Program-made: the position numbers and the translations under genes
The notes under the pieces: model-generated
What the model saw: the letters and a program-made list of their open reading frames with translations, nothing else
Told to the model about the DNA's origin: nothing
Database searches by the model: none
From: Gammaproteobacteria bacterium
GTDB lineage: Bacteria > Pseudomonadota > Gammaproteobacteria > SZUA-152
NCBI GenBank assembly: GCA_021648485.1
Contig: JAKISS010000011.1
Location: forward strand, 1-61,712
Length of the DNA: 61,712 bases
Reading direction: 5' to 3'
Shown here: piece by piece, positions 1 to 61,712 of the stretch
Numbering within the stretch: the first letter of the stretch is position 1
Layout: each line of letters begins with the position of its first letter

Positions 1-127
1 ATAAAGCGTTTTTCAGGTTATTTTGGACGAAAGTGTATCACCCATACGGTGAGTTCAACATGTTCTGAAAAATGCTTTAGATTCTGTGCCTTAGGCGCTC
101 GCAGTAGATTTAACTGATTAATTTAGG
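1..127 (+). mobile_element. MITE copy 1 (right 127 bp; left end outside window)
   Basis: The right-hand 127 bp of a 175-bp palindromic element. It is identical over this length to the copy at 26048-26222 and ends with the shared terminal sequence AACTGATTAATTTAGG. The first 48 bp lie outside the window. No coding capacity; any transposase would have to act in trans. Confidence 0.85.
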
Positions 128-196
128 ATGATGCAAACCGACGTTATGTTGGTGGTCAAACGATTAAGACAAACCGGCTTCAGCCACCCGGTATCC

Positions 197-338
197 CATA
201 GCCGTCGGGCCAAGGGAGTAAGCCTATAAATATTAGGGGTGTTGACAATCATTTTCCGCCAAAACACCGATTTGATTAATTCAGGTTAACGATCTTTTCC
301 CATTTGGTGGAACAAGCGCACTTAGCCTGACGGCTATG
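197..338. repeat. Imperfect inverted repeat in a 400-bp gene-free stretch
   Basis: The 18-bp arms at 197-214 (CATAGCCGTCGGGCCAAG) and 321-338 are reverse complements apart from two mismatches. The right arm lies beside a half-site resembling the REP-like unit near 45 kb (GGTGGAACAAGCG at 307-319). The rest of 128-531 holds no supportable gene. Function unknown; it could be the subterminal hairpins of a small mobile element or a regulatory structure. Confidence 0.4.
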
Positions 339-531
339 CCCTGTATCCTTCCATCAACAGTTTTTCACGCATACCCGTCATCATGCGAATCATCGCAACA
401 GGCAAGCCATTACCTCCATAACGGCCCCTGCGCCACTCCCTAAAGTCTGCGCCTGTTTGCGCCGAAAGTTCCTGAAAGGCTCATCATTTCTGCTGGGCGC
501 ACACAATGTAATGTAGAGAACACGCCAAACC

Positions 532-2070
532 GTGAGCACCAATGCCACCATTTCCATCGAGGAGCTGACTGCCCAGCCATTGCCGATTTTTGAGCATTCA
601 GCGCGCGCCTTTCGCAAAGTGGCTCATCAGGGCGGTAGCTCTTTTGAGGCTTATGGTGACATCATCCTCAAAGACCCGGGTCTGGCGCTGCATACACTGA
701 ACCAATTACACACCACTGCAAACCAATCCCTGCACGCAGAAATCTCCAGCATGGCGCAGGCAACAATGTTACTGGGTATAGACCGTGCCAAACGACTCAC
801 TGTGGGACATCCCCAATTGGAGCGCACGCTCAGCGGCTTCGCAAAAACAGGCTATATCCGCACGGCCTGCCGCGCCTTTCATGCCGCCTTTCAAGCCTGG
901 GACTGGGCACATATCAAAAATGATCATGCGCCCAATGAAATATTACTGGCCACCCTGTTGCACGATGTGGCAGAAATGGCCCTGTGGGTCGCCGCACCGG
1001 AGCAAATGCACCAGTTCCGCAAACTAATGCTCAAGGATGGCCTGCCCACCGATGAAGCTCAATACATTGCCTTCGGTGAAAGTCTGGAACATTTCAGTCG
1101 TGAAATTGCCGCTCGCTGGCATTTACCCGGACTGGTGAACGATGCGTTACGTCCGGAAAATGCCAGCCAGCCACGGGTACGCGGCATCATGCTGGCCGTA
1201 CAATTAGCCCGCAGCACCGAACGTGGCTGGTACTGGGAAAAAACCGAGCGCGTGCTGCCGCAAATCGCGGATTATCTCGGCGCATCACTGGATGAAATCA
1301 TCCCCCATATACACAAAAATGCCGTGCGTGCTGCCCGCGAGGCTCCATTTTACGATGCGCGATACGCCGCCGCCCTGCTACCTCTGCTACCCGGTGGGGA
1401 AGAACTCATCATTGAAGATGAATTCCCCGAGGCAGAAGCCGAAATTGAGACAATAAAAAAACCTGCTGCACCAGCGGCCACTGAAAAACCGGCATCGGCA
1501 TCTAGCAGCCCCCAAAACAACGCCCCCACTACACCAAAGCCCGTAGCACAGGTGTGCCTGCTCCCACAAACCGATCTATTCACTCAAACCCTGCATGATT
1601 TGCGTAAAGGCATGGGCAAAATGAAGCTCAGTGAATTAATGCGCAAAACCGTGCATGGCATGCACGACGGCATTGGGCTCAATCGAGTGGTATTTTGCAT
1701 ACTGGACCAAAAACGTGAAAAGCTCGTTTCGCGTTACATGCTGGGCAGCGATAATGACCCGGTCTTCAGTCGTTTTGAAATTCTGCTGGACAAGCCTCAC
1801 CTGTTTACCCGGTTAATGGAAAGACAGGTCAGCCTGTGGGTCAACGATGACAACCGCAAAAAATTCTGGCCGCTGATGCCCGACGATGTCAAAACACGGA
1901 TAAAAACCAACAGTTTTTTCGCCATGTCCATTCATGTGCGCGACAAACCGGTTGGCCTGTTCTACGCCGACCGACGCAGTCTGGACTGCAAATTGGACGA
2001 GCAAGCCTATAAACAATTCCGCCAAATATGCCAATTTGCAGCCAAAGGCCTTGCAAATCTCGCAAAATGA
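532..2070 (+). CDS. HDOD domain protein with C-terminal GAF domain
   Basis: A 512-residue cytoplasmic signalling protein. Residues about 14-210 match the HDOD fold (a catalytically inactive relative of HD phosphohydrolases; LLHDVAEMALW near 145 keeps an HD pair). A proline/alanine-rich linker (about 300-340) leads to a GAF-like sensor (about 350-510, with LMERQVSLWVNDDN and VGLFYADRR). HDOD proteins take part in regulatory networks, often linked to cyclic-di-GMP, motility or stress, but the partner cannot be read from the sequence. The start is GTG at 532; no strong Shine-Dalgarno is visible. It is followed by the cspA-type gene on the same strand. Confidence 0.9.
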   Translation: MSTNATISIEELTAQPLPIFEHSARAFRKVAHQGGSSFEAYGDIILKDPGLALHTLNQLHTTANQSLHAEISSMAQATMLLGIDRAKRLTVGHPQLERTLSGFAKTGYIRTACRAFHAAFQAWDWAHIKNDHAPNEILLATLLHDVAEMALWVAAPEQMHQFRKLMLKDGLPTDEAQYIAFGESLEHFSREIAARWHLPGLVNDALRPENASQPRVRGIMLAVQLARSTERGWYWEKTERVLPQIADYLGASLDEIIPHIHKNAVRAAREAPFYDARYAAALLPLLPGGEELIIEDEFPEAEAEIETIKKPAAPAATEKPASASSSPQNNAPTTPKPVAQVCLLPQTDLFTQTLHDLRKGMGKMKLSELMRKTVHGMHDGIGLNRVVFCILDQKREKLVSRYMLGSDNDPVFSRFEILLDKPHLFTRLMERQVSLWVNDDNRKKFWPLMPDDVKTRIKTNSFFAMSIHVRDKPVGLFYADRRSLDCKLDEQAYKQFRQICQFAAKGLANLAK

Positions 2071-2092
2071 GGCATTTTTCAGAAATTAGCGC

Positions 2093-2221
2093 TATACTCC
2101 GGGCCAAGCAGTAGTAATGGTGCGGCATCGTATGATGCATAAACACCATACGATGCTTGGAAGGACGTTTAAAAGTACGTTTGAAATTTTGCAAGTACAG
2201 AGAAAACAAAGGTAAAAAGTT
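2093..2221 (+). promoter_or_regulatory. Probable promoter and structured 5' leader of the cold-shock gene
   Basis: TATACT at 2093-2098 is a good -10 candidate, with no clear -35. It would give a leader of about 115 nt ahead of the cold-shock gene. The leader contains a perfect 10-bp hairpin (GCATCGTATG at 2125-2134 with CATACGATGC at 2147-2156). Long structured leaders controlling translation at low temperature are typical of csp mRNAs; that this one acts so is inference. Confidence 0.5.
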
Positions 2222-2425
2222 ATGGCTACAGGCACAGTAAAATGGTTCAACGAAAGCAAGGGCTTCGGCTTTATCGCGCCCGATGACGGTGGTGACGACT
2301 TGTTCGTACACTTCAGCGCAATCCAGGGTGGCGGTTTCAAAACCCTGAACGAAGGCCAAAAGGTGAGCTTCGAAACCGAACAAGGCCCAAAAGGTCCCGC
2401 AGCAGGTAACGTTGTTCCCGAATAA
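2222..2425 (+). CDS. CspA-family cold-shock protein
   Basis: A 67-residue single cold-shock domain that binds single-stranded nucleic acid, usually acting as an RNA chaperone. RNP1 (KGFGFI, residues 13-18) and RNP2 (LFVHF, 27-31) are intact, and the length is that of the family. It stands alone between the HDOD gene and a terminator, with its own apparent promoter. Which csp paralogue it is cannot be told from this window, and induction by cold is not certain because some paralogues are constitutive. Confidence 0.97.
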
Positions 2426-2453
2426 CGCCTGTCGCACAGTTGACCCCAAGGAA

Positions 2454-2481
2454 CCCTGCCTTTCGGCGGGGTTTTTTGTTT
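2454..2481 (+). terminator. Intrinsic terminator of the cold-shock gene
   Basis: Seven-bp stem CCCTGCC / GGCGGGG (one G-U pair) with a TTTC loop, followed by TTTTTT. It lies 29 bp after the csp stop codon. Confidence 0.9.
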
Positions 2482-2554
2482 TTACGGCTTGAGATTTACA
2501 CAATATCCACTACGCCACTCGGCACAATCCCGCAACAAACATCCGAGGGACGTC

Positions 2555-2831
2555 ATGTTGAACATGAATGAATATTTTGATGGCAGAGTCAGATCCATTG
2601 CCTTTCAAACCGCAACGCTGTCCGCCACAGGCATCATGCAAACAGGCCAGTTGAATTTAGTACCGCAAAAAAAGAAACAGTGTCCGTTGTTTCCGACACA
2701 TTCACGGTAAAATTACCCAACAGTGATCAATAACAGAGCTTTCACCCCGGCGACAGCGCCATTGTCGATGCACAGCAGCAATTCAACGTAAAGTCGATAT
2801 TGATACCGCCTATCTTTACACCTATGAATAA
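2555..2831 (+). pseudogene. ppnP: Decayed pyrimidine/purine nucleoside phosphorylase (ppnP, DUF1255)
   Basis: ATG at 2555 follows a good ribosome site (GAGGGA) and begins MLNMNEYFDGRVRSIAF, which I recognise as the start of PpnP (formerly YaiE). At about 2650 the reading frame shifts: the next frame reads EFSTAKKETVSVVSDTF then KLPNSDQ and stops. A further shift gives SFHPGDSAIVDAQQQFNV and the last frame DIDTAYLYTYE followed by TAA. Together the pieces cover the whole of the roughly 94-residue family in order, so this is one intact-length gene broken by at least three indels. Intact PpnP cleaves nucleosides with phosphate. Confidence 0.85.
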
Positions 2832-2933
2832 ATATCGTTGAATCTGTCTGTTTTGTTCTTCTTCCAGTTTGGTATTATCTTCACTAGGCACATCATCGAA
2901 GCTGGCATCAAAGATTGAGCCACAACGATCACA
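2830..2933 (-). pseudogene. Possible remnant of a zinc-ribbon protein
   Basis: On the minus strand one frame reads CDRCGSIFDASFDDVP, then continues with a charged helix-like tail (EDNTKLEEEQNRQIQRY). The CxxC and the acidic tail look coding, but there is no start codon and the stretch is only about 35 codons. It may be a fragment of a lost gene or chance. Confidence 0.25.
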
Positions 2934-3016
2934 GCATAAACATCAAGCCTGAGGGCACCTTAAAGTCCGACGATGACTCAGGAGTCTGACGATAATATAA
3001 CAAGGAAACAAATATC

Positions 3017-3970
3017 ATGACGGCCACAACTATGTATTACGAATACAAAATAAAAAATGGGGACACGTTTTCCGGCATCATACACAGCATGTTTGGTTAT
3101 GCTCTGAACGATACCCGGTACGCGGAAACGGTCAAGCATCTTCTGGCACTGAATCCTCAGATAAAAAACCCGGGCCGCATCAGGGCTGGTGACATGTTAC
3201 GTTTGGGTGTACTACCACCCACACCGACAAGCTCAACCAACCCGATTATACCACCCACGTTTATCACGAAATCCGTACATTCAAATAATATGGAAAACTT
3301 CTGGGCACTTGCCTGGCTGGAACAGAATTCTAATTTTCTGACCATTCCCGGTGGTATCGCTACCGGTGCAGCAGGAAATTTACTCAGCCCTGGCAATGTC
3401 AACCTGATCAATGAAATCAGCGATCATTACGCCGACTATAAATTAGAAAAAATAACAAAAGCACAATATGACTATCGGCGAAAACAGGCTCTGGATCAAC
3501 TCAAAAAAAATGTAGGCCCGATTGAAAAATTATTATTCGGAAATCATACAACACATGAAAGCATTCGCATTGCACGGGCAGGTGGCATTCCAGCGACGGC
3601 TCATATCACCCAACATGCTGACAGGTTAAAAAATATGGCCGCCGCCAGCAAAGGTGCTGGCATTGTTCTGATAGGCGTGGGATTAACCGCCGCCTGTATG
3701 AAAATTGCCAGTACAACCGATACAAAAGAGAAAAATGAAATCTTTGTTGAAACCATTACAAGTACAGTAATGGGAGTAGGCTCGGGCTATGTTGTTGGTG
3801 CATTTTTGGTTTCGAACCCAATTGGCTGGGGAGCAGCAATTCTCCTGGCAGCAGGTAGTGTCGCACTGAGTTATGGAAGCGGGAAAGGTGCGAGTTTTTT
3901 AGCTTATGATGTCTTCGGCATGGAGGTTGACCTTGTATCTGGCTCGGGTATCGACAGGGTCTGTCAATAG
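3017..3970 (+). CDS. LysM-domain protein with C-terminal glycine-rich hydrophobic region; candidate effector
   Basis: A 317-residue protein with no signal peptide. Residues 6-65 form a LysM-like module (YKIKNGDTFSGI, then LNPQI and IRAGDMLRL), expected to bind peptidoglycan or act as a targeting tag. A middle region rich in charged residues follows (about 135-205), then three hydrophobic glycine/alanine-rich segments (about 212-230, 246-264, 267-285) like those of pore-forming or membrane-inserting toxins. The ribosome site AAGGAAA precedes ATG 3017. The next gene overlaps by one base and encodes a membrane protein, the usual arrangement for a toxin and its membrane-resident immunity protein. 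I do not recognise a named family; the effector role is inference from architecture and context. Confidence 0.7.
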   Translation: MTATTMYYEYKIKNGDTFSGIIHSMFGYALNDTRYAETVKHLLALNPQIKNPGRIRAGDMLRLGVLPPTPTSSTNPIIPPTFITKSVHSNNMENFWALAWLEQNSNFLTIPGGIATGAAGNLLSPGNVNLINEISDHYADYKLEKITKAQYDYRRKQALDQLKKNVGPIEKLLFGNHTTHESIRIARAGGIPATAHITQHADRLKNMAAASKGAGIVLIGVGLTAACMKIASTTDTKEKNEIFVETITSTVMGVGSGYVVGAFLVSNPIGWGAAILLAAGSVALSYGSGKGASFLAYDVFGMEVDLVSGSGIDRVCQ

Positions 3971-4362
3971 TGCTGGATTCACCCATTAAAATAATAGGGA
4001 TGATTTTTTTCATCACACTGCTCGCCATGATGGCAGGCCTTTTATTCATCCTTATTATGCATATTTTAATGCCTAGAAAAGTGTTAAAAGCCTATTTCAA
4101 GGAACCCCATTTTAGCGCAACAGAAATCACCATGTTTACGGGGTTTCCTTTTGGTTACATGAGAACGGCAATGTTCATGCGAATTCTGGGTTTTCCTTCC
4201 AGCGGGAAAAAAAGAGGGGTAGAAAATGCTTACAAAATGGCACCGGTATGGTATTGCAAAGTCTCAAAATACTTTATGATTTTTTTTATGATTAATTTTT
4301 CATTATTGGCATTGCTTACGGTAATTGTATCTATATTCTCTGCCCTAACTGATGAAGCTTAA
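3970..4362 (+). CDS. Two-segment membrane protein; candidate immunity protein
   Basis: 130 residues with strong hydrophobic segments at about 8-34 and 100-127 and a basic loop between. GTG start at 3970 shares one base with the TAG of the LysM gene, so the two are translationally coupled. No family recognised. Its size, topology and tight coupling suit an inner-membrane immunity protein neutralising a membrane-active toxin, but nothing in the sequence proves it. Confidence 0.65.
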   Translation: MLDSPIKIIGMIFFITLLAMMAGLLFILIMHILMPRKVLKAYFKEPHFSATEITMFTGFPFGYMRTAMFMRILGFPSSGKKRGVENAYKMAPVWYCKVSKYFMIFFMINFSLLALLTVIVSIFSALTDEA

Positions 4363-4822
4363 ACATTTCTTCATCATCCCCTGTTTTATATTTTTCCTCA
4401 CATCATGCGTAACATCAAACATGGGTTCCTCTTATCAAAAGTTGGTGTACAAACAGCTCAACAAGTCCGACAGAGAATATATATTTCCAAATATAGAAAA
4501 CTGCTCCCGTTTGTACACAAATGGGGAGTTATCCATCCTTGAGATTTACTGTTCACAAGACAGTGACGGTTTATATATCTTTGGAGAAAATAATCAGACC
4601 CGGTTTGACTGGTACGATAAAAAATTCAACTTGTGGGCAATATCAGAAGGCTGCAATAGTGAAGATGCCTGTTTTTACGAACTAAAAGTAGATAAAAACG
4701 GTATGGTACTGGAATTTGCGTATCATTTTTTTATCAACCTCAGCGAAGGAATTTACAGCGTAAAGGTGGCAGATAAAACCCTCAAGGTTATTGAACAACA
4801 AATAGTTGACCAGCCTTCATAA
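4352..4822 (+). CDS. Hypothetical lipoprotein, third gene of the LysM operon
   Basis: 156 residues. The N-terminus carries a lipoprotein signal (FIFFLTSCVTS, Cys at about 19), so the mature protein should be lipid-anchored in the periplasm. ATG at 4352 overlaps the end of the preceding gene by 11 bp, which supports one operon. Codons are AT-rich compared with the housekeeping genes, consistent with the whole trio being acquired. No family recognised; it could be a second, periplasmic immunity factor. Confidence 0.7.
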   Translation: MKLKHFFIIPCFIFFLTSCVTSNMGSSYQKLVYKQLNKSDREYIFPNIENCSRLYTNGELSILEIYCSQDSDGLYIFGENNQTRFDWYDKKFNLWAISEGCNSEDACFYELKVDKNGMVLEFAYHFFINLSEGIYSVKVADKTLKVIEQQIVDQPS

Positions 4823-4825
4823 GCT

Positions 4826-5908
4826 CTACTCCCGTTGCATCTGCGGCATTTCCTTGATGTAAACATCCTGCTTGCTGTAAGGAATTTCGATACCCTCACT
4901 ATTAAAACGCTTGTAGATGGTGGTGTTTAACACATCCAACACTCGTCCGCGCACTTCGGGATTTTCCACCCAGCATAACAAATTCAAATCCAGGCTAGAG
5001 GCACCAAAGGCACAAAAACGGACTCGCGGCTCGGGTTTATCACACACCTGTGTTTCTTTCAGCGCGACATCCATTAGCACCGATTTCACCTGATCAATGT
5101 CTGAACCATAAGCCACCCCTACACTAACGCGAATACGGTATTTCTCGTGCGGCCCTCCGGATTCATTAATGATGCGCGAATTACCCATGATCGCATTAGG
5201 AATCGTGATCTCCACATCGTCGCGCGTTTGCAGACGTGTACTGCGAATACCAATACGGGTTACTTTCCCACGCTCGCCACTGTCCAATACGATATAATCA
5301 CCAATTTTGTACGGTGTATCCGCAAGAATAAATACACCGGAGAACAAGTTGGCCAGCGTATCCTTGGCAGCAAAACCGACAGCAATACCCACAATACCCG
5401 CCGATGCCAGCCAGGCCGTCATATCGATATCCCAAGAGCGAAATATCATATAAATGGCCACAGTAACAACGACCAGAAAGGCCATATTCTCAAACAATGG
5501 GCGGGTTTGTGGCCGTACCAGCGATTCTTTTTTCTGGCTCTGGCTCATGACTTGCAACACAATGCGTATCAGTTTTACCGCAAAACCGGACCAAACGATC
5601 ACTAATGCTGTGGCAACCAGTGACCTGAGTACATTGGCAATCAACCCCGGTAGTTCGAGTGGCAGTAACGCCAGCAATACCCCCATACATAACACCGTCC
5701 AGTACAGCGGACGATGAATCACGGCAACAACTTTATTGTCCCACTGCACACGAGTGCGTTTGGCCACATAACCCACAACCCGGGTCACCAGCCAAACAAC
5801 AACATTCGCCAACAACACGGCTAGTGCAAAAATAAGCGCGGCCATGACAATGGGGTAATCATCCAAAAAAGCGAAAGCTGGCTGCCACGAAATAAGGAGA
5901 TCTTTCAT
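4826..5908 (-). CDS. MscS-family mechanosensitive channel
   Basis: About 360 residues, an inner-membrane channel that opens on membrane tension to release solutes under hypo-osmotic shock. Several N-terminal transmembrane segments precede the pore helix and beta domain (GIVGIAVGFAAKDTLANLF near 175-195, then PYKIGDYIVLDSGERGKV), the MscS core signature. I prefer the ATG at 5908 (MKDLLISW), which has GGAAAA just upstream, over ATGs at 5935 or 5920. It lies about 30 bp downstream of the MgtC-family gene, probably in one transcript. A second mscS paralogue sits at 12763. Confidence 0.93.
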   Translation of the reverse strand: MKDLLISWQPAFAFLDDYPIVMAALIFALAVLLANVVVWLVTRVVGYVAKRTRVQWDNKVVAVIHRPLYWTVLCMGVLLALLPLELPGLIANVLRSLVATALVIVWSGFAVKLIRIVLQVMSQSQKKESLVRPQTRPLFENMAFLVVVTVAIYMIFRSWDIDMTAWLASAGIVGIAVGFAAKDTLANLFSGVFILADTPYKIGDYIVLDSGERGKVTRIGIRSTRLQTRDDVEITIPNAIMGNSRIINESGGPHEKYRIRVSVGVAYGSDIDQVKSVLMDVALKETQVCDKPEPRVRFCAFGASSLDLNLLCWVENPEVRGRVLDVLNTTIYKRFNSEGIEIPYSKQDVYIKEMPQMQRE

Positions 5909-5941
5909 TATATTTTCCATTTGCCCGAAAGGCATATAAAA

Positions 5942-6631
5942 CTAACAGGGAACAATTTTAAATTCATACACATCATCCATATCCATCAGGCTTTGTGCCA
6001 ATTGACGAAAGTCATTTTGATTTTTTGAGCGAATAGTCATCTCGTATTCGAAGTTTTTACCTTCATTGTCCAGTGTGTAACTGGATTCAAAAGCGAGAAT
6101 ATTATGCCGGGAAATCAATTGACGCAATGCATCCTCATCCAGGCGATGCTTTGAACGAATAAATCGCACCGTAAACTTGGCATATATTTGCGATGGCAGG
6201 CGATTTTCAACCCAGCGGAAAAACGACAGAGTCACTACGGTTATCAGCACAGCCAGAAATGCCGGGTAATAAAGCCCCATACCAATCACGATACCAATGG
6301 ACGCTGTCATCCAGATTGATGCCGCTGTGGTCAGACCACGTACCGTCAGACCTTCCTTGATGATCACCCCGGCTCCCAGAAATCCGATACCGGTCATAAT
6401 GCCCTGTGCCATGCGCGAAGGATCAGCCCGTACCGTATCCAGAAATTGCGCAGGTATCAGTTCCCACTGATACACCATTAAAATCATCAACAGACTCGAT
6501 GAAACACAGACCAGGGCATGCGTACGAAAACCCGCTTCACGGCCGTGCAGCGCGCGCTCTATGCCAATAATGCCACCCGCCAACAAGGCCAGCAGCAAAC
6601 GTGATGTCATCAAGGTGTAATCAAATTCCAT
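5942..6631 (-). CDS. MgtC/SapB-family inner-membrane protein
   Basis: About 229 residues from the ATG at 6631 (MEFDYTLM), which has GAGGAG about 11 nt upstream; an ATG at 6700 would add 23 residues. The N-terminal half is the MgtC membrane domain (GGIIGIERALHGREAGFRTHALV, GIGFLGAGVIIKEG, GLTTAASIWMTASIG). The C-terminal part (about 155-229) is an ACT-like soluble domain. MgtC proteins are linked to survival at low magnesium and to control of the F-type ATP synthase; here the pairing with mscS suggests a role in ion or osmotic balance (inference). Confidence 0.93.
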   Translation of the reverse strand: MEFDYTLMTSRLLLALLAGGIIGIERALHGREAGFRTHALVCVSSSLLMILMVYQWELIPAQFLDTVRADPSRMAQGIMTGIGFLGAGVIIKEGLTVRGLTTAASIWMTASIGIVIGMGLYYPAFLAVLITVVTLSFFRWVENRLPSQIYAKFTVRFIRSKHRLDEDALRQLISRHNILAFESSYTLDNEGKNFEYEMTIRSKNQNDFRQLAQSLMDMDDVYEFKIVPC

Positions 6632-6725
6632 CAATTTACCGTCTCCTCTGGATGATTTCCCGGCACTCAATTCTAGTGAATAACCCAATAGCGACGACAC
6701 ACATCACCAAAAAATAGTGGATAAT

Positions 6726-6900
6726 CCTAAATTAATCAGTTAAACCGTAGCGAGAGCGACTAAGGTGCGGAAGATAAAGCGTTTTTCAGGTTATTTTGGA
6801 CGAAAGCGTATCACCCATACGGTGAGTTCAACATGTTCTGAAAAACACTTTAGATTCTGTGCATTAGGTGTTCGCAGTAGGTTTAACTGATTAATTTAGG
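6726..6900 (+). mobile_element. MITE copy 2 (complete, 175 bp)
   Basis: Starts CCTAAATTAATCAGTTAAA and ends with the reverse complement. Flanked by a perfect 5-bp direct repeat ATAAT (6721-6725 and 6901-6905). The whole element is an imperfect palindrome that could fold into one long hairpin. Its sequence is identical to the inverted copy at 15282-15456. It lies just upstream of the NlpC/P60 gene and may have displaced its promoter. Confidence 0.93.
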
Positions 6901-6934
6901 ATAATGGCAGCCATCAGACGAAATATTAGTATGT

Positions 6935-7477
6935 ATGCTCACGACTAACCACAAAACCATGTTGACTCGCTCACCTCACACGGCAAACATTATTTTTTGC
7001 ACATTGATGCTTGTCATTGTGCTTGGCGTGAGCGGATGCTCCTCACCCCCCGTCAAGCACACAAAAGCTTCAGGCACAGCTGCCTTTGGCAAGCCCGGTA
7101 GCCAGACCCGCCAACAAGCGGCATTATCCAGGCACTACTTTTCCTGGAAAAGTACGCCCTATAAACTGGGTGGACTCAGTAAAGCAGGCATTGACTGCTC
7201 CGGATTTGTACACGTCACCTTTCGCGATATTTTTAATAAAAAAACACCGCGTTCCACTAAACAGCTTGCCAAAACCGGCAAAGCCGTCACAAAAAAATCC
7301 CTGAAATTTGGCGACCTGGTTTTTTTCAAAACCGGGCGCAGGCAACGTCATGTCGGGATATATATCAGTAACGGGAAGTTCATTCACGCCTCAAGCTCCC
7401 AAGGCGTCACGCAATCATCACTTAATTCAACATACTGGTCACGGCATTACTGGAAAGCAAAGCGTATCGTTAAATAA
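6935..7477 (+). CDS. NlpC/P60-family peptidoglycan hydrolase, lipoprotein
   Basis: 180 residues. A lipoprotein signal (VLGVSGC) is followed by a linker and the NlpC/P60 cysteine peptidase domain (about 65-180): catalytic Cys in IDCSGFV, His in RQRHVGIYI, and a third polar residue in KFIHASSS. Such enzymes cut the D-Glu-meso-DAP bond in cell-wall peptides and act at the outer-membrane inner face. The start is uncertain: ATG 6935 or ATG 6959, neither with a clear ribosome site, possibly because the MITE ending at 6900 replaced upstream sequence. Confidence 0.9.
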   Translation: MLTTNHKTMLTRSPHTANIIFCTLMLVIVLGVSGCSSPPVKHTKASGTAAFGKPGSQTRQQAALSRHYFSWKSTPYKLGGLSKAGIDCSGFVHVTFRDIFNKKTPRSTKQLAKTGKAVTKKSLKFGDLVFFKTGRRQRHVGIYISNGKFIHASSSQGVTQSSLNSTYWSRHYWKAKRIVK

Positions 7478-7507
7478 GCCAATGCTCAGGACCGCATGCA
7501 TGCGTAA

Positions 7508-8494
7508 TTATTTTTTGGATTTCATATGTTGCCTGAATTGCTCACAAGGGTCTGGACGATCAACCCGTGGCGTAAACCACACATAATCAAACGGTAATTT
7601 GTCTGTGCCCCACTGTGCAGCATAGGGCTCGACATCGGCAACATCTTCCTGCACTTCCACCCAGCCAATCACTAACAGGTTATTTTCCTGATCCTGCGGC
7701 GACAGATAAAATGGCACTCCACGATCCTTGCGTACATGACCTGAGCCTGCCACCAGCACACGTGTATCAACATCGTCCTGACCCGCAAGTGCCAATGCCA
7801 TTTGCGCATCCTTTGCGCGCTGCATCAACATCATGGATTCGGTCATTTTTTCGTTGATCATGCCACAATGTGAGCCCTCAATTTCTTTACGTGAAGCAGC
7901 CACCTGATCTGCGGGTAAAGCATTGTCATCCAGCATGGTTTTGACTTCGGGTGACAATTCGCTCTCACCGTCACGAACAATCAGCATAATTGTCTGCCGA
8001 TCAAAATTAGCGGGCAATATGGTGTAGTCCGCTTTTATGACCACATCAAAAATTCCAGCATAAAACTGTTGGTATTTCCAATTGGTTTTAATGTGGTCCA
8101 GACCCGTAATCAATGATTCGCTGGAATCATATTTTCTGTCGGCAATAACCTCACCCTGTTGCTGCGAAATCATTTCAAAAGCGACAATGGCGGAACGCTG
8201 ACGATCATTCAACACATTAATCGCCCAGGCCTGGTTTTGGTGATGTATCCGATTGTCATGAGTTTCACCCAACATCAAATGGTTACTATTGACAATATGT
8301 TCGGCAAGCTGTTGTTTGTTAATAAACGTTGCGGCATTCACATCCCATATTTTTCCCGCCAATGGGTGGTCTGTTAACAGCATTTTGCTGGCTGTATCCG
8401 GTTTTTTTTGTGACAGTTCCGGTGACAAACTGCATGCTGCCAGCATCAAGACACTGGGTACTATCAGTAAAAAACATTTCACATTCATGCTCAT
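7508..8494 (-). CDS. ChaN-like (DUF399) putative haem-binding lipoprotein
   Basis: About 328 residues. Lipobox LMLAACS follows the signal segment; the mature region has the family start LMLGETHDNRIHHQNQ and later FDVVIKADY and LVAGSGHVRKDRGVP. The family (PF04187) includes Campylobacter ChaN, which binds haem; activity here is not provable from sequence. I start it at ATG 8494, whose A is shared with the last base of the upstream TGA (TGATG), so it is coupled to ytoQ. It is the last gene of the thiC-ytoQ-chaN-like transcript. Confidence 0.85.
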   Translation of the reverse strand: MSMNVKCFLLIVPSVLMLAACSLSPELSQKKPDTASKMLLTDHPLAGKIWDVNAATFINKQQLAEHIVNSNHLMLGETHDNRIHHQNQAWAINVLNDRQRSAIVAFEMISQQQGEVIADRKYDSSESLITGLDHIKTNWKYQQFYAGIFDVVIKADYTILPANFDRQTIMLIVRDGESELSPEVKTMLDDNALPADQVAASRKEIEGSHCGMINEKMTESMMLMQRAKDAQMALALAGQDDVDTRVLVAGSGHVRKDRGVPFYLSPQDQENNLLVIGWVEVQEDVADVEPYAAQWGTDKLPFDYVWFTPRVDRPDPCEQFRQHMKSKK

Positions 8495-8952
8495 CAACAC
8501 GCCATAACATACTGCAAAATTTCCACCACCTGCTCCGGTGTCTGGCATACGGCATTGGCCGCAGCATCCACCTCTTTGAGCGCGTGATTTATTTCAGGAT
8601 CATGCAGGGTAATGATTGATTTACCCAGTGCTGCCGCAAATCCGGCATCAAAGGCGGCATTCCATTGACGATATTTATCCCCAAAACGCACCACCACAAT
8701 ATCAGCGTTTTCGATCAGAGTGCGGGTACGAATGGCATTCATTCGCGCACCTTTTTGATCATGCCAAAAATTGTTTTCTTCTGCGCCAAGAATCTCTACG
8801 CCGCAATCATCACTTTTGGCATGATCCGTCACTGGCGCAACAAATGACACATTCAGATTCGCTTGTTGTGCGCCATTCTGAATGCGTTCACGCCAGTCAC
8901 TGTGGATTTCACCGGAAAGATAGACTATCCATTGCTTTTGCTGATTCGTCAT
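8494..8952 (-). CDS. ytoQ: YtoQ-family protein
   Basis: 152 residues opening with WIVYLSGEIHSDWRERI, the YtoQ signature, and a later ENADIVVVRFGDKYRQWN. The family belongs to the nucleoside 2-deoxyribosyltransferase-like fold but its reaction is unknown. The gene begins two bases after the thiC stop and overlaps the next gene by one base, so it sits in the thiamine-regulated operon. A link to pyrimidine or thiamine salvage is inference from position. Confidence 0.88.
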   Translation of the reverse strand: MTNQQKQWIVYLSGEIHSDWRERIQNGAQQANLNVSFVAPVTDHAKSDDCGVEILGAEENNFWHDQKGARMNAIRTRTLIENADIVVVRFGDKYRQWNAAFDAGFAAALGKSIITLHDPEINHALKEVDAAANAVCQTPEQVVEILQYVMAC

Positions 8953-8954
8953 GG

Positions 8955-10862
<1,908 letters not shown>

Positions 10863-10921
10863 TCACATCAAATAAACATCAATCAAAAAAACGACGGGGA
10901 TGCAGAGCAAAACGACGAGGC

Positions 10922-11046
10922 GCATGACTTGCTTCCCTACGCCGGTACAAACCGGATCAGGTTCAAAGGGTTAATCTCAGTTTTGTGCTGATAACAATTG
11001 CAATTTGCAAACTGCAATTTGCAAGCTGCACAAAACACCCCTAGCT
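10922..11046 (-). promoter_or_regulatory. TPP riboswitch (THI box) upstream of thiC
   Basis: On the minus strand the core elements appear in order: GGGGTG, CTGAGATTAACCC, TTTGAACCTGATC and CGTAGGGAAGCAAG. The P3 arm is enlarged: GTTTTGTGC pairs with GCACAAAAC (9 bp) and encloses about 39 nt containing two copies of TTGCAAATTGCA. TPP binding would lower expression of the thiC operon; the mechanism (terminator or ribosome-site masking) is not clear from the sequence. Confidence 0.95.
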
Positions 11047-11287
11047 CAGAAGGTCACAGTATACCGGCATTTGACACTCATCGCCCAGCAGAAGTGCCAG
11101 CAAACTGATAATTGAGTTGCGCCCCCTGAATACGGCAAAAATTAATTCAGGTGATACAACCACTTGCTTGGCATTGACCAAACAATAGCATTAGAATGGC
11201 CTCGTCAAAAACTGTGGATTTCATACACTGAAAAACCAGTTTAAAATTTACGGATCAAATTCATAAACAATACGGAGTAAGAAAAGT

Positions 11288-12676
11288 ATGCTAAACCGTT
11301 ATGGCTTAACCACAATCGTGCTAGGCACTGTACTGACTATCAACACAGCAACCCATGCAGGAGAAAACGAAGCTAATGAAGGACGGTGGTATATCAGTCC
11401 ATCAATCAACTATATTTTCGCTGACGATGATCGTGCCGCAGATAACGACATTGGCCTGCAACTCGGCTTGGGCAAAGAGGTCTCAAAAAGCTGGAATATT
11501 GAATTAAATCTCTTGTCCGACCAACTTGACTTTGAAACAGGCTCAGGCAAATTCAAACAATATGGCCTGAGTGTAGATGCCTTGTATTTCCCTGATCGTA
11601 GCAGCCGTATTGCACCTTATGGCCTGCTTGGCCTGGGCGCTTTGCGCACCAAAGTACCGGGAAACCGCAGCACTGATCCTATTGCTGAAATTGGTGTCGG
11701 CATCATGAGTCATCTGGATGACACTGATATGGCACTGCGCGCCGAAATTCGTTATCGCTATAACGATGACGATAGCAGCATCCCCACGGAAGATAACTTC
11801 GGTGACTGGATAGTGGGCCTCGGGCTAGCCATTCCTTTCGGTGGCAGCACCACTCCAGCACCCGTCGTCGCCATTGACGATGATAAAGATGGCATCGACA
11901 ATGATACAGACCGTTGTGCCAATACGGTTCCGGGAGCCACCGTTGATGCCCTTGGCTGTGAACTGGACAACGATAAAGACGGCGTTAAAAACAGCGCCGA
12001 CAGCTGCCCCGATACTGTACAAGGCACCATCGTCGATGCTCGCGGCTGCAAACAGAACATGGACAGTGACAACGATGGTATCAAAAACAGCGCTGACCGT
12101 TGTCCCAATACCGTGCAAGGCAGCAAAGTTGACGCACAAGGTTGTGAATTAGACAGTGACAACGATGGCGTCAAAAACAGCGCCGACAGCTGCCCCGATA
12201 CGGTTCCGAATGCCGGAGTAGATGCTCAGGGTTGCGAGCGGGATGATGACAATGACGGCATTAAAAACAGTGCCGACAACTGTCCTGATACTGCGCAGAA
12301 CGCCAAAACCGATAACCAAGGCTGCGAACTGAAAGAGATCATCACTCTTAAAGGCGTCACCTTTGCCAACAACTCAGCAGTGTTGACTGGAAACTCCGTA
12401 GAAGTGCTGGATGAAGCCGCTGCCACCCTGCGTCGCAATGCAGACCTCAACATTGAAGTTGCCGGTTATACGGACAATAGAGGTTCAGCCACTTACAACG
12501 TCCGTCTCTCACAAAAACGATCCGAGACTGTTCGCGACTATCTGGTTACGCAAGGCGTTTCAGCCGACATGTTAAGTGCCAAAGGTTACGGCCCGGAAAA
12601 CCCGCTTGCCGATAATGCCACTGCGGACGGTCGTGCAGCCAACCGGCGCGTCGAGTTGCGCATCCTGAAACACTAA
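11288..12676 (+). CDS. OmpA-family outer-membrane protein with thrombospondin type-3 repeats
   Basis: 462 residues. A signal peptide (cleaved near THA-GE, about 24) precedes an eight-strand OmpA-type beta barrel (about 30-190). Five calcium-binding TSP3-type repeats follow (about 195-345), each with DxDxDGxxNxxDxCPxT and a conserved Cys pair, like OprF. The C-terminal OmpA domain (about 350-462) has the peptidoglycan-binding NIEVAGYTDNRGSATYN and GRAANRRVEL. It anchors the outer membrane to the cell wall. Monocistronic, with a stem-loop after it. Confidence 0.95.
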   Translation: MLNRYGLTTIVLGTVLTINTATHAGENEANEGRWYISPSINYIFADDDRAADNDIGLQLGLGKEVSKSWNIELNLLSDQLDFETGSGKFKQYGLSVDALYFPDRSSRIAPYGLLGLGALRTKVPGNRSTDPIAEIGVGIMSHLDDTDMALRAEIRYRYNDDDSSIPTEDNFGDWIVGLGLAIPFGGSTTPAPVVAIDDDKDGIDNDTDRCANTVPGATVDALGCELDNDKDGVKNSADSCPDTVQGTIVDARGCKQNMDSDNDGIKNSADRCPNTVQGSKVDAQGCELDSDNDGVKNSADSCPDTVPNAGVDAQGCERDDDNDGIKNSADNCPDTAQNAKTDNQGCELKEIITLKGVTFANNSAVLTGNSVEVLDEAAATLRRNADLNIEVAGYTDNRGSATYNVRLSQKRSETVRDYLVTQGVSADMLSAKGYGPENPLADNATADGRAANRRVELRILKH

Positions 12677-12686
12677 AGCAGCAACC

Positions 12687-12732
12687 TGTCCATGCAGCAC
12701 ATACGATACAACCGTCATGTGCTACATGGACA
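12687..12732. terminator. Stem-loop between ompA and mscS
   Basis: TGTCCATG (12687-12694) pairs with CATGGACA (12725-12732), and inside it GCACAT pairs with ATGTGC. There is no proper U-run after it, so it could be a processing or stability element rather than a terminator. Confidence 0.5.
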
Positions 12733-12762
12733 CATTAAAAAATCAAAAAACAGGAGAGTAGT

Positions 12763-13584
12763 ATGGACATCCTAAATGGTGTAGACAGCAACATGATCAA
12801 TGAATATGTCATCCCCTGGTCAATCAATCTTATTTCCGCCCTGATTGTTTTCATCATCGGGCGCTGGGTTGCAAAACTGATTGTCAAAGGCATGAAGCGT
12901 GTACTTGAAAAGGCCGGGGTAGAAGCAACGCTGAGCAACTTCCTGGGCAACATCGTTTATGCCGCCTTATTAATTGCAGTCATTATCGCCGCACTTAATC
13001 AACTGGGCGTAGACACCACATCGGTGCTTGCCGTATTCGCCACCGCCGGTCTGGCCATTGGCCTGGCGCTAAAAGACTCACTCGGCAACTTTGCAGCAGG
13101 GGTTATGTTAATCCTCTTCAAACCCTTCAAAAACGGTGATTTTGTTGAGGCAGGCGGTTCAGCCGGTGTCATCGAAAGCATCACGGTGTTCAACACCGTA
13201 ATGCGCACAGGTGATAACCGCGAAGTCATCATACCCAATGGGCAGATTTATGCGGGCACGATTATTAACGTGAGCGCGCGTGACACCCGTCGTGTCGATC
13301 TGGTCTTCGGCATTGGTTATGACGACAACATCAAAGAGGCCAAAAAAATCATTGAGCAGGTATTGGCCGCCGACGAGCGTATTCTCAAAGACCCGGCACC
13401 GCTGATCGCCGTTGGTGAACTGGCAGACAGCAGCGTCAACCTCAATGTCCGTCCCTGGGTAAAAAGTGGTGACTACTGGGGTGTTTACTTCAGTCTGCTG
13501 GAAAATGTCAAAGAAGCCTTCGATGCCAAAGGCATCAGCATTCCTTACCCGCAAATGGATGTACATAATCCCAAAGCCGCCTGA
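12763..13584 (+). CDS. mscS: Small-conductance mechanosensitive channel MscS
   Basis: 273 residues, close to E. coli MscS in size and layout: three N-terminal transmembrane helices (about 15-110), pore helix with alternating Gly/Ala (VFATAGLAIGLALKDSLGNF, about 90-110), the beta domain (FKNGDFVEAGGSAGVIESI) and the alpha-beta C-terminal domain ending IPYPQMDVH. It releases solutes on hypo-osmotic shock. Good ribosome site (CAGGAGAG) before ATG 12763. A longer paralogue lies at 4826-5908. Confidence 0.96.
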   Translation: MDILNGVDSNMINEYVIPWSINLISALIVFIIGRWVAKLIVKGMKRVLEKAGVEATLSNFLGNIVYAALLIAVIIAALNQLGVDTTSVLAVFATAGLAIGLALKDSLGNFAAGVMLILFKPFKNGDFVEAGGSAGVIESITVFNTVMRTGDNREVIIPNGQIYAGTIINVSARDTRRVDLVFGIGYDDNIKEAKKIIEQVLAADERILKDPAPLIAVGELADSSVNLNVRPWVKSGDYWGVYFSLLENVKEAFDAKGISIPYPQMDVHNPKAA

Positions 13585-13603
13585 CTTCAGGCTCATGTAA
13601 AAC

Positions 13604-13638
13604 AAAGCCAACCCGTTGCATGCGGGTTGGCTTTTTTT
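13604..13638 (+). terminator. Intrinsic terminator after mscS
   Basis: GCCAACCCG (13607-13615) pairs with CGGGTTGGC (13623-13631), flanked by AAA and a seven-T run. Strong and potentially bidirectional; it marks the left edge of the defence island. Confidence 0.93.
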
Positions 13639-13913
13639 GGGCGGAAATAAAGGGTATTCATTAAATAAAGCCGGGAATACAACACATTATATCCAGTGCC
13701 TGTTCCACATTTTTCACCTGGCATAGATATTAAAATACGACAAAAGAAAGACCCTTTTGTTTGGAGCTAGTCAACTTTCCTGTTTCTCGAAAGCGGAGTA
13801 TTTCTACAGCGAAATACAAAATCTGCACCTTTGTCAAATACTACTACCCAACGATACTTTACAGAAAAAAACAAGACGATAAAAAAAGCGTTGTCACATT
13901 ATGGCTTTGATAG

Positions 13914-14079
13914 ATATGCCCGTAGCGTTTGAGATTCAGGCGTTCAGTGTGCGTCATATTCATTTCATAGCAAGGCGAAATAACGAGTAATAGCCGATCT
14001 ATTGTGAGGAATTTCAACGCAGCCATGGAATGAAGAGGGCGTGCAATGAGCGTCTGAATTTCAATCGCTACGGGTATAT
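13914..14079. repeat. Long palindromic repeat, copy A
   Basis: A 166-bp imperfect palindrome from ATATGCCCGTAG to CTACGGGTATAT. Its core (GCAAGGCG, AGTAATAGC, ATTGTGAGG, CAACGCAGCC) matches the core of the repeat at 52999-53114. It lies directly after the stop of the CapP-like gene and fills most of the 13639-14089 gap; nothing else supportable was seen there. Confidence 0.75.
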
Positions 14080-14089
14080 CTAGAAAAAA

Positions 14090-14929
14090 TCAGCATTCTT
14101 TTTCTTCTAGTTCATCTTCAAAATAAAGCATTGTGGCAACATATCCATTTTGCATGACATAGACTTCTTCAATAATATCTTCAGGTGTAAGGAAGTATTT
14201 GTCATCTCCAATCCAGGTGCTACTTAACGCGCTGCCTGAATAGGTTGAATTTTCGGGACTATTACTCGCTTTTCTGATGGAGCTGCCTGATGGTACAGGA
14301 TCATTCTTCCCTGGGGTTATCCAGAAAGGGAACTCGGTACTCTTACAGCTGTAGCGAACAATATTGTTGAGACTGAATACAACAGCAACTGGCTCGTCAT
14401 GTAGCCTACAGTATCTTTGAGCACCGGCCTCGAAACTGACATCAAAATCATTCGCCTGTGCAATTAAACAATCCATGGATGGCGAATTGTTATAACCTTT
14501 GTAACTTCTGAAATGTTTCTGCGGCATTAATATTTCAGCAGAAAACTGATTGGCTTCAAGCTCAATCTTTTGCTTGCTTGATAAGTTCTTACTTTCTTTA
14601 GTTATCAGGTCATCTATTCCGCATTGCATCTTATGCCCATGCCTGGGAAGCATGTAATGGCCTAACTCATGTCCAAGAGAGAATCTTTGTCGATGATGCC
14701 TTGAGTTTGAATTAATAAGAATGGCACCTTTTGTTTTCTCTTTATCCGCTAGTAGAGCGCCCTCAAAACCATCTAACGTTGTGTACTCAATTTTGTTGAT
14801 GCCAACAGCAGCAGCAATATCTTCTAATGGTACGGGGATAGGTAAATCAGGTATTTGTGATGTAATTTCATCAACAATTTGCTTAGGTTTTACCAGGTCG
14901 GCAAACTCAATAAGGTCAAGTTCAATCAT
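14090..14929 (-). CDS. capP: ImmA/IrrE (COG2856) metallopeptidase, CapP-like
   Basis: 279 residues. The zinc peptidase motif HELGH is at 87-91, with the third ligand in the IELEANQFSAEILMP segment (E125). A cysteine at 103 could act as an inhibitory switch (inference). Overlapping by 8 bp with the HTH gene upstream and divergent from a CBASS operon, it matches the CapP of CapH/CapP pairs, in which the protease, activated by single-stranded DNA after damage, cuts the CapH repressor. It could alternatively be a prophage-type ImmA; no phage genes are near. AT-rich compared with flanking housekeeping genes. Confidence 0.87.
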   Translation of the reverse strand: MIELDLIEFADLVKPKQIVDEITSQIPDLPIPVPLEDIAAAVGINKIEYTTLDGFEGALLADKEKTKGAILINSNSRHHRQRFSLGHELGHYMLPRHGHKMQCGIDDLITKESKNLSSKQKIELEANQFSAEILMPQKHFRSYKGYNNSPSMDCLIAQANDFDVSFEAGAQRYCRLHDEPVAVVFSLNNIVRYSCKSTEFPFWITPGKNDPVPSGSSIRKASNSPENSTYSGSALSSTWIGDDKYFLTPEDIIEEVYVMQNGYVATMLYFEDELEEKEC

Positions 14930-15248
14930 CTTTATCCGTGTTTCTGATGTGCACTGCTAATTCAAGCATTTTTTGAAGGTCGTTGACGGAGAACCCCTTT
15001 TCTTCGGCCTCTCTGGCAAATGCCAGATATTCCGCATCTTCCTCTTTTGCTCCTGTACCCGCTAGGTAATCAACGGTGACACCAAAATAGCTCGCCAATT
15101 TGCTTATCAGTTCGAGTGACGGGTTTTTGGTTGTTCCTCTCTCAAGCTCCCAAATGTGTGGTTTTGATGCCTCTACAGCATCTGCAACTGCTTGTAATGA
15201 AACGCCTTTATTTAGGCGAAGCTCTTTTAAACGGGCTCCAAGTGACAT
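14922..15248 (-). CDS. capH: XRE-family HTH repressor, CapH-like
   Basis: 108 residues. Residues about 5-65 form a classic helix-turn-helix (LGARLKELRLNKGVSLQAVADAV, then IWELERGTTKNPSLELISKLA). The C-terminal part is a short helical region (EEDAEYLAFAREAEEKGFSV) that could dimerise and be the cleavage site. Good ribosome site TGAGG before ATG 15248. Its start faces the CBASS genes across a shared intergenic region, as expected of a repressor of that operon. The functional assignment is inferred from context. Confidence 0.87.
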   Translation of the reverse strand: MSLGARLKELRLNKGVSLQAVADAVEASKPHIWELERGTTKNPSLELISKLASYFGVTVDYLAGTGAKEEDAEYLAFAREAEEKGFSVNDLQKMLELAVHIRNTDKDD

Positions 15249-15281
15249 TTTTTACCTCACATATTATCGGGTGCATATGAC

Positions 15282-15456
15282 CCTAAATTAATCAGTTAAA
15301 CCTACTGCGAACACCTAATGCACAGAATCTAAAGTGTTTTTCAGAACATGTTGAACTCACCGTATGGGTGATACGCTTTCGTCCAAAATAACCTGAAAAA
15401 CGCTTTATCTTCCGCACCTTAGTCGCTCTCGCTACGGTTTAACTGATTAATTTAGG
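15282..15456 (-). mobile_element. MITE copy 3 (complete, inverted)
   Basis: 175 bp, identical to copy 2 when reverse complemented. Flanks are ATGAC (15277-15281) and ATGAT (15457-15461), a 5-bp target duplication with one change. It sits between capH and the CBASS operon, lengthening their shared promoter region by 175 bp, and could alter their joint regulation. Confidence 0.92.
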
Positions 15457-15488
15457 ATGATACATCTAACAGCCTAGTACGGATAGAC

Positions 15489-15518
15489 TTGACGTCAATG
15501 CCATGTATGGACTAATCT
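15489..15518 (+). promoter_or_regulatory. Candidate promoter and operator of the CBASS operon
   Basis: TTGACG (15489-15494), 18-bp spacer, TAATCT (15513-15518) make a plausible sigma-70 promoter. The -35 box is part of a perfect palindrome TTGACGTCAA (15489-15498), a possible repressor-binding site for the adjacent HTH protein. This is pattern-based only. Confidence 0.4.
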
Positions 15519-15559
15519 AACGCCCGTGTACCTATGTAATTATACTAAAGGTGAATTTT

Positions 15560-15784
15560 ATGAGTTCAAATAATCAGCATGTTGTTCCACATAAGAGTGG
15601 TTGGGCAGTAAAGGGTGAGGGTAACCAAAAGGCTTCATCTGTCCACAGTACGCAAAAATCTGCGATTGATACCGCAAGATCAATTTCAAAAAACCAGGGG
15701 TCTGAATTATTTATTCACGGGAAAAACGGCCAAATTCGCGCCAGAGATAGTCATGGCAAAGACCCATATCCCCCAAAAGGATGA
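15560..15784 (+). CDS. DUF2188 small protein at the head of the CBASS operon
   Basis: 74 residues from ATG 15560 (a GTG at 15551 is in frame, but AAAGGTG suits 15560). It carries the DUF2188 pattern: HVVPHKSGWAVKGEGNQKA, then TQKSAIDTAR and ELFIHGKNGQIRARDSHGKD. The function of DUF2188 is unknown. It ends 6 bp before the patatin start on the same strand, so co-transcription is very likely. Whether it is a CBASS component or a passenger cannot be told. I do not know of DUF2188 as an established CBASS part. Confidence 0.88.
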   Translation: MSSNNQHVVPHKSGWAVKGEGNQKASSVHSTQKSAIDTARSISKNQGSELFIHGKNGQIRARDSHGKDPYPPKG

Positions 15785-15790
15785 TTTCAA

Positions 15791-16882
15791 TTGACGGTTA
15801 ATAACAGACCAGAAAAGCATGGTAGTAATAAATACCGTGTTTTAAGCATTGATGGTGGTGGTATGCGCGGCCTATACAGCTGCGCATACCTACAGGGTAT
15901 GACGGACACTGGAAAGGCTAAATATGATGCTGAACTGGATGACTTTGGCAACAAGTTTGACCTGATTGTCGGTACGAGCACAGGCGCAATACTAGGAGCG
16001 GGGTTAGCGGCAGGCATCCCCTTATCTGGTATATGTAATTTATACACAGAATGTGGGCCAAAGATTTTCCCAAAAAAACTGCCTGACCAACCTTCAAAAT
16101 TAGTTTTTCATCCACGTTCAAAATTGAATAAGAGCGGTGATGCTGCACTAAGAAAGGCACTGGACAGTCAATTTAATGATTTAACACTCGGTCAGTTACA
16201 TCAAAATAGACAGATTGGTCTTGTCATTACGTCTGTGAATTGTGCAACACATCGGGCGTATGTGTTCAAAACACCTCATGATAAAACCTCCAATCATCGT
16301 GACGATGATATAACGCTGGTTGATGCCTGCCTTGCCAGCTCTGCTGCACCAATTTATCGATCAATTGCTGTTATCAGCCAGGAAGACGCACTCTTAGATA
16401 ATTCTATGTTTATCGATGGGGGGCTGTGGGCAAATAACCCCGTTTTGGTTGCTCTTATCGAAGCGCTTCGTAATACAGATGACGATCAAGAAATAGAAAT
16501 ATTTTGCCTGGGTACATCACCCGCACCTACTGGAAGTGTGCTTGACCAAGATAGCCCGCATTGGGGGTTACTTAAATGGCAGTTTGGCGGTCGGGCAATC
16601 GAATATGCAATGGACTCACAATTTCAAGTTTATGACGATATGGCCGGGATGCTTCTGAGTCATATTCACAGGGACGTCAGCATTACAAGATTTCCACAAC
16701 CTGTTCCATCAGCTGATCAGGCACCTCTACTCGCACTAGATGATGCATCACAAAAGGCTATGACCCTGCTCAAACAGTTAGCTGCAAGAGCTGTTGATGA
16801 AACGAATCAATTGATAAATACGGGGAGTGAAAAGGGGAAGCGGATAGCCGCTTTATTTGGTGATGAGAGTGAAGGTGATTGA
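15791..16882 (+). CDS. capV: Patatin-like phospholipase, CapV-type CBASS effector
   Basis: 363 residues with all patatin motifs: the oxyanion loop DGGGMRG (21-27), nucleophile elbow GTSTG with Ser63, and DGG with Asp209, giving the Ser-Asp dyad. CapV proteins are activated by a cyclic nucleotide from the partner CD-NTase and degrade the inner membrane, killing the infected cell. Start is TTG 15791, six bases after the DUF2188 stop; AAGGATG lies upstream. The CD-NTase gene follows after 11 bp. No signal peptide, as expected for a cytosolic effector. Confidence 0.93.
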   Translation: MTVNNRPEKHGSNKYRVLSIDGGGMRGLYSCAYLQGMTDTGKAKYDAELDDFGNKFDLIVGTSTGAILGAGLAAGIPLSGICNLYTECGPKIFPKKLPDQPSKLVFHPRSKLNKSGDAALRKALDSQFNDLTLGQLHQNRQIGLVITSVNCATHRAYVFKTPHDKTSNHRDDDITLVDACLASSAAPIYRSIAVISQEDALLDNSMFIDGGLWANNPVLVALIEALRNTDDDQEIEIFCLGTSPAPTGSVLDQDSPHWGLLKWQFGGRAIEYAMDSQFQVYDDMAGMLLSHIHRDVSITRFPQPVPSADQAPLLALDDASQKAMTLLKQLAARAVDETNQLINTGSEKGKRIAALFGDESEGD

Positions 16883-16893
16883 GGTAATAAGCC

Positions 16894-18408
16894 ATGTTCG
16901 ATTGTAGTAAGGAAATAATCAGATTTTTTAATAATGAGGTTGCGCTAAGCAAGCCTGAACAAAATGAAATGAGATCAAGGCGTAATGCTAATCGAAATCG
17001 GTTAGAAAAGGGTCTTGAAAAAAATGAAAAACCATTGCCTGAAGAGCATGTGCCTCAAGGTTCGTATGCTATGCGTACAATGGTTAAGGATGAAAACAAT
17101 GATTATGACATTGATGACGGTGTCGTATTCAATCAAGACAATTTAGTTGGCGCGCAAGGCGCAGAGATGTCAGCTCTTAGTGTGCGCAAAATGGTGCGAG
17201 ACGCACTGGATGATGGCTCATTTAGTAAGTCGCCAGAGGTTCGTACAAACTGTGTGCGTGTATATTATACAGCAGGTTACCACGTTGATGTGCCTGCATA
17301 TCGAAGATTAGATGATGATACCTTGGAGTTAGCAAGTGCGGACTGGAAAGGCAGCAGTCCTACAGAAGTAACTGAGTGGTATAACAATGCAGTAATAGAA
17401 AAAAGCCCTGAGGGGAATAATGGAAAGCAAATGCGCCGCGTTACCAGACTGCTGAAGTTTTACAAGCAAAGTCGTGGTAGCTGGAAGCCGTTAATGCCGA
17501 GTGGTTTTGAAATTTCTGTATTGGTAGATGAATGTTACATCGCAGACTCCGAAAGAGAAGATGTATCTCTGTATGAAACAATGCTGGAAATTCAAGAGCG
17601 GCTGGAATGTGATCTTGAAGTTGAGCATCCCACACGCGATGAAATGCTAACTGATGGTGCAGATGATGCCAATACACGGCTGTTAAAAGAAAAGCTAACC
17701 GAAGCTGTTAATACTTTACAAGTATTGTTCAAATCTTCTTGTACCCGCCTTGATGCTCTGCGCGCCTGGAATTGTGTGTTCAAGCATGAATATTGGAAGG
17801 ATTTGATTGTAGAGGAGGAAGAGTCTGAAAAACAAAAACGCAAGGAAGAGAAAGCTGCGTTGCTTCGGGAAGGAAATGCAGGGTTAAAAATCGCCGCAGG
17901 CATAATTGGTATTGGCGCTGCTGTTGCAGTTGGTTCGGCAATAGCGAAATCTGTAAAAGAGACACGGTCATATGGCAGCAAAAAAAGTAAACGTTATGGT
18001 GGGCCTTGGTACAGCAGTTATCGCGAGTTAATGATATTCGAGCGGAGTGCCAGGGAGCAGTTTCCTTCGTTAAAGGCATCAAATAAACGCTCGGGGCGTA
18101 GAATGTGGAGGGAGTATAATTTGACGATAGATGTGCCTGAATATGAATCACGTCAAGTTGTTATTCAGATGAAGCCTGGTTGCGGCAGTGCACCGAAGGT
18201 TGCAACTGATGGCCCTACAAGCTCGCCACATCGTTATGACGAAGATGGCGGTGAATTGTGTATGTGGTACCCCAAGGACCCTAGAAAGAACAGATGGATA
18301 TTTACAGATGGCCTATTGCTACTACTTGTTTTGATACAGTTCCACCTGTTTCGTGAAGCATGGTGGCGCGAAACGGGGGAGTGGCTTGGCCCTGAAGTAG
18401 CACATTAA
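16894..18408 (+). CDS. CD-NTase (cGAS/DncV-like) apparently fused to an E2-like domain
   Basis: 504 residues. The N-terminal nucleotidyltransferase has QGSYAMRT (55-62), the metal-binding DYDIDDG (70-76, Asp72 and Asp74) and a third acidic position in HVDVP (Asp132), so it should be active in making a nucleotide messenger for the adjacent patatin. The nucleotidyltransferase region runs to about 305. Then come a charged linker (307-325), a glycine/alanine-rich hydrophobic stretch (329-352) and a C-terminal domain (about 370-504) with the layout of CBASS E2 (UBC-fold) proteins: a helix, beta strands, PHRY (445-448), LCMWYP with candidate catalytic Cys456, and TGEWLGPEVAH at the end. In described E2-containing CBASS the E2 is a separate gene; here no stop or frameshift separates the parts. 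E2 assignment is by motif memory, not search. Confidence 0.9.
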   Translation: MFDCSKEIIRFFNNEVALSKPEQNEMRSRRNANRNRLEKGLEKNEKPLPEEHVPQGSYAMRTMVKDENNDYDIDDGVVFNQDNLVGAQGAEMSALSVRKMVRDALDDGSFSKSPEVRTNCVRVYYTAGYHVDVPAYRRLDDDTLELASADWKGSSPTEVTEWYNNAVIEKSPEGNNGKQMRRVTRLLKFYKQSRGSWKPLMPSGFEISVLVDECYIADSEREDVSLYETMLEIQERLECDLEVEHPTRDEMLTDGADDANTRLLKEKLTEAVNTLQVLFKSSCTRLDALRAWNCVFKHEYWKDLIVEEEESEKQKRKEEKAALLREGNAGLKIAAGIIGIGAAVAVGSAIAKSVKETRSYGSKKSKRYGGPWYSSYRELMIFERSAREQFPSLKASNKRSGRRMWREYNLTIDVPEYESRQVVIQMKPGCGSAPKVATDGPTSSPHRYDEDGGELCMWYPKDPRKNRWIFTDGLLLLLVLIQFHLFREAWWRETGEWLGPEVAH

Positions 18409-18501
18409 TACGATAGACTGACAAGTTGTCGCAGAATCGCTTTGGGATGAGGTGTAGATTGGTAGTCTGAAAAACTACATTTACTTGATTTCACCAAAGA
18501 T

Positions 18502-18547
18502 CAGACATATTGTCACCATATATCAATAAGTGGTTACAATATGTCTG
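18502..18547. promoter_or_regulatory. Palindromic operator overlapping the abiEi start
   Basis: CAGACATATTGTCACC (18502-18517) is the inverted copy of GGTTACAATATGTCTG (18532-18547) with one mismatch. The right arm includes the abiEi ATG at 18541. AbiEi antitoxins are known to bind inverted repeats and repress their own operon, so this is the likely autoregulatory site. Occupancy could also block ribosome access only indirectly, through transcription. Confidence 0.75.
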
Positions 18548-19149
18548 TTTCTGAAGGCAAAGCATATCCGGCTGAAATATTCCGCCAGCACGGTGGCCTG
18601 CTCCGTATGAGCGAAGCTATCAAATACGGCATATCCCGCTATGCCCTCTATAAAATGCGAGATAATGGCGCGCTGGAGCAGGTTTCCAGAGGTGTTTATC
18701 GTCTGGTTGACCTGCCGCCTATGAGTACCCCTGATCTGGTCACAGTGAGCCTACGCTTCCCCAAAGCGGTGATCTGCCTGATCTCAGCTCTTTCGTTCCA
18801 TGAGATGACGACCCAGATACCACATGAGGTCTCGGTAGCCGTGCCTCGGGGTACCAGAATGCCTTCCCTCGACATTCCCCCTGTGCATGCCTACAAATTC
18901 TCACCTGAGGCGTTTAAAGCTGGGATTGAGAAGTACCAGATAGATGGTGCCATTGTGCAGGTTTATAGTGCTGAAAAAACACTGGCCGATTGCTTTAAGT
19001 ATCGAAATAAACTGGGCATGGATGTGGTGCTCGAAGCGCTGAAGATCTATAGAAGTCAGAAGAGGTTTAATCTGGATAAGCTGCTTAAATATGCGCGGGT
19101 ATGCCGAGTTGAAGAAGTTATAAGACCCTATTTGGAGGCTAGCCTGTGA
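18541..19149 (+). CDS. abiEi: AbiEi-type antitoxin, type IV toxin-antitoxin
   Basis: 202 residues. An N-terminal winged-helix domain (GGLLRMSEAIKYGISRYALYKM, ending GVYRLVDLPP, about 15-65) precedes the antitoxin domain (VICLISALSFHEM and VPRGTRMPSL). AbiEi counteracts the AbiEii nucleotidyltransferase toxin and represses the operon. The pair overlaps by 4 bp. A palindromic operator covers its start. The start lies 130 bp after the CD-NTase-E2 stop, so the two defence modules are probably separate transcripts. Confidence 0.92.
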   Translation: MSVSEGKAYPAEIFRQHGGLLRMSEAIKYGISRYALYKMRDNGALEQVSRGVYRLVDLPPMSTPDLVTVSLRFPKAVICLISALSFHEMTTQIPHEVSVAVPRGTRMPSLDIPPVHAYKFSPEAFKAGIEKYQIDGAIVQVYSAEKTLADCFKYRNKLGMDVVLEALKIYRSQKRFNLDKLLKYARVCRVEEVIRPYLEASL

Positions 19150-20054
19150 GCAAGGGAAAACGCAATATTGCTGCATCAGTCCGGCAAAAACTTAAAAATC
19201 AAGCGGCTCAAGATAAGCGACCTTTTGCGGAACTGCTTCAGTATTATGCGATGGAGCGTTTCCTATACCGCTTGACTCAATCCAGCCATGCTGGCCGGTT
19301 TGTTCTTAAAGGCGCGTTGATGCTTAGGGTTTGGCAATCCCCCCAATTTCGCCCGACTATGGACATTGATATGTTGGGTAGAACCAGCAATGACATAGAC
19401 GATATTTGTGCCCAGGTTGCCGCTATTATTTCTGTCAAAGCCGATGATGGTCTCATTTTTGATTCAGCGACTATTCGTGGTGAAAGAATAAAAGAGGATG
19501 CAGATTATGAGGGTGTTCGTGTGCGTTTTATTGGAACACTAGATAATGCCCGAGTGAATATGCAGATTGATGTTAGCTTTGGAGACATCATTCACCCTGA
19601 GCCAATTGAGGCTGAACTGCCTGGCATACTGGACTCACCTGTACCTAGGCTGCTCTGTTACAGCTGTGAGAGCGCGATTGCGGAAAAATTCGAAGCCATG
19701 ATAAAGCTGGAAACGCTTAATAGTCGTATGAAGGATTTTTACGACATCTGGCTGCTATCCCGACAATTTGAGTTTGATGGCAGCGAATTAGCTGAGGCAA
19801 TACGGCTGACACTTGAGAATCGTGGCACTGAAATACCCGATATCATTACCGCTTTCACGGATGAATTCGTTATGGCCAAGGATAAACAATGGGCAGCATT
19901 CTGTAAGCGGCTGAACCTAGAGCATGTGCCAGCCAGTTTTGTTGAAGTTGTGGCCGGTGTTGAGGGCTTCTTACAACCGATTGCATCAGCATTGTCTGTG
20001 GATGAGCAATTTTCCCAGAAATGGTCGGTTTCGGATTATTGGGCAAGTCCCTAA
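19146..20054 (+). CDS. abiEii: AbiEii-type nucleotidyltransferase toxin
   Basis: 302 residues. The nucleotidyltransferase motif is visible: FVLKGALMLRVW (about 55-66) followed by RPTMDIDMLGR, with the DxD metal ligands. The DUF1814 core continues with YDIWLLSRQFEFDG, typical of AbiEii. The family stops growth or aborts phage infection by modifying nucleic acid, in some homologues tRNA. GTG start overlaps the antitoxin stop by 4 bp. It converges on a small minus-strand gene with two bases between the stops. Confidence 0.93.
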   Translation: MSKGKRNIAASVRQKLKNQAAQDKRPFAELLQYYAMERFLYRLTQSSHAGRFVLKGALMLRVWQSPQFRPTMDIDMLGRTSNDIDDICAQVAAIISVKADDGLIFDSATIRGERIKEDADYEGVRVRFIGTLDNARVNMQIDVSFGDIIHPEPIEAELPGILDSPVPRLLCYSCESAIAEKFEAMIKLETLNSRMKDFYDIWLLSRQFEFDGSELAEAIRLTLENRGTEIPDIITAFTDEFVMAKDKQWAAFCKRLNLEHVPASFVEVVAGVEGFLQPIASALSVDEQFSQKWSVSDYWASP

Positions 20055-20055
20055 C

Positions 20056-20301
20056 TCAGCCAAACAACTCACCCCGCTCAACCAGATAACGTAATAGCTG
20101 ACTTTCTTGTATCCCAAGTTCTCGGCAAAGGGCGGACTCTGATAATTTTCCGTCCCGGTACAGAACAATTGGATGATCGTTTGGCAAGTCAGGCGCATCC
20201 AATTTAGGCGGCGGCGGAGAATCAATGCCCAATGGCTGCCTACTTGGTATTAATAGCAGGCCATTCTCAAACATGAATTTGGTGATTTCGTCTTTATTCA
20301 T
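20056..20301 (-). CDS. Small hypothetical protein, possibly DNA-binding
   Basis: 81 residues. The C-terminal third (KLSESALCRELGIQESQLLRYL) reads like a short helix-turn-helix, similar in feel to UPF0175 proteins, but I cannot assign a family. Proline-rich middle (DSPPPPKLDAPDLP). No clear ribosome site. It lies at the right end of the defence island, convergent with abiEii. Confidence 0.5.
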   Translation of the reverse strand: MNKDEITKFMFENGLLLIPSRQPLGIDSPPPPKLDAPDLPNDHPIVLYRDGKLSESALCRELGIQESQLLRYLVERGELFG

Positions 20302-20616
20302 GGTTTTGAGTATATTCCATCAGGCAGTGAGCTCCCTAAACTACCTTAGGCGCTTTCTCCCAGTAAAATTGCTCCACCTTTGAGGGTTACTATAAAGCCC
20401 TTTGATGAAACAATAAATTCATATATAACAATATGTTAAAGGTAGTCCACCCTTCCTTTAAACGTCAGCGTAATTCCAACCATATAGGGTTGTATTTGAG
20501 AAAGAGTGAGAAATAGAACCCGAAGGGATTTATCCCCGGCAGAATTGACCCGACCGGAGAGCCTGCGTTAACGTACCGCCCACCCGAAAAAAACGGAAAC
20601 CACAGAGTTCAACAAC
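20302..20616. other. Intergenic region at the right edge of the defence island
   Basis: No gene is supportable. The left part is AT-rich like the island; from about 20510 the composition returns to that of the xseB block. No tRNA or attachment repeat was recognised, so the boundary mechanism is unknown. The promoter of xseB-ispA-dxs presumably lies in the right half. Confidence 0.5.
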
Positions 20617-20853
20617 ATGGCTCAGAAAAAACAAAAAACACCCGATTTTGAAACAGCGCTGAAAGAACTTGAAATGCTGGTAGAGCGTATGGAAAATGGC
20701 GAATCTTCACTGGAGGATTCGTTGAAAGACTTCGAACGCGGCATCGAACTCACCCGCAGCTGCCAGACTGCACTGGCTGAGGCCGAACAAAAAGTAGAGA
20801 TTCTGCTGAAAAAAGACGGTGAACCAGAAGCGTTTGTCACCAGGACTGAATAA
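20617..20853 (+). CDS. xseB: Exodeoxyribonuclease VII small subunit
   Basis: 78 residues, the usual length. XseB is the helical small subunit that combines with XseA to degrade single-stranded DNA. The signature [26 protein letters not shown] is complete. It opens the conserved xseB-ispA-dxs operon; ispA follows after 70 bp. Confidence 0.97.
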
Positions 20854-20923
20854 TGCGCGCAAAAGCCTTCAACCAATGAAAACCCTGGCCTCACCCTTTT
20901 GCTCTTTAACGCTGAACTGATCC

Positions 20924-21820
20924 ATGTCACTCATCCCCCTGCTCGAAACTTGTCAGGCTCGCACAGAAAAGACGTTGCGGCACTGGCTACCCACAGCCAA
21001 TGTGAATCCTGCGTTACTGCATGCGGCCATGCGCTATTCCAGTCTCGACGGCGGTAAACGTATACGCCCTCTATTGGCGTACCTCACTGGACAAATGCTC
21101 GGCATAGCTCCCTCCGTATTGGATGGCCCGGCTTGCGCACTGGAACTGATTCATGTTTATTCGCTGATCCACGATGATCTGCCTGCCATGGATAATGACG
21201 CACTGCGCCGAGGCAAACCAACCTGTCACATCCGGTTCGACGAGGCCACCGCGATTCTCGCCGGTGATGCCCTGCAATCCCTGGCGTTTTACATTCTTGC
21301 CCACGATCCGGACATGGTGGATGACCCGGCTCTGCGCCTGAAAATGGTGGAAACTCTGGCTCTGGCCAGTGGTTCACGGGGTATGGCGGGCGGGCAGGCC
21401 ATGGATCTCGCTGCTGAAGGCTTGGAACAAAGCATGAACCTCGCCGAGCTGGAAAACATGCACATTCACAAAACCGGGGCGCTGATCCGCGCCAGCGTCA
21501 AGCTGGGCGCACTGAGCCAACCCGGCGTTGAGCCCACACAGCTGGAAAAACTCGACCACTTCGCCAAGTGCATGGGACTGGCCTTCCAGATCCGTGACGA
21601 TATCCTTGATGTGGAAGGTGACACGGTCACCCTGGGTAAACCTCAGGGATCTGACGAGGCCCGCCATAAAACCACCTATCCTGCCTTGCTGGGCATGACC
21701 GAGGCCAAACAACGCGCAGACGAGTTACACCAGAAAGCCGTTGACAGCTTGTCGTATTGGGGCAAAGCCGCCCAACCACTGCGCGATATTGCCAGGTACA
21801 TCATTCACCGGCAAAGCTGA
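20924..21820 (+). CDS. ispA: Farnesyl diphosphate synthase
   Basis: 298 residues. Head-to-tail prenyl transferase making farnesyl diphosphate from dimethylallyl and isopentenyl diphosphates. Both aspartate-rich metal motifs are present: DDLPAMDND (first, about 85-93) and DDILD (about 226-230), with GGKRIRPLL near the N-terminus. It feeds ubiquinone and cell-wall lipid carrier synthesis. Second gene of xseB-ispA-dxs. Confidence 0.97.
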   Translation: MSLIPLLETCQARTEKTLRHWLPTANVNPALLHAAMRYSSLDGGKRIRPLLAYLTGQMLGIAPSVLDGPACALELIHVYSLIHDDLPAMDNDALRRGKPTCHIRFDEATAILAGDALQSLAFYILAHDPDMVDDPALRLKMVETLALASGSRGMAGGQAMDLAAEGLEQSMNLAELENMHIHKTGALIRASVKLGALSQPGVEPTQLEKLDHFAKCMGLAFQIRDDILDVEGDTVTLGKPQGSDEARHKTTYPALLGMTEAKQRADELHQKAVDSLSYWGKAAQPLRDIARYIIHRQS

Positions 21821-21929
21821 TATAATCATTCCCCTTTTTAACCCTCGTAGGGTGATGCTCACCATTTAGCACGCTTGGCACCTGATGCGGTGGGCGGTGC
21901 CCAGCCTACGAAAAATTGCAGCATAGCCC

Positions 21930-23837
21930 ATGCCCAAAACACGCGCTTTTCCGTTACTGGAAAGCATCAACAGCCCCGACGATGTCCGATCACTGGACAC
22001 CGGCCAGCTCAAAGAGCTGGTGGACGAGTTGCGTGCCTTCCTGATTCAGACCGTCGGTCAAACCGGAGGGCATCTCTCTTCCGGCCTGGGCACGGTGGAA
22101 CTCACTGTGGCTCTGCATTATGTGTTTAACACGCCACAGGACAAACTTGTGTGGGATGTCGGCCATCAAAGTTACCCGCACAAAATTCTTACCGGCCGAC
22201 GCGAACAAATGCACAGTTTGCGCCAGCAGGGCGGCATTGCCGGTTTTCCCAAACGTAGCGAAAGCCCTTATGACACCTTTGGAGTGGGCCATTCCAGCAC
22301 CTCCATCAGTGCGGCACTGGGCATGGCCATTGCCGCACAACAAACAGATGATGAAAATGAAGCCGGTAAAAAAGTCGTTGCCATCATCGGAGATGGTGCG
22401 ATGACAGCGGGCATGGCCTTTGAGGCATTGAATCACGCCGGTTCACTGGACGCTAATCTGCTGGTAATTCTCAACGACAACGACATGTCCATTTCTCCCA
22501 ACGTGGGTGGTCTGTCGAATTATCTGGCACGTATCCTCTCCGGCAAGCTTTATCTCGCCGCCCGCGAAGGCTCAAAAAAGGTATTGAGCCAAATTCCCAA
22601 TATGTGGGAACTGGCCCAGCGCGTGGAAGAACATGCCAAAGGTATGGTGATCCCCGGCACCTTGTTTGAGGAACTGGGTTTCAACTACATCGGCCCTATT
22701 GATGGCCATGACATGGATTCCCTGATCAAGACTCTGGGCAACCTGAGCACGCTGAAAGGCCCGCAATTTCTGCACGTCGTCACCAAAAAAGGCAAGGGTT
22801 TTGAGCCTGCGGAAGAAGACCCCTGCGCCTACCACGGCGTGGGCAGTTACGACCCGGATACCGGTGAAGCCCTTCCTGCACGCAATAAAAAAACCAGCCT
22901 CACCTACACGCAGGTGTTTGGCGACTGGCTGTGTGATCAGGCCGCACAGGATAAAAAACTCATGGGCATCACCCCTGCCATGCGCGAAGGCTCCGGCATG
23001 GTGACTTTTTCCGAACAATTTCCGAGTCAATACCTGGATGTCGGCATTGCCGAACAGCACGCAGTGACGCTGGCTGCGGGCATGGCCTGCAATGGCCTCA
23101 AGCCAGTGGTGGCGATCTACTCCACCTTCCTGCAACGTGCCTATGATCAACTGATCCACGACGTTGCCATCCAGAACCTGCCCGTCATGTTCGCCATCGA
23201 CCGTGCCGGACTGGTGGGTGCCGACGGGCCGACGCATGCCGGCAGCTTCGACCTCAGTTACCTGCGCTGCATACCCAACATGATAGTGATGGCTCCGGCG
23301 GACGAAGCTGAGTGTCGTCAGATGCTCAACACCGGTTACCAACACAACGGCCCTAGTGCCGTGCGGTACCCGCGCGGCTTCGGCCCCGGCACACAACCCG
23401 CGCAAGACTTTGAAACGCTGCCACTGGGCAAGGCTGAAGTACGACGCCGTGGTAGCCATGTTGCCATTCTCGCCTTCGGCAGCAGGGTGGCTCCAGCCAT
23501 CACAGCCGGTGAAACACTGGACGCCACGGTAGTCAACATGCGTTTTGTCAAACCGCTGGACGAAGACCTGATACTGGAAATGGCCGCACAACACTCGCTG
23601 ATCGTAACCGTGGAAGAAAACGCCGTAGCAGGTGGTGCAGGCAGTGGCATTAACGAATGTCTTGCTGCACACGGTGTCACCATAGCCATACACAATCTGG
23701 GGTTGCCGGATCATTTTGTCGAGCACGGTGAACACGGAACGTTGTTGAGCCAATGTGGTCTGGATGCCAGTGGCATCGAAAACACCATCAACAAACTACT
23801 GACGCAATCTGACACGCAAGCCCGTATTGCTAAATAA
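21930..23837 (+). CDS. dxs: 1-deoxy-D-xylulose-5-phosphate synthase
   Basis: 635 residues, full length. Thiamine-diphosphate enzyme joining pyruvate and glyceraldehyde-3-phosphate, the first step of the MEP isoprenoid route. The N-terminal cofactor motif [18 protein letters not shown], the central [15 protein letters not shown] (catalytic Glu), and a C-terminal transketolase-like domain are present. It follows ispA, 109 bp downstream. Confidence 0.98.
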
Positions 23838-23904
23838 CGCCCAATACCTTAGTATTTTAATCAACTTATAGCCTCTGCTATTTACCCACTGTTCCCATAC
23901 TCCC

Positions 23905-24285
23905 ATGCCAGCGAAGTACACCCTTAAAGTTGTTAGTGATTTTGCCTCCGCCCACACCCTGCGTGACTACCCTGGTGCCTGTTCACGCATGCACGGACAT
24001 AACTGGAAAGTCGAGGCTGAAGTCGAGGCCAGCCAGCTGAACAACGTGGGCATGGCCATTGATTTCAAAGCAATACGCCAGCAGGTGCGTGAATTGACCG
24101 ACCTGCTCGACCATCGTTATCTCAACGAAATCGAACCTTTTGACACCATCAACCCCACCGCCGAAAACATCGCTGCATTTATTTTCAGTGGTTTGTCAGA
24201 AACACTTAACAATGAGCATATCCGTGTCAAGGCCATCACCTTGTGGGAAACCGAGCGTGCCTGTGTGCGTTTTACCGATAATTAA
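23905..24285 (+). CDS. queD: 6-pyruvoyl-tetrahydropterin synthase/QueD family protein
   Basis: 126 residues. Zinc-binding His in SAHTL and in MHGHNW, with catalytic-type Cys in GACSRMHGHN and the LDHRYLN motif. Family members make 6-carboxy-tetrahydropterin for queuosine (QueD) or related pterins. It is followed 36 bp later by folE2, whose product (dihydroneopterin triphosphate) is the QueD substrate, so the two act in sequence. Whether it serves queuosine or another pterin is not decided here. Confidence 0.9.
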   Translation: MPAKYTLKVVSDFASAHTLRDYPGACSRMHGHNWKVEAEVEASQLNNVGMAIDFKAIRQQVRELTDLLDHRYLNEIEPFDTINPTAENIAAFIFSGLSETLNNEHIRVKAITLWETERACVRFTDN

Positions 24286-24321
24286 CACGCTGAAAACTCA
24301 AACCGCAAAAGAGGAAAGCTC

Positions 24322-25113
24322 GTGACTGATTCCACCATTGCCGACGTACAAAATTCGGAAGATACCCGCCACCTGCCTATCAACAAGGTTGGTATCAAGG
24401 ATATCCGTCACCCGGTACGCATTCGTGACCGCTCTGGCGGAGAGCAACACACCATCGCCAACTTCAATATGTATGTGAACCTGCCGCATAATTTCAAGGG
24501 TACACATATGTCGCGTTTTGTGGAAATACTCAACCAGCACGAACGCGAGATTTCAGTCGAGTCTTTCGAAGACATGCTGGCAGAAATGACCGAACGCCTG
24601 GAAGCCGAGTCCGGTCACATCGAAATGAGCTTCCCCTACTTCGTCAACAAAACGGCACCGGTATCCGGCGTGCAAAGCCTGCTGGATTACGATGTGACTT
24701 TTTTGGGCTCCAGCAGTGGCAGTCTGCATGAGACGACACTCAAAGTTGTGGTACCCGTCACCAGTCTGTGCCCCTGCTCAAAGAAAATTTCTGATCGCGG
24801 TGCGCACAATCAACGTTCACACGTTACAGTTACCATCAAAACTCACGAATTTGTCTGGATTGAAGACATCATTGATGCTGTGGAATCCATTGCCTCCTGT
24901 GAATTGTACGGTCTGTTAAAACGCCCGGACGAAAAATACGTCACCGAACGTGCCTACGACAACCCAAAATTTGTGGAAGACATGGTGCGTGATATTGCAG
25001 CACACATGAACCAGGACTCACGCATTACCGCTTACGTCGTGGAATCAGAAAACTTCGAATCCATTCATAATCATTCGGCCTATGCACTGATCGAAAAAAA
25101 CATGACAACATAA
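24322..25113 (+). CDS. folE2: GTP cyclohydrolase FolE2 (type IB)
   Basis: 263 residues. Converts GTP to dihydroneopterin triphosphate, entering folate and queuosine routes. Recognised by [29 protein letters not shown] (the metal-binding Cys/His region) and [12 protein letters not shown] near the C-terminus. GTG start with GAGGAAAG before it. In many bacteria FolE2 substitutes for zinc-dependent FolE under zinc limitation; no Zur site was recognised here. Confidence 0.95.
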
Positions 25114-25340
25114 TTTGAGTCTTGTCATGTGCTATATCCGTGGCGATTGAAATTTAAGCTTTATTGCACGCCATACACACTCCCAACGAGATATACAACA
25201 TCTCATCCTGCTCCTTTACCCTAACTCCCGTGGGAATCCATTGTTTTGACTTTGCGCTTAATTTTATATGCGCTGTTGAATAATATGGAAGACATGCCCC
25301 AAACCTAACATGATCAAAACACAGCATGGGAGCAAGAGTG

Positions 25341-25940
25341 ATGAAAAGAAAGATATCTATTCAAGGAAAGGCATTGATATTAACGCTGGCTTTGTCGGCG
25401 ACAACCAGCGCAATCGCTGACAATGCTGAACAACGCACTCAGGCAGCAATGGAAGTGGCACAATCTTTCATGATCCAGCTGGGCAAGACCATGAAAAGCG
25501 CAATGCAGAAAGACGGCCCTGTTGCTGCCATCAATGTATGCGCAGAACAAGCGCCAAAGATGACAGCAGATATTTCCCGAAGCCAGGGTTGGAAAGTAAC
25601 CCGCGTCAGCACTCGCGTGCGTAACCCCATGCTTGGCATGCCCGATGTATGGGAACAAAAGGTACTGGCACAATTTCAGGCTCGCCTCGACCGGGGGGAG
25701 TCGCTAAAGACAATGAGTTTCTCCGAGATGGTGACCGAGCCCAATGGCCGTTATTTCCGTTTTGCCAAAGCCATTGGTGTCAAACCCCAATGTTTAACCT
25801 GCCATGGCAGTAAAAATGATATCCCCAGCGCAGTGAAACAAAAACTGCAACAGCAATACCCCTTCGATAAAGCAACAGATTATCGGGCAGGTGACCTACG
25901 AGGTGCTGTCAGCATAAAACAGCCCCTGCCCAGCATGTAG
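25341..25940 (+). CDS. Periplasmic c-type haem protein, DUF3365/Tll0287-like
   Basis: About 199 residues from ATG 25341 (GGGAG lies 9 nt upstream; an in-frame ATG at 25326 lacks one). Signal peptide ends near SAIADNAEQ. One haem site CLTCH (about residue 150) follows FAKAIGVKPQ. The domain matches DUF3365 haem sensor or electron-carrier proteins. It precedes the SQR gene on the same strand, though a hairpin and a MITE intervene, so a role with sulfide oxidation is only a suggestion. Confidence 0.88.
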   Translation: MKRKISIQGKALILTLALSATTSAIADNAEQRTQAAMEVAQSFMIQLGKTMKSAMQKDGPVAAINVCAEQAPKMTADISRSQGWKVTRVSTRVRNPMLGMPDVWEQKVLAQFQARLDRGESLKTMSFSEMVTEPNGRYFRFAKAIGVKPQCLTCHGSKNDIPSAVKQKLQQQYPFDKATDYRAGDLRGAVSIKQPLPSM

Positions 25941-25989
25941 CTAATATGAGAACGCCCAGTAAAGAATTGCTGGCTACGAACATCATCAC

Positions 25990-26026
25990 CACACTGACAC
26001 TCAAACGGATATTGATTGTCAGTGTG
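25990..26026 (+). terminator. Stem-loop after the haem protein gene
   Basis: Perfect 10-bp stem CACACTGACA (25990-25999) and TGTCAGTGTG (26017-26026). The T-run follows only after another 9 nt, so termination efficiency is doubtful. Confidence 0.5.
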
Positions 26027-26047
26027 TGAATCGCCTTTTTTGATAAA

Positions 26048-27577
<1,530 letters not shown>

Positions 27578-27599
27578 TTGGCTTCTTTATCTCACTCTT

Positions 27600-27632
27600 G
27601 CCGGGGATCAGGACATGAACCCCGGCTTTTTT
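27600..27632 (+). terminator. Intrinsic terminator of sqr
   Basis: GCCGGGG pairs with CCCCGGC around a 13-nt loop, followed by TTTTTTATT. Confidence 0.92.
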
Positions 27633-27677
27633 ATTGCTGATAATGACACGCTGAGCCGCTCCCGAATAAATACAATA

Positions 27678-28376
27678 TCAGAATTTTTTCTTCAGGCGCA
27701 TGATGTTGCCATCACGCTGAATTTCCAACTGCCCCAGAAATGACATTCCCAACAGAACCTGCATCGGGTAGTTACCATCAATCACCACTGCCTTCACATT
27801 ATGCTGAGTGATATCTCCAACGGTAACCTTATCCAGCATTACCCGATACGCTTCACTCACCCCTGAGGCCGTACTCACAAAAGTCGGCTCACCTGTCACC
27901 CGAAAATCAATAGCCAGACGTTTAGCATGCTGTGCGCTCATGGCAACAGAGGTTGCTCCTGTATCCACTAAAAATGAAACGGGTAACCCATTGATACTAC
28001 CGACCGTGGAATACATACCTGTATTATTTTTGGCAATGATTACCTCAACACTTTCACGCACTTTGTACTGACCTGTCACAGCATAACTGTCACCCAGGCG
28101 CAGGCGACGGCGTTTGCCATCGATCTCCACATCCACCCGCTCTTCTGCAATACGCAATACACGCACGCCCTGTTTTTCGGCATCCTTGATCGACATCATT
28201 TGCCGCTGGCCATCCACCAGCAGCAGTGCCTTACTACCAAGAATGCCTTGCAACACAACCTGTCGAGTGGGCTTGCGTTCACCTTGCAACTCCGCCACGC
28301 ACACACTGGCAAAGGCTGATAAAATCATCCACAGACTCACCATTCGAATAACCCGCTCAGGCCGTTTATTTATCAT
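27678..28376 (-). CDS. Retropepsin-like aspartic protease (clan AA, TIGR02281-type)
   Basis: About 232 residues from ATG 28376 (in-frame ATG at 28391 also exists). N-terminal secretion signal (about 10-30), a stretch around IDGKRRRLRLGD, then the protease domain (about 115-232) with the catalytic FLVDTGATSVAMS and the later LLGMSFLGQL, typical of single-domain retropepsins that act as dimers. Likely periplasmic. Its start codon interlocks with the divergent amidotransferase pseudogene (CATG). Confidence 0.9.
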   Translation of the reverse strand: MINKRPERVIRMVSLWMILSAFASVCVAELQGERKPTRQVVLQGILGSKALLLVDGQRQMMSIKDAEKQGVRVLRIAEERVDVEIDGKRRRLRLGDSYAVTGQYKVRESVEVIIAKNNTGMYSTVGSINGLPVSFLVDTGATSVAMSAQHAKRLAIDFRVTGEPTFVSTASGVSEAYRVMLDKVTVGDITQHNVKAVVIDGNYPMQVLLGMSFLGQLEIQRDGNIMRLKKKF

Positions 28377-29082
28377 GAAACCCATACGCATCTTTGTTCA
28401 CATTGCCTGTGAAGGCTTCTGTTATTTTGCCACTCTGCTGGAAAACTATAACATTCCTTTTGAACTGCTGCGCATTGATGCCGGAGAAATACCCCCGTCA
28501 CAAATCGATGACATCAGCGCTTTGGTTTTCATGGGTGGCCCCATGAGTGTTAATGATAATATACCCGTGCTCGGACATTGTATGGGAGGACAGCTTATCA
28601 GCAAGGCTGTGGGCGGAAAAATCACAGCAAACCCCGTAAAAGAAATTGGCTGATTGCCCATGCAAAAAATTCCCGGCCCACAGACTGATGACTGGCTACA
28701 GAGTTTTGCCGATAACCATGTGTTATTTCACTTGCATGACGAAACCTTCTCCACTCCCCATGGCGCAACAGCCATTCTCCGCAATGAACAATGCGCGCAT
28801 CAGAGCTTTGTGATCGGTAATACTCTGGCATTGCAATGTCATATTGAAATGACCGATGTCATGGTGCAAGAATGGACGGCACTCTATAAAGATGAACTCA
28901 CAGACCCTGCAACGAGCGTGCAAGACCAAAACGAAATAACGGAAAACCTGAAAGAACGCAGCAAAGGTACTCTACTGGCGCTGGCTGCAACCGTTAATAT
29001 TAACAACCAGACTGGCAATCAAGATTCACCCGAGGGATTTCTGCTGGATGTCAGACCCGCAGAATCAACCGGCATGACGTGA
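28375..29082 (+). pseudogene. Broken class I glutamine amidotransferase
   Basis: One frame reads from ATG 28375 (KPIRIFVHIACEGFCYF) to a TGA at 28651-28653 and continues in the same frame as LPMQKIPGPQTDDWLQSF up to 29082. Family members have Trp at the TGA position (KEIGW-LP), so TGG to TGA is the likely mutation. Before it, MGGPMSVNDN joins directly to IPVLGHCMGGQL, missing about 20 residues found in relatives: an in-frame deletion. The catalytic Cys in LGHCMGGQ remains, as does the His-bearing HLHDETFSTPHGA, but the protein would be truncated and inactive. Confidence 0.85.
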
Positions 29083-29201
29083 GCCGTTGCTTCGCTGCCT
29101 GAGGTTTGCTTCACAGCCTGGGTTGACATAGTAATCACCACACCAAATATGACAACCAGCATCAATACCGTCATCGGGTCCAGCTTGGATAAAAACTTCA
29201 T
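29019..29201 (-). CDS. Small single-pass membrane protein
   Basis: 60 residues: MKFLSKLDPMTVLMLVVIF leading one hydrophobic segment (about 9-28), then a polar tail. The ribosome site GGGGG lies 5 nt before ATG 29201. It overlaps antisense the tail of the amidotransferase pseudogene by 64 bp, which is easier to accept because that gene is dead. No family recognised. Confidence 0.55.
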   Translation of the reverse strand: MKFLSKLDPMTVLMLVVIFGVVITMSTQAVKQTSGSEATAHVMPVDSAGLTSSRNPSGES

Positions 29202-29377
29202 TTTTGCCCCCTGTTACATTATTCCGGGCGGGTAACTCATGAACTCGGCCCCCTGCCACAATATGTATGTCGTCTACACAATCGCGCACGCCCGTGACTG
29301 GATACACACTGTTTTTGTGAAACACATCACACATTCGTTTAGAATTATCGGAAAATGGCAAAATTTCTTTAAATATT

Positions 29378-30343
29378 TCAGGTAGATGCCAATATAAACC
29401 CGCGCGAGACCTCCAGCCAGACGGTGGATTGCCAGTTTAGCTCCACCACCAGCAAAGGACTATTCTGGTGCTGAAAATGTATTTCACAATATGCTGTCAA
29501 TGCATTTTTATCCATTAACGCCTCTTCTGTCTGCCCATGATACACAGGTGACAACCAGCGATTTTTGGGCAGAATCACCCAGCACACATCCGCAGCAGTG
29601 GTGAGCATGAACATTTTTTCCCGGTATAACCACCATCCTTTGTGATGATTGGCAGAAAGCATGTAGGGTGCCAGATCGACAGTATTGGTTTGTTCAAGCT
29701 CCCCGGCTCCGTCAAACGGGTAAAATAAATAACCTCTGATAAAGGCAGCAGGCTGGACCGGGCCGGCCTCCATATGCATGACACACGCTTGTGCCTCAGG
29801 CAAACCTGCCAACTTAAGTTGATGCTGAAACAAACGATCCAGTTTTATATCAAGGCGATCCCGATCAGCCGGCCCCACCCAGTGAGGTTTACCTTCATCG
29901 TCTTTTTTTTGTAAATAAAATTTTACCGCAACTTCCCAATGTTGCAGTGGTTTTCCATTATCCATCTGAAATAAAAAATCGAACTCACCCAAAGTACGCT
30001 TGCCGCCCACTTTTTGCGATTGAAAAACAGGGACGTTGTGTTGCAGTTGCTGCACACATAAAATGACTTTCAGCCAATAGTGTAAAAGATGCTCAAAATA
30101 AATGCCCAGGCGATGGCTTTTACATTTCGATAACGCATTCAATAAAGGCGCGGGGTTTTCATCCAGCTCACGTAGATAATTTTCGTGTGCCGTATAAATA
30201 CAGCGACACCAGTCATCCGCTACCAGCATCTGCCCCTCTGGAGCCTTTTGTAATAAACCAGGGGAAGCCATCACCCAGGCAAGATCACGTACCACAGGAT
30301 GTCGATAAGGAAACACCACGCTACTCGTATTTTTTGTATTCAT
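29378..30343 (-). CDS. DUF1853 family protein
   Basis: 321 residues. Recognised from VFPYRHPVVRDLAWVMASPGLL, LGIYFEHLLHYWL and GEFDFLFQMDNGKPLQHWEVAVKFYL. The last pattern (acidic residue, then ExxVK) resembles the PD-(D/E)xK nuclease core, so a nuclease-like fold is plausible; the function is not known. Its ATG overlaps the end of the glycerate kinase gene by 4 bp, so the two are co-transcribed. Confidence 0.88.
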   Translation of the reverse strand: MNTKNTSSVVFPYRHPVVRDLAWVMASPGLLQKAPEGQMLVADDWCRCIYTAHENYLRELDENPAPLLNALSKCKSHRLGIYFEHLLHYWLKVILCVQQLQHNVPVFQSQKVGGKRTLGEFDFLFQMDNGKPLQHWEVAVKFYLQKKDDEGKPHWVGPADRDRLDIKLDRLFQHQLKLAGLPEAQACVMHMEAGPVQPAAFIRGYLFYPFDGAGELEQTNTVDLAPYMLSANHHKGWWLYREKMFMLTTAADVCWVILPKNRWLSPVYHGQTEEALMDKNALTAYCEIHFQHQNSPLLVVELNWQSTVWLEVSRGFILAST

Positions 30344-31575
30344 ACCACTGGCCGTTTAATCGCCAACATTAAATCCATCACATTAGTACCTGTGGGCCCG
30401 GTAACTATCAAATCACCACTGGCGTGCAAAAAATCGCCCGCATTTGCGCTAGTCAACGTCTGCTGCACATCAAACCCGGCCTGTATTCCACGCTGTAAAG
30501 TATGCCCATCCACCAAAGCACCGGCAGTCTGTGTCGGCCCATCACTGCCGTCTGTGCCTGCGGCCAAAAAATAATGGCCCTCCATACCCGTTAATTCTGC
30601 CGCTGCCGCCAATGCCAATTGTTGATTGCGCCCACCTTGCCCGGGGTTATCCGGCAAACGCACGGTGGTTTCTCCACCCCAGATATGTAGCCCAAATTCG
30701 CCATCGTACAACGCGCGAGCCAATTGCTGTCCCGCAAGTTGTGCATCACACGTTATGAGTTCCTCATGTAAATAAACGTCATACCCTAAAGCCGTCGCCA
30801 TTTTCTTTGCAGCCTGCATAGCATCTTCAAGTTTTGCAACAATACGAACATCAATGGTATTAAAACAAACGTCATCCCATAAAGGCGCAGGCGGTGCCTT
30901 GGGCAACGTTTTAATCCATTCCGGCATATCTTCAGATTGTAACTCATCAATAATACCCGGACTCAAAAAACCCGAACCAATCACCTGTGGTGAATTATCC
31001 GGCACATCAGAAATCATCAGACAGTTTACATGATGCCCTGTAAGTCGTTGCGCCAAACGTCCTCCCTTGATACATGACAGTGATTTGCGCACACGATTCA
31101 TCTCCGTGATACTCCAGCCACTACCCAGTAACCAATGGTTTACTTTTTGCAGGTCCTCCAGATGTAGCTTATCCGGCAATACCTCTACCAGTGAAGAAGC
31201 ACCGCCGGAAATTAAAAATATAAAATCCTGTTCTACTGGCCGCACCGCCATAAACTCCAACAGCATCCGGCCTGCGTACAAACTGCGTTGGTCCGGCACA
31301 GGATGCGCTGACTCCAGACATTGAATATTTTTCATACCTTGCAGTTTTTTGTCACAATACCCTTCCTTGGTAATCAACAATCCCTCATCAAACATATCTC
31401 CCAGCGCCGTTATTGCACCCATCATCATACTTGACGCTGCTTTACCAATGGCGATCACGACAACCGGCCTGCCCGGATCATAGCCCGCCAACACCTCTCG
31501 CGTACAAATCTCCCCCCGCACAACCGCTAATGCAGCGTGATAAACGTGTAAAAGATGCTGACGGGGTAAATTCAT
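30340..31575 (-). CDS. Glycerate 2-kinase (DUF4147/MOFRL family)
   Basis: 411 residues from ATG 31575 (MNLPRQHLLHVYH; AGGA 6 nt upstream). The N-terminal DUF4147 region has VVVIAIGKAASSMMMGA and FLISGGASSLVEVLP; the C-terminal MOFRL domain has WGGETTVRLPDNPGQGGRNQ and AAGTDGSDGPTQTAGA. It phosphorylates D-glycerate to 2-phosphoglycerate in glyoxylate, serine or hydroxypyruvate metabolism. First gene of the pair with DUF1853, divergent from the cyclase gene. Confidence 0.94.
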   Translation of the reverse strand: MNLPRQHLLHVYHAALAVVRGEICTREVLAGYDPGRPVVVIAIGKAASSMMMGAITALGDMFDEGLLITKEGYCDKKLQGMKNIQCLESAHPVPDQRSLYAGRMLLEFMAVRPVEQDFIFLISGGASSLVEVLPDKLHLEDLQKVNHWLLGSGWSITEMNRVRKSLSCIKGGRLAQRLTGHHVNCLMISDVPDNSPQVIGSGFLSPGIIDELQSEDMPEWIKTLPKAPPAPLWDDVCFNTIDVRIVAKLEDAMQAAKKMATALGYDVYLHEELITCDAQLAGQQLARALYDGEFGLHIWGGETTVRLPDNPGQGGRNQQLALAAAAELTGMEGHYFLAAGTDGSDGPTQTAGALVDGHTLQRGIQAGFDVQQTLTSANAGDFLHASGDLIVTGPTGTNVMDLMLAIKRPVV

Positions 31576-31679
31576 ATTTTGTCCTGCTTCATTTTTATCG
31601 TTTACCTTGCTGAACATAGGGAGGATGAGTATCCTCTCTAATTGCATAAACAAAAAAATCAACAAGGATGGTTCTTGTC

Positions 31680-34600
31680 ATGCTCTGCGAAAAATGTGGC
31701 TTCAAAAACCCGGAAAATATGCGATTTTGTGGCCAATGTGCTACACCGCTGAAGATCACTTGCCCCAGCTGCAACTTTAGCAATCCATTTGATTTTGAGT
31801 TCTGTGGACAGTGCGCCACCCGTTTGAGCAAAACACAAAACACGGGAAACCATTCCACGACATCACTCCCTACACCTAAACAACAAAGCGCGGAACGCCG
31901 CCAACTCACTGTACTGTTTTGTGACATCGTCGGTTCCTCTGCGCTTTCCGAACGCATTGATCCGGAAGAATTACGTGACATCATGCGCGACTACCGTGAT
32001 ACCTGCAATAAAATTGTCAGCAGCTATGATGGTTATGTCGCACAATACCTTGGCGATGGCATACTGGTTTATTTTGGTTATCCCCAGGCACATGAAGATG
32101 ACGCACAACGTGCGACCTTTGCCGCATTGGAAATCATTAAACGTATCCCGAAGCATATTTACCCTATACAACAAAGCGATAATGTTCAGCTTGCAGTGCG
32201 AGTGGGTATTCATACTGGCCTGGTGGTGGTCGGTGAAATTGGCGGAGGCGATAAACGTTCGATGGCTCTAGGCGAAACACCTAATATTGCCGCACGGGTT
32301 CAAGGCTTTGCCAGTGAAAATACTGTGGTCATCAGTGGCTGCACATACCAGCTATTGAATCGACGCTTTGAATGTCAAACACTGGGAACCCATACACTAA
32401 AAGGGTTTTCACAATCTTTTACATTGTTTCAGGTACAGCAGGCTCACGGCAATAAAAACCGATTCACGGAAACGGAACATCCTTCCCGCAGCATGCTGGT
32501 CGGACGAGACCAGATAACCAGCTTGTTGACAGAAAGACTCGATCAGGCACGTAAAGGTATCGGACACGTTGTTTTACTCGGCAGTGAACCTGGGCTGGGA
32601 AAAACCTGCATGGTGCGGATGATTTGCAAAAAAGTCGAAAAAGAACCGTGTCTTTTTCTGGATTGTTATGGTGACTTTTACTACAAAAACAGTTTCCTTT
32701 ATCCTGTTATGGATATGGTACGTCGCATTATCGGCCTGACTGAAAGCGATAGCCCGAAAAAACAGATCTCACGTATCGAAAAAACCATTGCCTCCCTGGG
32801 CATGGAAACCAAAATAGTCACTCCTGTTCTGGCCGAGCTGTTATCCATTCCATTAGCCGAAAAAACAACTGCCAACACCACTGAAACAAACTCCACCCCA
32901 CAACAAAAAAAGCAACATACTTTCGATATTCTTATCAAGATGTTGCAAGCTGTCTCGCAACAACGCTTTGTTTTATTCGTCGTAGAAGATTTACAATGGA
33001 TAGATCCTTCCAGTATAGAATTACTATCACTACTTATCGAGCAGCCCAGGCTAACCAATATTTTTGCCCTTTTTACCTTCCGCAGCGACTTCTCTCCTCC
33101 GTGGAAAAACTGTGCCCGCGTAACAAATATTACACTCAACCACCTCACTCAAAAACAATCCGGCAGTATGATCAGGCAACTGTGTCAGGGGAAAACCTTG
33201 CCCACAGAAGTATTCGTTGAAATTATTAATAAAACAGATGGCATTCCTCTTTTTGTCGCAGAACTCACCAATGCCGTGCTTCGGTCTTCATTGTTAGTAG
33301 AAAAAGAAGAGCATTTTGAACTCAACCACAATATGTCCCAATTGGAAATTCCCAGCACACTACAGGATTCACTCATGTCACGCCTGGATAATCTGGGTGA
33401 TGATAAAGAACTGGCACAACTAAGCGCCACATTGGGACGTGAATTTACTTACGAATTATTATATGCCGCCGCTCTGCAAAGTGAGATCAACTTGCAATCC
33501 AGCATGAGCCGACTCATTGATGCTGAATTATTTATCCAGAGCGGAAAACCGCCGAAAGCACATTATCGTTTTCAGCATGCTCTGGTGAGAGAAGCCGCTT
33601 ATCAATCATTATTGATAAGCACACGCCGAAAATACCACCAGCGCATTTCTACACTTATCAAAGAAAAATTCCCACAGCTTGTTACCGATAACCCGGAAAT
33701 TATTGCCCATCATTGTACCGAAGCCGGCAACAACGAAGATGCTTTGCATTACTGGTTGTCCGCAGGAAGTTATGCCATTCAACATTCAGCTAACATTGAA
33801 GCCATTGAACACCTTAACAACGGCCTTGCCTTGATTAAAAAAATGCCTGAGTCACCCCGACTGGGCATGCATGAGCTTGCGTTACAAACCACACTGGGGC
33901 TGGCGACCATGATGAGCAAAGGTTATGCCGCACCCGAGGCGGAAAAAGCTTATGCCCGAGCCTATAGCCTGTGCCGCAACATAACGGATATCAATACCGT
34001 GTTCCCTGTGTTATGTGGTCTGTGGGAATTTTACATTGTCCGCGCAGAGCTGGAAAAAGCGTACAAACTTGCAAATGAAATACAACAATATGCAACACAA
34101 ACCAACATTCCGGAGTTTTTACTGGAAGCAAAACGTGCGCTTGGCACTACATTGTTTTGGAAAGGAAATTTTTCTGAAGCGCTACAAAACCTTGAATTTC
34201 ACATTGAGCCTCAAGCCGGGAAAACCCGCCCACAAGTAATGCTGGTTGCCTACAGTCAAGATGCACAGGTAGCCTCCCTTGCCAATGCCGCATGTGTTTT
34301 ATGGTTGCTTGGAAAAACCGATCAGGCATTGGCACGCGGTCAGGCTGCATTGAGTCTGGCCAAACGCCTTGCACATCCCTTCAGCCAGGCTTACGCTTTA
34401 CATTTTATGGGGACACTATCCCAACTCTGCGGTGACCACAAATCCACTTACCGTTATGCGGATGCGCAAATCACACTGAGCGAGACTTATGGGTTTTCGT
34501 TTTGGGCAGCCACTGGTCATATGTTAAAAGCATGGTCTGAATCGACAAAACAACCAGCAGAAATCATTTGTAAACGCTTCCAGCAGGCACTGCATGATTA

Positions 34601-34940
34601 TGAAAAATCCGGCAACCGACTCGCCCGTTCTTATTTTCAAGCCATCCTGGCGGAACTTTTGCATAATGCGGGAGAAACCGACAAAGCCCGACAAACCATT
34701 GAGTCGGCATTACGGGAAACCACCTTTACCGGTGAGAGGTTTTTTACCGCAGAACTGCTGCGCATCAAGGGAAATTTTGCCATCGAAAATGATACAGGTG
34801 CCTACAGTCTTGCGGAACAATACTTGAACGAGTCATTAATTATTGCCAAGCAACAAAATGCCCATGCCCTCGTGTTACGTACAGAAGCCAGCCTTGCCAA
34901 ACTTCAAAAAACCTACGGTAACCAGCAAAAAATACACTAA
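31680..34940 (+). CDS. Zinc-ribbon/class III nucleotide cyclase/AAA/TPR signalling protein
   Basis: About 1086 residues from ATG 31680; an in-frame ATG at 31668 leaves no room for a ribosome site. Two zinc ribbons come first (CEKCGF then FCGQC; CPSCNF then FCGQC). The class III cyclase domain (about 70-240) keeps metal aspartates in LFCDIVGSS and LGDGILVYFG. An AAA-type ATPase follows, Walker A GSEPGLGKT at 301-309 and Walker B VVEDLQWID near 434. The last 430 residues are TPR-like helical repeats. It resembles soluble adenylate cyclase-type and LuxR-like STAND proteins; the ligand is unknown. Confidence 0.93.
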   Translation: MLCEKCGFKNPENMRFCGQCATPLKITCPSCNFSNPFDFEFCGQCATRLSKTQNTGNHSTTSLPTPKQQSAERRQLTVLFCDIVGSSALSERIDPEELRDIMRDYRDTCNKIVSSYDGYVAQYLGDGILVYFGYPQAHEDDAQRATFAALEIIKRIPKHIYPIQQSDNVQLAVRVGIHTGLVVVGEIGGGDKRSMALGETPNIAARVQGFASENTVVISGCTYQLLNRRFECQTLGTHTLKGFSQSFTLFQVQQAHGNKNRFTETEHPSRSMLVGRDQITSLLTERLDQARKGIGHVVLLGSEPGLGKTCMVRMICKKVEKEPCLFLDCYGDFYYKNSFLYPVMDMVRRIIGLTESDSPKKQISRIEKTIASLGMETKIVTPVLAELLSIPLAEKTTANTTETNSTPQQKKQHTFDILIKMLQAVSQQRFVLFVVEDLQWIDPSSIELLSLLIEQPRLTNIFALFTFRSDFSPPWKNCARVTNITLNHLTQKQSGSMIRQLCQGKTLPTEVFVEIINKTDGIPLFVAELTNAVLRSSLLVEKEEHFELNHNMSQLEIPSTLQDSLMSRLDNLGDDKELAQLSATLGREFTYELLYAAALQSEINLQSSMSRLIDAELFIQSGKPPKAHYRFQHALVREAAYQSLLISTRRKYHQRISTLIKEKFPQLVTDNPEIIAHHCTEAGNNEDALHYWLSAGSYAIQHSANIEAIEHLNNGLALIKKMPESPRLGMHELALQTTLGLATMMSKGYAAPEAEKAYARAYSLCRNITDINTVFPVLCGLWEFYIVRAELEKAYKLANEIQQYATQTNIPEFLLEAKRALGTTLFWKGNFSEALQNLEFHIEPQAGKTRPQVMLVAYSQDAQVASLANAACVLWLLGKTDQALARGQAALSLAKRLAHPFSQAYALHFMGTLSQLCGDHKSTYRYADAQITLSETYGFSFWAATGHMLKAWSESTKQPAEIICKRFQQALHDYEKSGNRLARSYFQAILAELLHNAGETDKARQTIESALRETTFTGERFFTAELLRIKGNFAIENDTGAYSLAEQYLNESLIIAKQQNAHALVLRTEASLAKLQKTYGNQQKIH

Positions 34941-35239
34941 GAAAAAACCAATATTCTCTGACTGATTATTGCCGCCTGTTAAATAAACACCCTATCCTGT
35001 TGATATACAGAGAAAATAATTTTTCACATCAAGTGTGAGCGTATATAGCTAGCCATACCACCCTCCTTCACTCCTGCAATATCCAGCCATTTCCACCCTG
35101 TATTCAATCACAAAAGCTTAAAGCACTTCTTGCGCTGGTCGATATGTAGTGACAAGTGCTGCATTTTTACAGCGTCGTATACACTCGATAAATCAACCAT
35201 ATAAAACACGTTATACCCAGGATATAAAGGCGAGTAAAA
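34941..35239. other. Intergenic region, no gene seen
   Basis: AT-rich, no supportable ORF or strong hairpin. It must hold the end of the cyclase transcript and the promoter of the TPR gene. Confidence 0.5.
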
Positions 35240-36508
35240 ATGTATAACTATTGGGGAAAGTATACATATCTGATTTCCACTTATCTACGGATTAAACCGT
35301 GTATATTTTATTGTAGTTTATTTTTTCTGTCACCTGGCATTGTCTTTTCTTCTGCCAGCCTGACAATCACGCCAACGATAGAACAACAAAAAAGCATTCT
35401 CTCTTTCCATGAAACAACAGAATTGGCTGAAATTATCTGGACTGACCTAACCAATCATTTCATCACATATTATGAGAACGGCAATTATAATAATGCGCAT
35501 TTTGTTGCACAGCGTGCCTATGATATCGCCGATAAAAACTTCTCTCCGAATAATGTTAATACTGCTGATGCATTATTAAAGCTCGGCATCATCAAACAAA
35601 CATTAGGAGACCTGGATCAAGCAGAAAACCTCTTATTGAAAGCATTGCTTATGCTTGAAAAAAATCTCTCTCCCAACCACCCTGACCTTGCCGTCATCAT
35701 GACAAATCTTGGCAATGTTTATTTCGAATCAAAACACTACAAACTCTCCGAAAAATATCACCGGCAAGCGTTAAAAGTGCGTAAAAATACCTTTAGTACA
35801 GATAATCATGCCATTGCACAATCAATTTATAACCTGGCTGTACTTTATGAAAGCCAGCACCAATATGAACAAGCAGAGATTTTTTACCAACGAGCAATCC
35901 GCTTATGGTCAGGCAGCATGAGGGACACGTACCCTTATATCAGTAACGCGCTTAGCAATCTGAGCAGTGTTTATAATAAACAGGGAAAATATAAAAAAGC
36001 CACGGGCATTCTGCAACGCATGCTTGTTCTTAAAAAAACTATTTTTGGTCACCAGCATGAAGAAGTTGCACAGACGCTCATTAATCTGGGCCTAAACTAT
36101 CTCGAACAAGGTGAGTACAACCCGGCCAGCCATGCCTACGAAGAAGCTTTGGATATTGCACAACATGTACTGGGTTCATCAGACCCGCAACTCGCATTAT
36201 TGATGTATACCCTGGCCAATATTTATCACATCCAGGCTCGTATTGAAGAGCAGAATCACACACCTTTCGAGGCCGGTACAATATCGGCTACTAACGCTTC
36301 CATTCCAGTGAACACGGCACAACGAAAGACGGCTCTTTTCGCACAAGCCTTGCCTCTTTATGAAAAAGCTGCCGAAATACTCGATGCTGGCGAAAATAAA
36401 ACACAGTCCGTATTGGATATCGTTTTGACTGAACTTGCCATACTGTATAAAGAAATTGGCAATATCGATATGGCACACGCAACCGAGTCACGCATCGCTA
36501 CTCACTAA
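35240..36508 (+). CDS. Secreted kinesin-light-chain-type TPR protein
   Basis: 422 residues. A hydrophobic N-terminal segment (about 19-37) looks like a signal peptide or anchor. Residues about 70-300 contain tandem TPRs of the kinesin-light-chain kind, each about 42 residues with pairs such as HPDLAVIMTNLGNVYFESKHY and HEEVAQTLINLGLNYLEQGEY. A last repeat is at about 360-410. TPRs mediate protein contacts; the partner is unknown. It lies directly after the cyclase-TPR gene and converges with metZ. Confidence 0.87.
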   Translation: MYNYWGKYTYLISTYLRIKPCIFYCSLFFLSPGIVFSSASLTITPTIEQQKSILSFHETTELAEIIWTDLTNHFITYYENGNYNNAHFVAQRAYDIADKNFSPNNVNTADALLKLGIIKQTLGDLDQAENLLLKALLMLEKNLSPNHPDLAVIMTNLGNVYFESKHYKLSEKYHRQALKVRKNTFSTDNHAIAQSIYNLAVLYESQHQYEQAEIFYQRAIRLWSGSMRDTYPYISNALSNLSSVYNKQGKYKKATGILQRMLVLKKTIFGHQHEEVAQTLINLGLNYLEQGEYNPASHAYEEALDIAQHVLGSSDPQLALLMYTLANIYHIQARIEEQNHTPFEAGTISATNASIPVNTAQRKTALFAQALPLYEKAAEILDAGENKTQSVLDIVLTELAILYKEIGNIDMAHATESRIATH

Positions 36509-36511
36509 AGG

Positions 36512-37696
36512 TCAACTCAGACCGCGTTCCAGATCAGCCTGAATATCCGTAATTTCTTCCAGTCCTACCGCAACACGCACCAAACCATCACCAATACCCG
36601 CTTCAGCACGCCGTTCAGCATCGACACGACCATGTGTTGTGGTGGCCGGATGGGTAATTGTGCTTTTGGTATCACCCAGGTTTGCAGTAATCGATATCAA
36701 ACGGGTGTTGTCAATAACCCGCCATGCTGCTTTTTGACCCCCTTTCACTTCAAAAGATAATACACCGCCAAAATCATTTTGCTGTCGTGCAGCCAGTTCA
36801 TGCTGAGGATGTGATGATAAACCAGGGTAATTCACCCGGGCGACGGCGGATTGTTGTGCCAGCCATTCTGCCAATATTTGTGCATTACGGCTGTGTGCGT
36901 CCATGCGAATACGTAATGTTTCCAATCCTTTTAAAAATACCCAGGCATTAAACGGACTCATGCAGGTACCCCCCGTACGCACCACACCGGCGATATCCCC
37001 ACCGACACATTCTTCAGTGCCAACAATAGCTCCACCAATACAACGCCCCTGACCATCCAGATATTTGGTGGCCGAATGGATAATAATATCTGCACCCAGC
37101 GTCAATGGCTTTTGTAACGCGGGCGTACAAAAACAATTGTCCACCACTAATTGGCAGTTATGGGCATGGGCCAGGTCTGCCAGCGCCTGAATATCTGCAA
37201 TTTCTGTGAGCGGGTTTGACGGGGTTTCCAAAAACAGGAATTTGGTTTCGGGACGTATGGCCGCTTCCCATGCCGATAACTCGGTTAATGGCACATAGGA
37301 GGTTTCCACACCAAACCGTGTCAGAATGTTATTAAACAACACCACTGTGGAGCCAAAAATAGCGCGAGATGAAACAATATGGTCTCCCGCTTTCAGCAGG
37401 CCCAAACAGGTTGTCAGAATCGCCCCCATGCCGGATGCTGTGGCAACACAACGTTCTCCACCTTCCAATGCCGCCAGGCGCTTTTCAAAGGTGCGCACAG
37501 TAGGGTTGGTAAAACGCGAATAGATATTGCCCGGCTCATCACCCGAAAATCGTGCTGCGGCCTGAGCTGCGCTGTTGTATACATAACTGGAAGTAGTAAA
37601 AATAGCTTCACCCTGCTCGCCTTCGTTAGTGCGTTCATGCCCAGCCCGTACCGCCAGTGTATCGAATCCATATTGTTCTTCATTATTGTGTGACAT
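36512..37696 (-). CDS. metZ: O-succinylhomoserine sulfhydrylase
   Basis: 394 residues from ATG 37696 (GAGG six bases upstream; earlier in-frame ATGs lack one). PLP enzyme joining O-succinylhomoserine and sulfide to give homocysteine. The PLP lysine is in IHSATKYLDGQGRCIGG; substrate and cofactor motifs YSRFTNPT and ASGMGAI are present. It is downstream of purF and preceded by a SAM-II riboswitch and terminator on the same strand, which fits methionine control. Confidence 0.96.
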   Translation of the reverse strand: MSHNNEEQYGFDTLAVRAGHERTNEGEQGEAIFTTSSYVYNSAAQAAARFSGDEPGNIYSRFTNPTVRTFEKRLAALEGGERCVATASGMGAILTTCLGLLKAGDHIVSSRAIFGSTVVLFNNILTRFGVETSYVPLTELSAWEAAIRPETKFLFLETPSNPLTEIADIQALADLAHAHNCQLVVDNCFCTPALQKPLTLGADIIIHSATKYLDGQGRCIGGAIVGTEECVGGDIAGVVRTGGTCMSPFNAWVFLKGLETLRIRMDAHSRNAQILAEWLAQQSAVARVNYPGLSSHPQHELAARQQNDFGGVLSFEVKGGQKAAWRVIDNTRLISITANLGDTKSTITHPATTTHGRVDAERRAEAGIGDGLVRVAVGLEEITDIQADLERGLS

Positions 37697-37758
37697 TGTT
37701 TGCCTCGCATTTTCTTTCATATTTTCCAACCGGGCATTTGCTACCAATTTTTGGACAC

Positions 37759-37792
37759 AAAAAAACCCGCTCAGCCAACGCCAAAGCAGGTT
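37759..37792 (-). terminator. Intrinsic terminator of the SAM-II leader
   Basis: On the minus strand AACCTGCT pairs with AGCGGGTT (one G-U) around a 13-nt loop and is followed by a T-run. It lies between the riboswitch and metZ, as an expression platform would. Confidence 0.85.
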
Positions 37793-37802
37793 ATTGCAAC
37801 AT

Positions 37803-37863
37803 CACCTCGCTTTAGCCGTATTTATTTCGCGCCCGCAAGCTGATCTCAAATCGGCGCGTTAGA
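37803..37863 (-). promoter_or_regulatory. SAM-II riboswitch upstream of metZ
   Basis: On the minus strand: CGCGCCGATTTGAGATCAGC, then CTTGCGGGCGCGAAATAAAT and GGCTAAAGCG. These match the SAM-II pseudoknot layout (helix, GATTTRA loop, ATAAA stretch, GCTAAAGC). SAM binding would favour termination or block expression of metZ. Confidence 0.85.
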
Positions 37864-37935
37864 TTGCAGACTAGTAAAACCAGCCAACTCCGTCAAGTTT
37901 TTCTCTTTGCTCTTCCTTCCATTTTTAAATGCGAA

Positions 37936-39447
37936 TTAAGCCGTATTGTGTAACTCAATCACTGCATTATCGTCATCATCTGTGTTTTCGCGCGCACCAT
38001 CGCTACGCTTGCCTTCGATAAAGTCCAGGTAGTCCTGAGTCACATCGCCCGTGACATATTCGCCATCAAACACAGAGGTATCAAAATGCTCTATCTCCAT
38101 ATTGCCATGGCGGGTGGCTTCGACCAGGTCATCCAGATCCTGATAGACCAGCCAGTCTGCACCAATCGCTTCGGCAATCTGTTTGTCATCTCTGCCATGC
38201 CCTACCAGCTCCTTTACCGATGGCATATCGATGCCATACACATTGGGAAAACGTACTGGCGGTGCTGCCGAGGCGAAATACACTTTATTGGCTCCGGCTT
38301 CCCGGGCCATTTGAATAATCTGTTTTGAGGTGGTACCACGCACAATGGAATCATCCACCAGCAGCACATTTTTACCCTTAAATTCCAGATCGATGGCATT
38401 GAGCTTTTGGCGCACAGATTTTTTGCGTTGTTTTTGCCCCGGCATAATAAACGTGCGGCCAATGTAGCGGTTTTTAATAAATCCTTCGCGATACACCGTG
38501 CCCAGCTGATAAGACAGCTGCAACGCGGAGGTGCGACTGGTGTCGGGAATCGGAATAACCACATCGATGTCGTGTTGTGGATAGACCCGTAAGATTTTCT
38601 TCGCCAATGCCTCGCCCATGCGCAAACGTGCCTTGTAAACAGAGATACCATCAATGATGGAATCAGGCCGTGCAAAATACACATGCTCAAAAATACAGGG
38701 GCTGGCTTCTGGTTTTTTCGCGCACTGCTGCGTGCTGAACCCGCCATTCACATCAATAAACACCGCTTCACCCGGGGCAATATCGCGCATCAGATCAAAA
38801 CCCAGCGAATCCACTGCCACACTTTCCGAGGCAATCACGTACTCATCACCACGCGGTGTTTCGCGTTTGCCGAACACCACGGGGCGAATCCCGTGCGGAT
38901 CGCGAAAACCCACAATACCGTACCCCGTAATCATTGCCACCACAGCATACGCGCCTTTGCAGCGGCGATGTACAGCGGCCACCGCTTCAAAAATATCATT
39001 GGCATCCAGGGTTAGCTTGCCCTCGTGTTGCAGCTCATGCGCAAACACGTTGAGCAGCACTTCGGAATCAGAATCGGTGTTAATGTGCCTGCGATCAGCA
39101 CGGAACAAATCACGCTTCAGCTCGGCAGCATTGGTAAGATTACCGTTATGCGCCAACGAAATACCAAACGGTGAATTGACATAAAACGGTTGTGCCTCAG
39201 CTGAGGAAAAACAACCCGCCGTAGGATAACGCACATGGCCAATCCCCATGTTGCCCTGTAGGCCTCGCATATGCCTTGTACGGAATACATCGCGCACCAG
39301 GCCATTATCCTTGCGCAGATACAAGCGCCGTTTGTCACAGGTAACAATGCCCGCTGCATCCTGTCCCCGATGCTGTAAAACGGTTAATCCATCATATAAA
39401 TTCTGGTTAACGTTTTCCGTTCCAACGATGCCGATTATGCCGCACAT
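37936..39447 (-). CDS. purF: Amidophosphoribosyltransferase
   Basis: 504 residues from ATG 39447 (GAGG 8 nt upstream), which places the catalytic N-terminal Cys second (MCGIIGIVG); upstream in-frame ATGs would bury it. Glutaminase domain 2-235, then the phosphoribosyltransferase domain with the PRPP loop [15 protein letters not shown]. It makes phosphoribosylamine, the first committed purine step. cvpA lies upstream after 41 bp. Confidence 0.98.
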
Positions 39448-39487
39448 GCAAAATACCTCATCAAAGCCTTCATTATTTACTTGATCG

Positions 39488-39997
39488 CTATCCTGTACGC
39501 CAGGGTTGATCAGAGATAGCACCATTCATTAATTCCGGTGCTATGGTGTGCCATAACCACAACGCCAATTTGTGAAACACATCAATCAGTACCGACTCCT
39601 GCCACCAGGGATCCTGAGATATTTCTGTCATACCCGCCAAAAACACCAGGACGGCCACCACCACCACACCGCGCGCAATACCAAAAAACATGCCGATCAT
39701 ACGATCCGTGCTGGTCAACCCCGTCTTTGTCACCAGTGAGCTGGCAAGATGATTCACCAGTGCAGCAATCACCAGTGTCACTACAAACAAGATGGTAAAT
39801 GACACCACCAGGCGCACAGAGGGAACAGAAATGCCGGTCAACAATAAATCAGCAAAATTTCTGAAAAAAATCAACGCAATGAAAAAGGCGGCCAACCAGC
39901 CCAACAATGATAACGCCTCTCGCACAAAACCCCGCATCAGGCTGAGCAACGCAGAAATAGCAATGACACCAGGAATAACTATATCGACCCAAATCAT
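39488..39997 (-). CDS. cvpA: CvpA family membrane protein
   Basis: 169 residues, four hydrophobic segments (about 5-25, 28-48, 65-85, 105-125) as in CvpA, known from colicin V production and barrier-stress survival. Recognised by [21 protein letters not shown] and the position upstream of purF. Molecular function uncertain. Confidence 0.94.
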
Positions 39998-40013
39998 AAT
40001 CGCATCAAACTCC

Positions 40014-40640
40014 TCAGGGGTAAGCCTGTACCAGCCCTTTCAAACCCGCCTCTTTAACCAGACGCTGGCGCAGTTTGTCTGCCGCAGCCTTGCTGAGCTC
40101 CGGTCCCACACGCACTCGATACACGCGGCCAGACGCACCCTTAATTGATTCCACAAAACTGGCGTACCCCTGTTTGCGCAACTTGTCGCGCAACGCCCGG
40201 GCATTGTTACGCGCAGAAAAACTACCCACTTGTACCACCCAACCACTGAGCTTCCTGGATTTAGCCGGTTCAACCTTAGCAGGAGCGGCCTTTGTAACGG
40301 GCGGCGAAATTGGCTTTACCGGTGCTTTCGCGCCAACTTTTGCCGGAGGCTTTGCGGGAGATTGATCCGCGACCTTTTTCTCCGGGACAGATTTGCCAGA
40401 CACGGCGGGAGATTCATCTTCTTCATCACCCAAAGGTACCACGGGTGCAGCCGCTACTGGCGGTGCCTTGGGTGCAGCAGGTACAGGCGGGAAACGGAAA
40501 TCCGGTTCAGCAGGAATATTACTACCGTCGATACTGCCACCGAGATTGCCTTCACCTGACAATAGCATAGGGATAAAAATCACCGCCAGCGCCACCAGCA
40601 CCACTGCGCCTACCAATCGCTGTTTGAGTTGAATATTCAC
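40014..40640 (-). CDS. SPOR-domain protein (DedD-like)
   Basis: 208 residues. One N-terminal transmembrane segment (LVGAVVLVALAVIFIPMLL, about 9-27), a proline/alanine/lysine-rich periplasmic linker (about 45-130), then a SPOR domain (about 130-208; WVVQVGSFSARNNARALRDKL). SPOR domains bind denuded septal peptidoglycan and mark division proteins. Sits between folC and cvpA as dedD does in other Gammaproteobacteria. Confidence 0.94.
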   Translation of the reverse strand: MNIQLKQRLVGAVVLVALAVIFIPMLLSGEGNLGGSIDGSNIPAEPDFRFPPVPAAPKAPPVAAAPVVPLGDEEDESPAVSGKSVPEKKVADQSPAKPPAKVGAKAPVKPISPPVTKAAPAKVEPAKSRKLSGWVVQVGSFSARNNARALRDKLRKQGYASFVESIKGASGRVYRVRVGPELSKAAADKLRQRLVKEAGLKGLVQAYP

Positions 40641-40699
40641 AAAATGCCTCTGTGCTCAATGAAATGTGAATTGAGCGCCTGGTTCACACTGAAGCGTGA

Positions 40700-41992
40700 T
40701 TATACTGCCTCGTCCAGCACCGCCGCCACTGTATAAAAAGATCCCGTCACCACAATACAGTCTTTTGCTGTGCTGGCGGCCAATGCAGCCTGATAGGCTT
40801 CCGCAACATCAACAAAAATGTCTATTGAGACATTGCCGACCGGGATTTCCGCTGGACCAGCCAACAGCGCGGCGCGTAACTGCTCGGCCGAGGCCGAACG
40901 AGGCACGGGTAGAGGCGCGAGGTACCAGTAATCCACCACCCACCGCAATTGTGCCACCACAGTATCGATATCCTTGTCCGCCAGCATGCCCAGCACCGCA
41001 AAAGTGCGGCCCTGGCAATCCTGACGCACCAGATTATCTGCCAGTGCCCGCGCACTTTGTGCATTGTGCGCCACATCAAAAATGTGCAGCGGCACACCGG
41101 GCAGGACTTGAAAGCGTCCCGGCAACGATACGGACTGCAGCCCCTGGGCAATCGCTGCCACATCCACAGGAAATTCCGCATTCACCGCAGCCAGCACCGC
41201 CAGCACACCCGCCGCATTGTTCAACTGAAAATCACCCGCCAAAGCGGGCAAAGGCAGGTTTTCAAAACGATGCTGTGAATCGCACCAGCTCCAGAGGCCA
41301 TCAACCCCCTGTTCGTCAGGTCTCTCAACAAAAAAGTCCTGTCCCAACAGTGACAGCGGTACCTCCAACGATTCTGCCACCGACAATAACGATGCCGGTG
41401 GTGTCGGGTCAGCACATACTGCTGGCCGCCCCTTGCGCAATATACCGGCTTTTTCACGCGCAATCATTTCGCGGTCACTGCCCAGCCACTCCACATGATC
41501 CACATCAATAGCGGTGATCAGTGCCACATTGGCATCCACTATATTCACCGCATCCAAACGCCCACCCAGCCCGACTTCGAGGATCGCCACATCCACTTCG
41601 GCATGATGCAAAATATCGATGGCGGCAAGAGTACCAAATTCAAAACAGGTTAAACGAATATCTGCACGCGCCTGATCAATGCGCTCGAAAGACGCGCACA
41701 ACATGGCATCATCCACTGACCGCCCCTCCAGCTTGATGCGTTCGTTGTAACGCAATAAATGTGGCGAGGTATAACTGCCAACACGGTGACCAGCAGCAAG
41801 CAAAATGGCTTCCAGCATCGCCACGCAGGAACCCTTGCCGTTGGTGCCGGCAACCGTAATCACGGTAAAATCAGGGCGCGTGAGCTTGAGCCGTGCCAAT
41901 ACAGCGCCGACTCGTTCCAGCCCCAGATCAATCTCTACGGGATACAGGGTTTCCTGCCAGGTCAGCCAGTCTTTGAGGGTGTTAAAGCGCAT
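40700..41992 (-). CDS. folC: Folylpolyglutamate/dihydrofolate synthase
   Basis: 430 residues. P-loop VTVAGTNGKGSCVAMLE (about 45-60) and the Mur-ligase core with GLGGRLDAVNIVDANVA. Adds glutamate to dihydropteroate and folates. In the usual gene order it follows accD directly; here about 3.9 kb of accessory DNA lies between them. Confidence 0.97.
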   Translation of the reverse strand: MRFNTLKDWLTWQETLYPVEIDLGLERVGAVLARLKLTRPDFTVITVAGTNGKGSCVAMLEAILLAAGHRVGSYTSPHLLRYNERIKLEGRSVDDAMLCASFERIDQARADIRLTCFEFGTLAAIDILHHAEVDVAILEVGLGGRLDAVNIVDANVALITAIDVDHVEWLGSDREMIAREKAGILRKGRPAVCADPTPPASLLSVAESLEVPLSLLGQDFFVERPDEQGVDGLWSWCDSQHRFENLPLPALAGDFQLNNAAGVLAVLAAVNAEFPVDVAAIAQGLQSVSLPGRFQVLPGVPLHIFDVAHNAQSARALADNLVRQDCQGRTFAVLGMLADKDIDTVVAQLRWVVDYWYLAPLPVPRSASAEQLRAALLAGPAEIPVGNVSIDIFVDVAEAYQAALAASTAKDCIVVTGSFYTVAAVLDEAV

Positions 41993-42010
41993 TGACGAAT
42001 GCCATATGGG

Positions 42011-44137
42011 CTACGAACCCATGAATCCGATAGATTTCCCGGCCCCCGGTTTAGCCTTGCACTCTTTTTCCAGCGCACTCAGTAAATAACGGGGGTCAAT
42101 TATTTTATTCAAACTCCGGGACTGACGCACAACAGTGGCAAAGTCCCCAGGCGTAAGGTTATCAAGCCGCGCCAAAGCGGCTTTGTATTGCTTCGTTTCA
42201 CTCTTGAGATTAGAGCCATGCTCCTTCAGCACTTGCAGGAATAATGTCCACGCTTGCTCGGGCTTCATATAGTCAAATTTTATCTTCAGATCAAAACGGC
42301 GCAGCGATGCCGCATCCACAAGATTCAATAAATTCGTAGAAGCAATAAACACACCATTAAAGCTTTCCATCTGAACCAGCAATTCATTGACCTGAGTGAT
42401 TTCCCACGAGTTTTGAGAGGAGCCACGATCCAGAAGAAAACTATCCACCTCATCAACAAGCAACACCATGTCATCGGCTTCAGCCTCATCAAACATGGTG
42501 GCGATATTTTTTTCTGCTTCACCCACCCATTTACTGAGAATGTCCGAAGCCTGTTTTTTTAGCAGAGGCTTGTCCAGCTGTTCTGCAACATAATGTGCAA
42601 AAGCGGTTTTTCCGGTACCCGGCGCGCCATACAAACAAATACGTGCCTGATGGTTTTGTTGCAACCCTCTGCTCAACGCTTCCAGATCCTGGTCCGGGTT
42701 TAAATACTCAAGGCTATAGCGGGTTTCACGGCTGATAACCGTGCGAGGCTTACGCGACAACCCCATGACTTGCAGCTTGTTACCAATAATCCTTTCCAGG
42801 TTCTTCTCCAGCGCCTTTGTGTTGTCATTGTTCAGGTGATCAGCAATTTTGGCAGCACTTTCAGCATGCGCCGGTACCAGATGCTCATGTTCTGCCATTT
42901 GTGCCAACCAGGCATCACTCAAGCCCAGGTGACCGAGATATTTGTCGAGGATACGCCGACGGATGTTGCGTGTGGGAGAGCGTAAATTCAGGACAAAATC
43001 AAAACGACGTAACACTGAATCATCCAGCTGCACCACACTGTTGCACAACCAGAATGCAGGAATTGAGTTCTCCTCCAACAATTGATGCACCCAGGCTTTT
43101 TTGAAATCAGGGCGCGTCACATGACCAAACGGGCTGAAGTTCACATCGGGAAAAGCATCTTCTATTTCATCAAACAAAATGGCAGCCTTTTCTTTACTCG
43201 CCAACATTTTTTGAGTCAGCTGGTAAGCCGCAAAACGATCTTTTCCATCAATAGGATTGCCTTCCATATCCTGCATGGTGATTTCGTATAACTCAAACCC
43301 GCAGTAACGACTCAAGGTTTTCACCAGCTCAGTTTTACCTGTGCCAGGTTCGCCGTATATCAACACGTTAATCCCCTGAACATGTTTCTTCTCAGCGGAC
43401 TGTAAATAGGAGGTCAACAAATCAATATCGGTTTTCAAATGAGGGAAATCTTCAATTGACAGATGCGGCTGGTCCGCCATTTTAAAAAAGCATTGCAATA
43501 TTGCCCCGGGATTATTCTGCTCCTGCGTCAAGGCGTATTTGATGCTGTGCGGGACATCAAAACACTGCTGCAATGAATGCATATAGTGGCCACTGGCATT
43601 AATGCGCAATAGTCCCGAAGATATCAATGTGCCATTGCTGCGCATGGCATTCTCAATTTCATTACGGGGAACATTCAGGATTATCGACAAGGTATGCCTG
43701 ATTTTTTCACTGCTCATTTCTCCGAGCGTCTCAACGACCATATTAAATCCCGCAGACGAACCCGATATGATGACAAATCGCAATATATCGATCTCACACT
43801 GGGTCAAATTTAACGATTTCTGAAGAACAGCAATATTGGTGGAAAAAACATCATGAGGAGATGTCAGCGTATTATTTTCCAGCGCTTCTAACGTAGTGGA
43901 CAAATTGGAAAATATGGTTTTTTTATCAACATTTTCGTCTTGCAGAAATGCTGACAGCCCCAAAACATGCATTGTTTCCGGGTCATGCAGACCGCCATAA
44001 CGATCAAAAAACCGGCTGAATGCATTCAGCCGGATCAGAATGCGTAAATTCCAGAGTTTCAACAACGGATCACAATCTGAAGTTTTATGGACATCCACAT
44101 TGGCAGGGGATTGTTCGTCATTATTTAACCGGGTCAT
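42011..44137 (-). CDS. Double-AAA+ ATPase of unknown role
   Basis: 708 residues with two AAA+ modules. First: Walker A GEPGTGKT at 262-269, Walker B AILFDEIEDAF. Second: Walker A GAPGTGKT at 504-511, Walker B MVLLVDEVDSFLLDRG, and FIASTN plus SLRRFD as sensor and arginine-finger regions. N-terminal 240 residues are helical and unrecognised. Cdc48-like layout, but the first module is divergent and the family is unassigned. It separates folC from accD and begins accessory DNA; no partner gene is evident. Confidence 0.9.
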   Translation of the reverse strand: MTRLNNDEQSPANVDVHKTSDCDPLLKLWNLRILIRLNAFSRFFDRYGGLHDPETMHVLGLSAFLQDENVDKKTIFSNLSTTLEALENNTLTSPHDVFSTNIAVLQKSLNLTQCEIDILRFVIISGSSAGFNMVVETLGEMSSEKIRHTLSIILNVPRNEIENAMRSNGTLISSGLLRINASGHYMHSLQQCFDVPHSIKYALTQEQNNPGAILQCFFKMADQPHLSIEDFPHLKTDIDLLTSYLQSAEKKHVQGINVLIYGEPGTGKTELVKTLSRYCGFELYEITMQDMEGNPIDGKDRFAAYQLTQKMLASKEKAAILFDEIEDAFPDVNFSPFGHVTRPDFKKAWVHQLLEENSIPAFWLCNSVVQLDDSVLRRFDFVLNLRSPTRNIRRRILDKYLGHLGLSDAWLAQMAEHEHLVPAHAESAAKIADHLNNDNTKALEKNLERIIGNKLQVMGLSRKPRTVISRETRYSLEYLNPDQDLEALSRGLQQNHQARICLYGAPGTGKTAFAHYVAEQLDKPLLKKQASDILSKWVGEAEKNIATMFDEAEADDMVLLVDEVDSFLLDRGSSQNSWEITQVNELLVQMESFNGVFIASTNLLNLVDAASLRRFDLKIKFDYMKPEQAWTLFLQVLKEHGSNLKSETKQYKAALARLDNLTPGDFATVVRQSRSLNKIIDPRYLLSALEKECKAKPGAGKSIGFMGS

Positions 44138-44285
44138 GATGCACCAAAAAATTGCCCAATCAGGGCTAAAAAGTTATCGTTTTAAGAAAATATATCCATA
44201 TTATCTATGGCATATCGTTTAAATGTACATTAAAAGCCAGATTATGGCATTATTTCTACCACCTTTGCCTATTGATGAGTACGCA

Positions 44286-44740
44286 TCATTTATCAATAAG
44301 ATACCCATACAACCACTCTACATTAAATGCGCCAGCCTTTGTCAATACAGTCACCTTCTTATTAATTCGAGTCGCTGACAAATTATAACCAGCCTGGCTC
44401 ACTTGCAGTTTTTCCGTATTGGAATTTCGCCAGGACTCAACAGTAATATAATATCTATCGGGCCCCTTACTGCTCCGAGAATAATCCGTATCAACCAATT
44501 TGACCGAATGAAACATAACAGGACTGTTATCAAGCACACCATTGAATACCGGGAACACCAGCATTGCAATAAAAGTGTACCCAATGCCATTCGCAGCAGC
44601 AATCCAGGATAATTCTTTGTGTGATCTGGCTCGCCCCGAAAGATGCATCCCTGCGGCTAAAAGATGTCCTGATAAAATAACCCGGTAAGAACAATAAGCG
44701 TCACGATTAAATAAAAAGAGAAAAAACTCTGGCTTAACAT
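44286..44740 (-). pseudogene. Frameshifted two-segment membrane protein, probable immunity relic
   Basis: ATG 44740 opens MLSQSFFSLYLIVTLIVLTG (first hydrophobic segment), continues LFYQDIF and hits TAG near 44660. One base further the frame reads on as LAAGMHLSGRARSHKELSW, with a second hydrophobic segment (AANGIGYTFIAMLVFPVFNG), and runs to 44286. A one-base loss in the T4 run at about 44658-44662 explains this. The rejoined protein is about 151 residues. Its topology and its place after a broken LysM-like gene mirror the trio at 3017-4822. A sequencing error is possible. Confidence 0.65.
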
Positions 44741-45004
44741 TTTAAACTCATTGCCTCTATGCCGAACTTGCCTGAAAAATATCGAAAAACATAAAAATGC
44801 CAAACATTGCCCGCACTACAACAGCAATAAATGGCCAACGAAAGTGTTTATCCAAATGCACAACCTTTTCTTCAAAGTTACGTTATGGCTTTTATGAATA
44901 TATTCACTCATCTGCCAATAATCGCAGCAAGCTGCGGGGAATTAAACCCAAAGAGATTAAGCAGTCGTTTGGGAGTGATAATAATAAAGTACATGCAAGA
45001 TCAT

Positions 45005-45101
45005 GGTGGAACCGCTGCGCTTGTTCCACCCTACTCCACTATAAGTATCCCAGCTCCCACCATCACCTCGGGCAGGGTGGAACAAGCGTAGCGGTTCCAC
45101 C
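45005..45101. repeat. REP-like inverted repeat pair
   Basis: The 28-bp arms at 45005-45032 and 45074-45101 are reverse complements with one mismatch. Each arm is itself a palindrome (GGTGGAAC with GTTCCACC). A partial unit occurs near 306-319. The surrounding 44741-45331 stretch contains short ORFs in two frames (for example MANESVYPNAQPF at 44831) but none that I can support as a gene. Confidence 0.75.
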
Positions 45102-45331
45102 AAACTACGATTTTACTCTGTGTTGAATAGAGCGAAACAAAAAACGATGAATACCCTAACGCTACCCGGGTAGAGCTTAGCCTGACAATTATGCCCACCA
45201 CAATGCCACACCACAACAAACGGGCACCTCCCGTTGGAAGACCCAATAATAAATCATGCCTCTGCACTTGACTCAGCCGATTCACTTTTTATCAGCATTT
45301 AGCGACTGTAACGGGCATTTTTCCGCCCAAC

Positions 45332-45858
45332 TTATGGTCTGGCTGAGTTAAATACATAGGCATGTAAAAAATTGCACGTAGCATATGCCGCGACAGCTCC
45401 ACTACTACCTACTTCCCCAACACTTTCCGGTAGCATTGTAGATTTGTACGTACACGTTTTCTATCTGTTGCAAAATATGTTTAATACGGTTCATATGATG
45501 GCCAAAATACACCAGTGTTGCGCCATAGCCATTACCACCTGCACTGGCGATATTGCTGAGCAGTTGATAGTTGTCTGCGATAATTTGCCGGTCGGTTTCC
45601 GAGAGTTCTGCCAGCAAAAGACCCATTAGGGTGGCAGCATCCATCAGTTCGACTTCGAAGCAGCTGCACTGTGGCTGTTCGGGGTGTGACAATAATCAAC
45701 TGGCCAACTTTTAGGTGGATGTTGATGACCTTGAAATGCTCAACTGTTAACGCTGATGGGTTGGTGTAAAGCGAGCTGATCAGTGCGTCAACGGTCTGTG
45801 ATTTTTCTGCACAATGGTAATATATTTCGTCGGGGATAACGCTGACTAAAGCGGTCAT
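45332..45858 (-). pseudogene. Frameshifted LysM-like/effector-type gene relic
   Basis: From ATG 45858: MTALVSVIPDEIYYHCAEKS, then a LysM-like end HLKVGQLIIVTP. At the C4 run near 45690 the frame must shift to continue as EQPQCSCFEVELMDAATLMG through GLLLAELSETDRQ to about 45430. A second shift gives SVGEVGSSGAVAAYATCNF and a TAA at 45332. At least two indels therefore break one gene. The order (LysM-like gene, then a two-segment membrane gene) repeats that of 3017-4362, but the sequences are not obviously homologous. Confidence 0.6.
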
Positions 45859-45898
45859 GGTGTACTCTTTGGATCGTCTTCGTTTGAGCCCTGTTCAA

Positions 45899-46822
45899 CT
45901 ACAGGCTCTGGGTTTGCTTTTCTCCGGGTCGATCATTAACTGCAGACTGTTCACCGCTGTGATCAAGTGCAGGCTGCCCCGTTAATATCCTCAACAAACT
46001 GGCCACACGGTCACGCAAATCACGTCGGTCAATCACCATATCCACCGCACCTTTTTCCTGTAAAAACTCACTGCGCTGAAAACCTTCCGGCAAGGTTTGG
46101 CGCACGGTTTGCTCGATGACTTTGGGGCCGGCAAAACCGATCAGGGCTTTGGGTTCTGCGATATGCACATCACCCAGCATGGCCAGACTGGCTGACACAC
46201 CACCCATGGTAGGGTCGGTCAACACAGAAATAAACGGAATACCCTGTTTGCTGAGCTTTGCCAGGGCCGCGCTGGTTTTGGCCATTTGCATCAGTGAAAA
46301 CAGCGCCTCCTGCATACGTGCGCCGCCACTGGCTGAAAAACAGACCAGCGGAATGTTATGTTCCAGCGAGGTGTTTACAGCACGCACAAAACGTTCACCC
46401 ACCACCGAGCCCATGGAGCCACCCATAAATTTGAATTCAAAGGCTGTTGCCACCAGCGGTACGCCCTGCACCTGACCCATCATGCTGATCAGGGCATCCG
46501 TCTCGCCTGTGTTTTTTTGCGCCTGGATCAGGCGGTCTTTGTATTTTTTAACGTCTTTGAATTTAAGCACGTCAACCGGGGTCACCTCTGCGCCAATTTC
46601 CACGCGGGGTTCATCATCGAGAAAAATTTCCAGACGGCGGCGTGCGCCCACACGCATGTGGTGATCACATTTGGGGCAAACATCCAGGTTACGTTCCAGT
46701 TCTGCGCGATACAGCACTGCGCTGCACGCTGTGCATTTGGCCCAGATGCCTTCCGGCACAGCCTTTTTCTGACCGCTTTGGGTGCTGATTCTTGACGGGA
46801 TTAATTTTTTTAGCCAGCTCAT
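45899..46822 (-). CDS. accD: Acetyl-CoA carboxylase carboxyltransferase subunit beta
   Basis: 307 residues. Zinc finger CTACSAVLY...CPKCDHH (CxxC twice, about 31-53), then the carboxyltransferase fold with [20 protein letters not shown] and [13 protein letters not shown]. It joins with AccA to transfer CO2 to acetyl-CoA in fatty-acid synthesis. Accessory genes lie on both sides, separating it from trpA and folC. Confidence 0.97.
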
Positions 46823-46997
46823 GGTATTTTTTACACTTTATATTAAGTTGTTTTATTCAAAATAATCAGTAAATCTTCCGGCGAGAAACAAGACAATGAA
46901 CCGAGTATGCCATCATTTTTTACCGTCAAGCACCATCGCGATAAAGTGAACGATGCCAATTGTAATTGTGTGAGTTATTTAATTTTCCAAAGAGGCA

Positions 46998-47564
46998 TCA
47001 TGGTACGACAAGTGTTACTTTTGTTGGTTTTTTGGAAATCACATCATTAACCTGCTTCCTGGAATACATTATCCGGCGGCTGCTGTGTTTAATGCCCACT
47101 CCCATTTCCGGGTATACTACAACCAGGCTCAAAGTGTCGTAATCCAACCCAACTAAAGAAACTTGCTTCATTACATTATTTGAGCTCACACTGAATGATT
47201 GAAAAATATATGCGGAGTAACTCACATGACTGTCCGTGTGATGCGACTCTGCATCAGCCGTTAAAAAAACCCCCGAAGCACTGTCGTCGAATATTATTTT
47301 ACCATCTTTGTTAATCGTTGCCCTGACCTGAAACAATGATTTGACGGGAGCAATATCAATAAGTGGTTTTGGGGTAGTAAAGCTAAATCGTAAAAAATCA
47401 TTTTCACTGATCACTATTCCATTTTGAGTGAGTGTGACCAAAGACCTATCAAGGTTATGTTGAGATATTTCAATAGACTCTCCTTTACATGAGGCCAATA
47501 ATATACTTAATGTCCCAGCCATCAGAAGGATCGACATCTTCCCAAAGGAGGGGCGAAAACACAT
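46998..47564 (-). CDS. Hypothetical lipoprotein, candidate immunity partner of the lipase
   Basis: Up to 188 residues. Signal with lipobox LSILLASCKG (Cys about 26) gives a periplasmic lipid-anchored protein. ATG 47564 touches the TGA of the lipase gene (TGAATG); an ATG at 47537 also opens a signal peptide. No family recognised. A periplasmic lipoprotein directly after a lipase gene is the usual layout of type VI phospholipase effector immunity genes; here no secretion genes are nearby. Confidence 0.65.
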   Translation of the reverse strand: MCFRPSFGKMSILLMAGTLSILLASCKGESIEISQHNLDRSLVTLTQNGIVISENDFLRFSFTTPKPLIDIAPVKSLFQVRATINKDGKIIFDDSASGVFLTADAESHHTDSHVSYSAYIFQSFSVSSNNVMKQVSLVGLDYDTLSLVVVYPEMGVGIKHSSRRIMYSRKQVNDVISKKPTKVTLVVP

Positions 47565-48203
47565 TCATTTAGTCCCAATCACACGAGAGCCCACGGGCGC
47601 ATTGACCATTTCCTTTCTGGCCCTGTCATACATGGTTTGTGCGTCAGCATGTGGAGCATTAATTTCAATATTGTGCGCACCATTTTCAGCACCAAGTTGA
47701 CCACCAACGTTCGCTATGTAACCACCACTTCTCCCACTATTCGTCATAAGGGTCGGCAGGGTAACAATACCGCTCAGCAAGTTCCCTACAATAGGAATTT
47801 TTCCAACAGTGTTATCAATGAGTGATTGTTTTATATAAACATTCACCCATCTTGCAACATGAATTTTTCCGAAGGGAAACAGGGAAACCGGGTCAAGCGT
47901 AATAAGTTCATCAACGGGAACGCCAGAATTAAACAAATCTTGAGCCAGATCCATCGCAGCTTTTCCTCCCCAACTGTGCCCGGTAACTCGAATACTTTTA
48001 TACTTACCGGATTGCCATTGCTTTTTTATGTCTGACAATATTTCTTGTTCTTGCTCATGCCCTCGATATATGCAATCGATATTGATCGAAGTCCTGGCCC
48101 TATTGATTGATACAGCCTCCATTATGTTAGTAGCACCACCCGCCCGGGAGATCCAGTCTCCTTTGTCACCCGCACCACCAATAAAATACTCTACCTTTGA
48201 CAT
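47565..48203 (-). CDS. Alpha/beta-hydrolase lipase, candidate antibacterial effector
   Basis: 212 residues from ATG 48203 (GGAG 10 nt upstream; an in-frame TTG lies six bases earlier). Nucleophile elbow GHSWG with Ser77, candidate acid Asp105 in ITLDPVSLFP, and a late His in GAHNIEINAPHADAQ. No signal peptide, as in type VI phospholipase (Tle) effectors. Together with the following lipoprotein gene it forms an apparent effector-immunity pair between trpA and accD. A housekeeping lipase cannot be excluded. Confidence 0.8.
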   Translation of the reverse strand: MSKVEYFIGGAGDKGDWISRAGGATNIMEAVSINRARTSINIDCIYRGHEQEQEILSDIKKQWQSGKYKSIRVTGHSWGGKAAMDLAQDLFNSGVPVDELITLDPVSLFPFGKIHVARWVNVYIKQSLIDNTVGKIPIVGNLLSGIVTLPTLMTNSGRSGGYIANVGGQLGAENGAHNIEINAPHADAQTMYDRARKEMVNAPVGSRVIGTK

Positions 48204-48345
48204 GGCCAACTGTCTCCGTAATATTCAAAGTCTTCGGGGTTATTCTTTAGAAGGTCTGTCCATTTTCCAACATTCAAATACCTTGCGTGGCACAGTGTGC
48301 AGCAAACTTGCCACAATTGTACTTAGCCGGGCTGGCTCAATACGA
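48200..48345 (-). pseudogene. Possible remnant upstream of the lipase gene
   Basis: Minus-strand frames read AKYNCGKFAAHCATQ and, one base shifted, RYLNVGKWTDLLKNNPEDF followed by EYYGDSWPCQR, ending at the lipase start. The second piece looks coding. There is no start codon. The remaining 48346-48544 holds nothing that I can support. Confidence 0.3.
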
Positions 48346-48544
48346 AAACAACCCAACGACAGCCAAAACACTCCTTCTTTTGAGTGTATCTTGTTTTGTT
48401 TCCAGGCTCATTATTCCTTCCTGCATCGCAGCAGCTCCCGACCAATCATCAAAATGACGCAAATATCACCAAAACGACGGCATATAAGTTCATAAAACTG
48501 ATTTAGAATTTATTGATATGCGCTCGTCCTTTCTCTTCCTAACA

Positions 48545-49351
48545 CTATTTTGCATCCATCCCCGCTCGCATTTGCATCAGCAGCCCGGCAATTTCTGCAT
48601 TGATTCTATCGTGTTGCCCCGCAGCCTGCTCCACTTTTTGCACCAGAGCACTCCCCACCACCACAGCATCCGCCACGGCGGCGACGGCGGCAGCTGATTC
48701 AGCGTCTTTGATGCCAAAACCAACACCCACCGGCAAATCAGTGTGTTTGCGAATCTGTTCCAGCTTATCTGCCACCGCCGATACATCGAGATTACCTGCT
48801 CCGGTAACACCTTTCACTGCGACATAATAGACATAACCGCTGGCGGCCTCGCAGATGAGTTTGATACGTTCGTCGTTTGAGGTGGGAGCCAGCAGAAAAA
48901 TGGGATCGAGTTGTTGTGAGTGAAGTGCGGCCACCAATGTATCAGCCTCTTCGGGCGGCAGGTCAACGGTGAGCACGCCATCAACACCTGCCTCTGCGGC
49001 CGCTTCGGCAAATACGGTATGGCCCATCATTTCCACCGGGTTGAGGTAACCCATCAGCACCACCGGGGTATGGCTGTCCTGTTGACGGAATTCAGCCACC
49101 ATGGCCAGCACGTTGCGCAGGCTGACGCGGTGCTCCAAAGCCCGTTCAGCAGCACGTTGGATCACCGGGCCATCAGCCATGGGGTCGGAAAAGGGTACAC
49201 CCAACTCAATGATATCAGCACCCGCATTGACCATGGCATGCATCAGCGGTACGGTAACAGCGGGATCTGAGTCACCCGCCGTAACGTAGGGGATGAGTGC
49301 TTTGCGGTTCCTGATTTTTAGTTTGTCGAAACAGTTTTTGATACGGCTCAT
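48545..49351 (-). CDS. trpA: Tryptophan synthase alpha subunit
   Basis: 268 residues. TIM barrel with [20 protein letters not shown] (catalytic Glu) and [10 protein letters not shown]; cleaves indole-3-glycerol phosphate to indole, channelled to TrpB. It follows trpB on the minus strand with a hairpin in the gap. Confidence 0.97.
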
Positions 49352-49409
49352 GTTATTTTTCCATGAAATTCGGTGTGACAGAAACAGGATTAACCCGCGT
49401 TACCCACAG

Positions 49410-49444
49410 ACACTTTCTTCTCCTCTCAGGGGAGAAGAAAGTGT
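49410..49444. repeat. Perfect 14-bp hairpin between trpB and trpA
   Basis: ACACTTTCTTCTCC (49410-49423) pairs perfectly with GGAGAAGAAAGTGT (49431-49444), loop 7 nt. No U-run after it in the transcript direction, so it may be a processing, stability or partial-termination element. Confidence 0.6.
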
Positions 49445-49470
49445 TCTTTGCAAGCCCGGCGACAAAAAAT

Positions 49471-50697
49471 TCAAACCTCAATTCCTTCCAGCGCCGCCAC
49501 AGTATGAATATCTTTATCCCCTCGCCCGGAAAGATTGACAATGATAATCTGATCCTTCTCCATAGTCGGGGCCAGTTTGGTGGCATAAGCCAGCGCATGA
49601 CTGGATTCCAGTGCGGGAAGAATGCCTTCGATACGGGTCAGGTCGTGAAAAGCTTGCAGAGCTTCTGCATCGTTGATGGCCACATATCTGGCGCGGCCAA
49701 TATCTTTCAACCAGGCATGTTCGGGGCCGACCCCGGGGTAGTCCAACCCGGCGGACACGGAGTGCGTTTCGATGATCTGGCCATCGTCGTCTTCCATCAG
49801 GTAGGTGCGATTGCCGTGCAACACACCGGGGCGACCGGCACACAACGGGGCAGCATGACGGCCAGAATCCAGCCCGTCACCTGCCGCTTCGACACCGTAA
49901 ATAGCAACGTTCCTGTCATCCAGAAACGGATAAAACAGGCCGATGGCATTGGAGCCGCCACCTACACAGGCAATCAATGCATCCGGCAGTCGCCCGGCCT
50001 GTTGTTGAATTTGCTGTCGTGCCTCACGACCAATAATGGCCTGAAAATCACGCACCATGGCAGGGTACGGGTGAGGCCCGGCGACAGTGCCAATGATGTA
50101 AAAGGTGTCATCGACATTGGTCACCCAGTCCCGCATGGCTTCGTTGAGCGCGTCCTTAAGTGTTTTCGAGCCGGATTCCACTGACACCACTTCTGCGCCC
50201 AACAGTTTCATGCGATAAACGTTGATGGCCTGACGGGCGATATCCACCGCCCCCATATAAATCACACATTTCAGCCCCAGCCGTGCGGCAACGGTGGCTG
50301 TGGCAACACCATGTTGACCTGCACCCGTCTCGGCAATAATACGTGTTTTACCCAGGCGTTTGGCCAGCAAAGCCTGACCAATGGTGTTATTCACTTTGTG
50401 CGCGCCAGTGTGATTGAGGTCTTCACGTTTGAGATAAATCTGCGCGCCACCGAGGTGACGGGTCCAGCCTTCAGCCAGATACAGTGGTGAGGGGCGACCG
50501 ACATAATTCTGTAAATCGGCATCCAGCTCGGCAATGAAATCGGGATCATCGAGATACTTGTCGTAAGCATCCTGCAATTCCTGCAACGGCACCATCAAGG
50601 TTTCAGCGACGAATTTACCACCATAAACACCGAAGTGGCCACGATTGTCTGGCACCTGGCCGATGAGTGGTTCGTTTGTATTTTCGATCTGTGACAC
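49471..50697 (-). CDS. trpB: Tryptophan synthase beta subunit
   Basis: 408 residues from GTG 50697 ([15 protein letters not shown] 8 nt upstream). An ATG at 50730 is in frame but has no ribosome site. PLP lysine in [14 protein letters not shown], and the glycine loop [11 protein letters not shown]. Joins indole and serine to make tryptophan in complex with TrpA. Confidence 0.97.
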
Positions 50698-50781
50698 GTT
50701 AACAACCTCTGTACTAGTAACCCGGCTCATTCAGAATGAGCGCTATTATTTGGCTCGCCAATAAAACACATATAGCAGTAC

Positions 50782-51402
50782 CTACTTCGCTGCACGCACC
50801 CCGGCGACAAAATCCGCCATTTTACCCCAATCCTTAACGCCTTTCTCTGCCTCAACACCACCGCTCACGTCCACAGCATAGGGCTGCACTATACGAATGG
50901 CTTCGCCCACATTGTCAGCGCTCAACCCTCCGGCAAGTATCACTGGCATCGGCAAATCACCCGGCACCCGCGTCCATTCAAAAGATTCTCCCGTACCACC
51001 TGGCAAAGCCGGGTGATAGGCATCCAGCAACAACCCCTGAGCTTGCGCATATTTATCAGCCTCAACCTGCAAATCCACATCATCACGCATACGGATTGCC
51101 TTGATGTATGGCCGATTGAAGCGGGCGCAAAATTCGGGTGATTCCTCACCATGAAACTGTAACAAATCCAGATTGACCTGATTCAGTACACCCCGAATCT
51201 CGCTGTCCATTGCATTGACAAACAGGCCCGCCGAAGTGACAAAGGGCGGCAGACTGTTCACCACAGCACAGGCCTGTGCAATATCCACATTGCGCGGGCT
51301 GGGGTCGTAAAACACCAGACCAATGGCATCCACACCCAGCGCTGCGGCTTGCTGCGCGTCTTCCGGACGAGTGATGCCGCATATTTTGATCCGCGTGGTC
51401 AT
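50782..51402 (-). CDS. trpF: Phosphoribosylanthranilate isomerase
   Basis: 206 residues. KICGITRPEDAQQAAALG at the N-terminus (catalytic Cys) and LAGGLSADNVGEAI near the end; TIM barrel of tryptophan synthesis. Order truA-trpF-trpB-trpA as in pseudomonads. Confidence 0.97.
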   Translation of the reverse strand: MTTRIKICGITRPEDAQQAAALGVDAIGLVFYDPSPRNVDIAQACAVVNSLPPFVTSAGLFVNAMDSEIRGVLNQVNLDLLQFHGEESPEFCARFNRPYIKAIRMRDDVDLQVEADKYAQAQGLLLDAYHPALPGGTGESFEWTRVPGDLPMPVILAGGLSADNVGEAIRIVQPYAVDVSGGVEAEKGVKDWGKMADFVAGVRAAK

Positions 51403-51441
51403 AAGCTGTGAAGGCTGAAAGTGATAAAAGAACCGCGCAGG

Positions 51442-52227
51442 TTACCAGACCAGCCGGGTCGGCGGAACCTGCGGGATGCCAAACTCCGGCGGATATTCCA
51501 CGCTCATGAAATAAAGCCCATAGGGCGGTGCGGTCACACCACCCTGAGTACGGTCACGGGTGTCCAGCACTTCCCGGCTCCAGTTTATAGCCTGTTCGCC
51601 TGCCCCAATGGCCATCAACACACCGGCAATATTGCGTACCATATGCTGCAAGAAAGCATTGGCTTCGAGATCAATAATGATCAGGTCTTCCTGGCGTTGC
51701 ACGTCCAACTGATACAGGGTGCGCACCGAACTGTGTGCCTGGCAGGCAACTGCGCGGTAGGCATTAAAATCATGTTCGCCGAGCAGATATTGTGCGGCTT
51801 GTTGCATGCGCTGCTCATCCAGTTCCCGATGGTCCCACGCCACCCGCCTGGCAGCGAAGGTGGGGCGCACCGCACGACTGGCAATCACATAACGATAGCG
51901 CCGACGCACTGCGCCAAAACGTGCATGAAAATCCCCGGCCACCGGCTTGGCCCACTGCACAGAAATCGTCTTGTCAATATTGGCATTGGTACCATGCACC
52001 CAGGAACGTTCACTGCGCTCTGCGCTGGTTTCAAAATGAATCACCTGTCCGCAAGCATGCACGCCAGCATCGGTACGGCCAGCACAAATCACCTTTATTT
52101 CCGTATTGGCGACTTGAGACAAACCTGCCTCCAGCATTCCCTGCACCGTCGGTACATCCTGTTTTTGGGCCTGCCAGCCACAAAAATGACTACCATCGTA
52201 TTCAATACCCATCGCAATACGCATCAC
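51442..52227 (-). CDS. truA: tRNA pseudouridine(38-40) synthase
   Basis: 261 residues. Catalytic Asp in CAGRTDAGVHACGQVIHF; EYDGSHFCGWQAQ near the start. Modifies uridines 38-40 of the anticodon arm. Its start is two bases from the stop of the membrane protein gene. Confidence 0.97.
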   Translation of the reverse strand: MMRIAMGIEYDGSHFCGWQAQKQDVPTVQGMLEAGLSQVANTEIKVICAGRTDAGVHACGQVIHFETSAERSERSWVHGTNANIDKTISVQWAKPVAGDFHARFGAVRRRYRYVIASRAVRPTFAARRVAWDHRELDEQRMQQAAQYLLGEHDFNAYRAVACQAHSSVRTLYQLDVQRQEDLIIIDLEANAFLQHMVRNIAGVLMAIGAGEQAINWSREVLDTRDRTQGGVTAPPYGLYFMSVEYPPEFGIPQVPPTRLVW

Positions 52228-52228
52228 T

Positions 52229-52963
52229 TTATCCCACGTCCATCGTGATAATTTTCACCGCCAGTAACAATATTACCAGCAACACGGGAATGGCCCACTG
52301 CACTAGAGGAGGACGCGATTGTTCGGGCAGGGTAATGCTTTGCAGGGACGCTTGCTCTGCATCGTCGATCACCTTGGCAAAAAGCTGGTGAGCCGTTTTG
52401 GCAATGGCCATCAGCTTTGGTTCAGATGCAGAGGATTCAGCAGGTTTTGCAACAACGTCGGAAATTTCATCGCGCGTCTCATGCTGGCAGGCTGTGCGCA
52501 ACACACCTACCGCAGCCAGTGTCAACGAGATGCGCACAGCCAGACGCTCATGGGACAAGCCTAACCACGACAACGGTTGCAGACACCAGCTTACTGCGGA
52601 TAAAAATTCAGCCTGCCCGGTACTGCCGATCAATATATTCACCGCTGCGACAATCAGCACCAGCACGGCAATACGCAACAACCCCTGTGTCAGGCCTTCT
52701 TGTGTCGGCCCCCAGAGCACATCAGGTAACAATAATATTCCCGGCGTAAAAAACAGATACACCACAAGAATCGACAGAAACAACCAGCGCAGGCGTTTGA
52801 GCATTTTCAGCGCATTGCGTAATTGTGTGGGCATGCCCCGGACAAGCTCGAACAGGTATAACAGTGCCACCAGAATAAAGCCTGCCAGCAGCAATGGTTT
52901 GGTACCCATCACCATCGCGGTACCAAAGACCAAAAAACAGACGATTTTGATGACAGCATGCAT
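52229..52963 (-). CDS. CbiQ/EcfT-like integral membrane protein
   Basis: 244 residues from ATG 52963 (MHAVIKIV); a longer ORF upstream has no support. Hydrophobic segments at about 4-20, 24-42, 62-85, 105-125 and 222-240, with a mid-protein SWLGLSHERLAVRISLTLAAV like the coupling-protein family of ECF transporters. No ATPase or substrate component is adjacent, so transport is only a possibility. Translationally next to truA. Confidence 0.7.
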   Translation of the reverse strand: MHAVIKIVCFLVFGTAMVMGTKPLLLAGFILVALLYLFELVRGMPTQLRNALKMLKRLRWLFLSILVVYLFFTPGILLLPDVLWGPTQEGLTQGLLRIAVLVLIVAAVNILIGSTGQAEFLSAVSWCLQPLSWLGLSHERLAVRISLTLAAVGVLRTACQHETRDEISDVVAKPAESSASEPKLMAIAKTAHQLFAKVIDDAEQASLQSITLPEQSRPPLVQWAIPVLLVILLLAVKIITMDVG

Positions 52964-52998
52964 GGGCGCACATTCTAACCTAAAATCCGTCACTGAAT

Positions 52999-53114
52999 GG
53001 CCGGTAGAGTACGTTGAATTTTGTGGCTGGCAAGGCGCGATGGAGGAGTAATAGCTCGCTATTGTGACAATTCGCAACGCGGCCAGACGTAAAAGGTAAC
53101 GTGCTATACCGGTC
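52999..53114. repeat. Long palindromic repeat, copy B
   Basis: About 116 bp from GGCCGGTAGAG to TATACCGGTC, an imperfect palindrome with core GGCAAGGCG, AGTAATAGC, CTATTGTGA, CGCAACGCGGCC, matching copy A at 13914-14079. Located between the EcfT-like gene start and the fimV terminator. Confidence 0.7.
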
Positions 53115-53250
53115 GTAGCAACTCACTCAACCAGTGAACCCGCCAGAAACTCAAAAACAGAATATTGAACAATGTGTAAGTACACCCTCATAAGCGGTCA
53201 ACTGCGGAATTTAGGTTAAACCTCAATTCCGCAATGACTCGCATCGTACA

Positions 53251-53285
53251 AAAAAGGCGCAGACCTTGCGGGTCTGCGCCTTTTT
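53251..53285 (-). terminator. Intrinsic terminator downstream of fimV (symmetric)
   Basis: AAAAAGGCGCAGACC (53251-53265) pairs fully with GGTCTGCGCCTTTTT (53271-53285), loop TTGCG. Symmetric A/T runs allow it to work in both directions. It lies just after the fimV stop. Confidence 0.94.
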
Positions 53286-53314
53286 ATATTACCGACTATT
53301 TGCCCTATTCAAAT

Positions 53315-55828
53315 TCAGGCAATTTGCGTCAGCAACTCCTCAGCCTGTTTCTTCTGTGCAGCATCGCCTTCTTCCATGACTTCTTCAAGGATGCTGCGCG
53401 CACCATCGGCATCACCCATGTCGACATAGGCCTTGGCCAGATCCAGTTTGGTGCCAATTTCGTCAACTTCACCGAAAGCATCATCGCCCAGTTCGTCACC
53501 CAGCTCACCCAAATCTTCCGTTCCATCATCCGTTATTTTTGTGTCGCTGATCGGGGCTTCTGTAATAACAACCTCATCGATGTCACCAAGATCAAAGTCC
53601 AGACTGCTATCACCATCCGTTGATGCCGCAACTGTCTCACTATCAACGGCAGAATCAGTATCCAGATTAAAGTCCAGGGACGAAACATCAAAATCCAGAC
53701 TGTTGTCATCACTATCTTTCGCTGGCGCATCTTTTTTTGTTTCGGCACTGACATCAGAGCCCATGTCCACGTCCATATCGAAATCGAGACTGTTGTCGTC
53801 ATCAACCGCAGCGGGAGCTTTTTTTACGACAGTATCATCACCGGTAGCCGCTTCCAGCTCGGCAAACATTTCATCGCTTTTTGCATCGCCTGTGGCTGCA
53901 TCAGCGTCAAGATTATCGGCATCGATATCAAAATCGAAGTCCAGCAAATCGTCGTCACCCGTATCAGCACCGTCTTCCAGGCCTTCCTTCAATGCCTCAG
54001 CTGAATCACCACCAAACAAATCGCTGCCCGGACACAACTGCGTACCCATGGTGACAGCCCTGGCCCACAGAGGGTCAGACTCATCACCCAGCGCATCGTG
54101 TAATTCCTGCGCCTGCTGTTCGAAAGATTCACGATTCTTGGACGCAAAAAACACCTCCAGCATTTTCAGTTTGATCTCATGACGATCCGGCTCTTTTTCC
54201 AATGCCTCCCTGAGAATATCTTCAGCCTGCTGATGGCGACCGTAAGCCAGATAGACATCAGCTTCAGAAATAGGATCAACATCAGCCGCATCGCTTTCGA
54301 TACCACTCATACCACTCATTTCACTCATGGCAAAATCACTGACCATAGAGCTTTCGCCACCATTCATGGATTCTGCCGTTGCACCCGCGCTATCGCCCCC
54401 CCCCACATTCAGAATGCTTTCTTCAAAGCCATCCTGCATTTTGCGGCGACGCTGAATCACGACAGCAATAATCAAGAGCAACAGAACACCAAGCCCTCCG
54501 TACAACACGACGGGATCATCCAGCAGACCCGGCTCTTCTACGGGAGCAGGCTCAGGCTCAATAACAATTTCTTCCTCAGCCAGTACATCCGCAGGGACTT
54601 CGGCCTCGACACCTTCTTCAGGTGCAGCCTCCATCGGCATTTCTGCTTCGACCGGCTCAGGCTCGATACCTGCTTGCGCCTGTAGTGCCTGCATTTCGTC
54701 ATCTTTGAGCATGATGAGTCGCTGCATGGACTCTAACTGCTCTTCCATTTCTGCCAGACGCACCTTCAGTTCATCGGTTTCCTGACGATTCGCATCCAAC
54801 GCCTCGGCGGCCAGCAACAAATCTTCACGCAACCGATCTACATTCTCATCGCCTGCACCGCTGCCAGCACCTTTGGAACCAGGAGCAACCAGTTTGAGAC
54901 TGGCCTGATCTACAGCGCTACCGGCACCCGTGCCTTCACCGCGAGCAACTTGACCACCCGTCGATGCATCAGCCTGACGTACCAGTTTGCCGCTCTTGCG
55001 CGCCCGCCACTCACTGTGTTGACGATTAATTTCTGCATTCGCTTCAGCAACTGAAAACGCCGACAGCGCATTAACATCATCAATACGCAGCACATAACCC
55101 GCTTTGAGTTGATTCACATTGTCGCCGTAAAAGGCATTAGGATTGTTCAGTACCAACGCCAGCATCATCTGATCAACTGAAATACCACTGGGGCGCATCC
55201 GGTTGGCAATTTCGTAAAGAGTATCGTTATATTGCACCGGGCCATAGGTCAACTCACCGGGCTGACGGGAAACAGGAGCCATTGCTGCACGGGAAGGAAT
55301 CGGTGCAGGGCGTGTGGCCGGAGCAGACGCACTGCGCGCAGGTGCTTGTTGTGTCGTAACGGCCGCCCGCTGCACAGGCGCAGGCGCCTCATCGGATAAC
55401 ACGGGAGGATCCACCAGCACCGTAAATTCACGCAAGATGCGGCCACGCGGCCAGCGGGCCTCGACCACAAAATCCAGGAAAGGTTCGGTAACGGTCTGGG
55501 CGGTCGTCAGCTGAACATAGGCTGTACCATTTTTGCGGCGAACCACTTCGAAATTAATTTTGGTAAGAAAGAAAGCCCGGTCAGCACCAACACGCTGAAA
55601 ATCCTCTGCTGAACCCAGTTTGACCGTCAGATTATTCAGGTCGCCTTTCTTTACCGAAAGCAGCTCTATCTGCGCATCCAGAGGTTGATTGAGTGCCGAC
55701 TTCATCACAATATTGCCCAAACCCAGCGCATGTCCCAGCGCAGGAATCAACATTGCCAAAATGGCCATGACCAGTGCCAATCGTTTTGCCGGTATCAATC
55801 GCTTATCCGGTGCCGATAGCTTACTCAT
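53315..55828 (-). CDS. fimV: FimV-type inner-membrane pilus assembly/polarity protein
   Basis: 837 residues. N-terminal signal (about 15-35), a conserved FimV N-terminal domain (QPLDAQIELLSVKKGDLNNL), a LysM-like module (about 195-250), a coiled-coil (about 335-375), one transmembrane helix (about 440-460) and a very acidic cytoplasmic tail with repeated SLDFD motifs ending in a TPR domain. FimV links peptidoglycan to type IV pilus assembly and cell polarity. Position between usg/asd and truA is as in other Gammaproteobacteria. Confidence 0.95.
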   Translation of the reverse strand: MSKLSAPDKRLIPAKRLALVMAILAMLIPALGHALGLGNIVMKSALNQPLDAQIELLSVKKGDLNNLTVKLGSAEDFQRVGADRAFFLTKINFEVVRRKNGTAYVQLTTAQTVTEPFLDFVVEARWPRGRILREFTVLVDPPVLSDEAPAPVQRAAVTTQQAPARSASAPATRPAPIPSRAAMAPVSRQPGELTYGPVQYNDTLYEIANRMRPSGISVDQMMLALVLNNPNAFYGDNVNQLKAGYVLRIDDVNALSAFSVAEANAEINRQHSEWRARKSGKLVRQADASTGGQVARGEGTGAGSAVDQASLKLVAPGSKGAGSGAGDENVDRLREDLLLAAEALDANRQETDELKVRLAEMEEQLESMQRLIMLKDDEMQALQAQAGIEPEPVEAEMPMEAAPEEGVEAEVPADVLAEEEIVIEPEPAPVEEPGLLDDPVVLYGGLGVLLLLIIAVVIQRRRKMQDGFEESILNVGGGDSAGATAESMNGGESSMVSDFAMSEMSGMSGIESDAADVDPISEADVYLAYGRHQQAEDILREALEKEPDRHEIKLKMLEVFFASKNRESFEQQAQELHDALGDESDPLWARAVTMGTQLCPGSDLFGGDSAEALKEGLEDGADTGDDDLLDFDFDIDADNLDADAATGDAKSDEMFAELEAATGDDTVVKKAPAAVDDDNSLDFDMDVDMGSDVSAETKKDAPAKDSDDNSLDFDVSSLDFNLDTDSAVDSETVAASTDGDSSLDFDLGDIDEVVITEAPISDTKITDDGTEDLGELGDELGDDAFGEVDEIGTKLDLAKAYVDMGDADGARSILEEVMEEGDAAQKKQAEELLTQIA

Positions 55829-55964
55829 AGTTACTCCTGTTTTTAGTTATTCAGCCTGCCTGCTGATTCCCGTCTGTCAGGAAACCCACTACAGCATCGG
55901 CAACCTGGAGGAATTGTTTAGAAATATTAGGCAATTAGAGCAAAGAATCAGAAGCAACTATAGC

Positions 55965-56999
55965 TTACAAGCCCTTTTTTACCAACAGCTCAAGGATTTG
56001 CACACAATTTAATGCCGCACCTTTGCGCACATTATCGGCAACTACCCATAAACTTAAACCACAAGGGTGAGAAATATCCTCGCGAATACGGCCCACAAAT
56101 ACAGCATCTTCACCCGTTGCATGTGTGACCGCTGTAGGCGAATTGCCGGGTTCACCATCATCCAGCAGCTCCACCCCTGGAGCCTGTCGCAACAAATCCC
56201 GTGCTTCATCCGCACCCAGCTTCGCACCCGTCTCCACATGCACCGCCTGGGAGTGACCAAAAAACACGGGAGCCTGCACCGTAGTCGGGTTAATAAGAAT
56301 ATCGCCATCCGCAAGAATTTTTTGCGTCGCCCGCACTATTTTCATTTCGCAAGACAAATAGCCATTTTCTTCAGCAACTGTGACTTGCGGTAAAACATTA
56401 AAAGCAATCTGCTGTGGAAACATTTTATGTTTAGCGTCCTGCATATTCAACAGGGCAACTGTCTGACTGGCAAGTTCATCCATGCCAGACTTGCCCGATG
56501 CCGTCACCGCCTGATAACTAACCACATTTATACGCTCAATACCAACAGCATCATAAACAGGTTTGAGCGCCACCAGCATTTGTATCGTCGCACTGTCAGG
56601 GCTGGCAATAATATTACGCGATTTCCCGGATTGAACATAATCGGCAATCGCCTGCGGATTCACTTCCGGAATCACTAACGGCACATCATCGTTGTCCACA
56701 AAGTGTGCAGAGGTATCAATAACCATGCAGCCCGCCGCAGTGGCACGCGGCACATATTCCGCTGAGACTTCATCGTTCGCGCAAAACACCGCAACATCCA
56801 CCTGCGAAAAATCAAAATCTGCCACATCTTTTACTGTGTGATATTTTCCACCCAGCCCTACTTTTTTTCCGGCTGTGCGCATACTTGCCAACGGAAAAAA
56901 GTGGCCTACAGGAAATTTACGCTCTGTCAAAAATGACACGAAAGCCTCACCCACTAGGCCGGTGGCACCCACGACGGCCATATTAAAAGCCTTGTTCAC
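55965..56999 (-). CDS. usg: USG-1-type aspartate-semialdehyde dehydrogenase homologue
   Basis: 344 residues with the ASADH fold (NAD(P)-binding VVGATGLVGEAF). At the active site the usual NC-T motif reads DSAT, with Ser136 in place of the catalytic Cys, so dehydrogenase activity is not expected. This matches Usg, a paralogue whose function is unclear. Next to the true asd. Confidence 0.92.
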   Translation of the reverse strand: MNKAFNMAVVGATGLVGEAFVSFLTERKFPVGHFFPLASMRTAGKKVGLGGKYHTVKDVADFDFSQVDVAVFCANDEVSAEYVPRATAAGCMVIDTSAHFVDNDDVPLVIPEVNPQAIADYVQSGKSRNIIASPDSATIQMLVALKPVYDAVGIERINVVSYQAVTASGKSGMDELASQTVALLNMQDAKHKMFPQQIAFNVLPQVTVAEENGYLSCEMKIVRATQKILADGDILINPTTVQAPVFFGHSQAVHVETGAKLGADEARDLLRQAPGVELLDDGEPGNSPTAVTHATGEDAVFVGRIREDISHPCGLSLWVVADNVRKGAALNCVQILELLVKKGL

Positions 57000-57016
57000 A
57001 ATATTTTATCCACTGT

Positions 57017-58138
57017 TTATATTCCTAATAACAACCGCAACATACGCCGCAAGGGTTCTGCCGCACCCCATAACAACTGATCACCCACCGTAAAGGCAGA
57101 CAAATAATCATTACCCATGGAGAGTTTGCGCAAACGCCCCACTGGCACAGCCAACGTGCCAGTAACGGCTGCCGGGGTCAGCTCTTTCATTGTGACATCA
57201 CGATCATTAGGTATCACCTTCACCCAGTCGTTTGCCTGCGCCAGCATATGGTGAATTTCATCCAGCGGCACATCTTTCTTTAATTTAATAGTCAGCGCCT
57301 GACTGTGGCAACGCATGGCACCAATACGCACACAGATACCGTCGATGGGAATAACATTACCCATTGCACTGGCGCGCCCAAGGATTTTGTTGGTCTCCAC
57401 TTCGGCTTTCCATTCTTCACGGGTCTGACCACTGTCCAGTTGGGCATCCAACCAGGGGATCAGGCTGCCTGCCAACGGCACACCCCAGTTGTCTTTGGGG
57501 TAATCATCAGAACGCAAAAAGCCTGCCAGTTTTTTATCAATATCCAGTATCGCTGTCGCTGGATCTTCGTTGAGGTCTTCAACAGTATTGTTTATCGCAC
57601 CCATCTGCCGGATCAGTTCCCGCATATTCTGCGCACCGGCACCGGAGGCAGCCTGATACGTCATGGGCGAAACCCATTCCACCAAATCGTTTTCAAACAG
57701 GCCGCCAATGGCCATCAACATCAGGCTCACTGTGCAATTGCCACCGACAAAGGTTTTCGTGCCATTGGCCAAACCGTTTTTGATGATATCGAGATTCACC
57801 GGATCAAGTACGATAATGGCATCGTCCTTCATGCGCAGAGTAGAGGCTGCATCAATCCAGTAACCATTCCAACCAGCCTTGCGTAACTGCGGATAGATGT
57901 CCCCAGTATAATCTCCCCCCTGACAGGTGATGATCACATCCATTGCTTTCAATTCATCAATGGATTTTGCATCTTTTAATGGTGGCACATCCTTGCCGAT
58001 ATCCGGGCCCGGTCGCCCGGTTTGTGACGTTGTAAAGAATACTGGTTCGATGTGGTCAAAATCTTTTTCATCACGCATGCGCTGCATGAGTACTGAGCCC
58101 ACCATGCCACGCCAACCTACCAGCCCCACTTTTTTCAT
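57017..58138 (-). CDS. asd: Aspartate-semialdehyde dehydrogenase
   Basis: 373 residues. Catalytic Cys135 in [13 protein letters not shown]-binding GWRGMVGSV at the N-terminus. Reduces aspartyl phosphate to aspartate semialdehyde for lysine, threonine and methionine. Lies between leuB and usg. Confidence 0.97.
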
Positions 58139-58156
58139 GATTGAGTTTCTCTTAAC

Positions 58157-58226
58157 TTTACCGCAAAGGATACAAAGGAACGCAAAGTAAAACCAGGTTA
58201 GCGTCTTTGCGTTCCTTTGCGGTAAA
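58157..58226. repeat. CGCAAAG-type inverted repeat between asd and leuB
   Basis: TTTACCGCAAAGGA (58157-58170) is repeated in inverse as TCCTTTGCGGTAAA (58213-58226), with a second inner CGCAAAG pair. A related repeat is at 59330-59414. Confidence 0.7.
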
Positions 58227-58233
58227 CAAAAAT

Positions 58234-59310
58234 TTAATCCGCCAACGCCGCCACTACGGCATCACCCATTTCCGAGGTGCCAATTTTCTGCATGCCATCA
58301 CTATCAATATCTGCGGTGCGCAAGCCTTTATCCAACACAACTTCGACCGCCTTTTCGATACGATCTGCCATGGCACTTTCATTCAATGAATAGCGCAGCA
58401 TCATCGCCACGGATAAAATCGTTGCCAATGGGTTCGCCACATTTTTCCCGGCGATGTCCGGCGCAGAGCCGTGAATGGGTTCATACATGCCCTTGCCGTT
58501 GGCGTCCAACGATGCCGAAGGCAACATACCAATAGAGCCTGTCAACATGGCTGCGCAATCGGAAAGAATATCGCCGAACATGTTGGTGGTGACCATCACA
58601 TCAAACTGTTTTGGTGCGCGCACCAATTGCATGGCTGCGTTGTCCACATACATATGTAACAGCTCTACTTCAGGGTAATCTTTCGCTACTCGTTCCATCA
58701 CCTCCCGCCACAATTCGGTACATTCCAGCACATTGGCCTTGTCCACGGAACATAATTTTTTGCCGCGTTTCATGGCAATTTTAAATGCCGAATGACCAAT
58801 GCGCTCAATTTCTGACTCGCTATATACCAGTGTATTAAAACCCTGTTTCTCACCATTATCGAGCGTGCGTATACCGCGCGGCTGGCCAAAATAAATACCG
58901 CCCGTCAACTCACGCACAATCATGATATCCAGCCCGGAAACCACTTCCGGTTTCAGCGTAGAGGCATCAGCTAACTGCTTGTAGAGAATCGCCGGACGTA
59001 AATTGGAAAACAGTTCCAGTTCCGCACGCAAACCCAGCAGTCCCTTTTCCGGGCGCACGCTGATGTCCAGCGACTCCCATTGATAACCACCCACCGCACC
59101 CAGCAAAATCGCATCGGATTCTTTGGCCAGTGCCAGCGTGTCATCGGGCAAGGGTTTGCCGCTGGCTTCATAACCGGCACCACCGACGGGAGCTTCGCTC
59201 ATTTCAATATCGAGACCCTCGGCACGCAAGCACTCCAGCACCTTTACTGCTTCGGCAACAATCTCAGGGCCAATACCGTCACCGGGTAATACTGCAATTT
59301 TTTTTGTCAT
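58234..59310 (-). CDS. leuB: 3-isopropylmalate dehydrogenase
   Basis: 358 residues from ATG 59310 (GAGG six bases upstream). Metal and NAD motifs [24 protein letters not shown] and [13 protein letters not shown] are present. Oxidises isopropylmalate to ketoisocaproate in leucine synthesis. Inverted repeats flank it on both sides. Confidence 0.97.
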
Positions 59311-59329
59311 GACTAACCTCTTTTTAAAA

Positions 59330-59414
59330 TCCAACGCAAAGACGCGGAGGCGCAAAGAACGCAAAGTTTGTTATTTAACATATTTTCTTTGCGTTTTTGC
59401 GCCTCTGCGTTGGA
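59330..59414. repeat. CGCAAAG-type inverted repeat between leuD and leuB
   Basis: TCCAACGCAAAGACGCGG at 59330 and the inverse GCCTCTGCGTTGGA ending 59414 form long arms with several CGCAAAG units. It occupies most of the leuD-leuB gap. Confidence 0.7.
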
Positions 59415-59424
59415 ATTTTTTTAT

Positions 59425-60060
59425 TCAAAACAACCACGGCGCTTCCTGTTTGCGCCGTGTTTCATAAACACGAATGTCATCCACATGCTGCAAAGTGAGA
59501 CCAATATCATCCAGCCCATTCAACAAACAATGTTGACGAAACTCTTCCACATCAAAGGCAATGCTCTTGCCATCTGGCGTGATGACTGTCTGCGCTTCAA
59601 GATCAACGCTTAACGCATAGCCCTCGTTAGCCGCTACGGCCTGAAATAACCCATCCACCACCTGTGCATCAAGCACAATGGGCAGGATACCGTTCTTGAA
59701 ACAGTTGTTGAAAAAGATATCCGCATAACTGGGCGCGATAATGACGCGAAAGCCATAATCAAGCAATGCCCAGGGCGCGTGCTCACGCGATGAACCACAA
59801 CCAAAATTTTCGCGGGCCAACAGAATGCTCGCACCCTGATAGCGTGGCTGATTGAGCACGAAGTCCGGGTTCAATGGTCGAACGCTGTTATCTATGCCCG
59901 GCTCACCATGATCAAGATAGCGCCACTCGTCGAACAGGTTGGGGCCGAAACCCGAACGCTTGATGGATTTCAAAAACTGTTTGGGAATAATCGCATCAGT
60001 GTCCACATTGGAACGATCCATCGGGGCCACCAAGCCTGTCATTTTTTCAAATTTTTCCAT
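59425..60060 (-). CDS. leuD: 3-isopropylmalate dehydratase small subunit
   Basis: 211 residues. Signature [14 protein letters not shown] and [16 protein letters not shown]. Forms the heterodimer with LeuC that isomerises isopropylmalate. Four bases after leuC. Confidence 0.97.
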
Positions 60061-60064
60061 GCCG

Positions 60065-61489
60065 TTATTCCCCTATTTCTCTTACGTCAACAAAGTGACC
60101 CGCCACTGCCGCTGCTGCTGCCATAGCCGGACTCACCAGATGAGTGCGTCCTCCCTGCCCCTGTCGTCCCTCGAAGTTGCGATTCGAGGTAGAGGCACAA
60201 CGTTCACCCGGCTCCAGTTTGTCGGCATTCATGGCCAGGCACATGGAGCAACCGGGCTCTCGCCATTCAAAACCGGCATCAATAAAAATTTTATCAAGGC
60301 CTTCTTTTTCGGCTTGTGCTTTCACTAAGCCGGATCCTGGTACCACCATCGCCAACTTGACGTTATCTGCTACCTTTCGCCCTTTGGCCACAACCGCTGC
60401 CGCACGCAAGTCTTCGATACGCGAATTGGTGCAGGAACCAATGAAAGCCTTGTCGATGCTGATTGTATTAATCGGTGTATTGGCTTCCAGCCCCATGTAC
60501 ACCAGCGCAGCTCGCATACCGTCGGCCTTTACTGCATCATCTTGTTGCGCCGGATCAGGCACGCGACCATCCACAGGCACGACCATTTCCGGTGATGTTC
60601 CCCAGGTGACCTGCGGTTGAATATCCGCACCGTTAATATGAACTACGTGATCAAATTGTGCATCATCATCCGAATGTAATTCACGCCATGCAGCCACCGC
60701 CATTTCCCATTGCCCATCTGTCGGCGCATAAGGTCTCCCTTTCACATAATCGATGGTCTTTTGATCCACCGCCACCATACCCGCACGCGCACCACCTTCG
60801 ATGGCCATGTTGCACACCGTCATGCGACCCTCAATAGAAAGATCACGAATACCTTTGCCGCCAAATTCGATGGCATAACCTGTGCCGCCCGCCGTACCGA
60901 TTTCACCGATAACGGCCAGCACAATGTCTTTGGCCGTCACGCCCGCTCCCACCGCACCATCTATACTCACCAACATGTTTTTCGACTTGCGCTGGATCAG
61001 GCACTGCGTGGCCAACACATGCTCCACCTCGGAGGTGCCGATGCCGTGGGCCAGCGCGCCTAACGCACCATGAGTAGAGGTATGCGAATCACCACACACC
61101 AATGTCATGCCCGGTAACGTGGCACCCTGCTCGGGGCTGATGACATGCACAATGCCCTGGCGGATATCATCCATTTTGAATTCGGTGATACCAAACTCAT
61201 CGCAATTATTGTCCAGCGTTTCCACCTGCAAACGCGCTACAGGATCGGTAATACCCTGCGCCCGCCCACCGTTTTCCGGTGGTGTGGTGGGCACGTTGTG
61301 ATCCGGCGTGGCAAGATTGGCCGCCACCCGCCACGGTTTGCGGCCCGCCAAACGCAGCCCTTCAAAAGCCTGTGGCGAAGTCACTTCATGCACCAAATGC
61401 CGGTCAATATAAAGCAGACAGGTACCATCGTCCTGAGTACGCACCACATGCGCATCCCACAATTTATCGTAAAGGGTTTTGCCAGCCAT
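60065..61489 (-). CDS. leuC: 3-isopropylmalate dehydratase large subunit
   Basis: 474 residues. [4Fe-4S] cysteines in [13 protein letters not shown] and [31 protein letters not shown] also present. Aconitase-like enzyme of leucine synthesis. First of leuCDB; divergent from the LysR gene. Confidence 0.98.
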
Positions 61490-61578
61490 TGCTTTTTCCT
61501 CGGTTCATCCTGCTTTGTTTCAGGTCTTCATTCACTCTGCTGGCGGAATTCTAGCCCACCCCAAAAATAACAACAATT

Positions 61579-61592
61579 CTATTTCTTGATAG
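61579..61592. promoter_or_regulatory. Possible LysR-type binding site in the leuC-lysR intergenic region
   Basis: CTATTTCTTGATAG has dyad symmetry CTAT-N6-ATAG and fits the T-N11-A rule. It lies about 37 bp before the LysR start. Evidence is only the pattern and position. Confidence 0.3.
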
Positions 61593-61628
61593 TTTGCATT
61601 CCACAAAGGAATAGATAAAACTAACGTT

Positions 61629-61712
61629 ATGGACACGGCCAACCTGCAAACTTTCATCGCTGCTGCCGAATTGAAATCTTTTTCACTCGCCGCCGAGCAA
61701 CTCTATCTTACC
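61629..61712 (+). CDS. LysR-family regulator (N-terminal fragment, runs off window)
   Basis: 28 codons visible: MDTANLQTFIAAAELKSFSL and AAEQLYLT, the start of a LysR helix-turn-helix. It is divergent from leuC and presumably regulates it or itself. Confidence 0.88.
   Translation, partial: MDTANLQTFIAAAELKSFSLAAEQLYLT

Follow-up and report, generated by a model that had tools for sequence, protein, structure and literature searches.

An open reading frame of 504 residues in a gammaproteobacterial genome (lineage SZUA-152, assembly GCA_021648485.1) joins a CD-NTase and an E2-like domain in one chain, and sequence comparison marks its cyclase as a hybrid, in which a DncV-like body of the kind found in patatin/Cap2 operons carries the C-terminal tail of another clade and is followed by that clade's E2. 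We put at about 70% the probability that the operon is by descent an E2-only (type II-short) CBASS with a hybrid cyclase, whose E2 acts on an Arg-Ser-Tyr-Gly site in the tail, possibly in cis as part of a self-cleaving precursor. The combination of body and tail is new; the single-chain form is also new if the run of A's at the join has been assembled correctly. All positions are those of the window, the stretch of 61,712 nucleotides of contig JAKISS010000011.1 that was analyzed.

The frame is open from ATG to TAA at 16894-18408 (plus strand), and the search of its own genome gave one match; it is a real, unusual gene. Its body, residues 1-310 (16894-17823, plus strand), is a DncV-like CD-NTase: PADLOC places the cyclase profile PDLC00783 over residues 1-321 (2.4e-127), and Pfam finds DncV-like_NTFase (8.5e-21) and SMODS (5.9e-08). 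The motif QGSYAM is present, and the catalytic residues Asp72, Asp74 and Asp132, all intact, are invariant in the five cyclases aligned. A reading made earlier from the letters of the sequence alone (the sequence-only reading) had named this motif and the three aspartates and had seen a CD-NTase and a CBASS E2 within one frame beside CapV; the PADLOC profiles and the alignment bear it out on both points.

The E2 (UBC-like) domain, residues 366-504, occupies positions 17989-18408 of the plus strand including the stop codon. PADLOC finds its E2 profile PDLC00867 over residues 370-504 (1.6e-31), and AlphaFold2, with an alignment of 37 sequences as input, models residues 360-504 (mean pLDDT 86.0, pTM 0.82) as a helix, four strands, a loop carrying Cys456 and a long helix, the order expected for a UBC fold. 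Cys456 (codon 18259-18261, plus strand), which had been picked out in LCMWYP as the candidate catalytic cysteine, is invariant in all 37 rows of the E2 alignment, and the PHRY motif and the GEWLG..H end, taken from the letters as E2 features, are indeed common to relatives. An E2-like protein with a conserved cysteine, as in type II-short systems, is present. The probable identity of the domain rests on PADLOC and the model; other sequence support is thin. The profile search of the C-terminal part that the sequence-only reading had proposed succeeded with PADLOC and gave nothing elsewhere: the window's E2 matches no Pfam family and no relevant NCBIfam model, and only one of the 37 members of the alignment touches Prok-E2_A of Pfam, at 0.038. 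The 37-row profile has no match among solved structures, and a four-sequence profile finds UBE2K only, insignificantly (E 0.72 to 1.3). Aligned by hhalign with the E2 domains of Cap2, the E2 profile gives a weak match (probability 1%, E 0.055), in which both cysteines share one column.

Directly upstream of the fused gene lies the adjoining cyclic-nucleotide effector expected of a CBASS, the patatin-like phospholipase CapV (15791-16882, plus strand, with a TTG start in the ORF list; PADLOC effector PDLC00758, 1.8e-95; NCBIfam CBASS_lipase, 206.8 bits at a cut-off of 200). Divergent from both genes are a CapH-like HTH regulator (14922-15248, minus strand; PADLOC capH PDLC04142, 3.2e-19) and a CapP-like peptidase of the M78 (ImmA/IrrE) type, a CBASS regulator (14090-14929, minus strand; PADLOC capP PDLC04141, 5e-57; Pfam Peptidase_M78, 3.4e-15). 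An AbiEi/AbiEii pair follows downstream; directly before AbiEi an inverted repeat of 22 nucleotides with a gap of two (18502-18547) is likely the operator of that pair.

Neither Cap2 nor Cap3 is found among the ORFs at 9000-26000, and a Cap2 protein searched against the whole genome gave only a weak match (27% identity over about 106 residues). The operon is therefore without E1 and JAB peptidase, as are type II-short systems, which have an E2 without E1 or isopeptidase, the cGAS/E2 pair of Serratia marcescens of Yan et al. (2024) being an example; as assembled, it differs from them in two features, namely that its E2 is not a separate gene and that its cyclase C-terminus, with the E2 behind it, would not be free. 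The marks of type II, a Cap2 E1-E2 beside the cyclase and a C-terminal Gly/Ala, are absent. With type II CBASS (CapV, DncV-like cyclase, Cap2 E1-E2, Cap3) the operon shares CapV and the kind of cyclase body, but it has neither Cap2 nor Cap3, and its tail is not of the GGGRF/Y-G/A kind.

The hybrid nature of the cyclase follows from where the relatives of its parts lie. With residues 1-365 as query, tblastn found cyclases that are 38-50% identical to the body at loci L007, L008, L009, L019 and L020; the E2 loci L014-L018 and L021-L061 gave none. Cap2 adjoins the cyclase in six of the seven body relatives whose surroundings were read (L007, L008, L009, L020, L142 and L143), the seventh, L019, being truncated and joined to another gene. 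The cyclases from E2 loci fall under a different profile, PDLC00777, in all four cases scanned. The tail, residues 311-362 (17824-17979, plus strand), is of the type that goes with stand-alone E2s: residues 311-364 match an HMM of the C-terminal tails of 38 E2-associated cyclases, scoring 27.0 bits with residues 296-370 and 22.7 bits with the full-length sequence. The highest-scoring of 200 shuffles reached 7.1 bits, and three Cap2-type cyclases (L009 left out) came out at about 0. The HMM was trained on tails picked by their motif, which makes motif counts on those 38 loci partly circular. The tail match stops at residue 364, leaving two to six residues to the start of the E2 match, and tail and E2 together look like one transplanted module; in base composition body, tail and E2 are not clearly separated.

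The tail also holds the hydrophobic stretch at residues 329-352, for which the sequence-only reading had suggested a membrane anchor. The stretch exists, and with a 19-residue Kyte-Doolittle maximum of 2.16 (residues 333-351) it exceeds all 38 tails of the relatives (0.03 to 1.91, mostly far below). The anchor itself has little in its favor, since the stretch sits in a low-complexity cyclase tail whose counterparts mostly have much lower values; the region is best supported as a cyclase tail.

How the relatives arrange cyclase and E2 was seen by searching 84,980 species genomes with the E2 alignment, which gave 41 loci, two of them broken remnants in the window's own family. Five of nine plasmid records with an E2 were added, making 46 loci; of the remaining four, two again come from a Streptomyces species already represented. 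A cyclase-body HMM recognized a cyclase in 42 of the 46 (not in the remnants L040 and L058, nor in L049 and L055), and in none of these 42 do cyclase and E2 share an ORF, so that the search for further CD-NTase-E2 fusions, also proposed as a check, came back empty. A stand-alone E2 gene beside the cyclase is, as far as these loci represent it, the rule for this E2 family. In 38 of the 42, the cyclase terminates in R[AS][YFW] with one to nine residues behind it, a count to be read with the fact that the HMM was built from the same 38 motif-chosen loci; in L035 and L061 the frame picked by the HMM is a fragment, and in L045 and L060 the tails differ. In 37 of the 38 motif-chosen loci the E2 lies in another frame than the cyclase, in one (L046) in the same frame after the stop, and in several of the nearest E2s the start codon, in the +1 frame, precedes the cyclase stop by 14-23 bases. 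The window's E2 belongs to the same family as those of the E2-only CBASS of Actinomycetota, Chloroflexota and others (L014-L018, L021-L057, L059-L061; 34-53% identical in the alignments made), and its cyclase has the same type of tail; unlike the window, these loci have cyclase bodies in which tblastn detects no similarity, and their E2 is separate in all 42 with a cyclase. One candidate for a second fusion, L019 from a Sphingobium plasmid, was rejected: its ORF of 694 residues (L019:3001-5085) joins a truncated DncV-like cyclase to an extension that reads by eye like a conjugation ATPase.

Compared with these loci, the join of the fused gene falls at the very site where the relatives have the cyclase stop next to, or overlapping, the E2 start. 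The Arg-Ser-Tyr-Gly of the tail motif, the putative processing and conjugation site, is kept at residues 358-361 (17965-17976), with the E2 following it instead of a stop. Counted from the frame of the fused ORF, the +1 frame has an ATG (17972-17974) where the E2 start would be expected and the -1 frame a TAA (17988-17990) where the cyclase stop would be expected; between them, inside codons 363-365, lies a run of seven A's (17980-17986; all on the plus strand). The two-gene layout is thus a single base of run length away. No in-frame start codon from which the E2 alone could be made occurs between residues 324 and 379.

Nine of 369 genomes of the class match some part of the protein, and the E2 profile has matches in two of the 369 class genomes, one of 398 phylum genomes and three of 24 family genomes; each of these counts includes the window's own genome. 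The closest E2s, at 51% identity or less, come from assemblies of Bacillota, Chloroflexota and Actinomycetota; in the E2 tree the window's E2 has its shortest paths to L027, L022 and L021, and no well-supported clade holds it. The whole protein has no close relative in viral contigs, and neither the 289 plasmid records nor the one phage record that matched cover 80% of it. Horizontal arrival of the module is likely. In two genomes of the family, broken E2 remnants stand beside the same AbiE genes (L040, G008:C82:1140-1450; L058, G016:C105:12257-12379); other genes replace the rest of the operon there, with the breakpoints of the replacement inside the E2 gene.

From these data we infer how the system may work. 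Phage infection would activate the cyclase, its cyclic nucleotide would activate CapV, and CapV would attack the membrane, while CapH and CapP may control expression. Without the help of an E1, the E2 would act through Cys456 on the tail at Arg-Ser-Tyr-Gly and attach the cyclase to a lysine; the motif, in which an aromatic residue precedes in most cases a Gly and then a few variable residues, agrees with such processing of the tail. The E2 of Serratia, in the work of Yan and colleagues, reportedly also processes the C-terminus of its cyclase and conjugates it to lysine without an E1. For that E2-only system a review table gives Y405 as the cGASylation residue and the prokaryotic E2 as the enzyme (Yan et al., 2024, as tabulated in PMC12135389), and the cyclase belongs to a different clade, CdnG (PMC12804361). 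The Serratia system resembles the one in the window in having an aromatic residue near the cyclase C-terminus as probable conjugation point and an E2 with one invariant cysteine, and differs in that the window's E2 is fused to the cyclase, the body is DncV-like and the effector a patatin. In Cap2 systems, a C-terminal Gly/Ala of the cyclase is joined to lysines (PMC11153139, PMC10097602).

By descent the fused gene would be two genes that read as one through the length of the A-run, and the fusion may be either a natural self-processing precursor or a one-base accident. The accident could have happened in the sequencing or assembly, the organism having two overlapping genes and an A-run one base longer than assembled. 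We consider this rather unlikely, though it is the rival to be taken most seriously. The join lies in a homopolymer, exactly where stop and start are expected, none of the 42 relatives is fused, and the source assembly is incomplete (86.28% complete, 102 contigs). Against an error speaks a frame-break control with the same-genus genome G016 (816 ORFs on 893,528 bases): the 73 ORFs that matched the 461,712 bases of the window's genome at 55% or more (743 did not) show no frame break over 22,067 aligned amino acids, and in the reverse direction 67 of 413 ORFs matched, none of them frame-broken, although these intact ORFs contain 33 A7/T7 and three A8/T8 runs. The control argues against a high rate of indels and cannot vouch for a single site. 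The join is known from one genome; similarity to the sister genomes begins downstream of the A-run, at 18006 (G008) and 18280 (G016), so that their remnants do not reach the join and neither reveals an earlier state of the run. The sequence-only reading had named a frameshift near residues 305-365 as what would undo the fusion; a join one base of run length away from two genes comes close to this condition, although the data do not show it to be an error. The hybrid would survive even an assembly slip, because body and tail share a frame upstream of the run.

If the tail is processed in this way, the E2 of the fused protein may be viewed as an unusually long version of the extension that follows the site in the relatives, and it could act in cis, because its N-terminus replaces the few disposable residues that follow the site there. 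We tentatively, and with clear reservation, extend the preferred reading to a self-splitting precursor: the E2, a C-terminal extension of its own substrate, would cleave the chain after Tyr360 (or Gly361) via Cys456 and in the same step take over the cyclase as a thioester for conjugation; the gene would be a natural cassette exchange, which would show tail and E2 to be a portable module working on a foreign body, and the A-run could toggle between one chain and two. Ubiquitin precursors are also made fused to other proteins. The analogy, for it is only that, lies in a conjugated protein made with a C-terminal extension; unlike there, the extension would here be the conjugating enzyme itself.

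That the system has been broken recently, the merger blocking conjugation and the operon decaying as in the sister genomes, appears improbable. In the two family members all that is left next to the AbiE genes is a broken piece of the E2, but the window shows no second disruption, with CapV, CapH, CapP and the two parts of the fusion intact apart from the merger. Still more doubtful is a fusion that selection has kept for good and whose tail is never cleaved, the E2 part serving the cyclase as the scaffold or internal regulator that the sequence-only reading had envisaged. It could account for the conserved residues of both halves being kept in one frame and for the missing internal start codon, but the survey of 42 loci yielded no second case, and the retention of both the Arg-Ser-Tyr-Gly site and Cys456 speaks against a purpose-built scaffold or regulator. 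Hardly probable, finally, is an A-run serving as a switch, by which slippage of polymerase or ribosome gives both the fused chain and the cyclase on its own, joined by a separate E2 if the slippage is in the RNA. The run does have a start codon before it in one alternative frame and a stop codon after it in the other, but seven A's are a modest and common slippery run (261 A/T runs of length 7 in 461,712 bases), and the relatives yielded no example of one.

If the hybrid is functional, the recognition target of the E2, a tail of about 50 residues ending in Arg-Ser-Tyr-Gly, is separated from the cyclase body, and grafts of the module onto other proteins would put the E2-only mechanism to a direct test. 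A fusion that is real and cleaved would show that the E2 can begin at a peptide bond within a chain and depends on neither an E1 nor a free cyclase end. A description of a cyclase-E2 fusion was not found in the literature covered, to which Yan et al. (2024) and Ledvina et al. (2023) do not belong.

Some further observations concern the surroundings of these genes. Between CapH and DUF2188/CapV lies an inverted repeat with arms of 27 nucleotides (15276-15302 and 15436-15462, 93% complementary). The DUF2188 ORF, of 74 residues (15560-15784, plus strand; 2.7e-26), stands just upstream of CapV; a second DUF2188 gene, on a Clavibacter plasmid (L016) and close to its E2-type CBASS, was the sole tblastn find among the loci searched. 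In two E2-only CBASS of actinobacterial plasmids (L015 and L017) a gene for an ImmA/IrrE-type peptidase, the type of CapP in the window, lies just upstream of the cyclase. In L035 (5905-6720), where the cyclase frame is broken in the assembly, the E2 frame continues without a stop into a hydrophobic protein, and this extension resembles the proteins found downstream of the E2 in L014, L015, L017 and L018.
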